From a virus, in the IMG/VR virus record IMGVR_UViG_3300011416_000008, positions 1 through 45,760 of that record: DNA of 45,760 nt; one strand, written 5' to 3'. Below the pieces are notes generated by a model, which saw nothing but the letters and a program-made list of their open reading frames with translations, did not search any database and was not told the origin of the DNA. The translations under genes were made by a program, and so were the position numbers. Each line of letters starts with the position of its first letter. Position 1 is the stretch's first letter. Below are positions 1-45,760 of this stretch, piece after piece.

Positions 1-123
1 GTTTAATTGTTTCCATGATTCATAAACTCTGGTTCAGGACGATTTGTCCAGGTCATTTGTTTTCCTTCAGATGCCCAAAGTAATTGTTTTGCTTTATAAT
101 AACGTCTATATTTTTCTACGTCA
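1..123. repeat. Terminal direct repeat, left copy
   Basis: Identical base for base to 45638-45760, so the sequence closes into a 45,637-bp circle. The repeat lies inside the 3' end of the 172-aa gene and the 5' end of the helicase gene, not in a non-coding end. It therefore most likely reflects circular permutation or an assembly overlap. Confidence 0.95.
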
Positions 124-521
124 GTTAAGTTTTGCGCATAACGAATGCGTTCTGGCATTGCAAGTGCAAACTTCAGCGGCGGGGTATATTCTCCTAATAC
201 TGTGTAATTAATAAAATTAACTACAATGGAGGTACTATTATGAGGAAGGAGATTAGGAAATCGATACAGTCTTTCATCAGCTAAAGATAAAGCTAATTGT
301 GTTAACCATTTACAATTATTTAAATCATCCATTGCCCACATAACACATGGATGAGATAATTGTAATGGTTTATAAAATTGATTTAAATGTGCATAGGCAA
401 CCCATTTTCGTGCAGCAGAAGATAAAATTTGAGCTGACTCAAGAATCATCTTATTGATATGTTGATCACAATGATGTTGTGCTGCAATAACTGGATTAGT
501 ATCTAATACAAAGATATTCAT
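3..521 (-). CDS. Conserved phage-type protein of unknown function, 172 aa
   Basis: I chose the ATG at 521 because it forms an ATGA overlap with the stop of the upstream gene (518-1501). A longer reading frame would run about 36 bases into that gene. The N-terminus has the pattern LDxNP, then HxCDxHxxKMILESAQIL, then HPCVMWA and a later NCKWLxxLA. I believe this pattern is common in phage proteins of unknown function, and its conserved Cys, His and Asp could bind a metal or substrate. No membrane segment is visible. On the circle its 3' end overlaps the helicase start at 45653 by 14 bases, so it is the gene just before the helicase in the leftward operon. Confidence 0.85.
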   Translation of the reverse strand: MNIFVLDTNPVIAAQHHCDQHINKMILESAQILSSAARKWVAYAHLNQFYKPLQLSHPCVMWAMDDLNNCKWLTQLALSLADERLYRFPNLLPHNSTSIVVNFINYTVLGEYTPPLKFALAMPERIRYAQNLTDVEKYRRYYKAKQLLWASEGKQMTWTNRPEPEFMNHGNN

Positions 522-1501
522 GCTTGAGTACCTCGATGTTTTTGGGCGAGTCTCCATGCTAATGATGCTTTCAAAAAGGCCAACTTTGTGGGATAGGTGC
601 GAGGATCTTTCGGTTCTTCCAAAGGCGCTTTTTGAACAATCGCAGAGATATTCGCTTCTTCGATTGTATCATCATCATCGAGGATTTGAAATGTTGTCTT
701 GCCTTTGTCGATACCAAGAAATGACTGTTGACGATCAATAGCTCTTCGGAGAGTTGAGAATAAACGTTGAGAAAAGATTGATCCAATGGGAATAGTTTGT
801 TCACAGTGTTCGAGAAGTTCTTTAATGTCTTTGAGCTGGATGCTAAATAATCCAATATCTGTTGAGCATGCAATGATGATTTGTTTCCAGTATTCATCTA
901 ATGGTACCTGTTTTCCTTGTACTTCAGTTTTAGACTCAGGAAAAGAACCTGCTTCAGATGCCCATTCTGCCAATGGATTTGCATAAGATGATGGTTCTTT
1001 AAATGGATTCTTAATAAGTTTTTCTAGTGCAGCTTCGCGTCGCACTAGGCGCACAGAGTGCGAATAATCTACATATCCATCAATAAAATCTTGATATGCT
1101 TTACGCCAAGCTTCTATCCAATGATGGACATTGAGAAGTCCTTTTGTTTCGGGGGATACAACCACGGAAGGAAACACTACATGAGGATTAGTAACACTAT
1201 TGAGTTTAATAACAGTATTGGCGAGAGATTCCATGTGTGTTGCAACAATGGAATTAGTTAGATCATGACGGAAAACAGATACACGGAAATCGACATGATC
1301 ACTGCTTTTTAACAATGCAATGAATAAGAGATATGAATCAGTGGGAGTTAGTTCGTGAGCTGCCCACTTACCTAAATAACCGAGAAGTCGTTTCTGAGGA
1401 ACATCAAAGATTGGATGATGTGATTCTCTAGATTGAAGACTGATTGGAAAATGTTCGACCGTAAATGTAATGCCTGAATAGGCGCATAAAACTTTGGCCA
1501 T
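518..1501 (-). CDS. Hypothetical protein, 327 aa
   Basis: I do not recognise a family. The protein starts MAKVLCAYSG, is soluble with no membrane segment, has a charged central helical region (about residues 145-170) and an acidic patch with four Asp in a row near residue 275. It is the longest gene of the left early arm and is translationally coupled (ATGA) to the 172-aa gene leading into the helicase, so a role in DNA metabolism is possible. That is inference from position only. Confidence 0.8.
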   Translation of the reverse strand: MAKVLCAYSGITFTVEHFPISLQSRESHHPIFDVPQKRLLGYLGKWAAHELTPTDSYLLFIALLKSSDHVDFRVSVFRHDLTNSIVATHMESLANTVIKLNSVTNPHVVFPSVVVSPETKGLLNVHHWIEAWRKAYQDFIDGYVDYSHSVRLVRREAALEKLIKNPFKEPSSYANPLAEWASEAGSFPESKTEVQGKQVPLDEYWKQIIIACSTDIGLFSIQLKDIKELLEHCEQTIPIGSIFSQRLFSTLRRAIDRQQSFLGIDKGKTTFQILDDDDTIEEANISAIVQKAPLEEPKDPRTYPTKLAFLKASLAWRLAQKHRGTQA

Positions 1502-1516
1502 TTGGTTGTTTCCAAG

Positions 1517-1774
1517 TTAGATATTTAATAGTTGGTTATGTCGTTTCCAAATGTATTTATATTCATGAATACAATAGTCACGAATAGAACAGAGATAGAG
1601 ATACATTGTCTTATTTAAGTTTTTCTCTCCTATTTCGTAATAGATTACATGATTGAGAAGTTGAACTGCAAGCCAAAGTTTTTGATCATTTTGTTCATTA
1701 AAGGCTTCAGTAATGATTTCAACAGTAGTTTGACCTTTACAATTTAATGTAATTAATTTATTAGTCCAGTACAT
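1517..1774 (-). CDS. Hypothetical small protein, 85 aa
   Basis: An AAGGA ribosome site lies 6 bases before the ATG. The protein is helical and rich in aromatic residues (several Tyr and Trp), with no membrane segment or metal motif I can point to. It sits in the leftward early operon, 15 bases upstream of the 327-aa gene. Unrecognised. Confidence 0.7.
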   Translation of the reverse strand: MYWTNKLITLNCKGQTTVEIITEAFNEQNDQKLWLAVQLLNHVIYYEIGEKNLNKTMYLYLCSIRDYCIHEYKYIWKRHNQLLNI

Positions 1775-1783
1775 AGTGATTCC

Positions 1784-1987
1784 TTATTTAAGTTTTAGAA
1801 ACTTAGCTACAATATTGAGATCTCTTACTTTACCTTGTATAAGTAATTGAGTTTCTTCAGCTCGCATTAATGTTTCAGTTTCAATAATTGCTTGTTCTGA
1901 AGAAACAATTCTTTGATTTTCATTGAGAATGTTTGGGTAGAGTTCAATAATTTGAGTAATGATAAGGACTTTATATTGTGCTGACAT
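1784..1987 (-). CDS. Hypothetical small protein, 67 aa
   Basis: The start codon overlaps the stop of the upstream gene by one base (TAATG), and AAAGGA precedes it, so translation is probably coupled. The sequence is helical and acidic in its middle (EQAIIETETLMRAEE), which suggests a coiled coil. Unrecognised. Confidence 0.65.
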   Translation of the reverse strand: MSAQYKVLIITQIIELYPNILNENQRIVSSEQAIIETETLMRAEETQLLIQGKVRDLNIVAKFLKLK

Positions 1988-2250
1988 TAAGTTTTCCTTT
2001 CTTTAAGGTCTGCGGCGATCTGAGCCATCATATCTGAATCATCTAAATCTAACTCTAATCGTTGTTCCAAGGTTTTCCGCGGCGATGGAGTGTATGAACC
2101 ATCAATAAGACCAGAGTCTGCTTTGAGAACCACGAGTTGTAATTTCTTTTTTGTAGCAGCTTCTTCTAGAATCTTATCATCTAGTTTGGAAATTAAAAGT
2201 TTGATTTCAGAAAGATAGAGATATGGTCTATATTGGACTAGGTTGTTCAT
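1987..2250 (-). CDS. Hypothetical small protein, 87 aa
   Basis: The start at 2250 overlaps the stop of the 35-aa membrane protein gene (ATGA) and has AAAGGA upstream. The N-terminal half is Lys/Leu-rich and helical; the C-terminal half has a short acidic run (LDLDDSDMM). No known family seen. Confidence 0.7.
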   Translation of the reverse strand: MNNLVQYRPYLYLSEIKLLISKLDDKILEEAATKKKLQLVVLKADSGLIDGSYTPSPRKTLEQRLELDLDDSDMMAQIAADLKERKT

Positions 2251-2354
2251 AATCCTTTAAGATCCTGAATGATTCTGATAAAAATTGCAAGAATGATTCC
2301 AATACACATTCCAGCAAAAAGAGTGCCAAGATCAAGAATTGGTTCACAGTTCAT
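2247..2354 (-). CDS. Predicted single-span membrane miniprotein, 35 aa
   Basis: The frame runs from the ATG at 2354 to the TGA at 2247. GAAAGGAA lies upstream of the start, and the stop overlaps the next start as ATGA. After a short polar N-terminus the residues LFAGMCIGIILAIFI form one clear membrane segment, followed by a charged tail (RIIQDLKGL). Small membrane proteins of this type occur in phage early regions, but the function is unknown. Confidence 0.65.
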   Translation of the reverse strand: MNCEPILDLGTLFAGMCIGIILAIFIRIIQDLKGL

Positions 2355-2365
2355 TATAGTTCCTT

Positions 2366-2500
2366 TCAATTCTGCATACATGGATGATACATACACCAAA
2401 TTGTCCAATGGATTATATACATATTTCCAAAGTCATCCATACCAAATAATTGCATAGATTCATTGTCATAGTAATACATATGTGGATCTGTGAGAATCAT
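2366..2500 (-). CDS. Hypothetical Met/Tyr-rich miniprotein, 44 aa
   Basis: It starts at 2500 in an ATGA overlap with the preceding 79-aa gene and has AAGGA upstream. It ends at 2366, eleven bases before the next start codon. The protein is unusually rich in Met and Tyr, with three Tyr in a row near the start and Cys at about residues 36 and 41. No family recognised. The coupled start and good ribosome site argue for a real gene. Confidence 0.55.
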   Translation of the reverse strand: MILTDPHMYYYDNESMQLFGMDDFGNMYIIHWTIWCMYHPCMQN

Positions 2501-2736
2501 TTCCTTGTCCTTTCATCGAACGGTTCAAGAAGATCACGAAGCTCCTCTGCATTTGCAATCCATAACTTACATAAGGCTGTAATTTGTTCATTTGTTGCAG
2601 CAGGATCATTTGCTTGAATAAAAGTCTTAATTTTATTTTCTTCAGTACTAAATACTTGTTGACGTAAAGTAATAAGACGTTCAAGTTCTGCTTGTTGAGA
2701 CTTAGACCAAATAGTTCGGACAGTAGGATCAGTCAT
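2497..2736 (-). CDS. Hypothetical small protein, 79 aa
   Basis: Both ends overlap neighbouring genes by four bases (ATGA), the usual packing of this operon. The sequence is helical and charged, ending in DERTRK. No cysteine cluster or membrane segment. Unrecognised. Confidence 0.7.
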   Translation of the reverse strand: MTDPTVRTIWSKSQQAELERLITLRQQVFSTEENKIKTFIQANDPAATNEQITALCKLWIANAEELRDLLEPFDERTRK

Positions 2737-2951
2737 GTTGATTCCCAGCGGTTAAATTCAGTATAATAGAAGCGAATATTATTTGTTTCTTGATATTTAA
2801 TTTCTCCTACAATGTGAGTTGCATATTCTTGAATTGGATATAATTTTTGTTGTTCGATAAGTTCTTTGTCAATGAAATGTGCAAATGGTGCAATCCACAG
2901 TTCACGAATACACCCCATAGCTGGAATTGAGATTTTAGTAACATCATTCAT
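2733..2951 (-). CDS. Hypothetical small protein, 72 aa
   Basis: ATGA-coupled on both sides, with GGAG upstream. Mixed hydrophobic and charged composition with aromatic residues near the C-terminus (RFYYTEFNRW). No recognisable family. Confidence 0.7.
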   Translation of the reverse strand: MNDVTKISIPAMGCIRELWIAPFAHFIDKELIEQQKLYPIQEYATHIVGEIKYQETNNIRFYYTEFNRWEST

Positions 2952-3184
2952 GAATCACTCCAATGTGGTTTGGTTGTTAGATTTGTTGGTTTGCAAGGAG
3001 AATCAATAATAATAATTCGTAAAGAACCTCTTTCATCTTCTTCAATTGCTGGTTCTTGTTCTGACCAAACAGTTCCAGAACTCCAACAAGGATCATCAGC
3101 TTTAAGTCTTTCTAATGTTGCTTGTGACTTAAGATGTATACCAGCTAGAGTAATTACATGATATGTTGTACGATATTTACTCAT
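2948..3184 (-). CDS. Hypothetical small protein, 78 aa
   Basis: AAGGA lies upstream of the ATG at 3184. The N-terminal half alternates hydrophobic and polar residues (YHVITLAGIHLKS) as in a beta strand. An acidic stretch (EQEPAIEEDE) precedes a hydrophobic strand (LRIIIID). A short basic sheet protein is likely; the role is unknown. Confidence 0.7.
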   Translation of the reverse strand: MSKYRTTYHVITLAGIHLKSQATLERLKADDPCWSSGTVWSEQEPAIEEDERGSLRIIIIDSPCKPTNLTTKPHWSDS

Positions 3185-3198
3185 TCTTCTGATCCTTG

Positions 3199-3417
3199 TT
3201 AAAATGAACCTAAGAAAAATTGACGTTCAGATGCCCAACCATGAAAATCATTACGATCTTCAATATAACGTTCAAGACCCCATTGTTGTGTCCATACAGC
3301 AAGTTGAAAACTGTTAGCAATTGGATCAAACTGTTTCCAAAAACGAAAAGTTAAAATTGCTTGTGTTTCAGAAGACGTAAGATTCTTTGAAGCTTCATCA
3401 AACGTTTGATAAATCAT
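3199..3417 (-). CDS. Hypothetical small protein, 72 aa
   Basis: AAGGA precedes the ATG at 3417, directly downstream of the tRNA in the direction of transcription. The protein is rich in Trp and Phe (RFWKQF, VWTQQWG, FHGWAS). Unrecognised. Confidence 0.7.
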   Translation of the reverse strand: MIYQTFDEASKNLTSSETQAILTFRFWKQFDPIANSFQLAVWTQQWGLERYIEDRNDFHGWASERQFFLGSF

Positions 3418-3433
3418 GTTAATTCCTTAAAGA

Positions 3434-3521
3434 TTGGTGCCAGTAATCGGACTCGAACCGATAAAGCTTTTCAGCCGACAGATTTTAAGTCTGTTGTGTT
3501 TACCAATTTCACCATACTGGC
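3434..3521 (-). tRNA. tRNA-Leu (anticodon UAA)
   Basis: The minus strand folds into a class II tRNA of 88 nt. The acceptor stem is GCCAGTA/TACTGGC (7 bp). The anticodon stem ACAGA/TCTGT holds the loop CTTAAAA, giving anticodon TAA. There is a long variable arm and a T stem ATCGG/CCGAT with loop TTCGAGT. CCA is encoded at the 3' end. The anticodon decodes UUA, a codon used heavily in this AT-rich genome, so the likely role is to supplement host tRNA during phage translation. Confidence 0.95.
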
Positions 3522-3529
3522 AGATTGAA

Positions 3530-3685
3530 TTACGCGTATAATTGGAATTCCCAAGAACTCCCATTAAATGTTGCTATACCATTTTCATAGGTAAACAACA
3601 CAGTATAGGTAGTTTTGGGAAATGCTCCTGAAGAAAGAATTTCATGCCGAAGTAGATTACCACAATAAATAAAAAATGTATTCAT
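3530..3685 (-). CDS. Hypothetical miniprotein, 51 aa
   Basis: The frame runs from the ATG at 3685, preceded by GAGGAAA, to the TAA at 3530, eight bases before the tRNA. The sequence looks like a small beta-rich domain (TYTVLFTYENG, then ATFNGSSWEFQLYA). No known family. The strong ribosome site and exact fit between the tRNA and the next gene support it. Confidence 0.65.
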   Translation of the reverse strand: MNTFFIYCGNLLRHEILSSGAFPKTTYTVLFTYENGIATFNGSSWEFQLYA

Positions 3686-3700
3686 GATATATTTCCTCAG

Positions 3701-3937
3701 TTATAGTATCCAAAGTTGTTGTGCATTATGTTCTGCACAATGATCATGAAGCATTTGAAGTACTTTTTCTTGATCTTCTTCATAGAATAATTCAGGCCAA
3801 GTTTGTTTATCTTTGAGATACACAAGGCAAAATGCTTGACCAGCTCTGCAATGTGTATATTGTTTTCGTGCAAACCAAACAGCACGTTTGATTTCAGATC
3901 GAGTATGGAACATTTCCTTGAGTTTGTATGTACTCAT
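3701..3937 (-). CDS. Hypothetical protein, 78 aa
   Basis: Starts in an ATGA overlap with the 37-aa gene and has AAGGAA upstream. It is charged and helical with the motif WFARKQYTHC and a second Cys/His group near the C-terminus (LHDHCAEH). A metal-binding role is conceivable but unproven. Confidence 0.7.
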   Translation of the reverse strand: MSTYKLKEMFHTRSEIKRAVWFARKQYTHCRAGQAFCLVYLKDKQTWPELFYEEDQEKVLQMLHDHCAEHNAQQLWIL

Positions 3938-4047
3938 GACAATTTAATTCCTTGTCCAATTGCGAATTTCCATGCCTTGCATGGGATGATATTCAATCTA
4001 CGCATTGAGAAATAGATTGAAACAACTTGTTTCATTGAACGACTCAT
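3934..4047 (-). CDS. Hypothetical basic miniprotein, 37 aa
   Basis: ATG at 4047, with GGAG 12 bases upstream, to TGA at 3934 overlapping the next start as ATGA. Basic composition with several Arg and Lys. It fills the gap between two genes exactly, which is the main support. Function unknown. Confidence 0.5.
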   Translation of the reverse strand: MSRSMKQVVSIYFSMRRLNIIPCKAWKFAIGQGIKLS

Positions 4048-4050
4048 GAT

Positions 4051-4236
4051 TTATTCAAGCTCCTTCAGTTCATTGATGAGTTGTTTCTTTTCCCAGCGAC
4101 GATTGTTTCTTGTGATTAATCGTTTGAGAAATTTGATTCCTTCTTGTGCCCAACATTGTTCCCCGTACCAGCCAGTACGTTTGCCAAAGAATTTCAGTGT
4201 TCTTTCGCGGGGATAGGAATAGTGAGAATCACTCAT
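4051..4236 (-). CDS. Hypothetical basic protein, 61 aa
   Basis: Starts immediately after the stop of the Cys-rich gene. Strongly basic with Arg/Lys-rich helices (KRLITRNNRRWEKK) and aromatic residues in the N-terminal half, compatible with nucleic acid binding. No named family. Confidence 0.65.
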   Translation of the reverse strand: MSDSHYSYPRERTLKFFGKRTGWYGEQCWAQEGIKFLKRLITRNNRRWEKKQLINELKELE

Positions 4237-4449
4237 TCAATACTCCATTGGGTTTCTGCATGGTTTAATGCAGACTTGATCTTTGTTGAGTTCTTTGCCA
4301 TATTTATATTTACCACAATTCATACATTTGTCGATACCGCCGTTAGCTTCAATTAATTCATCTTCTTCTGTTCTGCACAAATTGCAAGTATCACTACAAA
4401 AACCATGATAACAAACATAATTTTCATCATCTTCAGTATTGTAGTTCAT
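4237..4449 (-). CDS. Small Cys-rich, probable zinc-binding protein, 70 aa
   Basis: AAGGA lies upstream of the ATG. The protein holds eight cysteines: a group C-x4-C-x3-C-x2-C in the first third, CMNCGK in the middle and CIKPC near the end. This is typical of small phage zinc-finger or zinc-ribbon proteins. Rest of sequence acidic. Exact role unknown. Confidence 0.75.
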   Translation of the reverse strand: MNYNTEDDENYVCYHGFCSDTCNLCRTEEDELIEANGGIDKCMNCGKYKYGKELNKDQVCIKPCRNPMEY

Positions 4450-4460
4450 AGGAAATCCTT

Positions 4461-4646
4461 TTAATAAATGATTATCGGTTTCACTTGCGCAGCTAATGCA
4501 TTATCTTTACAAAACTGTCTTGCATTCTTCTGCAACGCGAACGGTCCAACTGTTTTGGTATCCATCAATCCCAAAGTAATCACAACTCGGTAAACCTTTA
4601 CCGCATTGATTACCATTGTTTGAATGTGATATTCACGTGAGTTCAT
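4461..4646 (-). CDS. Hypothetical small protein, 61 aa
   Basis: First gene downstream of the predicted promoter at 4717-4745, with AGAGAAA before the ATG. N-terminal half has alternating hydrophobic residues (MVINAVKVYRVVITLGL) like beta strands, the C-terminal half is helical. Unrecognised. Confidence 0.65.
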   Translation of the reverse strand: MNSREYHIQTMVINAVKVYRVVITLGLMDTKTVGPFALQKNARQFCKDNALAAQVKPIIIY

Positions 4647-4716
4647 TTCATTTCTCTAAATTGAGATTTGATTTCTGAGAAGTTTTACCGCCTTCGGCAC
4701 ATCCTATTGTCCTGTT

Positions 4717-4745
4717 AGGCTAACACATTCTCGCAGGGGTGTCAA
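4717..4745 (-). promoter_or_regulatory. Predicted sigma70-type promoter for the 4646-3199 gene cluster
   Basis: On the minus strand a perfect -35 TTGACA (4740-4745) is followed after 17 bases by TAGCCT (4717-4722) as -10. Transcription would start about 60-70 bases upstream of the ATG at 4646. The -35 and spacing are ideal; the -10 is only moderate. Confidence 0.6.
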
Positions 4746-4793
4746 GTACTCTGTATCATTGAATCTCCCAGTGTGTCCTACTTTATTTAGCCC

Positions 4794-4826
4794 CTTTTAA
4801 AATTCTTAAAAACAAAACTTTTAAAA
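4794..4826. repeat. Paired CTTTTAAAA repeats in an AT-rich stretch
   Basis: CTTTTAAAA occurs at 4794-4802 and 4818-4826, each containing the palindrome TTTTAAAA, separated by A-rich sequence. This is the most AT-rich part of the intergenic control region and could be an unwinding element or an UP-element. Confidence 0.5.
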
Positions 4827-4835
4827 GATACCAGT

Positions 4836-4854
4836 ATCACATAACTTATATGAT
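4836..4854. promoter_or_regulatory. Near-perfect 19-bp dyad, candidate operator
   Basis: ATCACATAA, one centre base, then TTATATGAT: eight of nine positions are complementary. The size and symmetry fit a site for a dimeric repressor. It lies about 90 bases upstream of the promoter at 4717-4745. No regulator gene is identified. Confidence 0.4.
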
Positions 4855-4858
4855 GCTA

Positions 4859-4886
4859 GTATGAATTAAGAGCTTTGTATGAATTA
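4859..4886. repeat. Two direct repeats GTATGAATTA
   Basis: The 10-base word occurs at 4859-4868 and 4877-4886, start to start 18 bases. Two roughly helical turns between copies would place bound proteins on the same face of the DNA. Confidence 0.55.
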
Positions 4887-4928
4887 GGCACTGCGTGCGG
4901 GAAATGGTGTGTGCGGGGCAGTTAGACT

Positions 4929-4952
4929 AACAGGATAACAGGATAACAGGAT
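4929..4952. repeat. Three tandem AACAGGAT iterons
   Basis: AACAGGAT is repeated three times without a break. Together with the AT-rich repeats (4794-4826) and the dyad (4836-4854) it gives an origin-like or regulatory layout. The rest of the 4647-4967 gap contains no further gene that I can support. Confidence 0.7.
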
Positions 4953-4967
4953 AAGAGCTGAAACTTA

Positions 4968-5084
4968 TCAAAATCCTGTAATTCCATCCCATCCCATATA
5001 CATTAGAAACATGTCAGACATTGTAGCATCTGAATCCCAGCCAACTAAGGAATCATAGAATGCATACATAAATGCTTTGTTCAT
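4968..5084 (-). CDS. Hypothetical Met-rich miniprotein, 38 aa
   Basis: The frame begins at the ATG at 5084 with a strong GGGAG ribosome site 6 bases upstream and ends at the TGA at 4968. It contains seven or eight methionines and several aromatic residues, and its hydrophobic C-terminal half might touch a membrane. No family recognised. The ribosome site is among the best in the window. Confidence 0.6.
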   Translation of the reverse strand: MNKAFMYAFYDSLVGWDSDATMSDMFLMYMGWDGITGF

Positions 5085-5113
5085 AATTTACTCCCGTTGA
5101 AAAACACATTGGA

Positions 5114-5138
5114 AACTGTACCTTTGTGAGATACAGTT
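5114..5138 (-). terminator. Hairpin after the 209-aa gene, possible weak terminator or 3' stabiliser
   Basis: AACTGTA (5114-5120) pairs with TACAGTT (5132-5138) around an 11-base loop, 13 bases beyond the stop at 5151. There is no clear U-run on the minus strand, so it may shape the mRNA 3' end rather than terminate fully. Confidence 0.35.
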
Positions 5139-5150
5139 ATCCGATGCATT

Positions 5151-5780
5151 TTACAGAGCATCCAGCGATTCGAATTCCTTGATCATCGTGTCAACCTTGA
5201 TCTTAACCCGTTGTCCGATCACATCTTCAGCTTCAATGTAATCACACATGGAGCGCAATTGGTGCAATCGAGTGATATCGACCGCCGAATTGCCAGTGAT
5301 AGCCACGAAAACATCTCCCCACGCTTTGGATTTCTTCGCGAGTTCCTTTTCATCTTCGGTTTGGTATTTCTCAGACAACACCGGAACTGCGATATCTTGG
5401 AACTCACCATTCCACCATTCTTTGACCTTCTCCGCACTCAAACGACCCGCGTTGTTTTCCGCTTCCAGATATGCGAGCACCTGCGAAACGCTGATTTCCT
5501 CGGTCGAAACTTCCGACTTGTCAGATTCATACAGCGAGCGAATCAACGAATCCTGGAAATCTTCGGCACGCTTGCGGAGATCGGCGGGAAATGCAGCATT
5601 GATGCGGTTCACGTCACCATCATCCAGTCGCGGGATGGAAACACAAACCGATTTCTTCCCACTCTTGCTTTTGTAACCCACTTTTGCAAGTCGTTGTTCG
5701 TTTCCTTGTTCATCCTTGAAGGGCTTGGATTGCCCAGAAACGAACTCCACAAACGAATGACGGTCAGATACGATACTCAT
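5151..5780 (-). CDS. Probably highly expressed early protein of unknown function, 209 aa
   Basis: GAGG precedes the ATG, and a good promoter lies 41-69 bases upstream (5821-5849). The protein has a charged N-terminus with a basic patch (YKSKSGKKS), then mostly helices, and the motif VFVAITGNS near residue 160. Codons carry more G and C in third position than neighbouring genes, suggesting selection for strong expression. The order of elements (strand-rich N-terminus, long helices, W-rich stretch, then VxxITGxS) resembles the 225-aa protein at 42143-42820, so the two may be distant paralogues. An abundant DNA-binding or host-takeover protein is possible; I do not know the function. Confidence 0.85.
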   Translation of the reverse strand: MSIVSDRHSFVEFVSGQSKPFKDEQGNEQRLAKVGYKSKSGKKSVCVSIPRLDDGDVNRINAAFPADLRKRAEDFQDSLIRSLYESDKSEVSTEEISVSQVLAYLEAENNAGRLSAEKVKEWWNGEFQDIAVPVLSEKYQTEDEKELAKKSKAWGDVFVAITGNSAVDITRLHQLRSMCDYIEAEDVIGQRVKIKVDTMIKEFESLDAL

Positions 5781-5820
5781 TTTACTATCCTCGTGTCAGA
5801 TCATGCCAACATCGGCACAA

Positions 5821-5849
5821 TATATAAAGCATATCCCATGCCAAGGCAA
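5821..5849 (-). promoter_or_regulatory. Predicted leftward early promoter
   Basis: The minus strand has TTGCCT (5844-5849), a 17-base spacer, then TATATA (5821-5826). The predicted start would leave a short leader of roughly 35 bases before the ATG at 5780. It is the best placed promoter for the leftward early unit. Confidence 0.65.
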
Positions 5850-5902
5850 ATTCAGCAGAAATACAACAGTTTTTATCATAATGTGGAAAATGCGTAACCA
5901 AA

Positions 5903-5982
5903 GTGACACGCCCTGTCAGTCAATAGGGACAAACCCGTACAAAATCCTGTCACATTGTGACGCTCCCTGCATTGTCAATAAG
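5903..5982. promoter_or_regulatory. Duplicated promoter/operator-like block with a 13-bp palindrome
   Basis: Two similar blocks, each GTGAC..CG.CCCTG followed by GTCAATA, lie at 5903-5926 and 5957-5982. On the minus strand each carries a -35-like TTGACT or TTGACA. The perfect palindrome GTCACATTGTGAC (5949-5961) lies between and partly in the second block. No convincing -10 follows either -35 on the minus strand, so these may be operators or weak promoters. Confidence 0.45.
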
Positions 5983-6058
5983 TATTAACCCTAAGTTGTT
6001 GTGCCAATACAACGAACTCTTACTTACTGTTACCACTGTTACTGTGTGTGCATGCAAA

Positions 6059-6073
6059 TGAGAATGATTCGTA
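6059..6073. promoter_or_regulatory. Fur-box-like 7-1-7 site
   Basis: TGAGAAT-G-ATTCGTA matches 10 of the 14 symmetric positions of the Fur 7-1-7 consensus (TGATAAT-N-ATTATCA), with AAA upstream. It lies in the divergent control region between early and late genes. The match is partial and could be chance. Confidence 0.3.
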
Positions 6074-6181
6074 TTACAAATCTTACGGGGGGTAAGAACT
6101 TTTTACACTTCTTACATTTTGTTACACGGCTAGACTCCTTTAGATTTTCCTAAACTTTTTCAAATCTACTAAATTCATAAG

Positions 6182-6197
6182 ATTAAGAAATCTTAAT
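6182..6197. promoter_or_regulatory. Perfect 16-bp palindrome upstream of the late genes
   Basis: ATTAAGA-AA-TCTTAAT, centred 53 bases upstream of the extended -10 at 6240-6248, in an AT-rich stretch. The position suits an activator site or repressor operator for the late operon. A weaker 7-bp dyad, TAGATTT/AAATCTA, lies at 6141-6168. Confidence 0.4.
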
Positions 6198-6239
6198 AAG
6201 ATAATCAAGGGAGTCCCCCAGTGATTACAGAGGAGATTG

Positions 6240-6248
6240 TGATATTAT
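6240..6248 (+). promoter_or_regulatory. Candidate late promoter (extended -10)
   Basis: TG-A-TATTAT forms an extended -10 without a good -35, consistent with a promoter that needs an activator. It lies 24 bases before the ATG of the small terminase, which has its own GGAG ribosome site. No phage RNA polymerase gene is present, so host polymerase must be used. Confidence 0.4.
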
Positions 6249-6271
6249 AGGATCATGTTTGGAGAAACCGA

Positions 6272-6832
6272 ATGAACCGCACGAGCGCCGAGGAAAAAGC
6301 CATTACTTTGTTGGGTCAAGGATTCTTGCCCGCACAAGTTGCATCGGCCGTTGGCTTAACGATTTCACGAATCTCTCAGCTTGCCTCAGATCCAGAAATT
6401 TCGCGCGAGGTTGCGGAGCTGAAGTTTAAATCTTTATCAAAACATAATGAAAGAGATAGTGTTGCTGATGATTTAGAAACACAATTATTGAATAGATTGG
6501 TAGAAACAGCTCCATTATTGTTTCGTCCAATGGAGATTGCAAAGATTTATAGTGTTGTAAACGCCGCAAAACGTAGAGGGAGTTCTGCTCCTGATAACAC
6601 CGCGGCACAAAATCCAGTTGTGCCAATCGTTATGCCAACATTTATTATTAATCATTTCACAAAAAATGTTAATAATCAAATTGTTCAAGCTGGCGACCAA
6701 CCATTGACTACAATTCAACCCCATGCATTGAGTAAATTACATGGACTATTCGCTGAAAGTACAAAAAGCCTTGAAAGAGGCCGAACTGAAGAAGCTTCAA
6801 GAGTTGAAGAAGCAACAATTATTGGTAAATAA
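6272..6832 (+). CDS. terS: Small terminase subunit (predicted)
   Basis: The 186-aa protein has an N-terminal helix-turn-helix (about residues 5-45: EKAITLLGQGFLPAQVASAV, then a recognition helix and EISREVAELK), as in small terminases that recognise packaging sites. The centre is helical (residues 60-95) and the C-terminal third is polar and charged. GGAG lies 7 bases before the ATG. It is the first gene of the rightward operon, directly before the large terminase. Identification rests on the HTH and position. Confidence 0.75.
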   Translation: MNRTSAEEKAITLLGQGFLPAQVASAVGLTISRISQLASDPEISREVAELKFKSLSKHNERDSVADDLETQLLNRLVETAPLLFRPMEIAKIYSVVNAAKRRGSSAPDNTAAQNPVVPIVMPTFIINHFTKNVNNQIVQAGDQPLTTIQPHALSKLHGLFAESTKSLERGRTEEASRVEEATIIGK

Positions 6833-6899
6833 TAAGCAGAAAGCAGAGACAGTGCTGTTGCGTATTAAACTTGATCTTGCAAAATATGCTGTCGATTGA
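6741..6899 (+). CDS. Small Lys/Leu-rich coiled-coil protein overlapping terS and terL, 52 aa
   Basis: An open frame from ATG 6741 to TGA 6899 overlaps the last 92 bases of terS and the first 14 of terL. Its product is a nearly uninterrupted amphipathic helix (KVQKALKEAELKKLQELKKQ) followed by VLLRIKLDLAKYAVD. Its stop lies 14 bases into terL, a spacing that would couple terL translation. Upstream there is only a modest TTGAG. It fills the 53-base gap between terS and terL, which argues that it is real, but the overlap with terS makes this uncertain. Confidence 0.5.
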   Translation: MDYSLKVQKALKEAELKKLQELKKQQLLVNNKQKAETVLLRIKLDLAKYAVD

Positions 6900-8421
6900 A
6901 GAAAAACTTGAACTTGTGGAAAAACCACAAGAACATCAAGAAGTAAATTTCGAAACACAACAAGTTCATGATGCAGCTAAGAATTCATTAGATTTCTTAG
7001 CTGCCTTGGCATTGCCGCTTGTTTTTAAATATCTTTTTCCACAAGTTTTTAAATCGATTTGGTTTTGGCTTCTTGAGAATGTAAATAAGTATAGAGATTT
7101 TAGTCAACTTGCTATTGGACTCCCGCGCGGGTTCGGTAAGACAATGCTGATTAAAATCTTTGTGCTTTATTGCATTCTTTTTACAAAGAAACAATTTATT
7201 CTTGTAATTTGTGGAACAGAAGGTAAAGCCAAAAACATTGTTGCTGACATCATGGGGATGTTAGATGAACAAAATATTAAAAAAGTTTTTGGCGATTGGA
7301 AAATTGGTGCTACTATTGATCGTCAGGACCTTAAGAGATTTGGCTTTCGTGGCCGCACTATTATCCTTATGGCTGCTGGGGCTAATTCTGATATTCGGGG
7401 AATTACCTTAGATAATGAGCGTCCTGATGTAATGATTTTTGACGATATTCAAACTAAAGAAGATGCCAAGTCAGAGACAATTAGTGAGGCTTTAGAAGAT
7501 TGGTTATATTCCACGGCGATGAAAGCAAAGAGTCCTCATGGATGTCTTTTTGTTTTCATCGCTAATATGTATCCAGTTAAGTGGTCACTTCTGCGAAGAA
7601 TTAAAGCAAATCCTACTTGGGATAAATTTATTGCTGGTGGCATTCTTGCAGATGGAACATCTCTTTGGGAAGAATTACAACCAATTAGACAGTTATTAAA
7701 AGAATATGAAAGAGACGTTGCGGCTGGACGCCCCGAAGTTTTTTATGCTGAGGTTCTTAATGATGAAACTGCAACCACTAACTTCCTTCTCGATCTAACT
7801 AAAGTTCCTCCAATTCCATATCATAAAGAAGATCTTCATCTTGGAAACTTCATTATTATTGATCCATCAAATGACAAACAGAACTCAGACAGTGTGGCAG
7901 TTGGTTATTTTGAGATGCATTTAAATGCTGAATTTATGCCAGCTCCTTGTATGAGAGAAGTAAAATCTGAGCGGATGAGTCCATTAGATACTATTGAAGC
8001 TGCATTAAAAATGGCATTTAAATGGAACTGTCCTTTTATTGTTGCTGAATCAAACGCATATCAATATTCTCTTCTGTTCTGGTTTAATTATATTTGTGAA
8101 CAACGTGGTATTGCTGGTATTCAATTAGCTGATATTTATTCAGGGCAACTTAAAAAGGCTACACGTATTCTTAATATGTTCAAAGCTTTGATAGCTGGGG
8201 AACAATTTGTAGACCCAGATTGTCAAGCACTTGTATGGCAAGAAGCCCGTGAGTATAAACCTTTACAGCAAAAGAATGTAGATAATATCCTTGATCTACT
8301 TGCTTATGCTCCAAAGGTTTTTGCTGAATATAGAGCTTTTATTGAATCTTCTCTTATTATTGAAACACAAGAACATGAAAAGATTCAAATGCGGTCTGCT
8401 GAAGAAATTGCGGGGTTCTAA
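6886..8421 (+). CDS. terL: Large terminase subunit (packaging ATPase-nuclease)
   Basis: The motor of DNA packaging. The 511-aa product (from the ATG at 6886; a TTG at 6871 would add five residues) carries a Walker A motif LPRGFGKTM with Lys at about 85, a Walker B motif VMIFDD at about 182-187, and a C-terminal RNase H-like nuclease with IIIDPSND as first acidic motif and VAESN later. The length is typical of the family. Its stop overlaps the next start by one base (TAATG). Together with the terS-like neighbour and the portal gene this assignment is secure. Confidence 0.93.
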   Translation: MLSIEEKLELVEKPQEHQEVNFETQQVHDAAKNSLDFLAALALPLVFKYLFPQVFKSIWFWLLENVNKYRDFSQLAIGLPRGFGKTMLIKIFVLYCILFTKKQFILVICGTEGKAKNIVADIMGMLDEQNIKKVFGDWKIGATIDRQDLKRFGFRGRTIILMAAGANSDIRGITLDNERPDVMIFDDIQTKEDAKSETISEALEDWLYSTAMKAKSPHGCLFVFIANMYPVKWSLLRRIKANPTWDKFIAGGILADGTSLWEELQPIRQLLKEYERDVAAGRPEVFYAEVLNDETATTNFLLDLTKVPPIPYHKEDLHLGNFIIIDPSNDKQNSDSVAVGYFEMHLNAEFMPAPCMREVKSERMSPLDTIEAALKMAFKWNCPFIVAESNAYQYSLLFWFNYICEQRGIAGIQLADIYSGQLKKATRILNMFKALIAGEQFVDPDCQALVWQEAREYKPLQQKNVDNILDLLAYAPKVFAEYRAFIESSLIIETQEHEKIQMRSAEEIAGF

Positions 8422-9485
8422 TGGCATCTTCACCTGAAGAACTTGGTCCAACATCAATTGAACCAAAATCTAATGCAACAGTTGATTTAGTTAAAGGCAT
8501 TGTAAAAGGTAATACTGCTGACCTTTTAGGTCTTCCAGCTGATGTTGCAAATCTTATTAAACAGGCAACTTCAAAGAATTCAGAACCTGCACCAATAGGG
8601 TATGGTTCTGCATATTTTAGGAAACTCTTTTTTGGTGAAGGTGCAGTAGAAGATGCATCAATTGTAGAAACCGCTGGATCTATGGTTTCAGCCGGCGGCC
8701 TTGCTGGTGCAACTAAGGCAATGATTGTAGGAGCAATTCCTAAACTTGCTTTTGAAGGAATTTCTTCGAAATCCGCTTCAAAGATTCTTACTGAATTAGA
8801 TAGACTTAATACAAATGAACAAGCAGTTAAGTTCTTTCAGGCCACTGGGCTCTTTAAAGGTGTTGACGATAAAGCTAGAGCTGCGATTTCTGATGCCCCC
8901 GCGGTTTTAAATCCTAAAGTATTCTCTAAAGATAGAGATGAACTAGGAAAAGTTCCTATAGTTCTTTCTGGCAATACTCGTTTACGAGATGTTTTATCTC
9001 ATGCTGAGTTATATAAATTATATCCTCAATTAAAAGAAACAAGAGTTGTTGGGGACGTAAAAATGAGACTTAATGAAGCATCTTTTAATCCTACAAATAA
9101 TACAATCACTCTTGGTCCACAAGCTTCTTCAGATAAAGCAATGGCTTCATTACTTCATGAAGTACAACATGTAATTCAAGAGCAAGAAAACTTTGTTACA
9201 GGTACTAATCCAAATGTTTTAAGAGAATTTAATGCAGTTGAATTAACTCCAAAACGTTTACAAAACCTTCGTAAATTGCGTGAAGAAGGTAATCCAGTTG
9301 CTATACGAATCGCGGAGAAGTTGAATGCTGACACACGAAAAGCTTTTGCTGAATATAAAGCAAATCCAGCAGAAGCTGAGGCTAGGTTTACTGAATCTAC
9401 AATGAAACTTAGCCAATCTGATCTTGAAAAACGAATTGAAGAGATTCTTAAAAATCCTTTGCCTGTGTCCTTCTGGGATAAATAA
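8421..9485 (+). CDS. LPD23-type zincin domain protein, possibly injected
   Basis: The 354-aa protein has a Gly/Ala-rich, partly hydrophobic N-terminus (about residues 20-110) and then a region matching what I know as Large Polyvalent Protein-associated Domain 23: FFQATGLFKGVDDKARAAISD (residues 138-158), LSHAELYKLYPQL, and the metal motif LLHEVQHVIQEQE with HExxH at 246-250 and Glu at 254 or 256 as possible third ligand. HExxH proteins of this kind are thought to be metallopeptidases carried by phages and mobile elements. The gene lies between terL and portal with one-base overlaps on both sides, so it is made with virion proteins. Injection into the host, or processing of head proteins, are both possible inferences. 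Confidence 0.8.
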   Translation: MASSPEELGPTSIEPKSNATVDLVKGIVKGNTADLLGLPADVANLIKQATSKNSEPAPIGYGSAYFRKLFFGEGAVEDASIVETAGSMVSAGGLAGATKAMIVGAIPKLAFEGISSKSASKILTELDRLNTNEQAVKFFQATGLFKGVDDKARAAISDAPAVLNPKVFSKDRDELGKVPIVLSGNTRLRDVLSHAELYKLYPQLKETRVVGDVKMRLNEASFNPTNNTITLGPQASSDKAMASLLHEVQHVIQEQENFVTGTNPNVLREFNAVELTPKRLQNLRKLREEGNPVAIRIAEKLNADTRKAFAEYKANPAEAEARFTESTMKLSQSDLEKRIEEILKNPLPVSFWDK

Positions 9486-11479
9486 TGGCTGCAAACACAC
9501 CACTCCAACTATCTAAAAAATCGCAGTCGGCGCTGAAAGAATTCTATTCCCAAGCATTTCGATCATTACAAACTACGTGGAATATTCGTACACGAATGCG
9601 AGATATTGATCTTTCATATCTTCGTGAAAATGATTGGACTACTGAAAACGCAAGGGCACGAGTTCTTAATAAACTTGGTGATCCTACTAGATTACAGAAT
9701 CTCCAAATTCCTATTGTTATGCCACAAGTAGTTTCTGCAGTGGCATATCAAGTTGCAGTATTTTGTTCTCAGTATCCTCTTCTTGAAGTTGTATCGTCCG
9801 CGAAATTTGAGAATGAGGCGTTGCAGTTACAATCGGTTTTTGAAGAGAATTCAATTCGCGCCGGTTGGATTAGGCAACTAATTCTATTTCTTTACGATTG
9901 TGTTAAATACAATCATTCAGCATTGGAAGTGGATTGGTCAAAGATTTATACTGCGGCAATTGAAACTGATGTAGGATTTAAAGGCGGAAAAGAAGGTGTT
10001 CCTAAACAATTAGTTTGGGCAGGAAATGTTTTAAATCGTTGGGATCCATATAATACTTTCTTCGATCATCGTGTCGAGGCGCCGCAAGTTTCAGAGGATG
10101 GAGAATTCGCTGGAACCGTAAAACGTGTTTCTAGGATGTTTCTTAAGAAGTTTCTTAATCGTTTAGATAATGGACAGATTGTAAATTATAATGCAGCATT
10201 TGAATCTCAAGGCGGTTCAAATGGTGGTGATGAATGTGAACCTTATTATGTCCCTGAATTAAATCCTGAAGCATTAGTTGATTCTACAACAAATGGTGAA
10301 GTTACTGATTGGTCTTCTTGGGTTGCTGAAATTGATCGTTCACGTAATGGTTCAATGGTACCAATTCAGTATAAGAATGAATACGATCTTTATACTCTTT
10401 ATGCTAGACTTATTCCTTCCGACTTTGATATTCGTATTCCATCGTCTAATACACCTCAAGTATTCAAACTTTATATTGTAAATGGTCAAGTTGCAGTGTA
10501 TTGTGAACGTCAGACCAATGCACACGAAAAAATTCCAGTTCTTTTCGGTCAGGCTGCTGAAGATGGTTTAAGATATCAAACAAAATCTTTAGCAAGTAAT
10601 GCAAAACCATTTCAAGAAATTGCTACTGGTCTCGCATCATCTGTGATGAGTTCGCGCCGCCGAGCAATTTCTGATCGACTTCTGTACGATCCATCTCGTG
10701 TGTCTGAAGCACATATTAATTCTCCGAATCCAGTTGCACGTATTCCAGTTAAACCTGCTGCATATGGTAAGCCATTAAGTGAAGCTGTTTATGCTTTCCC
10801 ATTTAATGACAATCAAGCAAATATTACACTAGGGGAAATGCAAACTGTCATTCAGATGGCTAATGTATTGAATAATCAAAATCAAGCACGACAAGGTCAA
10901 TTTGTTAAAGGAAATAAAACTGATTCTCAATGGGATGCAGTTATGGCTGGTGCAACCGCCAAAGATCAAATGACTGCGCTTCTTTTAGAGGCACAAGTTT
11001 TTACTCCAATGAAAGAGATTCTGAAGATTAATACACTTCAGTATCAAGGTGAAGCTGCTGTCTTTTCTCCGACCCGTAAAGAAGTTGTTGAGATTGATCC
11101 AGTTGCATTACGTAAAGCTGTAATGACATTTAAAGTTACAGATGGTCTTGTTCCTGTTGATAAAGTTATTAATTCTGAGGTTTTACAAGCTGCTTTCCAA
11201 GTTATTGGGTCTTCAGAACACTTAAGTATGCAATATAGATTAGGTGAATTATTTAGTTATTTAATGAAAACACAGTCTGCTGATATTAGTGAATTTGAGA
11301 AATCTCCTGAACAAGTTGCATATGAGCAAGCACTTAATACTTGGTCCGCCGTTGCTCAAACTGCCGCAGAAAAAGGAATAGATTTCGCAAAATTCCAACC
11401 ACAACCCAAACCAGCCGATTATGGCTATAATCCAAATGCCGACACCACTTCCCAGCCTGTTCAGCAAGTTCCAGCTTAG
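9485..11479 (+). CDS. Portal protein (predicted)
   Basis: The 664-aa product has the size and place (after terminase, before scaffold and capsid) of podovirus-type portals. Features include an N-terminal segment with RTRMRDIDLSYL, a central part with RWDPYNTFFDHRV typical of the conserved portal core, and a Gln/Pro-rich C-terminus. It forms the dodecameric ring through which DNA passes. The start overlaps the previous stop (TAATG). Specific residues cannot be verified, so the call is mainly by order and the core motif. Confidence 0.85.
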   Translation: MAANTPLQLSKKSQSALKEFYSQAFRSLQTTWNIRTRMRDIDLSYLRENDWTTENARARVLNKLGDPTRLQNLQIPIVMPQVVSAVAYQVAVFCSQYPLLEVVSSAKFENEALQLQSVFEENSIRAGWIRQLILFLYDCVKYNHSALEVDWSKIYTAAIETDVGFKGGKEGVPKQLVWAGNVLNRWDPYNTFFDHRVEAPQVSEDGEFAGTVKRVSRMFLKKFLNRLDNGQIVNYNAAFESQGGSNGGDECEPYYVPELNPEALVDSTTNGEVTDWSSWVAEIDRSRNGSMVPIQYKNEYDLYTLYARLIPSDFDIRIPSSNTPQVFKLYIVNGQVAVYCERQTNAHEKIPVLFGQAAEDGLRYQTKSLASNAKPFQEIATGLASSVMSSRRRAISDRLLYDPSRVSEAHINSPNPVARIPVKPAAYGKPLSEAVYAFPFNDNQANITLGEMQTVIQMANVLNNQNQARQGQFVKGNKTDSQWDAVMAGATAKDQMTALLLEAQVFTPMKEILKINTLQYQGEAAVFSPTRKEVVEIDPVALRKAVMTFKVTDGLVPVDKVINSEVLQAAFQVIGSSEHLSMQYRLGELFSYLMKTQSADISEFEKSPEQVAYEQALNTWSAVAQTAAEKGIDFAKFQPQPKPADYGYNPNADTTSQPVQQVPA

Positions 11480-11489
11480 TGAAGATGAG

Positions 11490-11705
11490 ATGCTACTTGG
11501 TATGGAATTTACTTACATCCAAGAAGCATTTATTCAGAATCAAATGTGTGCTGCCGCTGAACAGCGAATTGCGTTAGATTTTTCAGAAGAATTTTTAAAT
11601 GATTCACTGAAAAAAGAAGCTGCTTTAACTGGTGAAATTAGAGGTCTTGAGTATCTTCTTGAGATATCTAGATTATCCAGAAAAGCTAAAACCGTTGAAT
11701 CTTAA
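11490..11705 (+). CDS. Hypothetical helical protein, 71 aa
   Basis: I chose the ATG at 11490, eleven bases after the portal stop and preceded by GAAGATGAG; upstream starts in the same frame would overlap the portal gene. The product is helical and acidic, ending in a basic tail. Position between portal and scaffold suggests a head-assembly accessory protein, function unknown. Confidence 0.65.
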   Translation: MLLGMEFTYIQEAFIQNQMCAAAEQRIALDFSEEFLNDSLKKEAALTGEIRGLEYLLEISRLSRKAKTVES

Positions 11706-11725
11706 CTCTCCAGGAGAATTGAATT

Positions 11726-12475
11726 ATGGGTATTATGGATATGTTTCGCTCTGCACCAGTTCAACCGAGTCCAATTCAAGGAAAAACTGGTCCTGGTACA
11801 GATGCTAATGGAGTTATCCCTCCAAATACAGAACTTCCTGATCCAAATAAGAACGCAGATGGATCGCCTAAGTCCCCCATGGCAGAATTCCATGATTTGT
11901 TTAAACTTCCAGTTGTAGATGAAAAGAACCCCCCGAAAAAATCTGCATTAGATTTTGATTTAGATCCACAGAAGATGATGGAAGCTGCAGGTAAGGTTGA
12001 TTTTGCCTCGGTACTTCCTGCTGAATTGATGGCTAAGATTAAAGCTGGTGGGGAAGAAGCAGTTGCAGCAAATATTCTGGCCATGAATTTAATTGCACAA
12101 AAAACTTATGGACAATCTGCTGTAGCTGCAGCAGCAATTACAAAAGAAGCATTGAAGGCAGCTCGTTCGGAATTTGCAAGTGAGATTCCAGCGATGTTAA
12201 AAGCATTAAATCTTGATGCTGGCTTACGTGACAAGAATCCTTTATTTGAGGATCCAGCAGTTGCCCCGATCATTGAGGGTTTGAAAGCCAATATTCTGGA
12301 AAAACATCCAGATGCAACACCACAGCAACTTCAACAAATGGCCGAAAAATATGTGGAGAAATTCGCAGAATCTTTCGGTAAAAAACCCGCTGCTTCTAAA
12401 ACTAAGTCCGGTCCTAAACAAACTGGGGAAGCAGATGATGATTGGGAATCCTTCTTAACTCCTCCTACGCAATAA
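11726..12475 (+). CDS. Scaffolding protein (predicted)
   Basis: Product of 249 aa: Pro/Asn-rich unstructured N-terminus (about residues 10-65), Ala-rich helical centre, and a charged helical C-terminal part ending in a Lys-rich stretch and an acidic EADDDW. This is the usual composition of capsid scaffolds, which guide shell assembly and leave before maturation. It has a strong ribosome site (CTCTCCAGGAG) and sits two genes before the major capsid protein. Confidence 0.75.
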   Translation: MGIMDMFRSAPVQPSPIQGKTGPGTDANGVIPPNTELPDPNKNADGSPKSPMAEFHDLFKLPVVDEKNPPKKSALDFDLDPQKMMEAAGKVDFASVLPAELMAKIKAGGEEAVAANILAMNLIAQKTYGQSAVAAAAITKEALKAARSEFASEIPAMLKALNLDAGLRDKNPLFEDPAVAPIIEGLKANILEKHPDATPQQLQQMAEKYVEKFAESFGKKPAASKTKSGPKQTGEADDDWESFLTPPTQ

Positions 12476-12485
12476 AGGAATTTAC

Positions 12486-12881
12486 ATGTTATCTCAACTT
12501 GCTGGGTATCTGGGAGGTTTGCAAAAACCTACAGCATCTGGTGATTGTTTGCTTTTTCCATCTCCTACTGTAATTGCTGTTGATGCTAATGATATCGTCA
12601 CTGTGGAAAAAATTCACGGTGGTGTTATTCAGTACACTGGCTTTACTGCTGGTAGAACCTTGACAATTGACACTGCCGTAGCTATTATTGCCGCATTTCC
12701 AGAAATGGATATTGGTGATAGTATTATGTTCTGTGTATCCATTACTACTGCTTTGGCAGGAACTTGGGTAGCTGCTGCTGGTGTAACTTTGGCAGGTCGT
12801 GCAACTGTTTTGGCTAATACTTTCCAGTTAGTTATTCTAACTCGGACTGGGGCTGCCACTATCACGCTGCGTGCGCTGTAA
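12486..12881 (+). CDS. Head decoration-like protein
   Basis: A 131-aa Ala/Val/Thr-rich beta protein located between scaffold and major capsid, the usual place of decoration proteins. Motifs such as GGVIQYTGFTAGRTLTIDTA and VLANTFQLVILTRTGAATIT suggest a beta-sandwich or spiral. No signal sequence. AAGGA lies just upstream of the ATG. Identification rests on order and composition. Confidence 0.6.
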   Translation: MLSQLAGYLGGLQKPTASGDCLLFPSPTVIAVDANDIVTVEKIHGGVIQYTGFTAGRTLTIDTAVAIIAAFPEMDIGDSIMFCVSITTALAGTWVAAAGVTLAGRATVLANTFQLVILTRTGAATITLRAL

Positions 12882-12894
12882 AGGAGAACAATAA

Positions 12895-14121
12895 ATGTCT
12901 ACTGGCATTTTTACTTCTGCTAATCTTCCTGTTGATTTTGCAAAGAAATCATTTGCAGGAATGATTACTCGGCTTATGCCGATGGGTCAAGCACCGTTGT
13001 TTGGTATGACAGCAATGTTGCCTTCTGAAACTGCAGTTCAAACCGAACATGGATTCTTTACGAAAACCATGTTGTTCCCGGAACTCACCTTAGGTGGTGC
13101 AGGTATTCCGGGTGCTGCTGATACAGTTTTGATTGTTGTTTCCACAACTAACGTTCTTCCTGGAATGTTAATGCGTGTGGATTCCACTGGCGAACAGATT
13201 CTTGTCGATGCAATTCTTTCTGCAACGTCAGTTCGTGTTCAACGTGGAATTGGTACAGTTGCAGCCGCCGCTGCTGGTGCTGGTGTTAAGATTTACCAGA
13301 CTGGTTCGGCATTTGAAGAAAGTTCGACCCGGCCGAATGCTCTTGTTATTAACCCAGTTCGGATTACCAATCTGACGCAGATTTTGCGTAATACCTGGGC
13401 AGTTTCTGATTCGGTAAGAGCTACGCTGGTAATTGCTGGTGAGACGAATGTTGCAGAATCCAAGATGGATGGTGCTGCATTCCACGCAGTTGATATTGAG
13501 AAGAATCTGTTTTGGGGCCAAAAGTTCCAAGGCACGAGAAATGGTCAACCGTTCCGTACTATGGATGGTTTGATCAATATCGTTTCAACTCTTTCCAACT
13601 ATCCTCCGAGCTATGCCGCAGTTAACGTCACAACTGCCGGTGCAACCACCAATTATACGCAACTACAAAATGCGTTGGAACCTTTGTTCAATCAATCAAC
13701 TGATCCAAAAGTTGGTAATGAACGGGTTCTTTTCGTAGGTGGTGGTGCACGCCGAGTTATCAATGATATTGGACGTCTGAATGGAACGTACCAACTTGTT
13801 GATGGAATGACTGGATATGGTTTGCAATTCCAATCGTTCAAAACTGCTCGCGGCACTTTCCGAATGATTGAACATCCGTTGTTCAATTCCAATGCAAGTT
13901 GGGCCAAGATGGCTGTTGCAGTTGATCTTTCCACTTTCCGTGTTGCTTATCTTGGCAATCGGAAAACACAACATAAGTATTTCAACAACGATGGGGAGAA
14001 TGCAACTGACAATGGTATTGACGCACAAGGTGGAACTTACACCTCTGAATTGACTTGTGTTGTTAAGAATCCACCTGCAAATGGTATCATCTTTAATCTA
14101 ACCGCAGGAACGGCAGGTTAA
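12895..14121 (+). CDS. Major capsid protein
   Basis: The 408-aa product follows scaffold and decoration-like genes, has AGGAGA upstream, and is of the usual size for HK97-fold shells. The N-terminal part includes FAGMITRLMPMGQAPLFGMT and the C-terminal part has GGGARRVINDIG and an MIEHPLF segment. Its codons are richer in G and C than those of many neighbours, as expected for an abundant protein. Fold assignment is inference. Confidence 0.85.
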   Translation: MSTGIFTSANLPVDFAKKSFAGMITRLMPMGQAPLFGMTAMLPSETAVQTEHGFFTKTMLFPELTLGGAGIPGAADTVLIVVSTTNVLPGMLMRVDSTGEQILVDAILSATSVRVQRGIGTVAAAAAGAGVKIYQTGSAFEESSTRPNALVINPVRITNLTQILRNTWAVSDSVRATLVIAGETNVAESKMDGAAFHAVDIEKNLFWGQKFQGTRNGQPFRTMDGLINIVSTLSNYPPSYAAVNVTTAGATTNYTQLQNALEPLFNQSTDPKVGNERVLFVGGGARRVINDIGRLNGTYQLVDGMTGYGLQFQSFKTARGTFRMIEHPLFNSNASWAKMAVAVDLSTFRVAYLGNRKTQHKYFNNDGENATDNGIDAQGGTYTSELTCVVKNPPANGIIFNLTAGTAG

Positions 14122-14122
14122 C

Positions 14123-14311
14123 ATGGGAAAAATCGTCTGTCGTTATGAAGGCGATGGTGAAGTCAAACTTCAAGTTGCTTACTTGGGAGAAATTACAAGT
14201 GAGCAAACTCTTAAAGAAGGAGATGAACTTGGAGTTGACTTCACTGAAGATGTATTAGTTTCCATCCAGAAACCGGAAGGAGAACCAGAAGATGGCGACT
14301 CTACAAGTTAA
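14123..14311 (+). CDS. Small acidic protein after capsid, 62 aa
   Basis: Starts two bases after the capsid stop. Beta-rich N-terminus (KIVCRYEGDGEVKLQVAYLG) and an acidic Glu/Asp-rich tail. Probably a minor head component made in coupling with the capsid; no family recognised. Confidence 0.6.
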   Translation: MGKIVCRYEGDGEVKLQVAYLGEITSEQTLKEGDELGVDFTEDVLVSIQKPEGEPEDGDSTS

Positions 14312-14486
14312 CCCTCCAGGAATGTTAACCACTGATCCAGGTTATATTTCTTCTATTACAATTCGTACTGGTGGATCTCCAACCGTGTTAACACCAAATG
14401 GAACTACAGGGCAAGTTGCTGTAGATTCTCCGGCGATTACACATCTTGTGCAAGATGAACGAAAATTTAAATTAATTCAGGGTTAG
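14292..14486 (+). CDS. Hypothetical protein, 64 aa
   Basis: Overlaps the previous gene by 20 bases. The sequence is Thr/Gly/Pro-rich (RTGGSPTVLTPNGTTGQVAV), typical of small virion surface proteins. No known family identified. Confidence 0.6.
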   Translation: MATLQVNPPGMLTTDPGYISSITIRTGGSPTVLTPNGTTGQVAVDSPAITHLVQDERKFKLIQG

Positions 14487-14494
14487 TACTCCTT

Positions 14495-14566
14495 CCTGGA
14501 GAACCCCGCAGTTTTCTGGTAAGAGTTCTGGGGTAACAAAAAACTCTGACCATTAACCTCTCCAGG
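14495..14566 (+). promoter_or_regulatory. Candidate mRNA pseudoknot and ribosome-site mask before 14576
   Basis: Stem 1 pairs ACCC (14503-14506) and CAG (14509-14511) with CTGGGGT (14528-14534). Stem 2 pairs AGAGTT (14522-14527), inside the first loop, with AACTCT (14542-14547). With no bases between AGAGTT and CTGGGGT this is the layout of a compact H-type pseudoknot. In addition CCTGGAG (14495-14501) is a perfect complement of CTCCAGG (14560-14566), part of the ribosome site of the next gene. There is no U-run, so it is not a simple terminator. Confidence 0.45.
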
Positions 14567-14575
14567 AGCTAAAGA

Positions 14576-14998
14576 ATGACTGAAACTACAAATCTTCATC
14601 GAGTCTTTAAATCGCGGATCAAGATGAATTCACTCTGCCTACCTAATGGTAGAGTTGTTCGATTCATTGATGGACGAATGCTTACTGATCTTGATGAAGT
14701 TATTGCATATTGTGAAGCTGAAATTAAATCTGGGAATCCATTTATTTATATGGATTCTGAAGAAATGGAAGCTGATCCAAAACTAGAAGATCCAAATGAG
14801 AAACTTCGTGCACAGATTCGGCGCGAAATTCTTGCTGAGATGGCGGCAACTAATCCGAATAATGATGCAGGAAATACTGAAACACAAAAGTTAACTCCTC
14901 AATCTACTAAAGGGATTGCTCCAGTTGCAGCAAGTGGAATGCCTTCTGGATCAGCAATGTTAGCATCAGTTAAAAGTATGCTGACACCAGGTGCATAA
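14576..14998 (+). CDS. Hypothetical structural protein, 140 aa
   Basis: Strong ribosome site CTCTCCAGGAG before the ATG. The N-terminal domain (about residues 10-60) has SLCLPNGRVVRFIDGRMLTD, a compact beta domain, followed by a helix (KLRAQIRREILAEMA) and a flexible Pro/Ser/Ala tail. It lies between the capsid cluster and the adaptor-like gene, so it is probably a head or head-tail component. I cannot name a family. Confidence 0.7.
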   Translation: MTETTNLHRVFKSRIKMNSLCLPNGRVVRFIDGRMLTDLDEVIAYCEAEIKSGNPFIYMDSEEMEADPKLEDPNEKLRAQIRREILAEMAATNPNNDAGNTETQKLTPQSTKGIAPVAASGMPSGSAMLASVKSMLTPGA

Positions 14999-15610
14999 AT
15001 GACTTTATCTGAATTGGTCAGTGGAGTTTATGCGGTCACTAGTCGGCCTGATTTGGTTGCATTAACTGACCAATTTATTAAACAGGCAACACTTAAGTTG
15101 CATCAACTAGATTTCTTTTATAAAGATTTATTCGAAACTGGCTTAATTTTCGGTTCACCAGAAACAATTCAACAAGTAGATATTAAATCTTTGATTCCAC
15201 GATGGAGAGCAAATAAATACCTTAGAAAATCTGATGTTACTGGAGCACTTGGTAATTTTATCGAAGACATTGTAGTTCCTGAAAACTCTCTCGATTCATA
15301 TAATGTGCTTCGAGAGAATGTTTATTATGTAGCCGGTAATTTGTTAAACATTAGATCTGACTCTGCTTTGCAATATGTCTTATATGGATGTTTTAGGTAT
15401 CCTGATATTACATCTTTATCTTTTGATTCCTGGATTGCAGTGGATCATCCTTATGCAATTATCAATGATGCTGCATCATCCATTTTCAAACGAACAGGTA
15501 AAGATTCTGAAGCTGCAGCGATGAGAACAATTGTTTGGGGCGATGGTAAAAATGATAGAGGACTTGCTGGAGATATAATTATGAGTAACTCTAGGACTAC
15601 GGGGTATTAA
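14999..15610 (+). CDS. Head-tail adaptor-like protein
   Basis: The 203-aa product begins with helices (LVALTDQFIKQATLKLHQLD) as in portal adaptors of short-tailed phages, which dock onto the portal ring and seat the tail nozzle. It lies directly after the head cluster and a few genes before the nozzle-like 586-aa protein. Start codon immediately follows the upstream stop. The assignment is by helical pattern, length and order. Confidence 0.65.
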   Translation: MTLSELVSGVYAVTSRPDLVALTDQFIKQATLKLHQLDFFYKDLFETGLIFGSPETIQQVDIKSLIPRWRANKYLRKSDVTGALGNFIEDIVVPENSLDSYNVLRENVYYVAGNLLNIRSDSALQYVLYGCFRYPDITSLSFDSWIAVDHPYAIINDAASSIFKRTGKDSEAAAMRTIVWGDGKNDRGLAGDIIMSNSRTTGY

Positions 15611-16030
15611 ATGAGTGCAACAATTTGGACTCCAGGAGCACTTGGTGACGTTCTTAGTAGTAAATTAGTTAAAGAAATTGCACTGAGTGATATGGTAACA
15701 CCACTTAGTGCAGCAAATGGACTTGGTTATTTTCGTGTATATGCTCCATTTAGAGTTTTGGCTTTCTATGCTTCATTGTTTGCAGTTTCATCTTCAGGGC
15801 TCGTAACAGTAGATATTAATGTTGATACTGTATCAATTTTAACAACAAAGTTATCGATTGATGCTAATGAAAAAGATAATACAAATGCAGCAACTCCGTA
15901 CGTATTAGTTGGATCACCTACACCTTCTTTCTATGATTTTTCTATAGGTCAGGAAGTTTCTTTTGATTTAGATGCAGGAGGCACCGGCGCCAAAGGTTTG
16001 ATTCTTTATATGGTTGGTTTTGACTTATGA
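15611..16030 (+). CDS. Beta-rich virion protein, 139 aa
   Basis: Contains VDINVDTVSILTTKLSIDANE and later SFDLDAGGTGAKGLILYMVG, a pattern I associate with small beta-sandwich domains in phage tail or fibre proteins. Its stop overlaps the next start (ATGA). Probably a surface or tail accessory protein; not assigned further. Confidence 0.65.
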   Translation: MSATIWTPGALGDVLSSKLVKEIALSDMVTPLSAANGLGYFRVYAPFRVLAFYASLFAVSSSGLVTVDINVDTVSILTTKLSIDANEKDNTNAATPYVLVGSPTPSFYDFSIGQEVSFDLDAGGTGAKGLILYMVGFDL

Positions 16031-16707
16031 GTTATCCTAGATTACTTAAAAGTTATAATCTATTAGTAGATCCATTCATTACTGATAATTACTTTCTTGC
16101 TCATTACGATTCTAATTTTAATGATTCAGTTTCAGGTCAAGTTGGTACTGTTGCAGGTACACCAACACCAACTTTAGGTGCCCCAGCAATATTTGGAAAT
16201 GCTGTACAATTCGGCGGTTCTACTGGTAGAGTTTCATATCCAGGAACTGGCTCTAGTGGTCTTTGGTCTGGAGATTTTACTTTTGAATGTCGTCTTAGAG
16301 CTGCAGCAATTGGTGGAGGTGTTAATAGATTCCTACTTGGTTCAGATTTAGTAAGTGGCTCATATTTTTGTACTATTAATACAGGTGCTGCTACTGGTGT
16401 TTTGTCTGTTTCTTTTAGAGGTAATTCACTTAATACTGGATTTATCCCTGTGGTAGATACTTGGTATGCTTTTGCTGTATGTGTAAATGCTCTTAATGTG
16501 GCAAATGGTCTTAAAGTATTTATAGATGGCAATATAGTTGCTCAAGCAGTACCACCAGTTGTTGGTGTAAGTTCTGCAGCATTATTTAGAATTGGTAATG
16601 ACGCCAATCAAAATCAAGGTTGGAATGGTCAAGTTGATGAAGTAAGAATAACAAGAGCTTTACGTTATTCTGCTAATTATATACCAGCAGTTACACCATT
16701 TCCATAA
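16027..16707 (+). CDS. LamG/concanavalin A-like jellyroll virion protein
   Basis: The 226-aa protein matches the LamG-like jellyroll pattern: HYDSNFNDSVSG near the start, FGNAVQFGGSTGRVSYPG, DFTFECRLRA, then DTWYAFAVC, LKVFIDGNIVA, and the closing WNGQVDEVRITRALRY. These domains bind carbohydrates and occur in phage adsorption or surface proteins. The gene is embedded in the tail cluster, so a role in weak binding to host surface sugars is likely. Confidence 0.85.
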   Translation: MSYPRLLKSYNLLVDPFITDNYFLAHYDSNFNDSVSGQVGTVAGTPTPTLGAPAIFGNAVQFGGSTGRVSYPGTGSSGLWSGDFTFECRLRAAAIGGGVNRFLLGSDLVSGSYFCTINTGAATGVLSVSFRGNSLNTGFIPVVDTWYAFAVCVNALNVANGLKVFIDGNIVAQAVPPVVGVSSAALFRIGNDANQNQGWNGQVDEVRITRALRYSANYIPAVTPFP

Positions 16708-16709
16708 TT

Positions 16710-18470
16710 ATGGCACAAGTACCATATCGCGCAAATTTATCTTCTTCGCAGTTTGCACTTACTCAAGCTAAAGCTGGGAGAAGTGTAATTAATCCTGGAG
16801 CTGATCAAAATTATGATCGACGTGTAGATCCTCCAGGTGAGGGATTAAAAAACTCTGTAGGTATTCCACAAGCTCTTTACATGGAGAATGTCCTTCCAAC
16901 TCCAGATGGGTATAGATCTGTTGGAATGCAGGCTATAGTAGATGAAGATATTAATCCAACTCTAGGTTCAATTACTAAAACTATTGTTGTTCCAGTTCCT
17001 ATTGTAGGAGCATTGGACATTGTAGAACAAATAACAATTCATTTTATTGGTGCAATTGACATTCTTTTTGTTCCAGAATTGTGGTTTCAAAGATTTGTTC
17101 CAGACCAAGCCTATAGTAACAATACTACTGGATATGTTAGTAATCCTATTTATCCTGATCATATTTCTTGGGCATTTGTTCAAGGGGTTTTATATATTCA
17201 CATAATTGGTGACGCCAGTTCTCTTGGTGGAGCCAACCAACTTTTATACAGTGTAGAATATAATCAAGGTACAGATACTTTAGAGTTTACTGATGTAACT
17301 GCATCAATAACTGGTGCAGTGTTAAATAACCTTCTTGTTTGTATTCTTGGTTCATACAATTATTTAGTGCTTGTTTATAAACATGAAGTCTTTTGGTCTT
17401 CACTTACTAATGCATTAGATTTTACTGCATCTCTTGTATCTGGGGCCGGCCAAGAAGTTCCAACTGCCTTGACTTCACAGATTCGTTGGGCAGTTACGCA
17501 TCCTGCAGGATTTATTATTTATACTGCCAATAATGCTATTGGTGTTTCTTATACTGGTAATCGTGCCTATCCTTGGAGATTTCGGGAAGTTCCCAATAGT
17601 GGTGGTGTATTTGATATAATTTTCCATGCTTCTACTGGAGTTGCTGGAGATGTTAATTCTGTTGCACAGTATGTTTTATCTTCAAATGGACAAATTCAAG
17701 CAGTAACTTTAGATAATGCACAAAATATTTTAAGTCAATTATCTGATTATCTTACATATGATGATACATTTGATGCTTGGAATGATTCAATTAATGATGT
17801 TGAACTAATTGAATTTCCTTTTGTTAGTGATGTAAGTAATAGAAAAATATTTAAAATCTCTACAATATTAGATAGATATTTATTTATTTCTTATGCAACA
17901 GAAACTACATATCCAGCACCTGATACTATTATGTCAGGAAAACCTTTATTCCTTTATTGTTTCGTTTGGGATTCATTATTAGACCGTCTTGGAAAATTAA
18001 AAATTGAGCATACTGATGTTTGGTTTGTTGATCAATATATTTATTTTGTTAATGGATCTGATCCAGAACTTAGTCAATTTACATATAAAGTATACACAAG
18101 AATGAATCTTCAAGAACCTGGTGGAGAAGTACCAGCAATTGAACATTCTGGTGTTCTCATTCTTGGAAAATTTCAATATGTTCGAGATAGATTGATTACT
18201 TTAGAAGAACTTGATATTGAATCTGCTCAAGATACTACATTAGGTTGGACTCTTGCTGGGACTAAAAATTTAACTCTTTTTGTAGATCCTTCATATGATG
18301 GAAAGAATTTTGATATCACTCAACGTGTAACTCCATATGTAATATTAGATCAAGGATCATTGATTAAAACTTTGGCTCACGTAACTGGTAAGAGTTTTCG
18401 TATTGGTTTTATTGGAGCATTTGATCTTGCATCTATTGAATTAAAATGTCAAATTGAAGGCCATATGTAA
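16710..18470 (+). CDS. Tail nozzle/hub-like protein, 586 aa
   Basis: The N-terminal part has YMENVLPTPDGYRSVGMQ, a pattern seen near the start of tail nozzle or stabilisation proteins of short-tailed phages. The rest is a repetitive beta-rich sequence that could form a propeller (YNYLVLVYKHEVFWSS and WAVTHPAGFIIYTANNA). Such a protein would form the short tail tube below the adaptor. It has no ribosome site of its own that I can see and is probably coupled to the LamG gene. Confidence is moderate because only general patterns support it. Confidence 0.6.
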   Translation: MAQVPYRANLSSSQFALTQAKAGRSVINPGADQNYDRRVDPPGEGLKNSVGIPQALYMENVLPTPDGYRSVGMQAIVDEDINPTLGSITKTIVVPVPIVGALDIVEQITIHFIGAIDILFVPELWFQRFVPDQAYSNNTTGYVSNPIYPDHISWAFVQGVLYIHIIGDASSLGGANQLLYSVEYNQGTDTLEFTDVTASITGAVLNNLLVCILGSYNYLVLVYKHEVFWSSLTNALDFTASLVSGAGQEVPTALTSQIRWAVTHPAGFIIYTANNAIGVSYTGNRAYPWRFREVPNSGGVFDIIFHASTGVAGDVNSVAQYVLSSNGQIQAVTLDNAQNILSQLSDYLTYDDTFDAWNDSINDVELIEFPFVSDVSNRKIFKISTILDRYLFISYATETTYPAPDTIMSGKPLFLYCFVWDSLLDRLGKLKIEHTDVWFVDQYIYFVNGSDPELSQFTYKVYTRMNLQEPGGEVPAIEHSGVLILGKFQYVRDRLITLEELDIESAQDTTLGWTLAGTKNLTLFVDPSYDGKNFDITQRVTPYVILDQGSLIKTLAHVTGKSFRIGFIGAFDLASIELKCQIEGHM

Positions 18471-18472
18471 TC

Positions 18473-18844
18473 ATGGCTAATTCTAATGCAGTTATGCCTT
18501 TTGCTGGAAAAGTTAATCCAAAAGATGTACAAGAAACTATTGGGGTTACACAACTTGCTGTAGGTGGAGATATATTTGCTTGGCATCAAACAGTTGGAGG
18601 ATTAATTTTTCAAGGGGGAAGAGTTCCTGAATTAACTACTGATGGTACTGTAGTTATTCCACTTAATGTACCTTTTCCTCAAAGATGTTTATGGTTGGGT
18701 TTAACTGTTACTGGTGGTGGTTCTGGTTTTGCTACAACATTAAATTGGGTTGCTGCATCAAATAATGATGTTACTGTTACTATGCAAACAGAAGGTGCTC
18801 TTTCAGAAACTCAACCACTTACTTGGTTTGCTATAGGGATTTAA
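18473..18844 (+). CDS. Fibre-tip-like protein (gp53-like C-terminal domain), 123 aa
   Basis: The second half resembles the gp53-like fibre C-terminal domain: TDGTVVIPLNVPFPQRCLWL, GLTVTGGG, and ending in LTWFAIGI. Such domains form the tips of tail fibres or head fibres. The short length suggests a separate subunit or a decoration protein. Starts three bases after the nozzle-like gene stop. Confidence 0.6.
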   Translation: MANSNAVMPFAGKVNPKDVQETIGVTQLAVGGDIFAWHQTVGGLIFQGGRVPELTTDGTVVIPLNVPFPQRCLWLGLTVTGGGSGFATTLNWVAASNNDVTVTMQTEGALSETQPLTWFAIGI

Positions 18845-18845
18845 T

Positions 18846-19316
18846 ATGGGAAAGATTAGAGATACTTTTCCTAGATTATCTGAAAACTTTGCTTGGGAAG
18901 AGGCTGAGCATACTAATCACAGGAATATTGATAATACTATTCCTGATGAGTTAGAGCAAACAATATTTGAGATTGGGTTAAAAATGGAGAATGTAAGAGC
19001 AATATTAAATAAAGAAAAACGTTGCGGTATTCTTGTTTCTTCTTGGTATCGTTGTCCTGAACTTAATATTGCTGTTGGTTCTTCAAATAGATCAGTTCAT
19101 CCAAAAGGTACGGCAGTTGACTTTATCGCGCCGAAATTTGGAACTCCGAAAGAGATTGTTGCATATCTAATGCTGCAGGATCAAGAACTTCAATACGATC
19201 AGTTGATTTATGAAAAAACTTGGGTTCACATTGGTTGGGACCCCGCTGGAAAAAATCGTCTACAAGTCTTAACATTGAATCGTGATAGAACGTATTCTAA
19301 AGGACTTGTACCATGA
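18846..19316 (+). CDS. M15-family peptidoglycan endopeptidase (endolysin)
   Basis: The 156-aa protein has the D-Ala-D-Ala/L-Ala-D-Glu peptidase signature of family M15: SSWYRCPELN, then SVHPKGTAVDF with His85 and Asp92, and WVHIGWD with His128 as the third zinc ligand. It cuts peptide stems of the cell wall. No signal peptide, so it needs a holin. Its stop overlaps the start of a coiled-coil/TM protein as ATGA, forming a small lysis unit. It is in the middle of the tail cluster, so a virion-associated use is also possible. Confidence 0.92.
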   Translation: MGKIRDTFPRLSENFAWEEAEHTNHRNIDNTIPDELEQTIFEIGLKMENVRAILNKEKRCGILVSSWYRCPELNIAVGSSNRSVHPKGTAVDFIAPKFGTPKEIVAYLMLQDQELQYDQLIYEKTWVHIGWDPAGKNRLQVLTLNRDRTYSKGLVP

Positions 19317-19597
19317 GTGAAGCAGCAACATCGGCAGATATTGATAGACTTATCCAAGAGATTCGTGAACTTCGACACGACATTAAACCTTCTGTGTTAT
19401 TAGAAGAACGACAAGCAGAACAAGGTAAAAGACTTGGAAGTTTAGAAAATAGAATGGCTGTCGATGAGACTTCAACAATTAAATTAGATAAAAAAGTTGA
19501 TCAATGGATTAATCGTGGAATTGGTATTTGGTTGGCTGCTCTTGGTATTTTTACCTTAGCCAATGCACCAGCTCTACTCAAATTGGTAGCGAGGTAA
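19313..19597 (+). CDS. XhlA-like coiled-coil protein with C-terminal membrane segment
   Basis: 94 aa: a charged coiled coil (ADIDRLIQEIRELRHDI and EERQAEQGKRLGSLENRM) followed by one membrane segment near the end (GIGIWLAALGIFTLANAPAL). This is the layout of haemolysin XhlA-type lysis accessories. ATGA-coupled to the endolysin gene, which supports a lysis function, perhaps as holin partner or spanin-like protein. Confidence 0.7.
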   Translation: MSEAATSADIDRLIQEIRELRHDIKPSVLLEERQAEQGKRLGSLENRMAVDETSTIKLDKKVDQWINRGIGIWLAALGIFTLANAPALLKLVAR

Positions 19598-19599
19598 TT

Positions 19600-20214
19600 A
19601 TGGCCTATGAATTAACTGCCGCATCTGCAGCTTCTGGTAATCCATATGTGATCGCAGCCGCGGCAATTATTGATACCGCACGAGCTACAGCAACTCAAAC
19701 AACTAAGACATCTGGAAGGAAAGTTACTCAGCGAAGTCTTAGCGGCGAGGATTTTGCTGGAATTATTAACCAAATTGTATCTCAAGATAGCGGATTGGCT
19801 AAGGGACAATTTGGTGATATCTTTACGAAACAACTTACAAAACGTGCAGTTGGTGCATATGATACTGTAACTGCTCCGACGGTAGAAACAGTCCAACAAA
19901 ATAGTAAGACTAAACGATCTTATATTTGTACTGAACTTCTCAGACAAGGACAAGTACATCCACTGATTTATGCTGCTGGTGAGGAATCTTTCAATGAGCT
20001 TCCACGACATACAAAACTTGGATACTGGGCATTTGCAGAATCCCTCGCCTTACGTATGCAACACTCTAAAGTACTTAGTATTGTTCTTGGCTATATTTTT
20101 CGTTCTAGGTATCTTTATATTCTTAGCGGACGATTTAATTTTCCTGGGGCTGTGACTGTTTATGTTGGTCAACCGATTTGTAATCTGATCGGGAGAATTA
20201 AATATGGCCGTTAG
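19600..20214 (+). CDS. Virion-associated protein, paralogue 1 (204 aa)
   Basis: I take the ATG at 19600, three bases after the previous stop; a longer frame would run into it. N-terminus Ala/Ser/Thr-rich. The last 100 residues match the next gene: YICTEL, LPRHTKLGYW, FRSRYLYILSGRFNF and a terminal VGQPICNLIG. The cysteines in ICT and PIC are kept in both copies. Located before the large internal virion proteins, so an internal or injected protein is likely, with function unknown. Confidence 0.75.
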   Translation: MAYELTAASAASGNPYVIAAAAIIDTARATATQTTKTSGRKVTQRSLSGEDFAGIINQIVSQDSGLAKGQFGDIFTKQLTKRAVGAYDTVTAPTVETVQQNSKTKRSYICTELLRQGQVHPLIYAAGEESFNELPRHTKLGYWAFAESLALRMQHSKVLSIVLGYIFRSRYLYILSGRFNFPGAVTVYVGQPICNLIGRIKYGR

Positions 20215-20893
20215 TATTGATCGTCAACCTGGAATGGATTATTCAGAGCCGTCACCGGCAATTTCTGAATCTTTTAGTGGTGGAATGATTGCTCCAATTG
20301 GGAATGCAATCCTTGATATTATTCCATCAAGAACTACTACTACGACAAATAAGTCAGCTCAGACTCAATATTCTGATAATGCTCTAAATGATTTCATTTA
20401 TCAAATGCTTGCTGGTCAGGGCGGTGTATCTGCAATTGCATCAGAAGAAGCTGCATCTGGTGGATACAAATCTAGTACAAAACAATTAAAGTTTGCTGAT
20501 CTTTTAGCAACGACCGCCGCAGAGATTGCTAAAGCTAAAGCACCACAAACGAGTTCAGAAACCCAGACAACAAAGAAAAAGAAATCAATTATCTGTACTG
20601 TTCTCTATGAGAATGGTTTATTGGATGAAGGATTATATTTTCGCGGGCAAAGACAGTTTTCTGCTCTGCCTGTTGAAACAATTCTTGGCTATCATATTTG
20701 GGCAAAATGGGTGGCAAAGAGAATTCCTTCGAATCTAATGATTACAAGGATTGCTCAATTTATTGCCATTCGTAGATATACTTACGTACTATTCGGTCAG
20801 TTTTCATTTACTGGCTGGATTTGTGTTAATGTCGGTGAACCAATCTGCAAGGTGATTCATGGACTTACCCGCAATCGTCGCCGCACAGCTTGA
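20204..20893 (+). CDS. Virion-associated protein, paralogue 2 (229 aa)
   Basis: Overlaps paralogue 1 by 11 bases and has GGGAG upstream. The C-terminal domain repeats the pattern of its neighbour: IICTVL, LPVETILGYH, AIRRYTYVLFGQFSF, VGEPICKVI. The N-terminal halves differ (Ser/Thr-rich here, with TTTTTNKSAQ). Tandem duplication followed by divergence. Probably ejected with or attached to the internal proteins that follow. Confidence 0.75.
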   Translation: MAVSIDRQPGMDYSEPSPAISESFSGGMIAPIGNAILDIIPSRTTTTTNKSAQTQYSDNALNDFIYQMLAGQGGVSAIASEEAASGGYKSSTKQLKFADLLATTAAEIAKAKAPQTSSETQTTKKKKSIICTVLYENGLLDEGLYFRGQRQFSALPVETILGYHIWAKWVAKRIPSNLMITRIAQFIAIRRYTYVLFGQFSFTGWICVNVGEPICKVIHGLTRNRRRTA

Positions 20894-22523
20894 AGAAACT
20901 CTTCTTTCTGGAAAAAATGTCCAGGAAGCTGTAGCAGGTAATGAGTTTAGAGCTCAAAAACTTCTACAAGGTGTTCAGAGTATTTATGAAACTGTTGCAA
21001 AAGATCAAGCAACAGTTAAAGCTGCTGAGATTGCCGCGAAATTAAACACTCAGAGCGCTACTATTCAAGTGGTTCAAGCTATTGGTGCAGATCCTGTAAA
21101 TCCATCCAATATTCTTGTTGAGTTGGCAGCAAAGAAACAGGCAGCAATTAAGCAAACAAATAAGACTTACGAAGAATTACATCGTCGTGCTGACATTGGC
21201 ATTACTGATGATTTCATGGGATTCTTATCTGCACAGTTTGGCGGTGTCGCTGAAGCTCGCAGAGATTTTAGAAAGAGTCTTGGAACTTCTCAATTGATTA
21301 ATTCACAAGTTGCAGAGATCAATAAAATTGTTCTTGAAGCTAGTTCAGTTTATAAAGCTGCAGAAGCTCCAATTACTGCTGCCGCCGCTGAAGCTGCAAC
21401 AAGATTAGCTGCTTCTGAAGCAAATGCTAACGTCCAAAAAATTGCATTAGAATCTGTAAAGATGAGTACAGAGTCAATGTTACGTGCACAACAGTTAACT
21501 AAAGAACAATTATCTTTGCTATTTCAAGCTCAGAATGCTGAAATGGCAGTTGCACAACATAATCTTGCACTTAAGCAATTTAATTTTAGCCGGGAAAAGT
21601 TTGAGTGGGATAAAGAAGAACGTAAGATTATTAATGAAGCTCGCCTCGAAGGCAAGCAGATGGAAGAACATGTTCTGGAAAATATTAATGTTGGATATGC
21701 TGCATTAGGTTTACCTACAGTTGAGCCGCGCGAAGCTAAATTTATTATTGCCCAATTTAAGGCAGGTAAAGCAGAATTACTTGAAATGTATGATCGTGGG
21801 CGTGCAACAAAAGTTACCGGTGTTGCAATGATTGGAACTTCGGCAGCAGACTCAGTTGATGCATTAACTGCTCACCCTGAAGCACAACCTGGTGATTCTA
21901 AGATTGCAACTATTAGATTACTCAATGCTGCAAGAAATGCAGTAATGAGTAATCCTAGATACATGAATGAAAAGAATAAGAAAGTTGTTGATAAAGCTAT
22001 CAATGATATGGCTGATTCATTGATGGAACAACAATATATGAATGTTACAAAGAATCCAGATAATATTTTCTATGTTGGTGATCTGAAACAATATTTAGGT
22101 TCTCCTGCTGGTGATCCCCGGCAAATTCCTCCACCTTTTGCAATTGCTATTAGTCCTATTTATACAAAATTTCTTAAACCTTTGACAGACGCAAATGCGG
22201 ACATGTCTGATCCGAGAATTGTTATGCAAATGGTTATGAAAGGGTTTAAGGACAAGACATTAACTTTTGAAGAAGCTGTTGATATTTCTACTGTTTATCG
22301 TCAAGCTGTAATGATTAATCTTCAAGCTAAAGGTCTTACATCACTTGGATTGGTTCCTCCAAAAGCTGGCAGAACTCTTCAAGTTAACATGGGAACTTTT
22401 GGTGATAGGATTGATGTTACTGATCCTATTTCTGTATCTAATTGGCTTTCTAAAGAATTGGCTAAATCTGTAAATTATGATGCATTCAATAAGAAAGCTT
22501 TAGAATATGGAAGGACGCGCTAA
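20859..22523 (+). CDS. Internal virion protein, long coiled coil (554 aa)
   Basis: Starts 35 bases inside the previous gene with AAGGTG upstream. The middle third (about residues 150-275) is an Ala/Glu/Gln-rich helix without prolines, e.g. EAATRLAASEANANVQKIAL, followed by a charged helical segment. This composition resembles T7 gp15/gp14-type internal proteins that form the ejection channel. It is followed by the 1586-aa protein with no gap, the same order as in T7-like and other podoviruses. Function by analogy only. Confidence 0.7.
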   Translation: MDLPAIVAAQLEETLLSGKNVQEAVAGNEFRAQKLLQGVQSIYETVAKDQATVKAAEIAAKLNTQSATIQVVQAIGADPVNPSNILVELAAKKQAAIKQTNKTYEELHRRADIGITDDFMGFLSAQFGGVAEARRDFRKSLGTSQLINSQVAEINKIVLEASSVYKAAEAPITAAAAEAATRLAASEANANVQKIALESVKMSTESMLRAQQLTKEQLSLLFQAQNAEMAVAQHNLALKQFNFSREKFEWDKEERKIINEARLEGKQMEEHVLENINVGYAALGLPTVEPREAKFIIAQFKAGKAELLEMYDRGRATKVTGVAMIGTSAADSVDALTAHPEAQPGDSKIATIRLLNAARNAVMSNPRYMNEKNKKVVDKAINDMADSLMEQQYMNVTKNPDNIFYVGDLKQYLGSPAGDPRQIPPPFAIAISPIYTKFLKPLTDANADMSDPRIVMQMVMKGFKDKTLTFEEAVDISTVYRQAVMINLQAKGLTSLGLVPPKAGRTLQVNMGTFGDRIDVTDPISVSNWLSKELAKSVNYDAFNKKALEYGRTR

Positions 22524-25500
22524 ATGGCTGAATTAGCTCGTCACATCCTTGCTGCTGATAATCATAATTATGGCAATATTGGTACGTCCTGGTTAGATCC
22601 CGCCAGTTGGGGACAAAAAGTTGGTAATGGTGGTTCACTTATTGCCACATCAATTCTCAGCGGTGCAAACAGTTTTTATAATACTGCAGTTCATGTAGCT
22701 AATTGGTTTGGTGCAGATGTCTCCCAAAACAACACTCAAAATTGGATTAGTTCTATTGATTCCGATCTTGGTACATATTATAGACAAAACACTGATGCTG
22801 CTGATTTTGGTGGTTTTATTCTGGGGTCGTTAATTCCAGGACTTGGTGGAGTTAAACTTTTTAATGCTGGACAAACTGCATTAAAAGCTGGAACACAATC
22901 TGGATTTATTGGTAAAAATCTTTCTTGGGGTACAGGACTTCTGCTTCCCAAAACAGAGCAATATGTTGCTTCTGCTGTAGATGTTATTAATCAATCCCTA
23001 AGTGCTCATAAACTTCTCAATGCTCAAACTGCTAAAGCTCTTGGATCTGGACTTTGGCAAAATGTTCTTGAGGCCGCCGCATTTGAAACTGCGGTTCAAG
23101 CAACAATGTTTAAATCACCAATCTTGGAGCCACAAGATGGATTTGATATTATTAAGAATATCGCTGTGGGTGGTATTGTCGGTGGTGCTATTGGTGGTGC
23201 TTTTAGTGCCGCTAAAACTTTTGGTACATTAAAGCAAGCAATCAAGATTGAAGATGCTGCACGATTGCCTTTTACGTCTCGGCCAAAGTTTGCTGACATT
23301 ACTGATCCAGTAGAAAGGATTATTATTCTTGCTGAGGATAGTGATCTCACCGCTGTTCCAGTTATGCTTCGTCGTGCAGATGGGACAATTGTTCAGAATA
23401 ATTATGCAGTAAATAAAACACTTGCTGAACAAAAAATTCAACGAAATAACAATGATATTCGCACTAATATTCATGCAATAACTCCTGAAGATAAAGAACT
23501 TGGTAATGTAGTTGCTAATACTTCACAAGGTCTTTCTCATATTCAGATGTTTTCTAATTTTGCTGGTGCTGATGAAATCACCAGAATTAACAAATTATCT
23601 CGCGGCGATAAAGCAGTTGCCAAAGCGATTATCAAAGAAGAACCAGATCCTGGATTCTCTAATCGCTACGTAAAGCTCATTGGTGAAGATGCAGGGAATA
23701 CAATTGCAAATGCACCGACGCTCCGAACACTCGGTGATATCTTTGATTCAAAAGAACAAATTCTTTCTTCAATTCGTAAAGCAGATTTTTCTCTTGAAGA
23801 ACCTTGGAATCCGTTGCTTAAGATTCCTTCAACAGAACCTCTTTATCTCATTGCTGAGAAAAGACACATTTGGGCACAAGATATTCTGAAGAAAATTAAA
23901 CCTGGAACTCTTATTGGTGAGTTTGATATTCCAGTTTTGGAACGAGCGCTGAAAGATAACATTTGGGATCAGATTAAAGTTTCTACCACCGCCGGCAATA
24001 AAGGATTTAATTCTAAAGCAGAACTTGAACAATATATTCGCGGCACTAAGGAATATGTTGCAGGAAAATTAATGGCCTCAGAGAGTACTGAAGCTATTGG
24101 TACGATTACTAATGTTAAACGTTCGTATCTTGAAGGCACAAGAACTAATGATGTTGACGATTTGTTTGCTATGCAATCTACAAATCGTGCGTATCTTAGT
24201 ACGCTAGAATCAAAAGGTTTATCTAAGAATCTTGATGAAGCAGTTGATCCAAAATATCTTCCCAAGTGGGCTAAAGTAACTTATCGTCTTGATAAACTTC
24301 AACCCGATGGCACTATAACCGATGCATTAGTTTTTTATAAACAGAAACAAAAGTTATATGAAGAAGCCGGGAGGAGAATTGGAGCACGTATCTTTGGCAA
24401 TGATCTTGTTGGTTCTTTGCCTGCCATCTCTGATTCTACCTTGTTTACTGCTTCTCGTACTGGTTCTGGTCCAAGATTAGTTTCTTCAGAGAATGCTAAT
24501 TATGGTTCTCTTAGTTCTATGATGGCATGGCTTGGTGGGAAGACGAAACAAGGACAAGAATTACTTCGTAAGGATACTCAAGACTTACTTGAAGGTTCAT
24601 TGATGCGAATGGGTAACAAACCTGAAGCAGCTATTGAATTTGAAGGTGTTAATCAGAAAGTCCTTCGTTCAGGTAAAGATTGGATTTATTATGAAGAAGG
24701 TGGACAAGTCGGGTTAATTACAAAAGAGGCACATAAAAAGTTCGGCGGTCCGGATCTTGGTTTAGATGCTGAAGGAAAAGAAATCCTTCTTAGCAAGAAA
24801 ACGATTGTTGACCTTATCAATGTGCCTGAGAATGAATTAATCTACATTAGAAACATTGAAGCTCGTGATGTGATTAAAGCACACATCTCACGAGAGGGTC
24901 AGAGGCGCGGGTATACTTCTGAAATTCGTGCAGCTCAAGGACATACAGATGCAAAAGACACTTCTGTATTTACTCCTATTCGTGCAAACATTTCAGAATA
25001 TCCTCATTATGCATTTGTAACTGATCCTAAAGTTTCTGGATCTGGTCATGTTTCAATGCTTCATGCGGCTACAGAAAAAGATCTTTCTGCATTGATTGAC
25101 CGTGTACCTTCAAACTATAAGGTCGTTACTAAAAAGGAATCAGAAGCATTATCTGCTGCTCGTGGGGAACATGAATATTCTCGCGGGTTGCATGAGAATT
25201 ATATCTCTGCGGATTTGAATAACAAAGGTATTTACTCTAACTTTTTTGCTAAGACCGATCCGCAGAAGATTATTAATGATATTTTGCAACAACATTTACG
25301 TTCAGATGATACTTTAGCCCGTGAAACTATGAGGTTAATGTATGAACCACAATTCAATTGGCTTGAAGATCTTGGTACGGCATACTCTCAAGTTGCAACA
25401 TCGAAATTCGGTTCATTTACAAAGGCTCTTGAGAAAACTCAGGACAATCCATATTTTAACTACATTAAGACTGCATTAGATATTTCTAAGATCAGTGAGT

Positions 25501-27284
25501 ATCCTCTCCTCTATTCTGCAAATAAGTTACTCGATTCTGCTGTTTCTAAAGCAGTCTCTGGAATTAGAAATGTTTGGAACAGTGTTAAGACGCCTGCAGA
25601 ATTAGATCGTGTCAATGCAGCAATGGATGAGTTTGGAATGAAGCCTGCATTCTTGCCTGCGTATGATGCAGGAATGTATGAGTTATCAAATCATGCTGCA
25701 CCCCGCGGAGAATTAACAAAATTTGTGCGCGGTGCAAATGCTGTACTTGGTCGCTTTGTTTTAGGTCTTGATCCACTTAATGCACTCAACAATGCTATTG
25801 GATCAAACATTCTTAGAGGAACTGAACTCAAACATCTAACAGATGCTATTCGTAAAGGTAACTCAGCAGTCGCTGGAGAGTTAGCAGGTTTAGCAAAAGT
25901 TATTGTTCCAGGTACTGTAGATGACATTCTTGCGCCAACTAAACTTGTAAACCAAGCTATTAGAAACTTCTTTAAAGATCAAGATAATGCGCTCATTACT
26001 AAGTACAAAAATGCGGGCTATATCAAAGACCGTCTTGAGCAATTCAAACTTATCCTCGACGACTTCACACTCAAAGGAACAGAAACAGTTACAGATCTTA
26101 ATGGACGAATGTCGAAAGCTTTTGCGAGAGCTAAAAGTCTTGCAGACACGGGCGAGGCATTGACTGGAAATAAATTTGCAGAAGAATTTAACCGCTTCAT
26201 TTCTGCAAATGTGATGGAACAGATTACTGAACTGGGAATTAAAAATAATTTGCTCTCCAGAGCTGAAGCAGCAACGTATATTAATACATTTGTCAATCGT
26301 GTTGAAGGAAACATCATTGCTTCCCAAAGGCCACTTATCTTTCAAGGGCCAATTGGACAGGCCATTGGATTATTCCAATCTTATCAGTTTAATCTCATTC
26401 AACAATTATTCCGATACGTCGCGGAAGGAAGTAGGAAAGATTTGGCAATGTTGGTTGGGCTCCAGTCAACATTATATGGTGTCCAAAGTCTCCCTGCATT
26501 CCAATACATCAATACGCACGTTGTTGGACAACTTTCAGGAAACAAAGATCATACAGATTTATATGATAAAACTTATGGTGCGTTAGGTCGTGCTGGTGGA
26601 GATTTCCTACTCTATGGACTACCTTCTAATATTCTTCAAGCTAATATTTATTCTCGTGGTGATATTAATCCTCGTCAGATTACTATAATTCCTACTAATC
26701 TTCAAGAAGTCCCTATTATTGCAGGTTGGGGAAAATTCTTAGGATCAGTTAAAGAGACAGTTTCAAATATTGGAATGGGTGGTTCTGTCTGGGAATCAAT
26801 GTTACGTGGTCTCGAACATAATGGTGTTTCAAGACCGTTAGCTGGACTTGCACAAGTTCTTCAAACTACTGTATCAGGTCAGGTCGTATCAACTTCTAAC
26901 AAAGGTTCAATTTTAAGTTCACATGATTTAATGCAATGGGCATCTACAACTAGACTTGCAGGTGGCAGACCACTTGATGAAGCAGTAACGAATGATGCAC
27001 TTTTCAGAGTTAATTACTATGAAAGTTCAAGACGTAAACAACTTCAAGGATTATCTGAAGCTGTTAAATCTACAATGCTTGCTGGAACTTCACCATCTGA
27101 TACACAAGTAAATCAATTTGCTGAAAAATATATCTCACTCGGTGGAAAGCAAGCGAACTTTAACAAATGGATGATGGATCTTTATAAAGGAGCTAATGTA
27201 TCTCAAGCCAAACAATTAGAATCTTCATTGCGTAATCCTTATGCATATAAGATGCAATTGTTAATGGGTGGAGATACAGAATGA
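22524..27284 (+). CDS. Giant internal virion/ejection protein, 1586 aa
   Basis: By far the largest gene. The N-terminus has Gly/Ala-rich hydrophobic segments (GGFILGSLIPGLGG at about 95, and IAVGGIVGGAIGGAFSAA near 215) that could enter membranes, and the rest is mostly charged helices. Its position after a coiled-coil virion protein fits a gp16-like ejection protein. I see no lytic transglycosylase motif at the N-terminus, unlike T7 gp16. The stop overlaps the next start (ATGA). Confidence 0.75.
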   Translation: MAELARHILAADNHNYGNIGTSWLDPASWGQKVGNGGSLIATSILSGANSFYNTAVHVANWFGADVSQNNTQNWISSIDSDLGTYYRQNTDAADFGGFILGSLIPGLGGVKLFNAGQTALKAGTQSGFIGKNLSWGTGLLLPKTEQYVASAVDVINQSLSAHKLLNAQTAKALGSGLWQNVLEAAAFETAVQATMFKSPILEPQDGFDIIKNIAVGGIVGGAIGGAFSAAKTFGTLKQAIKIEDAARLPFTSRPKFADITDPVERIIILAEDSDLTAVPVMLRRADGTIVQNNYAVNKTLAEQKIQRNNNDIRTNIHAITPEDKELGNVVANTSQGLSHIQMFSNFAGADEITRINKLSRGDKAVAKAIIKEEPDPGFSNRYVKLIGEDAGNTIANAPTLRTLGDIFDSKEQILSSIRKADFSLEEPWNPLLKIPSTEPLYLIAEKRHIWAQDILKKIKPGTLIGEFDIPVLERALKDNIWDQIKVSTTAGNKGFNSKAELEQYIRGTKEYVAGKLMASESTEAIGTITNVKRSYLEGTRTNDVDDLFAMQSTNRAYLSTLESKGLSKNLDEAVDPKYLPKWAKVTYRLDKLQPDGTITDALVFYKQKQKLYEEAGRRIGARIFGNDLVGSLPAISDSTLFTASRTGSGPRLVSSENANYGSLSSMMAWLGGKTKQGQELLRKDTQDLLEGSLMRMGNKPEAAIEFEGVNQKVLRSGKDWIYYEEGGQVGLITKEAHKKFGGPDLGLDAEGKEILLSKKTIVDLINVPENELIYIRNIEARDVIKAHISREGQRRGYTSEIRAAQGHTDAKDTSVFTPIRANISEYPHYAFVTDPKVSGSGHVSMLHAATEKDLSALIDRVPSNYKVVTKKESEALSAARGEHEYSRGLHENYISADLNNKGIYSNFFAKTDPQKIINDILQQHLRSDDTLARETMRLMYEPQFNWLEDLGTAYSQVATSKFGSFTKALEKTQDNPYFNYIKTALDISKISEYPLLYSANKLLDSAVSKAVSGIRNVWNSVKTPAELDRVNAAMDEFGMKPAFLPAYDAGMYELSNHAAPRGELTKFVRGANAVLGRFVLGLDPLNALNNAIGSNILRGTELKHLTDAIRKGNSAVAGELAGLAKVIVPGTVDDILAPTKLVNQAIRNFFKDQDNALITKYKNAGYIKDRLEQFKLILDDFTLKGTETVTDLNGRMSKAFARAKSLADTGEALTGNKFAEEFNRFISANVMEQITELGIKNNLLSRAEAATYINTFVNRVEGNIIASQRPLIFQGPIGQAIGLFQSYQFNLIQQLFRYVAEGSRKDLAMLVGLQSTLYGVQSLPAFQYINTHVVGQLSGNKDHTDLYDKTYGALGRAGGDFLLYGLPSNILQANIYSRGDINPRQITIIPTNLQEVPIIAGWGKFLGSVKETVSNIGMGGSVWESMLRGLEHNGVSRPLAGLAQVLQTTVSGQVVSTSNKGSILSSHDLMQWASTTRLAGGRPLDEAVTNDALFRVNYYESSRRKQLQGLSEAVKSTMLAGTSPSDTQVNQFAEKYISLGGKQANFNKWMMDLYKGANVSQAKQLESSLRNPYAYKMQLLMGGDTE

Positions 27285-28051
27285 CTTCTTCAGTCACGCA
27301 AACACCTGGATTAAGATTTATTAATGCATCGGATGCGCGAGCTGAAATTCCTTTAATTTACAATCCCACTACTGGTGATTATGATCTTGCTACATCGTCC
27401 GATGGATTATTGAATGTAGCAACTTTTGTTTGGAATACAGGAACTTTAAGCTGGGATAAAGCAACTCAAGCTGGTGGCGGCGGTGGCGGCGGTGCTGCAG
27501 TAACTATTGCAGATGGTGCAGATATTGCAGAAGGTGCAACTACAGATGCTGCAGTAATTACAGATGTTGCTGGAACTATTTCTGGTAAACTTAGAGGATT
27601 GGTAAAATGGGCATTTGAGAGGATGCCTGTATCTTTAGGTCAGAAAGTAATGGCGGAATCTTTTCCAGTTACCATTGCCTCAAATCAATCTCAAATAGAG
27701 GTTTCTATTGTTGCACAAACTATTCCAGTAACAGTTGCACTTGGTGGACTGGTTACTGTATATAAACCAGTCACAGATTTAATTGGAAATTCTCCTGCAA
27801 CTGCTTCTGTAGGTGTAGCTTCAGCAACAGCACTTGCTGCAAATGTGGATAGAAAAGGTGCAGTATTTGTTAATCTTTCAGTTAATACTATTTCATTTGG
27901 TCTTGATGGTTCTGCTGCAGTATTGAATAGTGGAATTACATTGACACCCTTCGGTACTTGGGTAATGGACGATTACACATTTACTATTGGTGAAATTACA
28001 GCAATTGCCTCTGCTGCTGCCTCTACTTTATCTATTCAAGAATTCCAATGA
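27281..28051 (+). CDS. Appendage/tail fibre-like protein, 256 aa
   Basis: ATGA-coupled on both sides. An N-terminal domain ends in a seven-glycine linker, followed by GADIAEGATTDAAV and GTISGKLRGL, which are frequent in phage neck and appendage proteins, then Ala/Val/Thr-rich beta sequence. Likely part of a host-facing structure. Confidence 0.65.
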   Translation: MTSSVTQTPGLRFINASDARAEIPLIYNPTTGDYDLATSSDGLLNVATFVWNTGTLSWDKATQAGGGGGGGAAVTIADGADIAEGATTDAAVITDVAGTISGKLRGLVKWAFERMPVSLGQKVMAESFPVTIASNQSQIEVSIVAQTIPVTVALGGLVTVYKPVTDLIGNSPATASVGVASATALAANVDRKGAVFVNLSVNTISFGLDGSAAVLNSGITLTPFGTWVMDDYTFTIGEITAIASAAASTLSIQEFQ

Positions 28052-28458
28052 CAGTTCTTAACCCTCGACCACCAGCAATTCAAGATGAAGGTTTAGCACA
28101 AGGATTTGCATACACTTTAAATTTTGTGGGTGCTGGCGTTGTTGCTACAGTAGTTGCAGGTGTTGCAACAATAACAATTGCTGGTGGTGGCGGCGGTGCT
28201 GCTACAATTGCAGCTTTTACAGCAGATTGTCCTTATCCTACGGTAGATCAAGTATTCAATGTTATTGATGCTTCAGTTACTGGAGCTTCTAAAGTATTAG
28301 TATCTACTGGTCATTATACTGATCTAGATACTAATTCTCCAGAAGACATTGACTGGAATGTTGAAAGTGTAGCAGCAGGTTCTTTTAACTTCCGTATTAG
28401 ATCAAAGAACAATGAAGTAGTTGGTGGTCCATACAAATTCTTCTACATGTTAGGATAA
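28048..28458 (+). CDS. Appendage-like protein, 136 aa
   Basis: N-terminal beta segments (VVATVVAGVATITIAGG) lead to a Gly-rich linker and a C-terminal domain with DQVFNVIDAS and FRIRSKNNEVVGG. It shares the glycine-linker layout of its neighbour. A small fibre or baseplate-like subunit is probable. Confidence 0.6.
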   Translation: MTVLNPRPPAIQDEGLAQGFAYTLNFVGAGVVATVVAGVATITIAGGGGGAATIAAFTADCPYPTVDQVFNVIDASVTGASKVLVSTGHYTDLDTNSPEDIDWNVESVAAGSFNFRIRSKNNEVVGGPYKFFYMLG

Positions 28459-28461
28459 AAA

Positions 28462-29268
28462 ATGCCTGTATTATTTGATGCAAGAGGTAATGAGTTTCAA
28501 GGGGAATTGGACCAAATTAATGGGCAAGTAAATGTTGATGCTAGAACTGCAGTTAATACTCTTAACGCACTCAATGCGGAAGTATTACTTGACCTAAATG
28601 GTAAAGCTACATGTCTTGTAGATTTACGAACTGCTGCGGCCGTTTTAACTGTTGTTGCAGAAGTTTCAATTGATGGAGTAAATTATTTCTCCATTCCAAT
28701 GTTTGCAAATCAGCAACTACTTGCTGCAGTAATCACACAAGAACAATATGTTCCTTCAGTAACTTACGCAACTACTGGTTCCGGTTCCTACACAATTGGT
28801 GTATCAGGATATCGTAGAGTTCGCATTCGCGTATCTGCATTCACATCTGGATCTGTTGCAGTTGCAATGCGGACATCTATTGCAGATCAAATCATTTTTG
28901 GCAGACCGATTCCAGCCACTTTGCATGTTACGGTAACTGCTGCTGCAAATACTGCTGCAACAATTACACTTCCAGCGGCCGGTGTTGGAATGTTCCATTA
29001 TATCACATATCTCAATTGCCGTAGAAATGCAACTGCTGCACTTGCAGGTAGTGCTACATTAATTATCACATCTACTAATCTTCCAGGTACTCCTGCATGG
29101 AGTAATGGTAATGCAATGATCGCTGGAGGAACAGTTGAAGATATTGATATGCAACCAACTGTACCATTAAAATCATTAGTACCAAACACTGCAACAACTA
29201 TTGTAATGCCTGCGGCCGGTGCAGCAGTTCTTAATCGTGGAAATTGTTCTTACTACGTAGGATTCTAA
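28462..29268 (+). CDS. Beta-rich appendage/receptor-binding candidate, 268 aa
   Basis: Rich in Ala, Thr and Val with repeats of the type TAAANTAATITLPAAGVG and TATTIVMPAAGAAV, which suggests repeated beta strands as in fibre shafts or tips. Ends in CSYYVGF. It lies last in the appendage group before the lysis genes. The exact role is not seen. Confidence 0.6.
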   Translation: MPVLFDARGNEFQGELDQINGQVNVDARTAVNTLNALNAEVLLDLNGKATCLVDLRTAAAVLTVVAEVSIDGVNYFSIPMFANQQLLAAVITQEQYVPSVTYATTGSGSYTIGVSGYRRVRIRVSAFTSGSVAVAMRTSIADQIIFGRPIPATLHVTVTAAANTAATITLPAAGVGMFHYITYLNCRRNATAALAGSATLIITSTNLPGTPAWSNGNAMIAGGTVEDIDMQPTVPLKSLVPNTATTIVMPAAGAAVLNRGNCSYYVGF

Positions 29269-29269
29269 T

Positions 29270-29509
29270 ATGGTTGATAAAGTTGTTATCTCTCGTCACT
29301 GGAATAATCCTCAAATTTCTTACTCTATTGCTCCAGAAGGTATTAACGTTCAAACAAAGCTAGATGATTATCTTGTAGCAATGGTTGAGGAAATTGGGAA
29401 TCCAGCAATTCTACTTGTAATGACAAAGAATCGATTACTCCAATTGTTAAGAGATAAGTCAACAGTTGTTTGTGAGAAGATTAAACAAGCCACTGCACAA
29501 GGAAACTAA
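29270..29509 (+). CDS. Hypothetical protein, 79 aa
   Basis: Directly follows the appendage gene. Begins VDKVVISRHWNNPQISY and contains a helical Leu-rich centre, ending in basic residues. In phages small proteins of this kind lie between fibre and lysis genes. Unassigned. Confidence 0.65.
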   Translation: MVDKVVISRHWNNPQISYSIAPEGINVQTKLDDYLVAMVEEIGNPAILLVMTKNRLLQLLRDKSTVVCEKIKQATAQGN

Positions 29510-29510
29510 C

Positions 29511-29999
29511 ATGAGCTTCTTTGCTGGTCTAGCTGAAATTGCAACTGGTGGATTAGGTAAAGTAATCGTTGATACAATTAAAGATTACTTTCCTCCGGAC
29601 ATGAGTCCAGAACAAAAAGCAAACATTCAACTCGCCGCCCAACAAATTGAATTACAACGTGCTATTGAATTCAATAAAGCTCAAAATGAAGCAGAGAAAA
29701 CGTTGAATGAACGAATTGCAATGTATGAGGGTACTGCCTCAGATTTGAAATCAATTCCAGTTCTTGGCGCAGTAATGTTATTTTTGCGCGGCTCTCAGCG
29801 ACCAGTTTGGGGATTTGCTACAATTCTTCTAGATTATCAAGTATTCTCTGCAAGTTGGAAACTAGACGATCCAATTATCTCAAATGCATTTTGGGTTGTT
29901 AATTTTCTAGTCCTCGGCTTTTTGTTTGGTGAACGCGCCGTTACCAACATTATGCCATTTATCACTAACATGATTCAAGCTAAGAATGGAGCTAAATAA
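29511..29999 (+). CDS. Holin of the 3-TM (GTA-type) superfamily
   Basis: 162 aa, start at 29511 two bases after the previous stop with GGAAAC upstream. N-terminus amphipathic (FAGLAEIATGGLGKVIVDTI), then a charged coiled region, then membrane segments around PVLGAVMLFLRG, RPVWGFATILLDY, and AFWVVNFLVLGFLFG. The motif GSQRPVWG is characteristic of the three-TM holin of gene transfer agents and phages. It would open the inner membrane for the M15 enzyme. Confidence 0.85.
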   Translation: MSFFAGLAEIATGGLGKVIVDTIKDYFPPDMSPEQKANIQLAAQQIELQRAIEFNKAQNEAEKTLNERIAMYEGTASDLKSIPVLGAVMLFLRGSQRPVWGFATILLDYQVFSASWKLDDPIISNAFWVVNFLVLGFLFGERAVTNIMPFITNMIQAKNGAK

Positions 30000-30253
30000 T
30001 GAGTGCACCTTTTCCAACGTACAAACACGGGAAAATCATTGTTCCAGACGATGCAGTCGATCAGCCGTATTATACTCGTGTTGTTTGTATTACAGCAGGT
30101 AATTTGGTATTTCGTGTTATTGATGCAACTACTGGATTAGAATCCGCAAGTATTACAATTGCAATGACTCCAACACAAACTCTTGATGTTGTTCCCAAAA
30201 AAGTTATGGCAACAGGCATCACTGGCACATACTTAGGGCAGATTTCAGGATGA
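29999..30253 (+). CDS. Hypothetical small beta protein, 84 aa
   Basis: Both ends overlap neighbours (TAATG and ATGA). Alternating hydrophobic strands (YYTRVVCITAGNLVFRVID) and the ending KKVMATGITGTYLG. I recall similar small proteins among phage structural genes but cannot name the family. Confidence 0.65.
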   Translation: MSAPFPTYKHGKIIVPDDAVDQPYYTRVVCITAGNLVFRVIDATTGLESASITIAMTPTQTLDVVPKKVMATGITGTYLGQISG

Positions 30254-30588
30254 AAACATTAATCGCATCATTATTCCTATGTGCTCCATTGCTTTCATAT
30301 GCTGCATGCATTCCAATTGAATGGGGCGGTTCTGGCACTTCTTACACTGTTGGAACTACAACTTCTGGAACTTGGTATGTTTGGAACTGTTTTGAAGATG
30401 GAAAATTAGTTCCAAAAGGTAGAGTAATTGTTTCTGGTCATCGACCATCTGCTACTTGTCTTGCTGCAATTATTAATCCATTTATTGCTGTGGATGAGAA
30501 ATGTAATTCTATTAATGAAGATGAAATTATTCGTTATACTAGATTACAAAAATCAGCGAAAACAGCTCAAGCAAAATTACCAAAATAA
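30250..30588 (+). CDS. Exported Cys-containing protein, 112 aa
   Basis: A clear signal peptide MKTLIASLFLCAPLLSYA is followed by a mature part starting near residue 19. The mature protein has four cysteines (C20, C48, and two later, in ATCLAA and EKCNS), suggesting two disulphides in the periplasm. Last gene of the rightward operon, next to the holin, so it could be a lysis or superinfection-exclusion protein; this is inference. The Cys directly after the cleavage region is not a good lipobox. Confidence 0.7.
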   Translation: MKTLIASLFLCAPLLSYAACIPIEWGGSGTSYTVGTTTSGTWYVWNCFEDGKLVPKGRVIVSGHRPSATCLAAIINPFIAVDEKCNSINEDEIIRYTRLQKSAKTAQAKLPK

Positions 30589-30603
30589 TTTTTTCCACAA
30601 ATG

Positions 30604-30634
30604 AAAAAGCCCACTTTTTATGGTGGGCTTTTTT
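30604..30634. terminator. Bidirectional intrinsic terminator
   Basis: An 11-bp perfect stem, AAAAAGCCCAC/GTGGGCTTTTT, with an 8-base loop. It has a T-run on one side and an A-run on the other, so it can stop transcription on both strands, exactly between the convergent late and early operons. Confidence 0.92.
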
Positions 30635-30646
30635 GCATCTATTGAA

Positions 30647-30916
30647 TTAATGAAGATCAAAGTTACCATGTTCGTTTGGTAAGATTAATGAAGTTCTTTT
30701 CTCTTTAAGTCTTCGAATAATAACTTCACAAATTCCTACAAGTTCAGCTTGGGTATAAACTCCGTCTAATGCAATCTGACAATATGCAGCAGCTTGAGCA
30801 ATTTGTAGAGGAAAGTCTTTATCCTCCATTGCATTGATTGCTTCCATTAAATCTGGATGTTGATGAATTTCTCGGCCAAATTCAATAAATGCTTCAGGGA
30901 ATTGAACTATTGGCAT
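30647..30916 (-). CDS. Hypothetical protein, 89 aa
   Basis: I prefer the ATG at 30916 (GGGA upstream) over a TTG at 30943. Last gene of the leftward operon, overlapping the exonuclease gene by 23 bases. Helical, acidic in the first half (EDKDFPLQIAQAAAY) and basic near the end (RRLKEKR). No known family. Confidence 0.65.
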   Translation of the reverse strand: MPIVQFPEAFIEFGREIHQHPDLMEAINAMEDKDFPLQIAQAAAYCQIALDGVYTQAELVGICEVIIRRLKEKRTSLILPNEHGNFDLH

Positions 30917-31460
30917 TTGAATGTTCCCAAATAAGAACCTCAATCAACTGTCTTGCTTGAAATTTAGCATCACCTAATGCATTATGTAATTCAGGATTAT
31001 CTTCTTTAGGAGTGTAAGCAGTTTTTGGCGTTCTCTTTAATACAGTTCTTAAATCTCGCATCGTATTGTATACCCAAGGAATTTTAAGTCCTCGACCTTC
31101 ATATGCATTACGAAGAATAGTAAAATCAAAATCAGTTCCTTTAGCCCAAAATTCTATACTATTAGCAGTAATATTGTTGGTACTAGATACCTTCTCAAAC
31201 CAAACATTAAACTGATAAAGAGCTTCAGATAAGAAAGGAGATTGAGTATCTGTTTTAGGATATTTATCAATATTTTCTTTTTGCATCCACCATTCTAATG
31301 TATCAATATCAATATGCCTGTCTGCTTGTGATTGTTTTCTCTCAATAATCCGATAAAATTCATGACTAACCAACAATTCAGGACTAATATAAACTGCTCC
31401 AATTGAAAGAATTACAGTATTTGGTTTTGTACCCAATGTTTCAATATCAACCATAATCAT
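30894..31460 (-). CDS. DEDD-type 3'-5' exonuclease
   Basis: 188 aa. The first exonuclease motif is VDIETLGT (Asp5, Glu7), followed by ILSIGAVYI, then the family-typical IDIDTLEWWMQKE and FDFTILRNAYEGRG (second Asp). This matches DnaQ/Rv2179c-like exonucleases that trim RNA or DNA 3' ends. ATGA overlap with the gene upstream. It is in the nucleotide metabolism end of the operon. Confidence 0.85.
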   Translation of the reverse strand: MIMVDIETLGTKPNTVILSIGAVYISPELLVSHEFYRIIERKQSQADRHIDIDTLEWWMQKENIDKYPKTDTQSPFLSEALYQFNVWFEKVSSTNNITANSIEFWAKGTDFDFTILRNAYEGRGLKIPWVYNTMRDLRTVLKRTPKTAYTPKEDNPELHNALGDAKFQARQLIEVLIWEHSNANSSIP

Positions 31461-31705
31461 CGCACTAACTCCGATTCAGATTTTGCTCTACCATAAACAC
31501 AAAAATCAGTTCCTATTACTGGAGGTCTCATTGATATGATTTGAATTTCTACTTTAACAATTTTAGGATCTAAACCAGGTACTTGATTAATAATTGGATA
31601 AGGAGTAGGAGGATTTAACATACAAGTAAAATTATTGTCATTTATAACTCGTGCAAACTTACAATTGTTGCAATAAACAACTGGAGCTTGTGTAATGTTA
31701 CCCAT
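31457..31705 (-). CDS. Small Cys-containing protein, 82 aa
   Basis: GGGAG upstream of the ATG. Cysteines in VYCNNCKFA, FTCML and DFCVYG form a possible zinc site (C-x2-C, C, C). Overlaps ThyX by eight bases and the exonuclease by four. No family name. Confidence 0.7.
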   Translation of the reverse strand: MGNITQAPVVYCNNCKFARVINDNNFTCMLNPPTPYPIINQVPGLDPKIVKVEIQIISMRPPVIGTDFCVYGRAKSESELVR

Positions 31706-32387
31706 ACATAATCTCCCAAGTTACAGGAATGATTGGACGAATGAGGGTTTTGATTGCTTCTGCGTACACTCTGATTTCGTATTGTGCGTGAGAATCAAGA
31801 CGTAATTCAAGGAAATGAAGCCAATTGCGCAAATTAGATTTAGCGAAAAAACGAGTATAAGTAGCCATAGGTAAAACTGATCTTGCGAGTTCACGTGGCC
31901 ATCCATTCTTTAAAAGATCTTTATACAATTCAAAGCAATTTTTATGGTGTTCATTTACAATGTAAATTGAATCTCCATATTCATTAGAAACAGAAGCAGA
32001 TATCATTCTAGATTGTTTATTTTTTTCATCTTGTTTACCAATAACAATTGTGTCAGGAACATAATATTCTTCAGGCAGTTCCGTGTATCTTGCACTCACT
32101 TCGTTGTATGATTGAGTCCGATGACGATGCCACTGACGAGCAACGAAAATAGGACATTTAATTTCAAACTGGAACTCCACAGCCTCAAACGGGGACGTGT
32201 GTTTATTCCGCCAGAGGAAGCGTAAAAGTTTTTCATCCGATTTCTCATCATCGCCAGATCGCCAATCAGCAGAATAAGAAACGCGAGCGCTACGCACAAT
32301 ACTAAGATCAGAACCCATTGAATCAACCAAACGAACATATCCATGATCTAATACCTCAATGAATGAGTTATCTACAGTAATGTTCAT
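31698..32387 (-). CDS. thyX: FAD-dependent thymidylate synthase ThyX
   Basis: Makes dTMP from dUMP using methylene-tetrahydrofolate and FAD. The 229-aa protein (ATG at 32387, AAGGA upstream) has the diagnostic RHR-x7-S motif: HRHRTQSYNEVSAR with Arg88, His89, Arg90, Ser98 and Arg100. Length is typical. It supplies thymidine for the AT-rich phage genome, alongside the dNMP kinase and MazG-like enzyme in the same operon. Both ends are ATG-coupled to neighbours. Confidence 0.95.
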   Translation of the reverse strand: MNITVDNSFIEVLDHGYVRLVDSMGSDLSIVRSARVSYSADWRSGDDEKSDEKLLRFLWRNKHTSPFEAVEFQFEIKCPIFVARQWHRHRTQSYNEVSARYTELPEEYYVPDTIVIGKQDEKNKQSRMISASVSNEYGDSIYIVNEHHKNCFELYKDLLKNGWPRELARSVLPMATYTRFFAKSNLRNWLHFLELRLDSHAQYEIRVYAEAIKTLIRPIIPVTWEIMYG

Positions 32388-32653
32388 GAGCAATCCTTAA
32401 AAGCTTCTTCACAACAAGCATAACATAAACCAAATGCAATGTGTTGTCCCAAAGATAATAATTCAGAACAACCTCCACACTTAACGTCTGTCATTGAATC
32501 TTCTGTTAATGTTGATCCTGTTGTTGGATCAAATATTTCATGATCCATATCAGCAGTTAGATATTCCATATTTTGTTCTAAAAAATCAAAGATATTAGGA
32601 TGTTGAGGGGTTATCTCCATCGGTTTTGTCTCTGCGAAGTCTGGCTTGTTCAT
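32384..32653 (-). CDS. Small acidic protein with C-terminal Cys cluster, 89 aa
   Basis: GGAG before the ATG. Acidic N-terminal part and a C-terminal metal-binding candidate: CGGCSELL then GLCYACCEEAF. Overlaps the MazG-like gene by 59 bases and ThyX by four. Unrecognised. Confidence 0.65.
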   Translation of the reverse strand: MNKPDFAETKPMEITPQHPNIFDFLEQNMEYLTADMDHEIFDPTTGSTLTEDSMTDVKCGGCSELLSLGQHIAFGLCYACCEEAFKDCS

Positions 32654-33020
32654 CTGAATACTCCAGGTTTTGATACCGTGTAGATAATTTCATTGCATTA
32701 GCTTGAAGTACAACATCATCTGTGATTCCATAAAAATTTTGAATTGCTTGTAAATAAAATCTCATGTCACCAATTTCTTCAATAAGATTTGTAATGTTTA
32801 ATTCTTGTTCATAATCAAGATGTTTCTTAAGACAATCAGTAATTTCACCAGCCTCAGAACAAATTCCGCGGGCAGCATGACTGAGCATTTTATAATCAGA
32901 TTGGATCTTAAAAAGCTTACGAACAAACTGATCGTACCGAATTGGAACAAAAGTGACACTTTCACCATCATTGTTTTTTAATGGAACAGAAACCCACGAA
33001 GGGCACATTAATGAACTCAT
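32595..33020 (-). CDS. MazG-like NTP pyrophosphohydrolase
   Basis: The 141-aa protein has the paired acidic motifs of the MazG/all-alpha NTP-PPase fold: SEAGEITD (Glu56, Glu59) and LIEEIGDMRFYL (Glu81, Glu82, Asp85). These enzymes hydrolyse (d)NTPs, and phage versions may also lower alarmones. Start at 33020 overlaps the upstream stop (ATGA) with AAGGA upstream. Confidence 0.85.
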   Translation of the reverse strand: MSSLMCPSWVSVPLKNNDGESVTFVPIRYDQFVRKLFKIQSDYKMLSHAARGICSEAGEITDCLKKHLDYEQELNITNLIEEIGDMRFYLQAIQNFYGITDDVVLQANAMKLSTRYQNLEYSDEQARLRRDKTDGDNPSTS

Positions 33021-34264
33021 AATTTCTTCCTTCTTTCTTCCTCAGTAAGATATGAATAATCAACAAGACCTAAATGTGATTCATCAATTGGTTTTTTATT
33101 TGGGAGAAAACCTAAGGATTGAATCATTTGTATTTTCTCTGCGGCCGCAAGATTTGTAAGAATCTCTGAAAGTTCAGTTCTTTTATCCAAATCTTGGTGA
33201 ACTTGTTTCCAAATATCTGTAAAAGATACTACACTTTCCGCGGCATCAATGTATTGAATAACTTTATTGACTACCGACGAATGTTTAGATGCCCCAAATT
33301 CTCCCAGAGCTTTAGGCATAAACATTTCAGTATATGTGAGAACTGTATTGGCTCTGAGAACTGAAATGGCAGAAATCTTGCTATCACCAGCACTAATAGA
33401 ATGTATAAGAGCAAGCTTAAGAAGATGAATATATCGACGGTTAGAATAGGATTTGAATCTAATATCATCTATATCTTTCTGTGTGGTATAAATCTTTTCC
33501 AATAATTTATCTGCCTCAGGTTCAATCTCATATTCACCTATACAATTTGTCATGAGAGTTAACAAGTGATTATGAACAACTGATCTTTCTGCGGCGGTCG
33601 GTATATGAGGCTTATAAATTCTATCTGTTCTTTTTTCTGAATATACAAATAACATTCTAGAGAAGAATCCTTGTTCAAGCATATGAGGCTTGAAACATCG
33701 CATTAGGTTTGAAAGTGTATTACCTCCTAATATTGTAATTGTTGCATTCTTAAAAAATACTGGTTTTGAATTTTTTAATTTATATTCGAAGATTCCATTA
33801 TGGTCAAACATATCTCCAAGGAAGGAAGCAAAATTTATGTTTCCTTCTCCGATCCAATTGTTAAACTCATCGGCTGCAACAAAGATATTTGCGTCGGCCA
33901 ATATATCTGTACCATTGAATCCAAGATTATGATTGAGCATTTCTTCTCCGGAAATTCCTGCTCCAGAGAGTTCAGAGAGTTTAATAATGAAACCTTCTTC
34001 AGAATTCTTCTTTGGGGCAAAATTTTCATAACCAACTTCGGACATAACTTGTGTCCATTGTTTAATGGCTGTAGATTTTCTTGCACCAGATTCTCCCATT
34101 AACATTACAAATAAATTTGCATATATCTTATCAGCTCCAAATGGTAACCAAACTCGTCTTTCCAACAATGCACCTAATCCTGCTATCGCACACCATCGTC
34201 GATAGAATGTTGGAACCTCTGTTCCTCTGCAAAAATGCAGATAGTCAGAGATGAAATCAGCCAT
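33017..34264 (-). CDS. DUF3987-type P-loop replication protein, 415 aa
   Basis: N-terminal YRRWCAIAGLGALLERRVWL is the usual start of the DUF3987/primase-associated helicase family. Walker A is MGESGARKST (Lys63) and Walker B is FVAADEFNNW. No primase zinc finger or TOPRIM is visible. Likely a replicative helicase or helicase loader-like ATPase of the phage. Sits among replication genes, ATGA-coupled to the MazG-like gene. Confidence 0.8.
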   Translation of the reverse strand: MADFISDYLHFCRGTEVPTFYRRWCAIAGLGALLERRVWLPFGADKIYANLFVMLMGESGARKSTAIKQWTQVMSEVGYENFAPKKNSEEGFIIKLSELSGAGISGEEMLNHNLGFNGTDILADANIFVAADEFNNWIGEGNINFASFLGDMFDHNGIFEYKLKNSKPVFFKNATITILGGNTLSNLMRCFKPHMLEQGFFSRMLFVYSEKRTDRIYKPHIPTAAERSVVHNHLLTLMTNCIGEYEIEPEADKLLEKIYTTQKDIDDIRFKSYSNRRYIHLLKLALIHSISAGDSKISAISVLRANTVLTYTEMFMPKALGEFGASKHSSVVNKVIQYIDAAESVVSFTDIWKQVHQDLDKRTELSEILTNLAAAEKIQMIQSLGFLPNKKPIDESHLGLVDYSYLTEEERRKKL

Positions 34265-34267
34265 TGG

Positions 34268-34606
34268 CTATTTCTTTTGAATCGCCGGACAGTTATACAT
34301 ATGACCATAACCTTTTTGTCCACATTCAGAACAAATTGGTAATGGTTCTGTAAGAATTACCTTCTGAGTTTCTATAACTTTAGTTCGTGTCTTTTGTTGT
34401 TTATAATAATCTTGCCTGCTGCTACCAAGCTCAATTCTATCAGCTAATTCCTTCCATTCTGGTGGTAAATCTTCACCGCAATTAAGCGCCTTATTCATAA
34501 TGTCATGAATAAAAGAATGAATTGCTTCAGGTGTATTTAAATGAATTGTCACCTGATCTAAAATACCGTCCTTAAAAAATGGAACACCTCGTATATCAAG
34601 TGTCAT
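34268..34606 (-). CDS. Hypothetical protein with C-terminal zinc-finger-like motif, 112 aa
   Basis: I chose the ATG at 34606, 8 bases after GGAG. Most of the protein is helical; near the end it has ICSECGQKGYGHMYNCP, a C-x2-C ... C/H pattern suggesting a small zinc ribbon. It lies just upstream of the DUF3987 gene in the transcript and might help it bind DNA. Inference. Confidence 0.7.
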   Translation of the reverse strand: MTLDIRGVPFFKDGILDQVTIHLNTPEAIHSFIHDIMNKALNCGEDLPPEWKELADRIELGSSRQDYYKQQKTRTKVIETQKVILTEPLPICSECGQKGYGHMYNCPAIQKK

Positions 34607-34847
34607 GCCCAATTCTCCAAGACTTTGTGGTTGGATTAAAAATTATATAACAGTCGTGGAATTCATTGTTTTCAGAATTCCATTCTACTACCTTAATTTC
34701 AAACGCTTCAATTCCATTACTCGCTCCAGTAGCTAGAAAAGAATGATATTCTAACACACTGATATACGCAGTGAACCAGGCAGAATCTGGTTTTAATCTA
34801 ATAGATATAGACACCTGTGGATAAGGAATTGTTTCAGATTCGTCCAT
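34596..34847 (-). CDS. Hypothetical beta-rich protein, 83 aa
   Basis: Overlaps both neighbours by about ten bases. Alternating hydrophobic residues (QVSISIRLK, WFTAYISVLEY, DCYIIFNP) suggest a beta sheet. Function unknown. Confidence 0.65.
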   Translation of the reverse strand: MDESETIPYPQVSISIRLKPDSAWFTAYISVLEYHSFLATGASNGIEAFEIKVVEWNSENNEFHDCYIIFNPTTKSWRIGHDT

Positions 34848-35061
34848 GTGATATAGTCCTAGTAAAAGTTTTACGAAATTCAGATTCAGTTTTACCGTAG
34901 AATAATGAACTAACTAGTTTTTGATATACAACTACAGGCTCATGAATCCATTTAGTTTTACCTTTAAAATCTACAAGCATGAGAACAGTTCTATAAACAC
35001 CTCCAGATCTTTCATGAATGTAGGTTACGTTCATTAGAATCTTATCTGTAGCTGGAATCAT
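34834..35061 (-). CDS. Hypothetical basic protein, 75 aa
   Basis: ATGA overlap at the start. Basic, with Lys/Arg spread along the sequence and strands such as VYRTVLMLVDF. No family recognised. Confidence 0.65.
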   Translation of the reverse strand: MIPATDKILMNVTYIHERSGGVYRTVLMLVDFKGKTKWIHEPVVVYQKLVSSLFYGKTESEFRKTFTRTISHGRI

Positions 35062-35297
35062 TCTTCAATCTCCACACGAATTGGAGGCATTGTAAAACCT
35101 AAAACTGCTACACGAACTTTTTTACCTTGTTGAAGTGCTCGAATTTCAAGTGCTGTTGGTTCCCAATAAGTTTGTACCTCCATACTACCATCACTATATT
35201 GTACACGTGTTATGGGGGCAGCAGAACATTCATTATGAGATAGTTCTTTTGGTGCTGAAAGTACACCATTGTTACTTGGGTGTTGTGTTAATCTCAT
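35058..35297 (-). CDS. Hypothetical protein, 79 aa
   Basis: ATGA-coupled to the DNA polymerase gene upstream and to the next gene. Ends in VRVAVLGFTMPPIRVEIEE, a strand-rich part. Could be a small polymerase-associated protein; only position supports this. Confidence 0.65.
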   Translation of the reverse strand: MRLTQHPSNNGVLSAPKELSHNECSAAPITRVQYSDGSMEVQTYWEPTALEIRALQQGKKVRVAVLGFTMPPIRVEIEE

Positions 35298-37600
35298 TCT
35301 GTTTCACTCCAGTATTTGACGCCCTTATTATCCTTTCCCATTTTAAGGTCGGCGGGAACAGTGAAAGTACGATATACGTTGTCGATACTCTTAATGGTAA
35401 CAGGAATCTCCATGAGTTGTTTGACTTTTTGAGCGAGATGAATATAGCCGTCTCTGAATTGGAACTTAATACTGTCATGTATCTGAGGACCGAGTTTGAA
35501 ATTTCCTGCCTCCGGAAGTGCAACTTCGGTAAAGACCAAGAGATAAGCTTCATTCAGAGTTCTCGCATTTAAAGATTGCGGCGGATGCGCAACATAAGAA
35601 TTCAGATCCATCTTATTCTTATCAGGATGGCCAAAACAATATCTAGTCCAATCACCATCTTCTATGTATTCTTTGGCATTTGGGTAATTGGCTTCATTAT
35701 AAGGCGTATGATGGTATACCCTGGAAATCCACACCTTCTTTTTGACGATTTCAGCGACCACATACGGATAATAAACTTCCCTGATATCTGGGTACGCTCT
35801 ATGAAAACATTCAAGTAGATATAACGCAACTTGAGTAAGAGACCAAAGCTTCGATAGACGCAAAAGTTTTCTTGCTTCTTCGATTTTATCTTCACCCATT
35901 GTATCAATGAGAACTTGGGCTCCCATGTTGTACGTTGCTCCATGATTTGTCCTCTTTGCGAGATCACGGAGCTTCTTATCCAAAACTTTTCTGGTGTTAT
36001 CGTCAAAGATTTTGTCATAAGAAATACCAAAGAACAGGGAGGCGTTAACTGCGTGAAAATCTTGCGGCGATGATACCGCAATAATCATCTTTTTAGATCC
36101 ACTTATATATGCAGTATCCCAGGATTCAGCTTTTGAGAGATCACACTCTGCATAAAGAAACCCTTTATCTGCAACATAGGTTTCTCTAACAATTGGACCT
36201 TCGCGAATTGGAATATTGTGTTGATTAAATCCACACCAGAAATGATGTTCTCTACTAGCACAACGTCCAGTATCAGTTCCATGTGGATTCATTGCACTGA
36301 GAAGTCTACCAGAATATTCTTTTGCTTTCTCTCCAACTTGAAGATACGTGGAAACTAATTTTACCCATCCACGAATATCTAAAATGGAAGTGAGAATACG
36401 TTGATTGAGGGGATGACGCAGTATCGCCTTTTTAAGATGGATTTCATCTGAGGAGATTTCAGCCAAATCTTCACAACCGAGGATGGTAAGTAAGGTTTTA
36501 ACCTGTTTCGGCGAGTTCGAGTTGAAAGATGCATTCCCGACCATCTTCCTGAGAGAAATCTCCGCCTTAGCAATTTTAGCCGATACCTCGGCGTTCTTTT
36601 CTTTGAGCCTTTTTTCATCTCGTTTCTCTCCTGTCATTTCATAGAGAATACAAGGAAAATTAACTGGGAACTCTAGAACATAGTTCCGTTTCGCCCAGTC
36701 AGGCATTTCTTCAATCAATGCAATTAGGGCATTTACAGTTGCCCATCCATCTGTTGCATTGTATCTATAATATTGTTCAAGATCATGAGTGTCAGCAAGA
36801 TCTTTCCAATATTGAACACTCCGAAGAACAAAAGCATTAATGAATGCTAAATCCTTCGGAAGTTCTGAATGCCATGAGTGCATTAAATGCGCTGTGTCCC
36901 ACACCCAATTGTATAATATAATGCCATGCCTAAGCAAATAAGCATTATCATATTTACCATTCTGTGTGGCTTTTGGTGCAGGAAGTGAAGCAAACTTACG
37001 AATCCATAGAAGATTGAATAAAGAATCTGCAGGAATAACAATTGAATGAGTAGTAAGACTAGCGTTAGGCGCCACAAACAAAGCAGTAAAATTAATACAA
37101 CGAATTGCTGTGTGTTCTTTAAATGTTTCAATATCCACTGCAATAATAAAGGCTGTTTTATAGAGCTCATAGAATTTCTCAAAGTTAGATGGTGTACCAA
37201 CGTCCCAACGAAATTCTGTAGGCTCCCGCCATATTTGCGGCGAAGTTAGTTTTGAAATATATCGGGCGATGAGGAATCGTCCATAATTAACAGTGAACAA
37301 TTGTTTAAGTTCGGGAATAAATACAATCTCAACTCCGTCCCGTTTGAATAAGGAACCGGAATAATCTTTAAGAGAAACAGTCGATTTAACATTTCCTTGT
37401 TGTGCGAGAAGTTTCTTAAGAATTTCTTTATTAGTCGATATAACTCCATTGATATCTCGCTTCTTGCAATAAAGAATTAATTCAGTAACTGTATCAACTG
37501 ATTTAGTATAAACATAACAAGAATGCCCACCGAAGTATGGCTTCAAATGGGCAAGATAATTCTCGTCATTAACTGTGCCGAGAAACAGTTTATTGGACAT
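35294..37600 (-). CDS. Family A DNA polymerase with 3'-5' exonuclease
   Basis: 768 aa. Exonuclease motifs: VDIET (155-159), NGKYDN (around 218) and YNATD (280-284). Polymerase motif A is CDLSKAESWD (Asp487, Glu492), motif B is RDLAKRTNHGATYNMG (Arg545, Lys549, Tyr557), and motif C is QIHDS (His708, Asp709). All catalytic residues are present, so the enzyme should replicate and proofread. By spacing, the residue equivalent to Klenow Phe762 is His553. No 5' nuclease domain. The gene leads the replication part of the leftward operon. Confidence 0.95.
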   Translation of the reverse strand: MSNKLFLGTVNDENYLAHLKPYFGGHSCYVYTKSVDTVTELILYCKKRDINGVISTNKEILKKLLAQQGNVKSTVSLKDYSGSLFKRDGVEIVFIPELKQLFTVNYGRFLIARYISKLTSPQIWREPTEFRWDVGTPSNFEKFYELYKTAFIIAVDIETFKEHTAIRCINFTALFVAPNASLTTHSIVIPADSLFNLLWIRKFASLPAPKATQNGKYDNAYLLRHGIILYNWVWDTAHLMHSWHSELPKDLAFINAFVLRSVQYWKDLADTHDLEQYYRYNATDGWATVNALIALIEEMPDWAKRNYVLEFPVNFPCILYEMTGEKRDEKRLKEKNAEVSAKIAKAEISLRKMVGNASFNSNSPKQVKTLLTILGCEDLAEISSDEIHLKKAILRHPLNQRILTSILDIRGWVKLVSTYLQVGEKAKEYSGRLLSAMNPHGTDTGRCASREHHFWCGFNQHNIPIREGPIVRETYVADKGFLYAECDLSKAESWDTAYISGSKKMIIAVSSPQDFHAVNASLFFGISYDKIFDDNTRKVLDKKLRDLAKRTNHGATYNMGAQVLIDTMGEDKIEEARKLLRLSKLWSLTQVALYLLECFHRAYPDIREVYYPYVVAEIVKKKVWISRVYHHTPYNEANYPNAKEYIEDGDWTRYCFGHPDKNKMDLNSYVAHPPQSLNARTLNEAYLLVFTEVALPEAGNFKLGPQIHDSIKFQFRDGYIHLAQKVKQLMEIPVTIKSIDNVYRTFTVPADLKMGKDNKGVKYWSETE

Positions 37601-37602
37601 TT

Positions 37603-37887
37603 TTACTCAGAAAGTACTTGAGGAGGCTCTTGAGGAATTGCTTCATATTGTTCTTGAAAACTTTCATTTGATAAAGCAAAAATTTGACCCCCAGAAGTTC
37701 TAACAATCCAAGCACCTGGACTTACAAGAAAGCTTGAGAATCGAATTGATCTAGTATCTGCTTCAATTTTAAATGTACCATCAAGAATTTTTGCAATTAC
37801 CCATTTTGGAGGTAGTTCTCTTATAGTCCCATTAAAGTCTTCTAATTGATATGCATCAACTGTTTTATTTCTTAATTGATAGTTCAT
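37603..37887 (-). CDS. Hypothetical protein, 94 aa
   Basis: GGAG lies directly before the ATG and a hairpin (37906-37931) lies upstream. The protein begins NYQLRNKTVDAYQLEDFNG, with later GAWIVRTSGGQIFALSNESF and an acidic Pro-rich tail. This looks like a small beta-barrel phage protein (gp-like 'VxAxQ' type), but I cannot assign a function. Confidence 0.7.
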   Translation of the reverse strand: MNYQLRNKTVDAYQLEDFNGTIRELPPKWVIAKILDGTFKIEADTRSIRFSSFLVSPGAWIVRTSGGQIFALSNESFQEQYEAIPQEPPQVLSE

Positions 37888-37905
37888 TGTGAAGCTCCAA
37901 AGAAT

Positions 37906-37931
37906 GGGCCGGAATATTTCTACTCCGACCC
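37906..37931 (-). promoter_or_regulatory. Hairpin between the SSB candidate and the 94-aa gene
   Basis: On the minus-strand RNA GGGUCGGA pairs with UCCGGCCC, including one U-G pair, around a 10-base loop. The U-G pair would be a C-A mismatch on the other strand, which supports action in the leftward transcript. There is no U-run, so mRNA processing or stability is more likely than termination. Confidence 0.45.
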
Positions 37932-37940
37932 TTGGTTTAG

Positions 37941-38399
37941 TTATTCAAACGCAACTGACTTGATTTGCGTAAAGATTTGATCTTTATTGTTCTTATTCAC
38001 ACGAGCAGTTGTGGTGAATAAAGCTTCACAGTTCTGTGCAGCAGCCATAATTGCAGAAAGAGAAGATCCATCAGGCAGTTTAAGACCTGAAGCCAAATCT
38101 TTCAGCAGATTCTTAAGTGCTCCTTGTCCAAACTCATTACTGAGTTGGTACATAACTGTGGTTTCATCACCAGGATTCAGCGGTGCATCTACCTTATCGT
38201 CAGCCAGTTCCTTTGTCTCAATTGCAGACAACTTTGCGTGGATTGTGACTTCCTTAGGCTTATTCTTTTCGGCGGCCTTGACTTTAGTTTCAAATGTCAA
38301 CTTTGCCTTATGAACACCTGCGGGATATGGCTTGAATTCAGGCAGATCAGGAAGATCGTCAAGAGTTGCATCAAGCAGTGCATCAACTTCGTTAGTCAT
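37941..38399 (-). CDS. Possible ssDNA-binding protein, 152 aa
   Basis: Begins with an acidic stretch (DALLDATLDDLPDLPEF), followed by beta strands (HKAKLTFETKVKAAE, VTIHAKLSAIE, ETTVMYQLSNEFG) and ends in DQIFTQIKSVAFE. The strand pattern is compatible with an OB-fold but no diagnostic motif is seen. It lies between the polymerase and the Sak4/nuclease genes, where an SSB is expected, and has relatively G/C-rich codons suggesting high expression. Call is tentative. Confidence 0.4.
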   Translation of the reverse strand: MTNEVDALLDATLDDLPDLPEFKPYPAGVHKAKLTFETKVKAAEKNKPKEVTIHAKLSAIETKELADDKVDAPLNPGDETTVMYQLSNEFGQGALKNLLKDLASGLKLPDGSSLSAIMAAAQNCEALFTTTARVNKNNKDQIFTQIKSVAFE

Positions 38400-38989
38400 G
38401 GTAAGTAAGTCCTTAAAAAATAATCAAGTTTAAGTCTTAAATCATTCAATGATCCATCATTTAGTAATTCATAATATGCATCTCCTTCTAAAGTAGTAAA
38501 ACCAAGTTCAGATCTATGATCAGTTATTCCAGCTATTGAAGTAACTCCTGGTCGAATAATATTAATCAATAGATTGCCAGGTACAGCAAGAATCCAGTTA
38601 GCTTCGTTTTGAAATCTTACATCACAAATAACTGCGTAGTTATTGTCTCTATCATTAAGTTCACATCCAAGTCTATGAATCCAAAAATTTTCTGCAATAC
38701 TTGGAACAAGATTTCTTATAATATCTCGTGTTGCTTCTGTTCCTTCAAATTGAAGAATTGCTCTCGGTGTTACTCCCCAATTTGGATGAATTGTTTCTTT
38801 AAGTTTACTATCATAAAACCAATCAGTTGGAATATAGTATTTTATAGTACAATATTGCTTTAGAGCGTCTGCAAAATTTTGTTTGTGTACTTTATTACTT
38901 CTATATTCTGATACCCAATCAACAATCATTGCTCCAGCAGTATCTTTACCTGAACCAGCTTTTCCAGCTACTCCAATAATTATTGTCAT
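38396..38989 (-). CDS. Deoxynucleoside monophosphate kinase
   Basis: 197 aa with an N-terminal P-loop GVAGKAGSGKDTAG (Lys15) and the later YAVICDVRFQNEANWI, the pattern of phage dNMP kinases (T4 gp1 superfamily). It phosphorylates dNMPs, working with ThyX to make dNTPs. The stop of this gene overlaps the start of the SSB candidate (ATGA). Confidence 0.88.
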   Translation of the reverse strand: MTIIIGVAGKAGSGKDTAGAMIVDWVSEYRSNKVHKQNFADALKQYCTIKYYIPTDWFYDSKLKETIHPNWGVTPRAILQFEGTEATRDIIRNLVPSIAENFWIHRLGCELNDRDNNYAVICDVRFQNEANWILAVPGNLLINIIRPGVTSIAGITDHRSELGFTTLEGDAYYELLNDGSLNDLRLKLDYFLRTYLP

Positions 38990-38991
38990 CT

Positions 38992-39885
38992 TTAGCTTTT
39001 CTTAAGTAGATCTTTCAATGTCATTTTAGCATTTTCTAGTTGAGAAGATTGAGTTGCAGGAGTTTCAGCAATAACTTCCTCAACAATTTTCGTGGATGGA
39101 ATGAGGCCAGAAAAGATCGGAATCAGCGACGGTTCAGCTAATTTCTCAATCTCAAAATCTGTTCTACTTTTTGTGAGAATAGTATTAGAGTACGTAGATG
39201 CAGAATATGCTCTGTGTTTCTTATTTATCACATCCGTATACACTACGTGACTAAAAGCTTTTGCCACCTTAGTGGACATATCTTTTGAGCCAAAGGATGG
39301 AACAAGTTTAACTCTATTATCTTCCAAAGTTGCTTCAATTGCATGAAAGATAACTACAAGATTATATTTTGCAGCCTGCCATTCAGATGTGAAGAACTCA
39401 GTCCATTTACGAACTGCACCCCAATCATCCCATTCCGGTTTATAATCAACGTCATGCTCTTTTGTTGCATGAGCTAATGCTGATAGTGCGAGCTGAGAAC
39501 CTGTATCAAATACAACAATGTCTCTATCAGATTCTAGCTTTGTAAAATCTAATTTTGTTCCTGGTTTACCTGACTTTTGACAGATCTTACAATCATAGAT
39601 TCCATGAGTATCACAAATAAATCCGCGACCTCTATTCTTAAAGAGTTTCAAAAGCGTATCACAGGCGGCGGGGAATACAGCAGAATCTGGGATATCAATT
39701 AATTCAACATTTGGCCACCAGACTTTTGGTAGTTTTAAAAGAATGTCTGCATCATTATCTAATGTGAACCACCAGAGTTTATATTTCTCGGCAAGTTTTG
39801 ATACAAGAGTTGATTTACCTGTACCAGAAAGTCCCATTACACAAACTCTAGTTGTAGATGAAGCTTCTTTATCTTCAAGATTCAT
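38992..39885 (-). CDS. Sak4-like RecA-fold ATPase (AAA_24 type)
   Basis: 297 aa. Walker A MGLSGTGKST (Lys24), Walker B DIVVFDTGSQ (Asp127). In between lies a Cys/His group: Cys91-x2-His94 and Cys99-x2-Cys102, a zinc-knuckle-like insertion. Sak4 proteins act as single-strand annealing or strand-exchange recombinases in phages, together with SSB. The adjoining nuclease (ATGA overlap) and helicase suggest a recombination module. Confidence 0.8.
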   Translation of the reverse strand: MNLEDKEASSTTRVCVMGLSGTGKSTLVSKLAEKYKLWWFTLDNDADILLKLPKVWWPNVELIDIPDSAVFPAACDTLLKLFKNRGRGFICDTHGIYDCKICQKSGKPGTKLDFTKLESDRDIVVFDTGSQLALSALAHATKEHDVDYKPEWDDWGAVRKWTEFFTSEWQAAKYNLVVIFHAIEATLEDNRVKLVPSFGSKDMSTKVAKAFSHVVYTDVINKKHRAYSASTYSNTILTKSRTDFEIEKLAEPSLIPIFSGLIPSTKIVEEVIAETPATQSSQLENAKMTLKDLLKKS

Positions 39886-40871
39886 ACAGTTTTCCTGAGT
39901 TGTGCTTCAATAAGATCATGCATTGATACATTAATTTGATATTCAACCTTATCTTCATCAGTATCTGGATTATATTTCGTGGCAAGATATTCAATATCCA
40001 TTCCACAAGTTTGATAATATTGACATGGACGATAATAATCATAACAACTCTCACCTCGCTGAGGATAGAATTGTGCTTCATCGTATTTTGTAATAAGATC
40101 ACAATCAAAAATTACATCTTGAATCCAATGTGCACGTTGGAGAAAAGATTTAGGAAAGAAAAAAGGAAATTCCTCCATCGTCGTGGAAGAATAACAGAGA
40201 TATAACACATCATATGAAGAAAGGTCAGGGAATAAATGGTCTAGTACAATCGAATAACCAATAGCTTGTGCAGAGTTTTTATATTTCTCTGGCGCTTCGG
40301 TTCTGTTCTTTGTAGTTTTTCTTTCAAGAACACCGATTTTACCATTTACACAATTAATAAGAACTGCATCAACATGTCCACGATATCTGAATCCGTTTGG
40401 AAGATTGATGCAGAATGAGAATTCTATAGCAGGTTTTCCTTCCCACTCCAGAATTACCCAATCTTTTAGGAAACCTGCTTTTCTGGCGTAGTACAACTTC
40501 ATTAAGCATGCAAGAGCACTGAAGAATGATTTCTTCGCCCTTTCGTCTTCCAGAAGTATATTTAACGGATACTTTGTATATACCTGCCAAAATATTTCCT
40601 TCAAATCATACTTATCTGTAAAGATTAGTTGTGTTCCTAATCCTACCGCGTGCCCATAAGCAAACGTAATGCTCTCAATCGTTGAATCTTCTGCTCTTCC
40701 TGCATGGAGTTTGTAGAGTTGGTATTTTCTTGGACAGGCGTGGAGGAGATTACCTGAGGAGTAGGAGAGTTGTTTGAGTCTATAATCAACTTCACCGGGA
40801 ATCTTAACGTATGGTTCTTTGGCTGGCGCCGTAGGGACAACAACATTAAGGAATTCGTCTGCATCCAGCAT
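39882..40871 (-). CDS. PD-(D/E)XK nuclease with Fe-S cysteines (Cas4/RecB-like)
   Basis: 329 aa. LSYSSGNLLHACPRKYQLYK (Cys46) is the usual start of RecB-family nucleases. Catalytic residues are Asp168 in GHVDAVL and Glu183/Lys185 in LERKTTK. Three C-terminal cysteines at 276, 283 and 289, with Cys46, form the probable 4Fe-4S staple of Cas4/AddB-type enzymes. It should resect DNA ends to feed the Sak4-like annealing protein. The first 229 bases overlap another frame (see 40643-41134). Confidence 0.88.
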   Translation of the reverse strand: MLDADEFLNVVVPTAPAKEPYVKIPGEVDYRLKQLSYSSGNLLHACPRKYQLYKLHAGRAEDSTIESITFAYGHAVGLGTQLIFTDKYDLKEIFWQVYTKYPLNILLEDERAKKSFFSALACLMKLYYARKAGFLKDWVILEWEGKPAIEFSFCINLPNGFRYRGHVDAVLINCVNGKIGVLERKTTKNRTEAPEKYKNSAQAIGYSIVLDHLFPDLSSYDVLYLCYSSTTMEEFPFFFPKSFLQRAHWIQDVIFDCDLITKYDEAQFYPQRGESCYDYYRPCQYYQTCGMDIEYLATKYNPDTDEDKVEYQINVSMHDLIEAQLRKTV

Positions 40872-41134
40872 ATAATTTCTTTCTGAGCTTTAGGAGAAAT
40901 CCAAGGTAAAGGATCTAGAAGAGCTTCTAATTCAACTCTACCTGCTGGATTTATTGACTCAAGCACTTTGAGAAGCTCTATGTAGAGTTCTTTCTCAATT
41001 GTACGATATTCGTTATGGGAATAATTAAACTCTGGATAGTACCATGAAAGCCAATCCAGAAGTTCCCAACGATTCCACTGTAATTTCCACGCAAGAATTA
41101 CAGATGCAGCTTCTTTAGAGATCATCGACGCCAA
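40643..41134 (-). CDS. Hypothetical protein overlapping the nuclease gene, 163 aa
   Basis: Begins MASMISKEAASVILAWKLQW, with helical Trp-rich sequence in the N-terminal half. From about residue 88 its frame runs through the first 229 bases of the nuclease gene in a different frame; that part is Ser/Thr/Asn-rich and then basic (IQRLRALRLLMG). The N-terminal half looks genuine because it fills the gap between the nuclease and the 90-aa gene. Whether the C-terminal half is translated usefully is unclear. Confidence 0.6.
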   Translation of the reverse strand: MASMISKEAASVILAWKLQWNRWELLDWLSWYYPEFNYSHNEYRTIEKELYIELLKVLESINPAGRVELEALLDPLPWISPKAQKEIICWMQTNSLMLLSLRRQPKNHTLRFPVKLIIDSNNSPTPQVISSTPVQENTNSTNSMQEEQKIQRLRALRLLMGTR

Positions 41135-41387
41135 GATTTTTCAATTTTGCGCCTGTACTCTTAGCTTTTGTAATTGACTGAGTTATGTAAGTATTAGTTT
41201 GACGTTCAAGACCAGAAAAGACAATAGCAATTTCTTCTTCAGAAGCAAGAGTTACATTGTCTGGATCTTTACGTAATGCTTCATGAATCTTCTTAAGGAG
41301 AATTGGAGTATCTGGGAGTCTATCTTTAACAGATTTTTCCAAAAGAAGAATATCTTGTTGAAGTTCAATAGGTAATGCGGAAGTCAT
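41115..41387 (-). CDS. Hypothetical helical protein, 90 aa
   Basis: ATGA overlap with the upstream gene. Leu/Ile/Lys-rich helices (ELQQDILLLEKSVKDRL, ILLKKIHEALRKD), then Thr/Lys-rich C-terminus. Possibly DNA-binding or a partner of the recombination proteins. Unrecognised. Confidence 0.65.
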   Translation of the reverse strand: MTSALPIELQQDILLLEKSVKDRLPDTPILLKKIHEALRKDPDNVTLASEEEIAIVFSGLERQTNTYITQSITKAKSTGAKLKNLGVDDL

Positions 41388-41635
41388 TCTGACAACTCCT
41401 CATGAAGTTTACGAGCAAACCAATCTGTGAGAATCATCTTATATTCACTGGTGTTCTTATTGTATGAGCCAGCTTCAATTTGTGAGTATGGAATCCATTT
41501 CGCTTTCGGCGGCTCAATCTTCTCTAAATCAATTTCTTCAATCTTTACAAGAACTGCTAAACCACTTGGTGAGTCTCGAACTTTAGTTCCAATAACTTCA
41601 GTTCCTCCAGTAAAACCAGTCCAAGTTGATCTCAT
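41384..41635 (-). CDS. Hypothetical protein, 83 aa
   Basis: ATGA-coupled on both sides. Contains Gly/Thr-rich N-terminus (STWTGFTGGTEVIG), acidic centre and a helical Trp-containing end. Not recognised. Confidence 0.65.
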   Translation of the reverse strand: MRSTWTGFTGGTEVIGTKVRDSPSGLAVLVKIEEIDLEKIEPPKAKWIPYSQIEAGSYNKNTSEYKMILTDWFARKLHEELSE

Positions 41636-41877
41636 AAATCTTCCAAATTAAAACGTTTTCGTACAATTTGCAGAGTAAAAGTAATTACAGGACCAGAGCG
41701 AGCTAATACAAGTCTCGCATACTGATCCTGTTCAGACAGAAGTAATTTATGTACTAAATCCTTCCACTTTTCTTTCTTTACTGCTTTTATAATTCGTGCA
41801 TGATAATGACGTGGTGAAGTAACAGAAACTCTCTGGTCTTGTTTTAATCTATTCCAGATCGTTTCATATTGCCGCAT
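41632..41877 (-). CDS. Hypothetical basic protein, 81 aa
   Basis: Basic protein with a likely DNA- or RNA-binding stretch (RHYHARIIKAVKKEKWKD). The only ATG is at 41877, and it lies inside an inverted repeat (41876-41912) with no visible ribosome site, so expression may be controlled by the RNA structure. First gene after the structured gap 41878-42142. Function unknown; autoregulation through that RNA is only a hypothesis. Confidence 0.65.
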   Translation of the reverse strand: MRQYETIWNRLKQDQRVSVTSPRHYHARIIKAVKKEKWKDLVHKLLLSEQDQYARLVLARSGPVITFTLQIVRKRFNLEDL

Positions 41878-41912
41878 ATTGAATTACACTGTATTTTAAT
41901 ACAATTCAATAT
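41876..41912. promoter_or_regulatory. AT-rich inverted repeat over the start codon of the 81-aa gene
   Basis: ATATTGAATT (41876-41885) and AATTCAATAT (41903-41912) are perfect complements, with an inner TGTAT/ATACA. The repeat includes the start codon at 41875-41877 in part, so the mRNA hairpin could block translation, or the site could be an operator. Confidence 0.55.
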
Positions 41913-41916
41913 TAGG

Positions 41917-42047
41917 TGTTCCCCAAATCTCTAAGCCGCTGGGCCTACGAACGTTTACGGTTACCGTGAAACCTTTTGCATCGTATCAGGATACCTAATA
42001 CCTTAATGTGCAAAAGCTGTAGGACGGTCCTCTGAGATTGGGGAACA
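41917..42047. ncRNA. Candidate structured RNA, 131 nt, multibranched
   Basis: Helices read from the sequence: P1 TGTTCCCC + AATCTC (41917-41931) with GAGATT + GGGGAACA (42034-42047), 14 bp with one bulged A. P2 CCTAC (41944-41948) with GTAGG (42019-42023), extendable by three pairs including a G-U. P3 GTTTACGG/CCGT-AAAC hairpin (41953-41972). P4 CTTTTGCA/TGCAAAAG (41973-41980/42009-42016), directly adjacent to P3 and holding a small GTAT/ATAC hairpin. The strand is uncertain: flanking genes run leftward, while one G-U pair mildly favours the plus strand. No known family recognised. Confidence 0.6.
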
Positions 42048-42071
42048 TAGAAATTATTTGGTAGTTATTAA

Positions 42072-42142
42072 CGAGGATACCAGCCTCGCGTTTCACTCAA
42101 TCGCTTCCGACGATTAATCCCCTAAGAGATCCTGAGTGAAAC
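42072..42142 (-). terminator. Two hairpins directly after the 225-aa gene
   Basis: GTTTCACTCA/TGAGTGAAAC (42090-42099/42133-42142) is a perfect 10-bp stem starting right after the stop codon, with an internal ATCG/CGAT hairpin. It is followed on the minus strand by CGAGG/CCTCG (42072-42076/42084-42088) and then TTAATAA. The second could be a weak terminator, the first a 3' stabiliser. Confidence 0.5.
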
Positions 42143-42820
42143 TTACAGATTTGCCAACGCTTCAGCCTTATCCTTCGCAGACAGAAGATCCTTAGCCTTC
42201 TTCCCAAGGAATTCGAGAACATCAACGAAATCCTCAGATTTATTGCCGGGCGCTTCCATATACATAGAAAGATAGGTGGCGAGCTTTTCCACAACTCCCA
42301 GATTGCCAGTCACATCACGGAACTTACGAACAAAGATTTGCGCAGCTTGTGCAACTGCCTCGGCAGACTTCCCAGTAACCGCAGGCATAACCTTGCAATA
42401 ATCCTCCGCAAATGCATCCCAAGTATCCTTGGAAATGCCAGCTCCACGACGAGAAGCACGATCCATATTTGCAATGAATTCCCAGGTGGCTTGATCCATC
42501 GGGAAATTGGCTTGCGAAATGTCTTCCTTTTCATTCACAATCGAACGAATTTGATCCTGATAAACTGCGTTAACAGCTTCTTGAATCAATGCGGCAGACT
42601 TGGACGGAACTTCAATTTGATTTCCAGCAGCATCCTTAATTGGATTGCCTTTTTCATCAACTCCAGGCATTGTGCCAGAACACAACTTAGCAATGGTTGA
42701 AAGAGAGATGGTGGGAACTACAATTTGAACTGCATCACGCTTGTTCCCGAGTTTATCTTCCTTGAATCGGAATTTGAACTCAGACAGAACAGTACCTTCC
42801 TGGACAGTAACTTCAGACAT
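42143..42820 (-). CDS. Probably highly expressed protein of unknown function, 225 aa
   Basis: An isolated gene with its own consensus promoter (42888-42916), AGGAAA ribosome site and G/C-rich third codon positions, which suggests strong expression. The protein has a strand-rich N-terminus (LSEFKFRFKED, DAVQIVVPTISL), then helices, VMPAVTGKSAEAVAQAA near residue 145 and a Lys/Ala-rich C-terminal helix. The layout and the W...F...VTGxS region resemble the 209-aa protein at 5151-5780, so the two may be distant paralogues. Followed by an unusually structured gap. Confidence 0.85.
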   Translation of the reverse strand: MSEVTVQEGTVLSEFKFRFKEDKLGNKRDAVQIVVPTISLSTIAKLCSGTMPGVDEKGNPIKDAAGNQIEVPSKSAALIQEAVNAVYQDQIRSIVNEKEDISQANFPMDQATWEFIANMDRASRRGAGISKDTWDAFAEDYCKVMPAVTGKSAEAVAQAAQIFVRKFRDVTGNLGVVEKLATYLSMYMEAPGNKSEDFVDVLEFLGKKAKDLLSAKDKAEALANL

Positions 42821-42887
42821 TTTGATTTCCTATTTGTTTCGATGATGAGAGATTTTTTAATCGGACCTCTCGAAAACCGATGCGCGG

Positions 42888-42916
42888 AGTATGACAGAAT
42901 CCGGGGTGCGTGTCAA
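42888..42916 (-). promoter_or_regulatory. Consensus sigma70-type promoter of the 225-aa gene
   Basis: Minus strand TTGACA (42911-42916), 17-base spacer, CATACT (42888-42893). Eleven of twelve core positions agree except the first -10 base and the A/C position; this is the strongest promoter in the window. It drives the 225-aa gene starting about 68 bases downstream. Confidence 0.75.
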
Positions 42917-42937
42917 CCCCCCTCGGGCGATGAATCT

Positions 42938-43189
42938 TTAGAGAATATTAATAATTTTCACAAGATCTTTTGGATTCATTATAGCAACTTTGCCGGACAT
43001 CATATAAGCCGTTCCTTCTGGAATTATTGAAGTAACTCCAAAAAACTCTAAGGACCACTTATTTATTTCTTCTCTAAATCCTTTAGGCCATGGAACTCCT
43101 GGAATAACTTCAGAAGGAAGTTCATATTTTGGACGGGTTAATGCCTTTATAATTTTTATTCCAAATAAATTAAGATAATCATCAGTCAT
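42938..43189 (-). CDS. Hypothetical protein, 83 aa
   Basis: Starts in an ATGA overlap with the Cys-containing gene, with AGGTGG upstream. Contains PGVPWPKGFREEINKWSLEFFG and a hydrophobic C-terminus ending LVKIINIL. Last gene before the strong promoter, so this transcript likely ends or reads through here. Unrecognised. Confidence 0.7.
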   Translation of the reverse strand: MTDDYLNLFGIKIIKALTRPKYELPSEVIPGVPWPKGFREEINKWSLEFFGVTSIIPEGTAYMMSGKVAIMNPKDLVKIINIL

Positions 43190-43338
43190 TTACACCACCT
43201 ATGAATAAAGTTAAATAACCTTTCTGAGATTTCCTCAACTTTTTGAACTTTTCCGCATTTCAAGCATTGGTATGTCTTCCACGGTGTTACTAAGTATTGG
43301 GAGTTGTTCTGTAATAATATTTGGTTTCCACTGTCCAT
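43186..43338 (-). CDS. Small CxxC protein, 50 aa
   Basis: I take the ATG at 43338; a TTG at 43371 would add 11 residues. The sequence YQCLKCGKVQKVEEI, with a late HRWCK, looks like half of a zinc ribbon. It overlaps the 3' end of the 106-aa gene by about 100 bases, but its stop forms ATGA with the next start, as is normal in this operon. Confidence 0.6.
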   Translation of the reverse strand: MDSGNQILLQNNSQYLVTPWKTYQCLKCGKVQKVEEISERLFNFIHRWCK

Positions 43339-43555
43339 TTGGCATCCAACCACCTCTCCTATTTTGTTCAAATCTTGCCCACTCCATCATTACATTACTA
43401 AAAAATTCTTCAGGACTTCCACTTGTCTCATACATCCAAACTTGTAAGAGTGGATGACAGGTTAGATAGAAGTCTCGAAGATGTACAGGAAGATATAAAT
43501 CTGCTAGTTTTTGTGCATCTCCATTGGCAAACTTTTTAACAGTTATTTGTTTCAT
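43235..43555 (-). CDS. Tandem paralogue A, 106 aa, unknown function
   Basis: Shares with the next gene the pattern FAxGDAxxLAxxYLPxHL, PxLQVxxYE and WKPxII. The homology ends at about residue 84; the last 22 residues overlap the CxxC gene. A small helical protein; function unknown. Confidence 0.75.
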   Translation of the reverse strand: MKQITVKKFANGDAQKLADLYLPVHLRDFYLTCHPLLQVWMYETSGSPEEFFSNVMMEWARFEQNRRGGWMPNGQWKPNIITEQLPILSNTVEDIPMLEMRKSSKS

Positions 43556-43568
43556 GAGTATGACCTAG

Positions 43569-43784
43569 TTAAGATTCAATAATTGTCGGTTTCCATCTAG
43601 AATCTACTTTCCAAGCTTTGGTTACAGTTCTTTCTACTGCAACAACAAAATCAATAGAAGAGGTGCTTTGCTCATATAAAGCAACCTGTAAAGCTGGATT
43701 ATAAGATAACCAAGCTTCGTGCAAATGTTGAGGAAGATATTGCTTAGCCAAGAACTCGGCGTCACCAGGGGCAAAACTTTTCAT
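43569..43784 (-). CDS. Tandem paralogue B, 71 aa, unknown function
   Basis: MKSFAPGDAEFLAKQYLPQ, then NPALQVALYEQ and a closing SRWKPTIIES. Aligns along its whole length with the 106-aa gene downstream. ATGA overlap with the gene upstream. The pair suggests recent local duplication of a small early protein. Confidence 0.75.
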   Translation of the reverse strand: MKSFAPGDAEFLAKQYLPQHLHEAWLSYNPALQVALYEQSTSSIDFVVAVERTVTKAWKVDSRWKPTIIES

Positions 43785-43981
43785 GATTTAGCCTTATAAA
43801 GAAGTTGACCATTTGGTAAACGTAAGCTACCAATAAAGAGTTTACATTTCCATAAATCACGTATTGTATATCCAACTGCAAAAATACATCTTGGTCTTAT
43901 AGAATATCTATGTGCATAAATATGCCACCTTCCATCTTCAAAAATAATGTGAGGTTTATTCTTCAAAATCTCCTTCGCCAT
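43781..43981 (-). CDS. Hypothetical protein, 66 aa
   Basis: Start chosen at 43981 (AAAGGT upstream), overlapping the helicase end by 26 bases; a longer frame would extend further into the helicase gene. Basic and aromatic: HIIFEDGRWHIYAHRYSI and LWKCKLFIGSLRLPNG. A small beta protein, unknown role. Confidence 0.65.
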   Translation of the reverse strand: MAKEILKNKPHIIFEDGRWHIYAHRYSIRPRCIFAVGYTIRDLWKCKLFIGSLRLPNGQLLYKAKS

Positions 43982-45653
43982 ACTTACCTTTGAAATACTC
44001 TGCTTTCTCGGAAAGTGTGTTTCCCTTAATTCTCTGAGATTGAATTCCTTTAACAAACGTCTCAGGTTCGCAAATAACATAAAGTTCCTCCTTGGCGCGG
44101 GTTACAGCAGTATATAACAACTCACGTTGCATCATAACTGCGTGAGATTGATGAAGAATTAAAAATACTTTTCTCCACTCAGAACCCTGTGCTTTGTGGA
44201 TTGTAATTGCATATCCATGAAGCATTCCATTTACTGCGGCGGCGGAATCAACCACTACTTCTTTTTCTGAATCTGAAAGGAGAATTGTAATCTTATGCGA
44301 ACATTGGCGGACCCGATCCTCTTTACTTCCTGCGACTTGAGACAAAACAAAATCAACGTCGTCAATTGATCCCTCGTTTTTGTATCCAGGTTCCTCTTTA
44401 GTTCCAACTCTGTGGCCCCAATAGTTAAGATTAATCGAGGGTTTGTTAAACGGTGCTCCTGAATAAGCCGGGTTAGTTTCAATACGCGTGATGACTCCAT
44501 CGTTTTTCTCATACATCACCTTATCACCTTCTGAATAATAAACTTTATTGTATCCAGCTACAATCTCATGCACAATTGCATTTCGTTTCCATGCAAGATG
44601 AGTTGCAATGTGCTTATTTACTTCTAAAGTTCCAAAGGCTTCATTAAATGGCATTAGAATCATATCTTCTTCAGGATCATAAGCTCCAGAATCCGCTCCC
44701 TGAGCAAAGAAATGTGCAATAGTCGCGGTTGCTGCCGTAGGAGATATTTTCTTCTTCCATGGGTGAATTTTAAGTTTCCCAGGGAAATGCCATTCTCCAA
44801 ATTCTTTTTCTTCAATTGGGACACCAGACAAGATTCTGTGTGCAAGACGAAGTATTGGAGATTCCAATGCCTGTCTGTAAACTTCTGTAAGTTCAATAAC
44901 ACGAAGGGTTTGAAGTTTGAATCCGAGGATAGCAGGTCCAAAGATAGGCGGCAACTGTTGAATGTCTCCCAGGAAGATTTCTTGGAACTCATGAGGCATT
45001 GCATCCTGATTTAATTTATAAAGATCAAGACCAAGCATTGAAGCTTCTTCATATGCAATTACTCGAACCGTCGATGAGATTGGATTGTATTTATGTCGCG
45101 CCGGTTCAAACTTCATTGTCTTTCTCATCTCACCAGTTTTTTCATCAAAAATCTCATAAATAACTGGCTCGAATTCAAGAAACTTATGGTTTGTTATACA
45201 GTTGGCTGCAAGATCTTCTGAAACATTCTTACGGATATTGTTAACAGCTCGTCTAGTGTAAGCTGTGATAGCAATTCCAGGTGTTCCTGCGTGAAGGTGT
45301 TTATGTCCGAAATCTGAGATAGGAGGAACTCTGCCCGATTTGATGAGCGATTCTGTTGCTGCGCGCATCGCAGTAGTTTTTCCAGTTCCTGCCGCTCCGA
45401 TAAGAACCACAGATTCTCCATTTGAGATTGCAGTAACAAATTCTGTTTGTCCTTCATTGAGTAATATCTCGTTTCCGTACTTATCAAGAGACTTAAGTCC
45501 GTGGGTTTCAAGTCCTGTGATAGATTCTTGATCATTTGAAATGATTGGAGTAGTTTCTTGTGAATTTTCCTTTTCCGTTGCTGCTCTAGCTGCTTTTCGT
45601 GCTTGGATTTTTGCATATAATGCCTCTAATGCAGAGGGTTTAATTGTTTCCAT
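43956..45653 (-). CDS. SF1 DNA helicase, RecD/Dda-like
   Basis: 565 aa. Walker A LIGAAGTGKTTAM (Lys92), Walker B YEEASMLG, motif III FLGDIQQLPP, and the C-terminal motifs YAITIHKAQGSEW and LLYTAVTRAKEELYVI of the UvrD_C_2 domain. These define a 5'-3' superfamily 1B helicase such as RecD or Dda. The first 90 residues are a charged extension. It would unwind DNA for replication or recombination with the nuclease and Sak4-like protein. The start overlaps the 172-aa gene across the circle junction. Confidence 0.93.
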   Translation of the reverse strand: METIKPSALEALYAKIQARKAARAATEKENSQETTPIISNDQESITGLETHGLKSLDKYGNEILLNEGQTEFVTAISNGESVVLIGAAGTGKTTAMRAATESLIKSGRVPPISDFGHKHLHAGTPGIAITAYTRRAVNNIRKNVSEDLAANCITNHKFLEFEPVIYEIFDEKTGEMRKTMKFEPARHKYNPISSTVRVIAYEEASMLGLDLYKLNQDAMPHEFQEIFLGDIQQLPPIFGPAILGFKLQTLRVIELTEVYRQALESPILRLAHRILSGVPIEEKEFGEWHFPGKLKIHPWKKKISPTAATATIAHFFAQGADSGAYDPEEDMILMPFNEAFGTLEVNKHIATHLAWKRNAIVHEIVAGYNKVYYSEGDKVMYEKNDGVITRIETNPAYSGAPFNKPSINLNYWGHRVGTKEEPGYKNEGSIDDVDFVLSQVAGSKEDRVRQCSHKITILLSDSEKEVVVDSAAAVNGMLHGYAITIHKAQGSEWRKVFLILHQSHAVMMQRELLYTAVTRAKEELYVICEPETFVKGIQSQRIKGNTLSEKAEYFKGKYGEGDFEE

Positions 45654-45760
45654 GATTCATAAACTCTGGTTCAGGACGATTTGTCCAGGTCATTTGTTTT
45701 CCTTCAGATGCCCAAAGTAATTGTTTTGCTTTATAATAACGTCTATATTTTTCTACGTCA
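45638..45760. repeat. Terminal direct repeat, right copy
   Basis: Identical to 1-123. It encodes the same 3' end of the 172-aa protein and the start of the helicase, and so only shows that the sequence is circular or circularly permuted. Confidence 0.95.

Follow-up and report, generated by a model that had tools for sequence, protein, structure and literature searches.

A folded RNA element between two early genes of an uncultured phage group, with a twin-arm module found in a second lineage

The window analysed here is the whole stretch of 45,760 nucleotides that makes up IMG/VR virus record IMGVR_UViG_3300011416_000008. The record is classed as linear and carries a direct terminal repeat of 123 bp (window 1–123 and 45638–45760), because of which the genome is probably complete at 45,760 bp. 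Two genes on the minus strand, one for a 225-aa protein and one for a basic protein of 81 aa, are separated by an intergenic region of 265 nt that contains, read 5' to 3' on that strand, a branched hairpin, an H-type pseudoknot, a multibranched element of 131 nt and an AT-rich hairpin. The entire intergenic region folds with a z-score of -7.3. The features of the locus are as follows.

42143–42820, minus: upstream 225-aa gene of a conserved family (26-member alignment)
42090–42142, minus: branched hairpin starting at the base after the 225-aa stop codon (fold)
42060–42088, minus: compact pseudoknot of the H type with the sequence CGAGG-CT-GGTA-T-CCTCG-TTAATAAC-TACC, diverged from a motif that is widespread in phages
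41917–42047, minus: 131-nt multibranched element with closing stem P1, three-way junction and arms P2 and P3 (fold energy)
42034–42047 (5' strand) with 41917–41931 (3' strand), minus: P1 closing stem, 14 bp with one bulge (predicted pairing only)
41953–42016, minus: twin-arm module (covariance-model match in another locus, L028:2796-2858, and pair changes)
42009–42016 with 41973–41980, minus: P2 helix, part of the module
41994–42001 with 41983–41990, minus: inner P2 helix with UAU triloop, part of the module
41964–41972 with 41953–41960, minus: P3 with 1-nt bulge, part of the module
41876–41912, minus: AT-rich hairpin with part of the 81-aa start codon in its 3' strand (fold; stem match to the type A model described below)
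41632–41877, minus: downstream gene for the 81-aa basic protein (12-member alignment)

Pfam, PHROG and PDB sequence and fold searches with the two flanking proteins returned nothing usable. Their AlphaFold models are fair, with pLDDT values of 86 for the 225-aa and 88 for the 81-aa protein; the model of the smaller protein had no structural match below E 0.001, and for the 225-aa family a comparison of folds gave one BFVD relative, A0A6G5YAE6 (E 7e-8). The neighbouring genes encode a Dda-like helicase, a Sak4-like annealing protein, an exonuclease and a dNMP kinase, which bears out the position between two early genes that an earlier note, made from the letters alone, had proposed for the 131-nt element. 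Of 21 loci, 20 give no Shine-Dalgarno match for the 81-aa gene, and in 16 of the 21 predicted folds some or all of its ATG is base-paired. A scan for promoters and terminators picked out neither a promoter-like site within the intergenic region nor a terminator-like one past the 131-nt element, a result that fits co-transcription with the flanking genes.

Read on the gene strand, the 131-nt element is a genuine structured RNA. Its minus-strand fold reaches -53.7 kcal/mol (z -6.93) and none of 200 dinucleotide shuffles is as good, compared with -47.6 kcal/mol (z -4.63) on the plus strand; the better-folding strand is also that of both flanking genes. The earlier note had the sequence and coordinates of the element right and lacked only the strand, and the refuting outcome that it named, a folding energy no better than that of shuffled sequence, did not occur. 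The 14-bp closing stem, the three-way junction and the two adjacent arms that it described are all present in the minus-strand fold, in which P2 and P3 adjoin with zero linker between them. The arm of 8 bp with a bulge corresponds to P3, which is predicted to consist of 4+4 bp, a 1-nt bulge and a triloop, and the perfect 8-bp arm corresponds to P2; beyond an internal loop the P2 arm carries another 8-bp helix, capped by a UAU triloop, and this helix had been missed, as had three short helices predicted between the closing stem and the three-way junction.

No open reading frame of at least 40 aa overlaps the element, and the test for a coding frame, named beforehand as a possible refutation, did not go against it. 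The covariance models of Rfam 15, including those for riboswitches, ribozymes, 6S, tmRNA, GOLLD, ROOL and pRNA, gave zero matches within 41850–42150 even at E<=10, in line with the earlier note, which could not match it to 6S, tmRNA, riboswitch or ribozyme families, and at the gathering score the sole Rfam match was a tRNA located elsewhere. ARAGORN did not class the element as a tRNA or tmRNA, its only match being a tRNA-Leu at 3435–3521. The element is present as a single copy in the genome. The earlier reading of a structured RNA without an Rfam family, located between genes of the early/replication region, is supported by these results.

A covariance model built from the 131-nt element alone, termed R2, was searched against about 1.4 Mb of phage loci (535 kb + 888 kb). 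Over the 535 kb of related and other phage loci there was one non-self match, at L028:2796-2858, with an E-value of 0.024 that is rough, as are all those from home-made covariance models; the further 888 kb gave no match at E<=5. L028 is a 225-aa/81-aa locus in which the match lies on the same strand and starts 17 nt past the 225-aa stop, ahead of the pseudoknot, whereas in the window the module comes after the pseudoknot. The match spans both arms only and about half of its letters are identical to those of the window. Between the two, both letters differ in 11 of 24 pairs, against 0–1 such pairs in slid controls, and pairing is kept in 93.8% of cells, so that the compensatory changes on which the earlier proposal had been made to depend do exist, for the arms only. 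The internal-loop letters TAAGG / CGAT, the UAU triloop and the 1-nt bulge of P3 are common to the window and L028, and U-G/G-U occur among the pairs kept on the gene strand. Adjacent arms, this internal loop and conservation of pairs mark membership in the twin-arm module, and both loci display them.

The E-value alone is modest, and the homology of the L028 arms is convincing because synteny, strand and pair changes come together. Since the match is limited to the two arms, the conserved core is the twin-arm module. A long closing stem around the L028 arms is absent and, there being no counterpart in that locus, the case for P1 is one of energy only. At the level of sequence comparison, the altered pairs show the twin arms to be under selection for pairing. 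The arms are found in two lineages only in the collections searched: a pattern search for near copies of the 131-nt element returned its own species and three chance coding matches, and one for the twin arms returned its own species, L028 and seven chance matches.

Searches with both flanking proteins identified about 30 distinct IMG/VR contigs with relatives of the two genes; BLASTN of the intergenic region against phages and plasmids gave weak short matches only, and tblastn of both proteins against named phages gave nothing. The intergenic regions of the relatives have a median z of -3.7, with z <=-3 in 14 of 22 as against 7 of 106 control windows, and the gene strand is the better-folding one in 16 of 19 extracted elements. 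Three other contigs, of the same species as the window, contain an identical 131-nt element. In L008, which is 90–93% identical over the aligned parts, the 131-nt element is missing while the first hairpin and the pseudoknot are kept; on our reading of the alignment, the closing stem of this branched hairpin survives the sequence changes. Other relatives retain both genes and carry different folded RNAs between them, namely an RNA that we term type A (12 loci) and tRNAs, the latter represented by tRNA genes in the intergenic region of L058.

Type A RNA has a long stem and a core of the form [A/C]TGGTAA - hairpin - ATCNANGCAKAAA. Its pairing is formed at 96/96 positions in P1, 36/36 in an inner CTG/CAG or ATG/CAT helix and 67/72 in P2, counts that come from a manual alignment guided by the structure, a procedure that favours pairing. 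A covariance model of type A, R1, found one copy each in 12 of 27 records searched, including one new member, and a type A pattern search of bacterial genomes gave four chance matches without the closing stem. The members are as follows.

L010, L015, L038, L039, L047, L050, L102, L183, L185, L189, L190, L191: type A loci
L076:374-481, minus: new type A member found with R1 (covariance model)

The copy in L189 lies on a GC-rich contig in a different context, unlike the others, which are in the 225-aa/81-aa intergenic region. Type A shares with the 131-nt element its phage group, the intergenic region in which it lies and a long closing stem, but it has another core (TGGTAA / ATCNANGCAKAAA), and the best R1 match inside the 131-nt element scores 4.1 bits, which is not significant, so that the element is not assigned to type A. 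The start-codon hairpin of the window reaches 18.4 bits with R1 (281-base search) through stem pairs only and is possibly a reduced type A. A further long-stem RNA, CATTGRAAC ... GCTGGNCAGTG, is seen at L059:3964-4153, at about 3720–3850 in L058, at about 8400–8490 in L190 and in L143; with 23.9 bits for the L059 copy with R1, it may be a type A variant. In L052 and L060 the first 120 nt past the 225-aa stop have in common the motif CCCASTARG..AATAYGAATAGTCTGRYCAACTA..YTGGG..GCAGGTCC..TCAAAC, which suggests another structured RNA.

The pseudoknot of the window retains the CT loop of a more general form, P1 - CT - GRRC - AT - P1' - A-rich - GYYC, with its stems swapped. Folds from RNAfold cannot include pseudoknots, and the Rfam scan of the loci gave no pseudoknot match, with models of this type covering small pseudoknots poorly. 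In 18 copies from the neighbourhood of the 225-aa gene, again aligned by hand with the structure in mind and hence in favour of pairing, P1 is paired at 78/90 and P2 at 72/72 positions, above all 5000 shuffles. The canonical form CCTGRRCATGANNNNAAACTG occurs in at least 120 stretches of viral contigs by pattern search, and 137 distinct further sites stand among the matches listed (phage contigs, L063-L182). This set is free of the bias of hand registration since the fixed pattern letters determine its frame; as the pattern itself fixed several letters, only those outside it count as evidence. Among these letters the third P1 pair is formed in 136 of the 137 listed sites, with all four Watson-Crick types common, the fourth is formed in 119, and 133 have exact Watson-Crick complementarity at both variable P2 pairs. 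In the 115 listed sites with an upstream frame of at least 60 aa, P1 never starts less than 5 nt from the stop codon and most often lies 5–6 nt from it. The sites often precede tRNA genes or the next start.

The genes upstream of the pseudoknots include a DUF932-like cluster (20 of 45 examined), for one of which DUF932 was confirmed by Pfam; from reading the sequences, we take others to encode SSB-like proteins, ribonucleotide reductase and Hsp20. Two Streptomyces phages with the same DUF932 gene have strong hairpins behind it and no pseudoknot of this consensus. Programmed read-through of the stop driven by the pseudoknot was rejected, the open frames past the stops being mostly short and variable. 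A type III antitoxin RNA was also rejected, since there is a single pseudoknot and no tandem repeat in the sequence, and none of the neighbouring proteins matches a toxin.

Any account of function has to accommodate what is observed, namely folding on the gene strand, pairs that are conserved in the twin arms as well as in the pseudoknot, and a position in the operon that is conserved too. Our leading explanation, to which we would give a little less than an even chance, is that the 131-nt RNA belongs to a multi-module non-coding stretch, co-transcribed with the 225-aa and 81-aa genes, and acts in cis. The 225-aa gene, the intergenic structures and the 81-aa gene would then lie on one early message. 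The pseudoknot and hairpins past the 225-aa stop would protect the coding sequence ahead of them at its 3' end. The downstream 81-aa gene, which has no Shine-Dalgarno sequence and has its start codon in a hairpin, would be insulated by the folded block. The twin-arm module with its fixed loop letters could be a docking site for a phage or host protein that tunes decay or translation. Against such a role in cis, the module is absent in L008 and only two lineages carry the twin arms; moreover, its shift relative to the pseudoknot is not obviously expected of a cis element with a fixed task.

A processed, stable, trans-acting sRNA is nearly as good an explanation, given that the position of the module shifts and that tRNAs and type A RNAs occur in the region as well. 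The closing stem would be cut, for example by RNase III, to release a 131-nt RNA that binds a host or phage partner, and the region would carry small stable RNAs as cargo. Loop letters that stay fixed while the stems are swapped would suit an RNA of this kind, as would a module that is ahead of the pseudoknot in L028 and behind it in the window, and a region that is also occupied by type A RNAs and the L058 tRNA genes. However, the scan gave the element no promoter-like or terminator-like site of its own, and L028 lacks the closing stem needed to set the ends of the RNA; we regard such an sRNA as possible, if somewhat doubtful. The element is bounded precisely by a near-perfect 14-bp inverted repeat, and L008 lacks it, which could also point to a small mobile insertion that has inverted terminal repeats, TGTTCCCCAA...TTGGGGAACA, and just happens to fold well. 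Such an insertion is very improbable, given its single copy in the genome and no clear target-site duplication in the sequence, and it is largely refuted by L028, which keeps the inner arms with compensatory changes and without the terminal repeats. Slightly less credible still is an element that acts at the DNA level, for instance as a single-stranded site of replication or recombination; although inverted repeats fold as single-stranded DNA too and the region sits among replication genes, the gene strand folds better in most of the elements, which lie in gene orientation, and U-G/G-U are among the kept pairs.

Some likeness to known phage RNAs is apparent. In T7, RNase III processing hairpins form long irregular stems between early genes, a setting like that of the 131-nt element, which differs in its conserved loop letters and covarying arms. 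GOLLD and ROOL are structured RNAs of phages and prophages found near tRNA genes, and many GOLLD members exceed 800 nt (PMC12286853). In the phage group described here, L058 likewise has tRNAs in the corresponding region, but GOLLD and ROOL are both far larger and the 131-nt element matches neither in Rfam. The pseudoknot of T4-type gene 32 mRNA is located 5' of its gene, where it acts as an autoregulatory binding site (PMC3014915). The pseudoknots here are similarly compact, of H-type and on a phage early/replication message, but they have other stem and loop lengths and lie 3' of genes (that of the window follows the 225-aa stop and the 137 listed sites are mostly close behind stops), and the gene 32 type was therefore rejected. 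A description of the element or the pseudoknot was not found in the searchable literature, which leaves most subscription journals outside, so that its absence is not proven.

The twin-arm module represents a new phage RNA domain with comparative support, and one intergenic region of an uncultured phage group holds several RNA families without an Rfam match. More speculatively, and with confidence well below even, we suggest that this phage group keeps an RNA island behind one conserved early gene and swaps unrelated folded modules in it (twin-arm, type A, other types and tRNAs), and that the tiny pseudoknot a few bases past stop codons is a widespread undescribed phage mRNA element. The stop-codon pseudoknot is common enough to be studied in laboratory phages, and it could explain how phage messages stay protected or apart.
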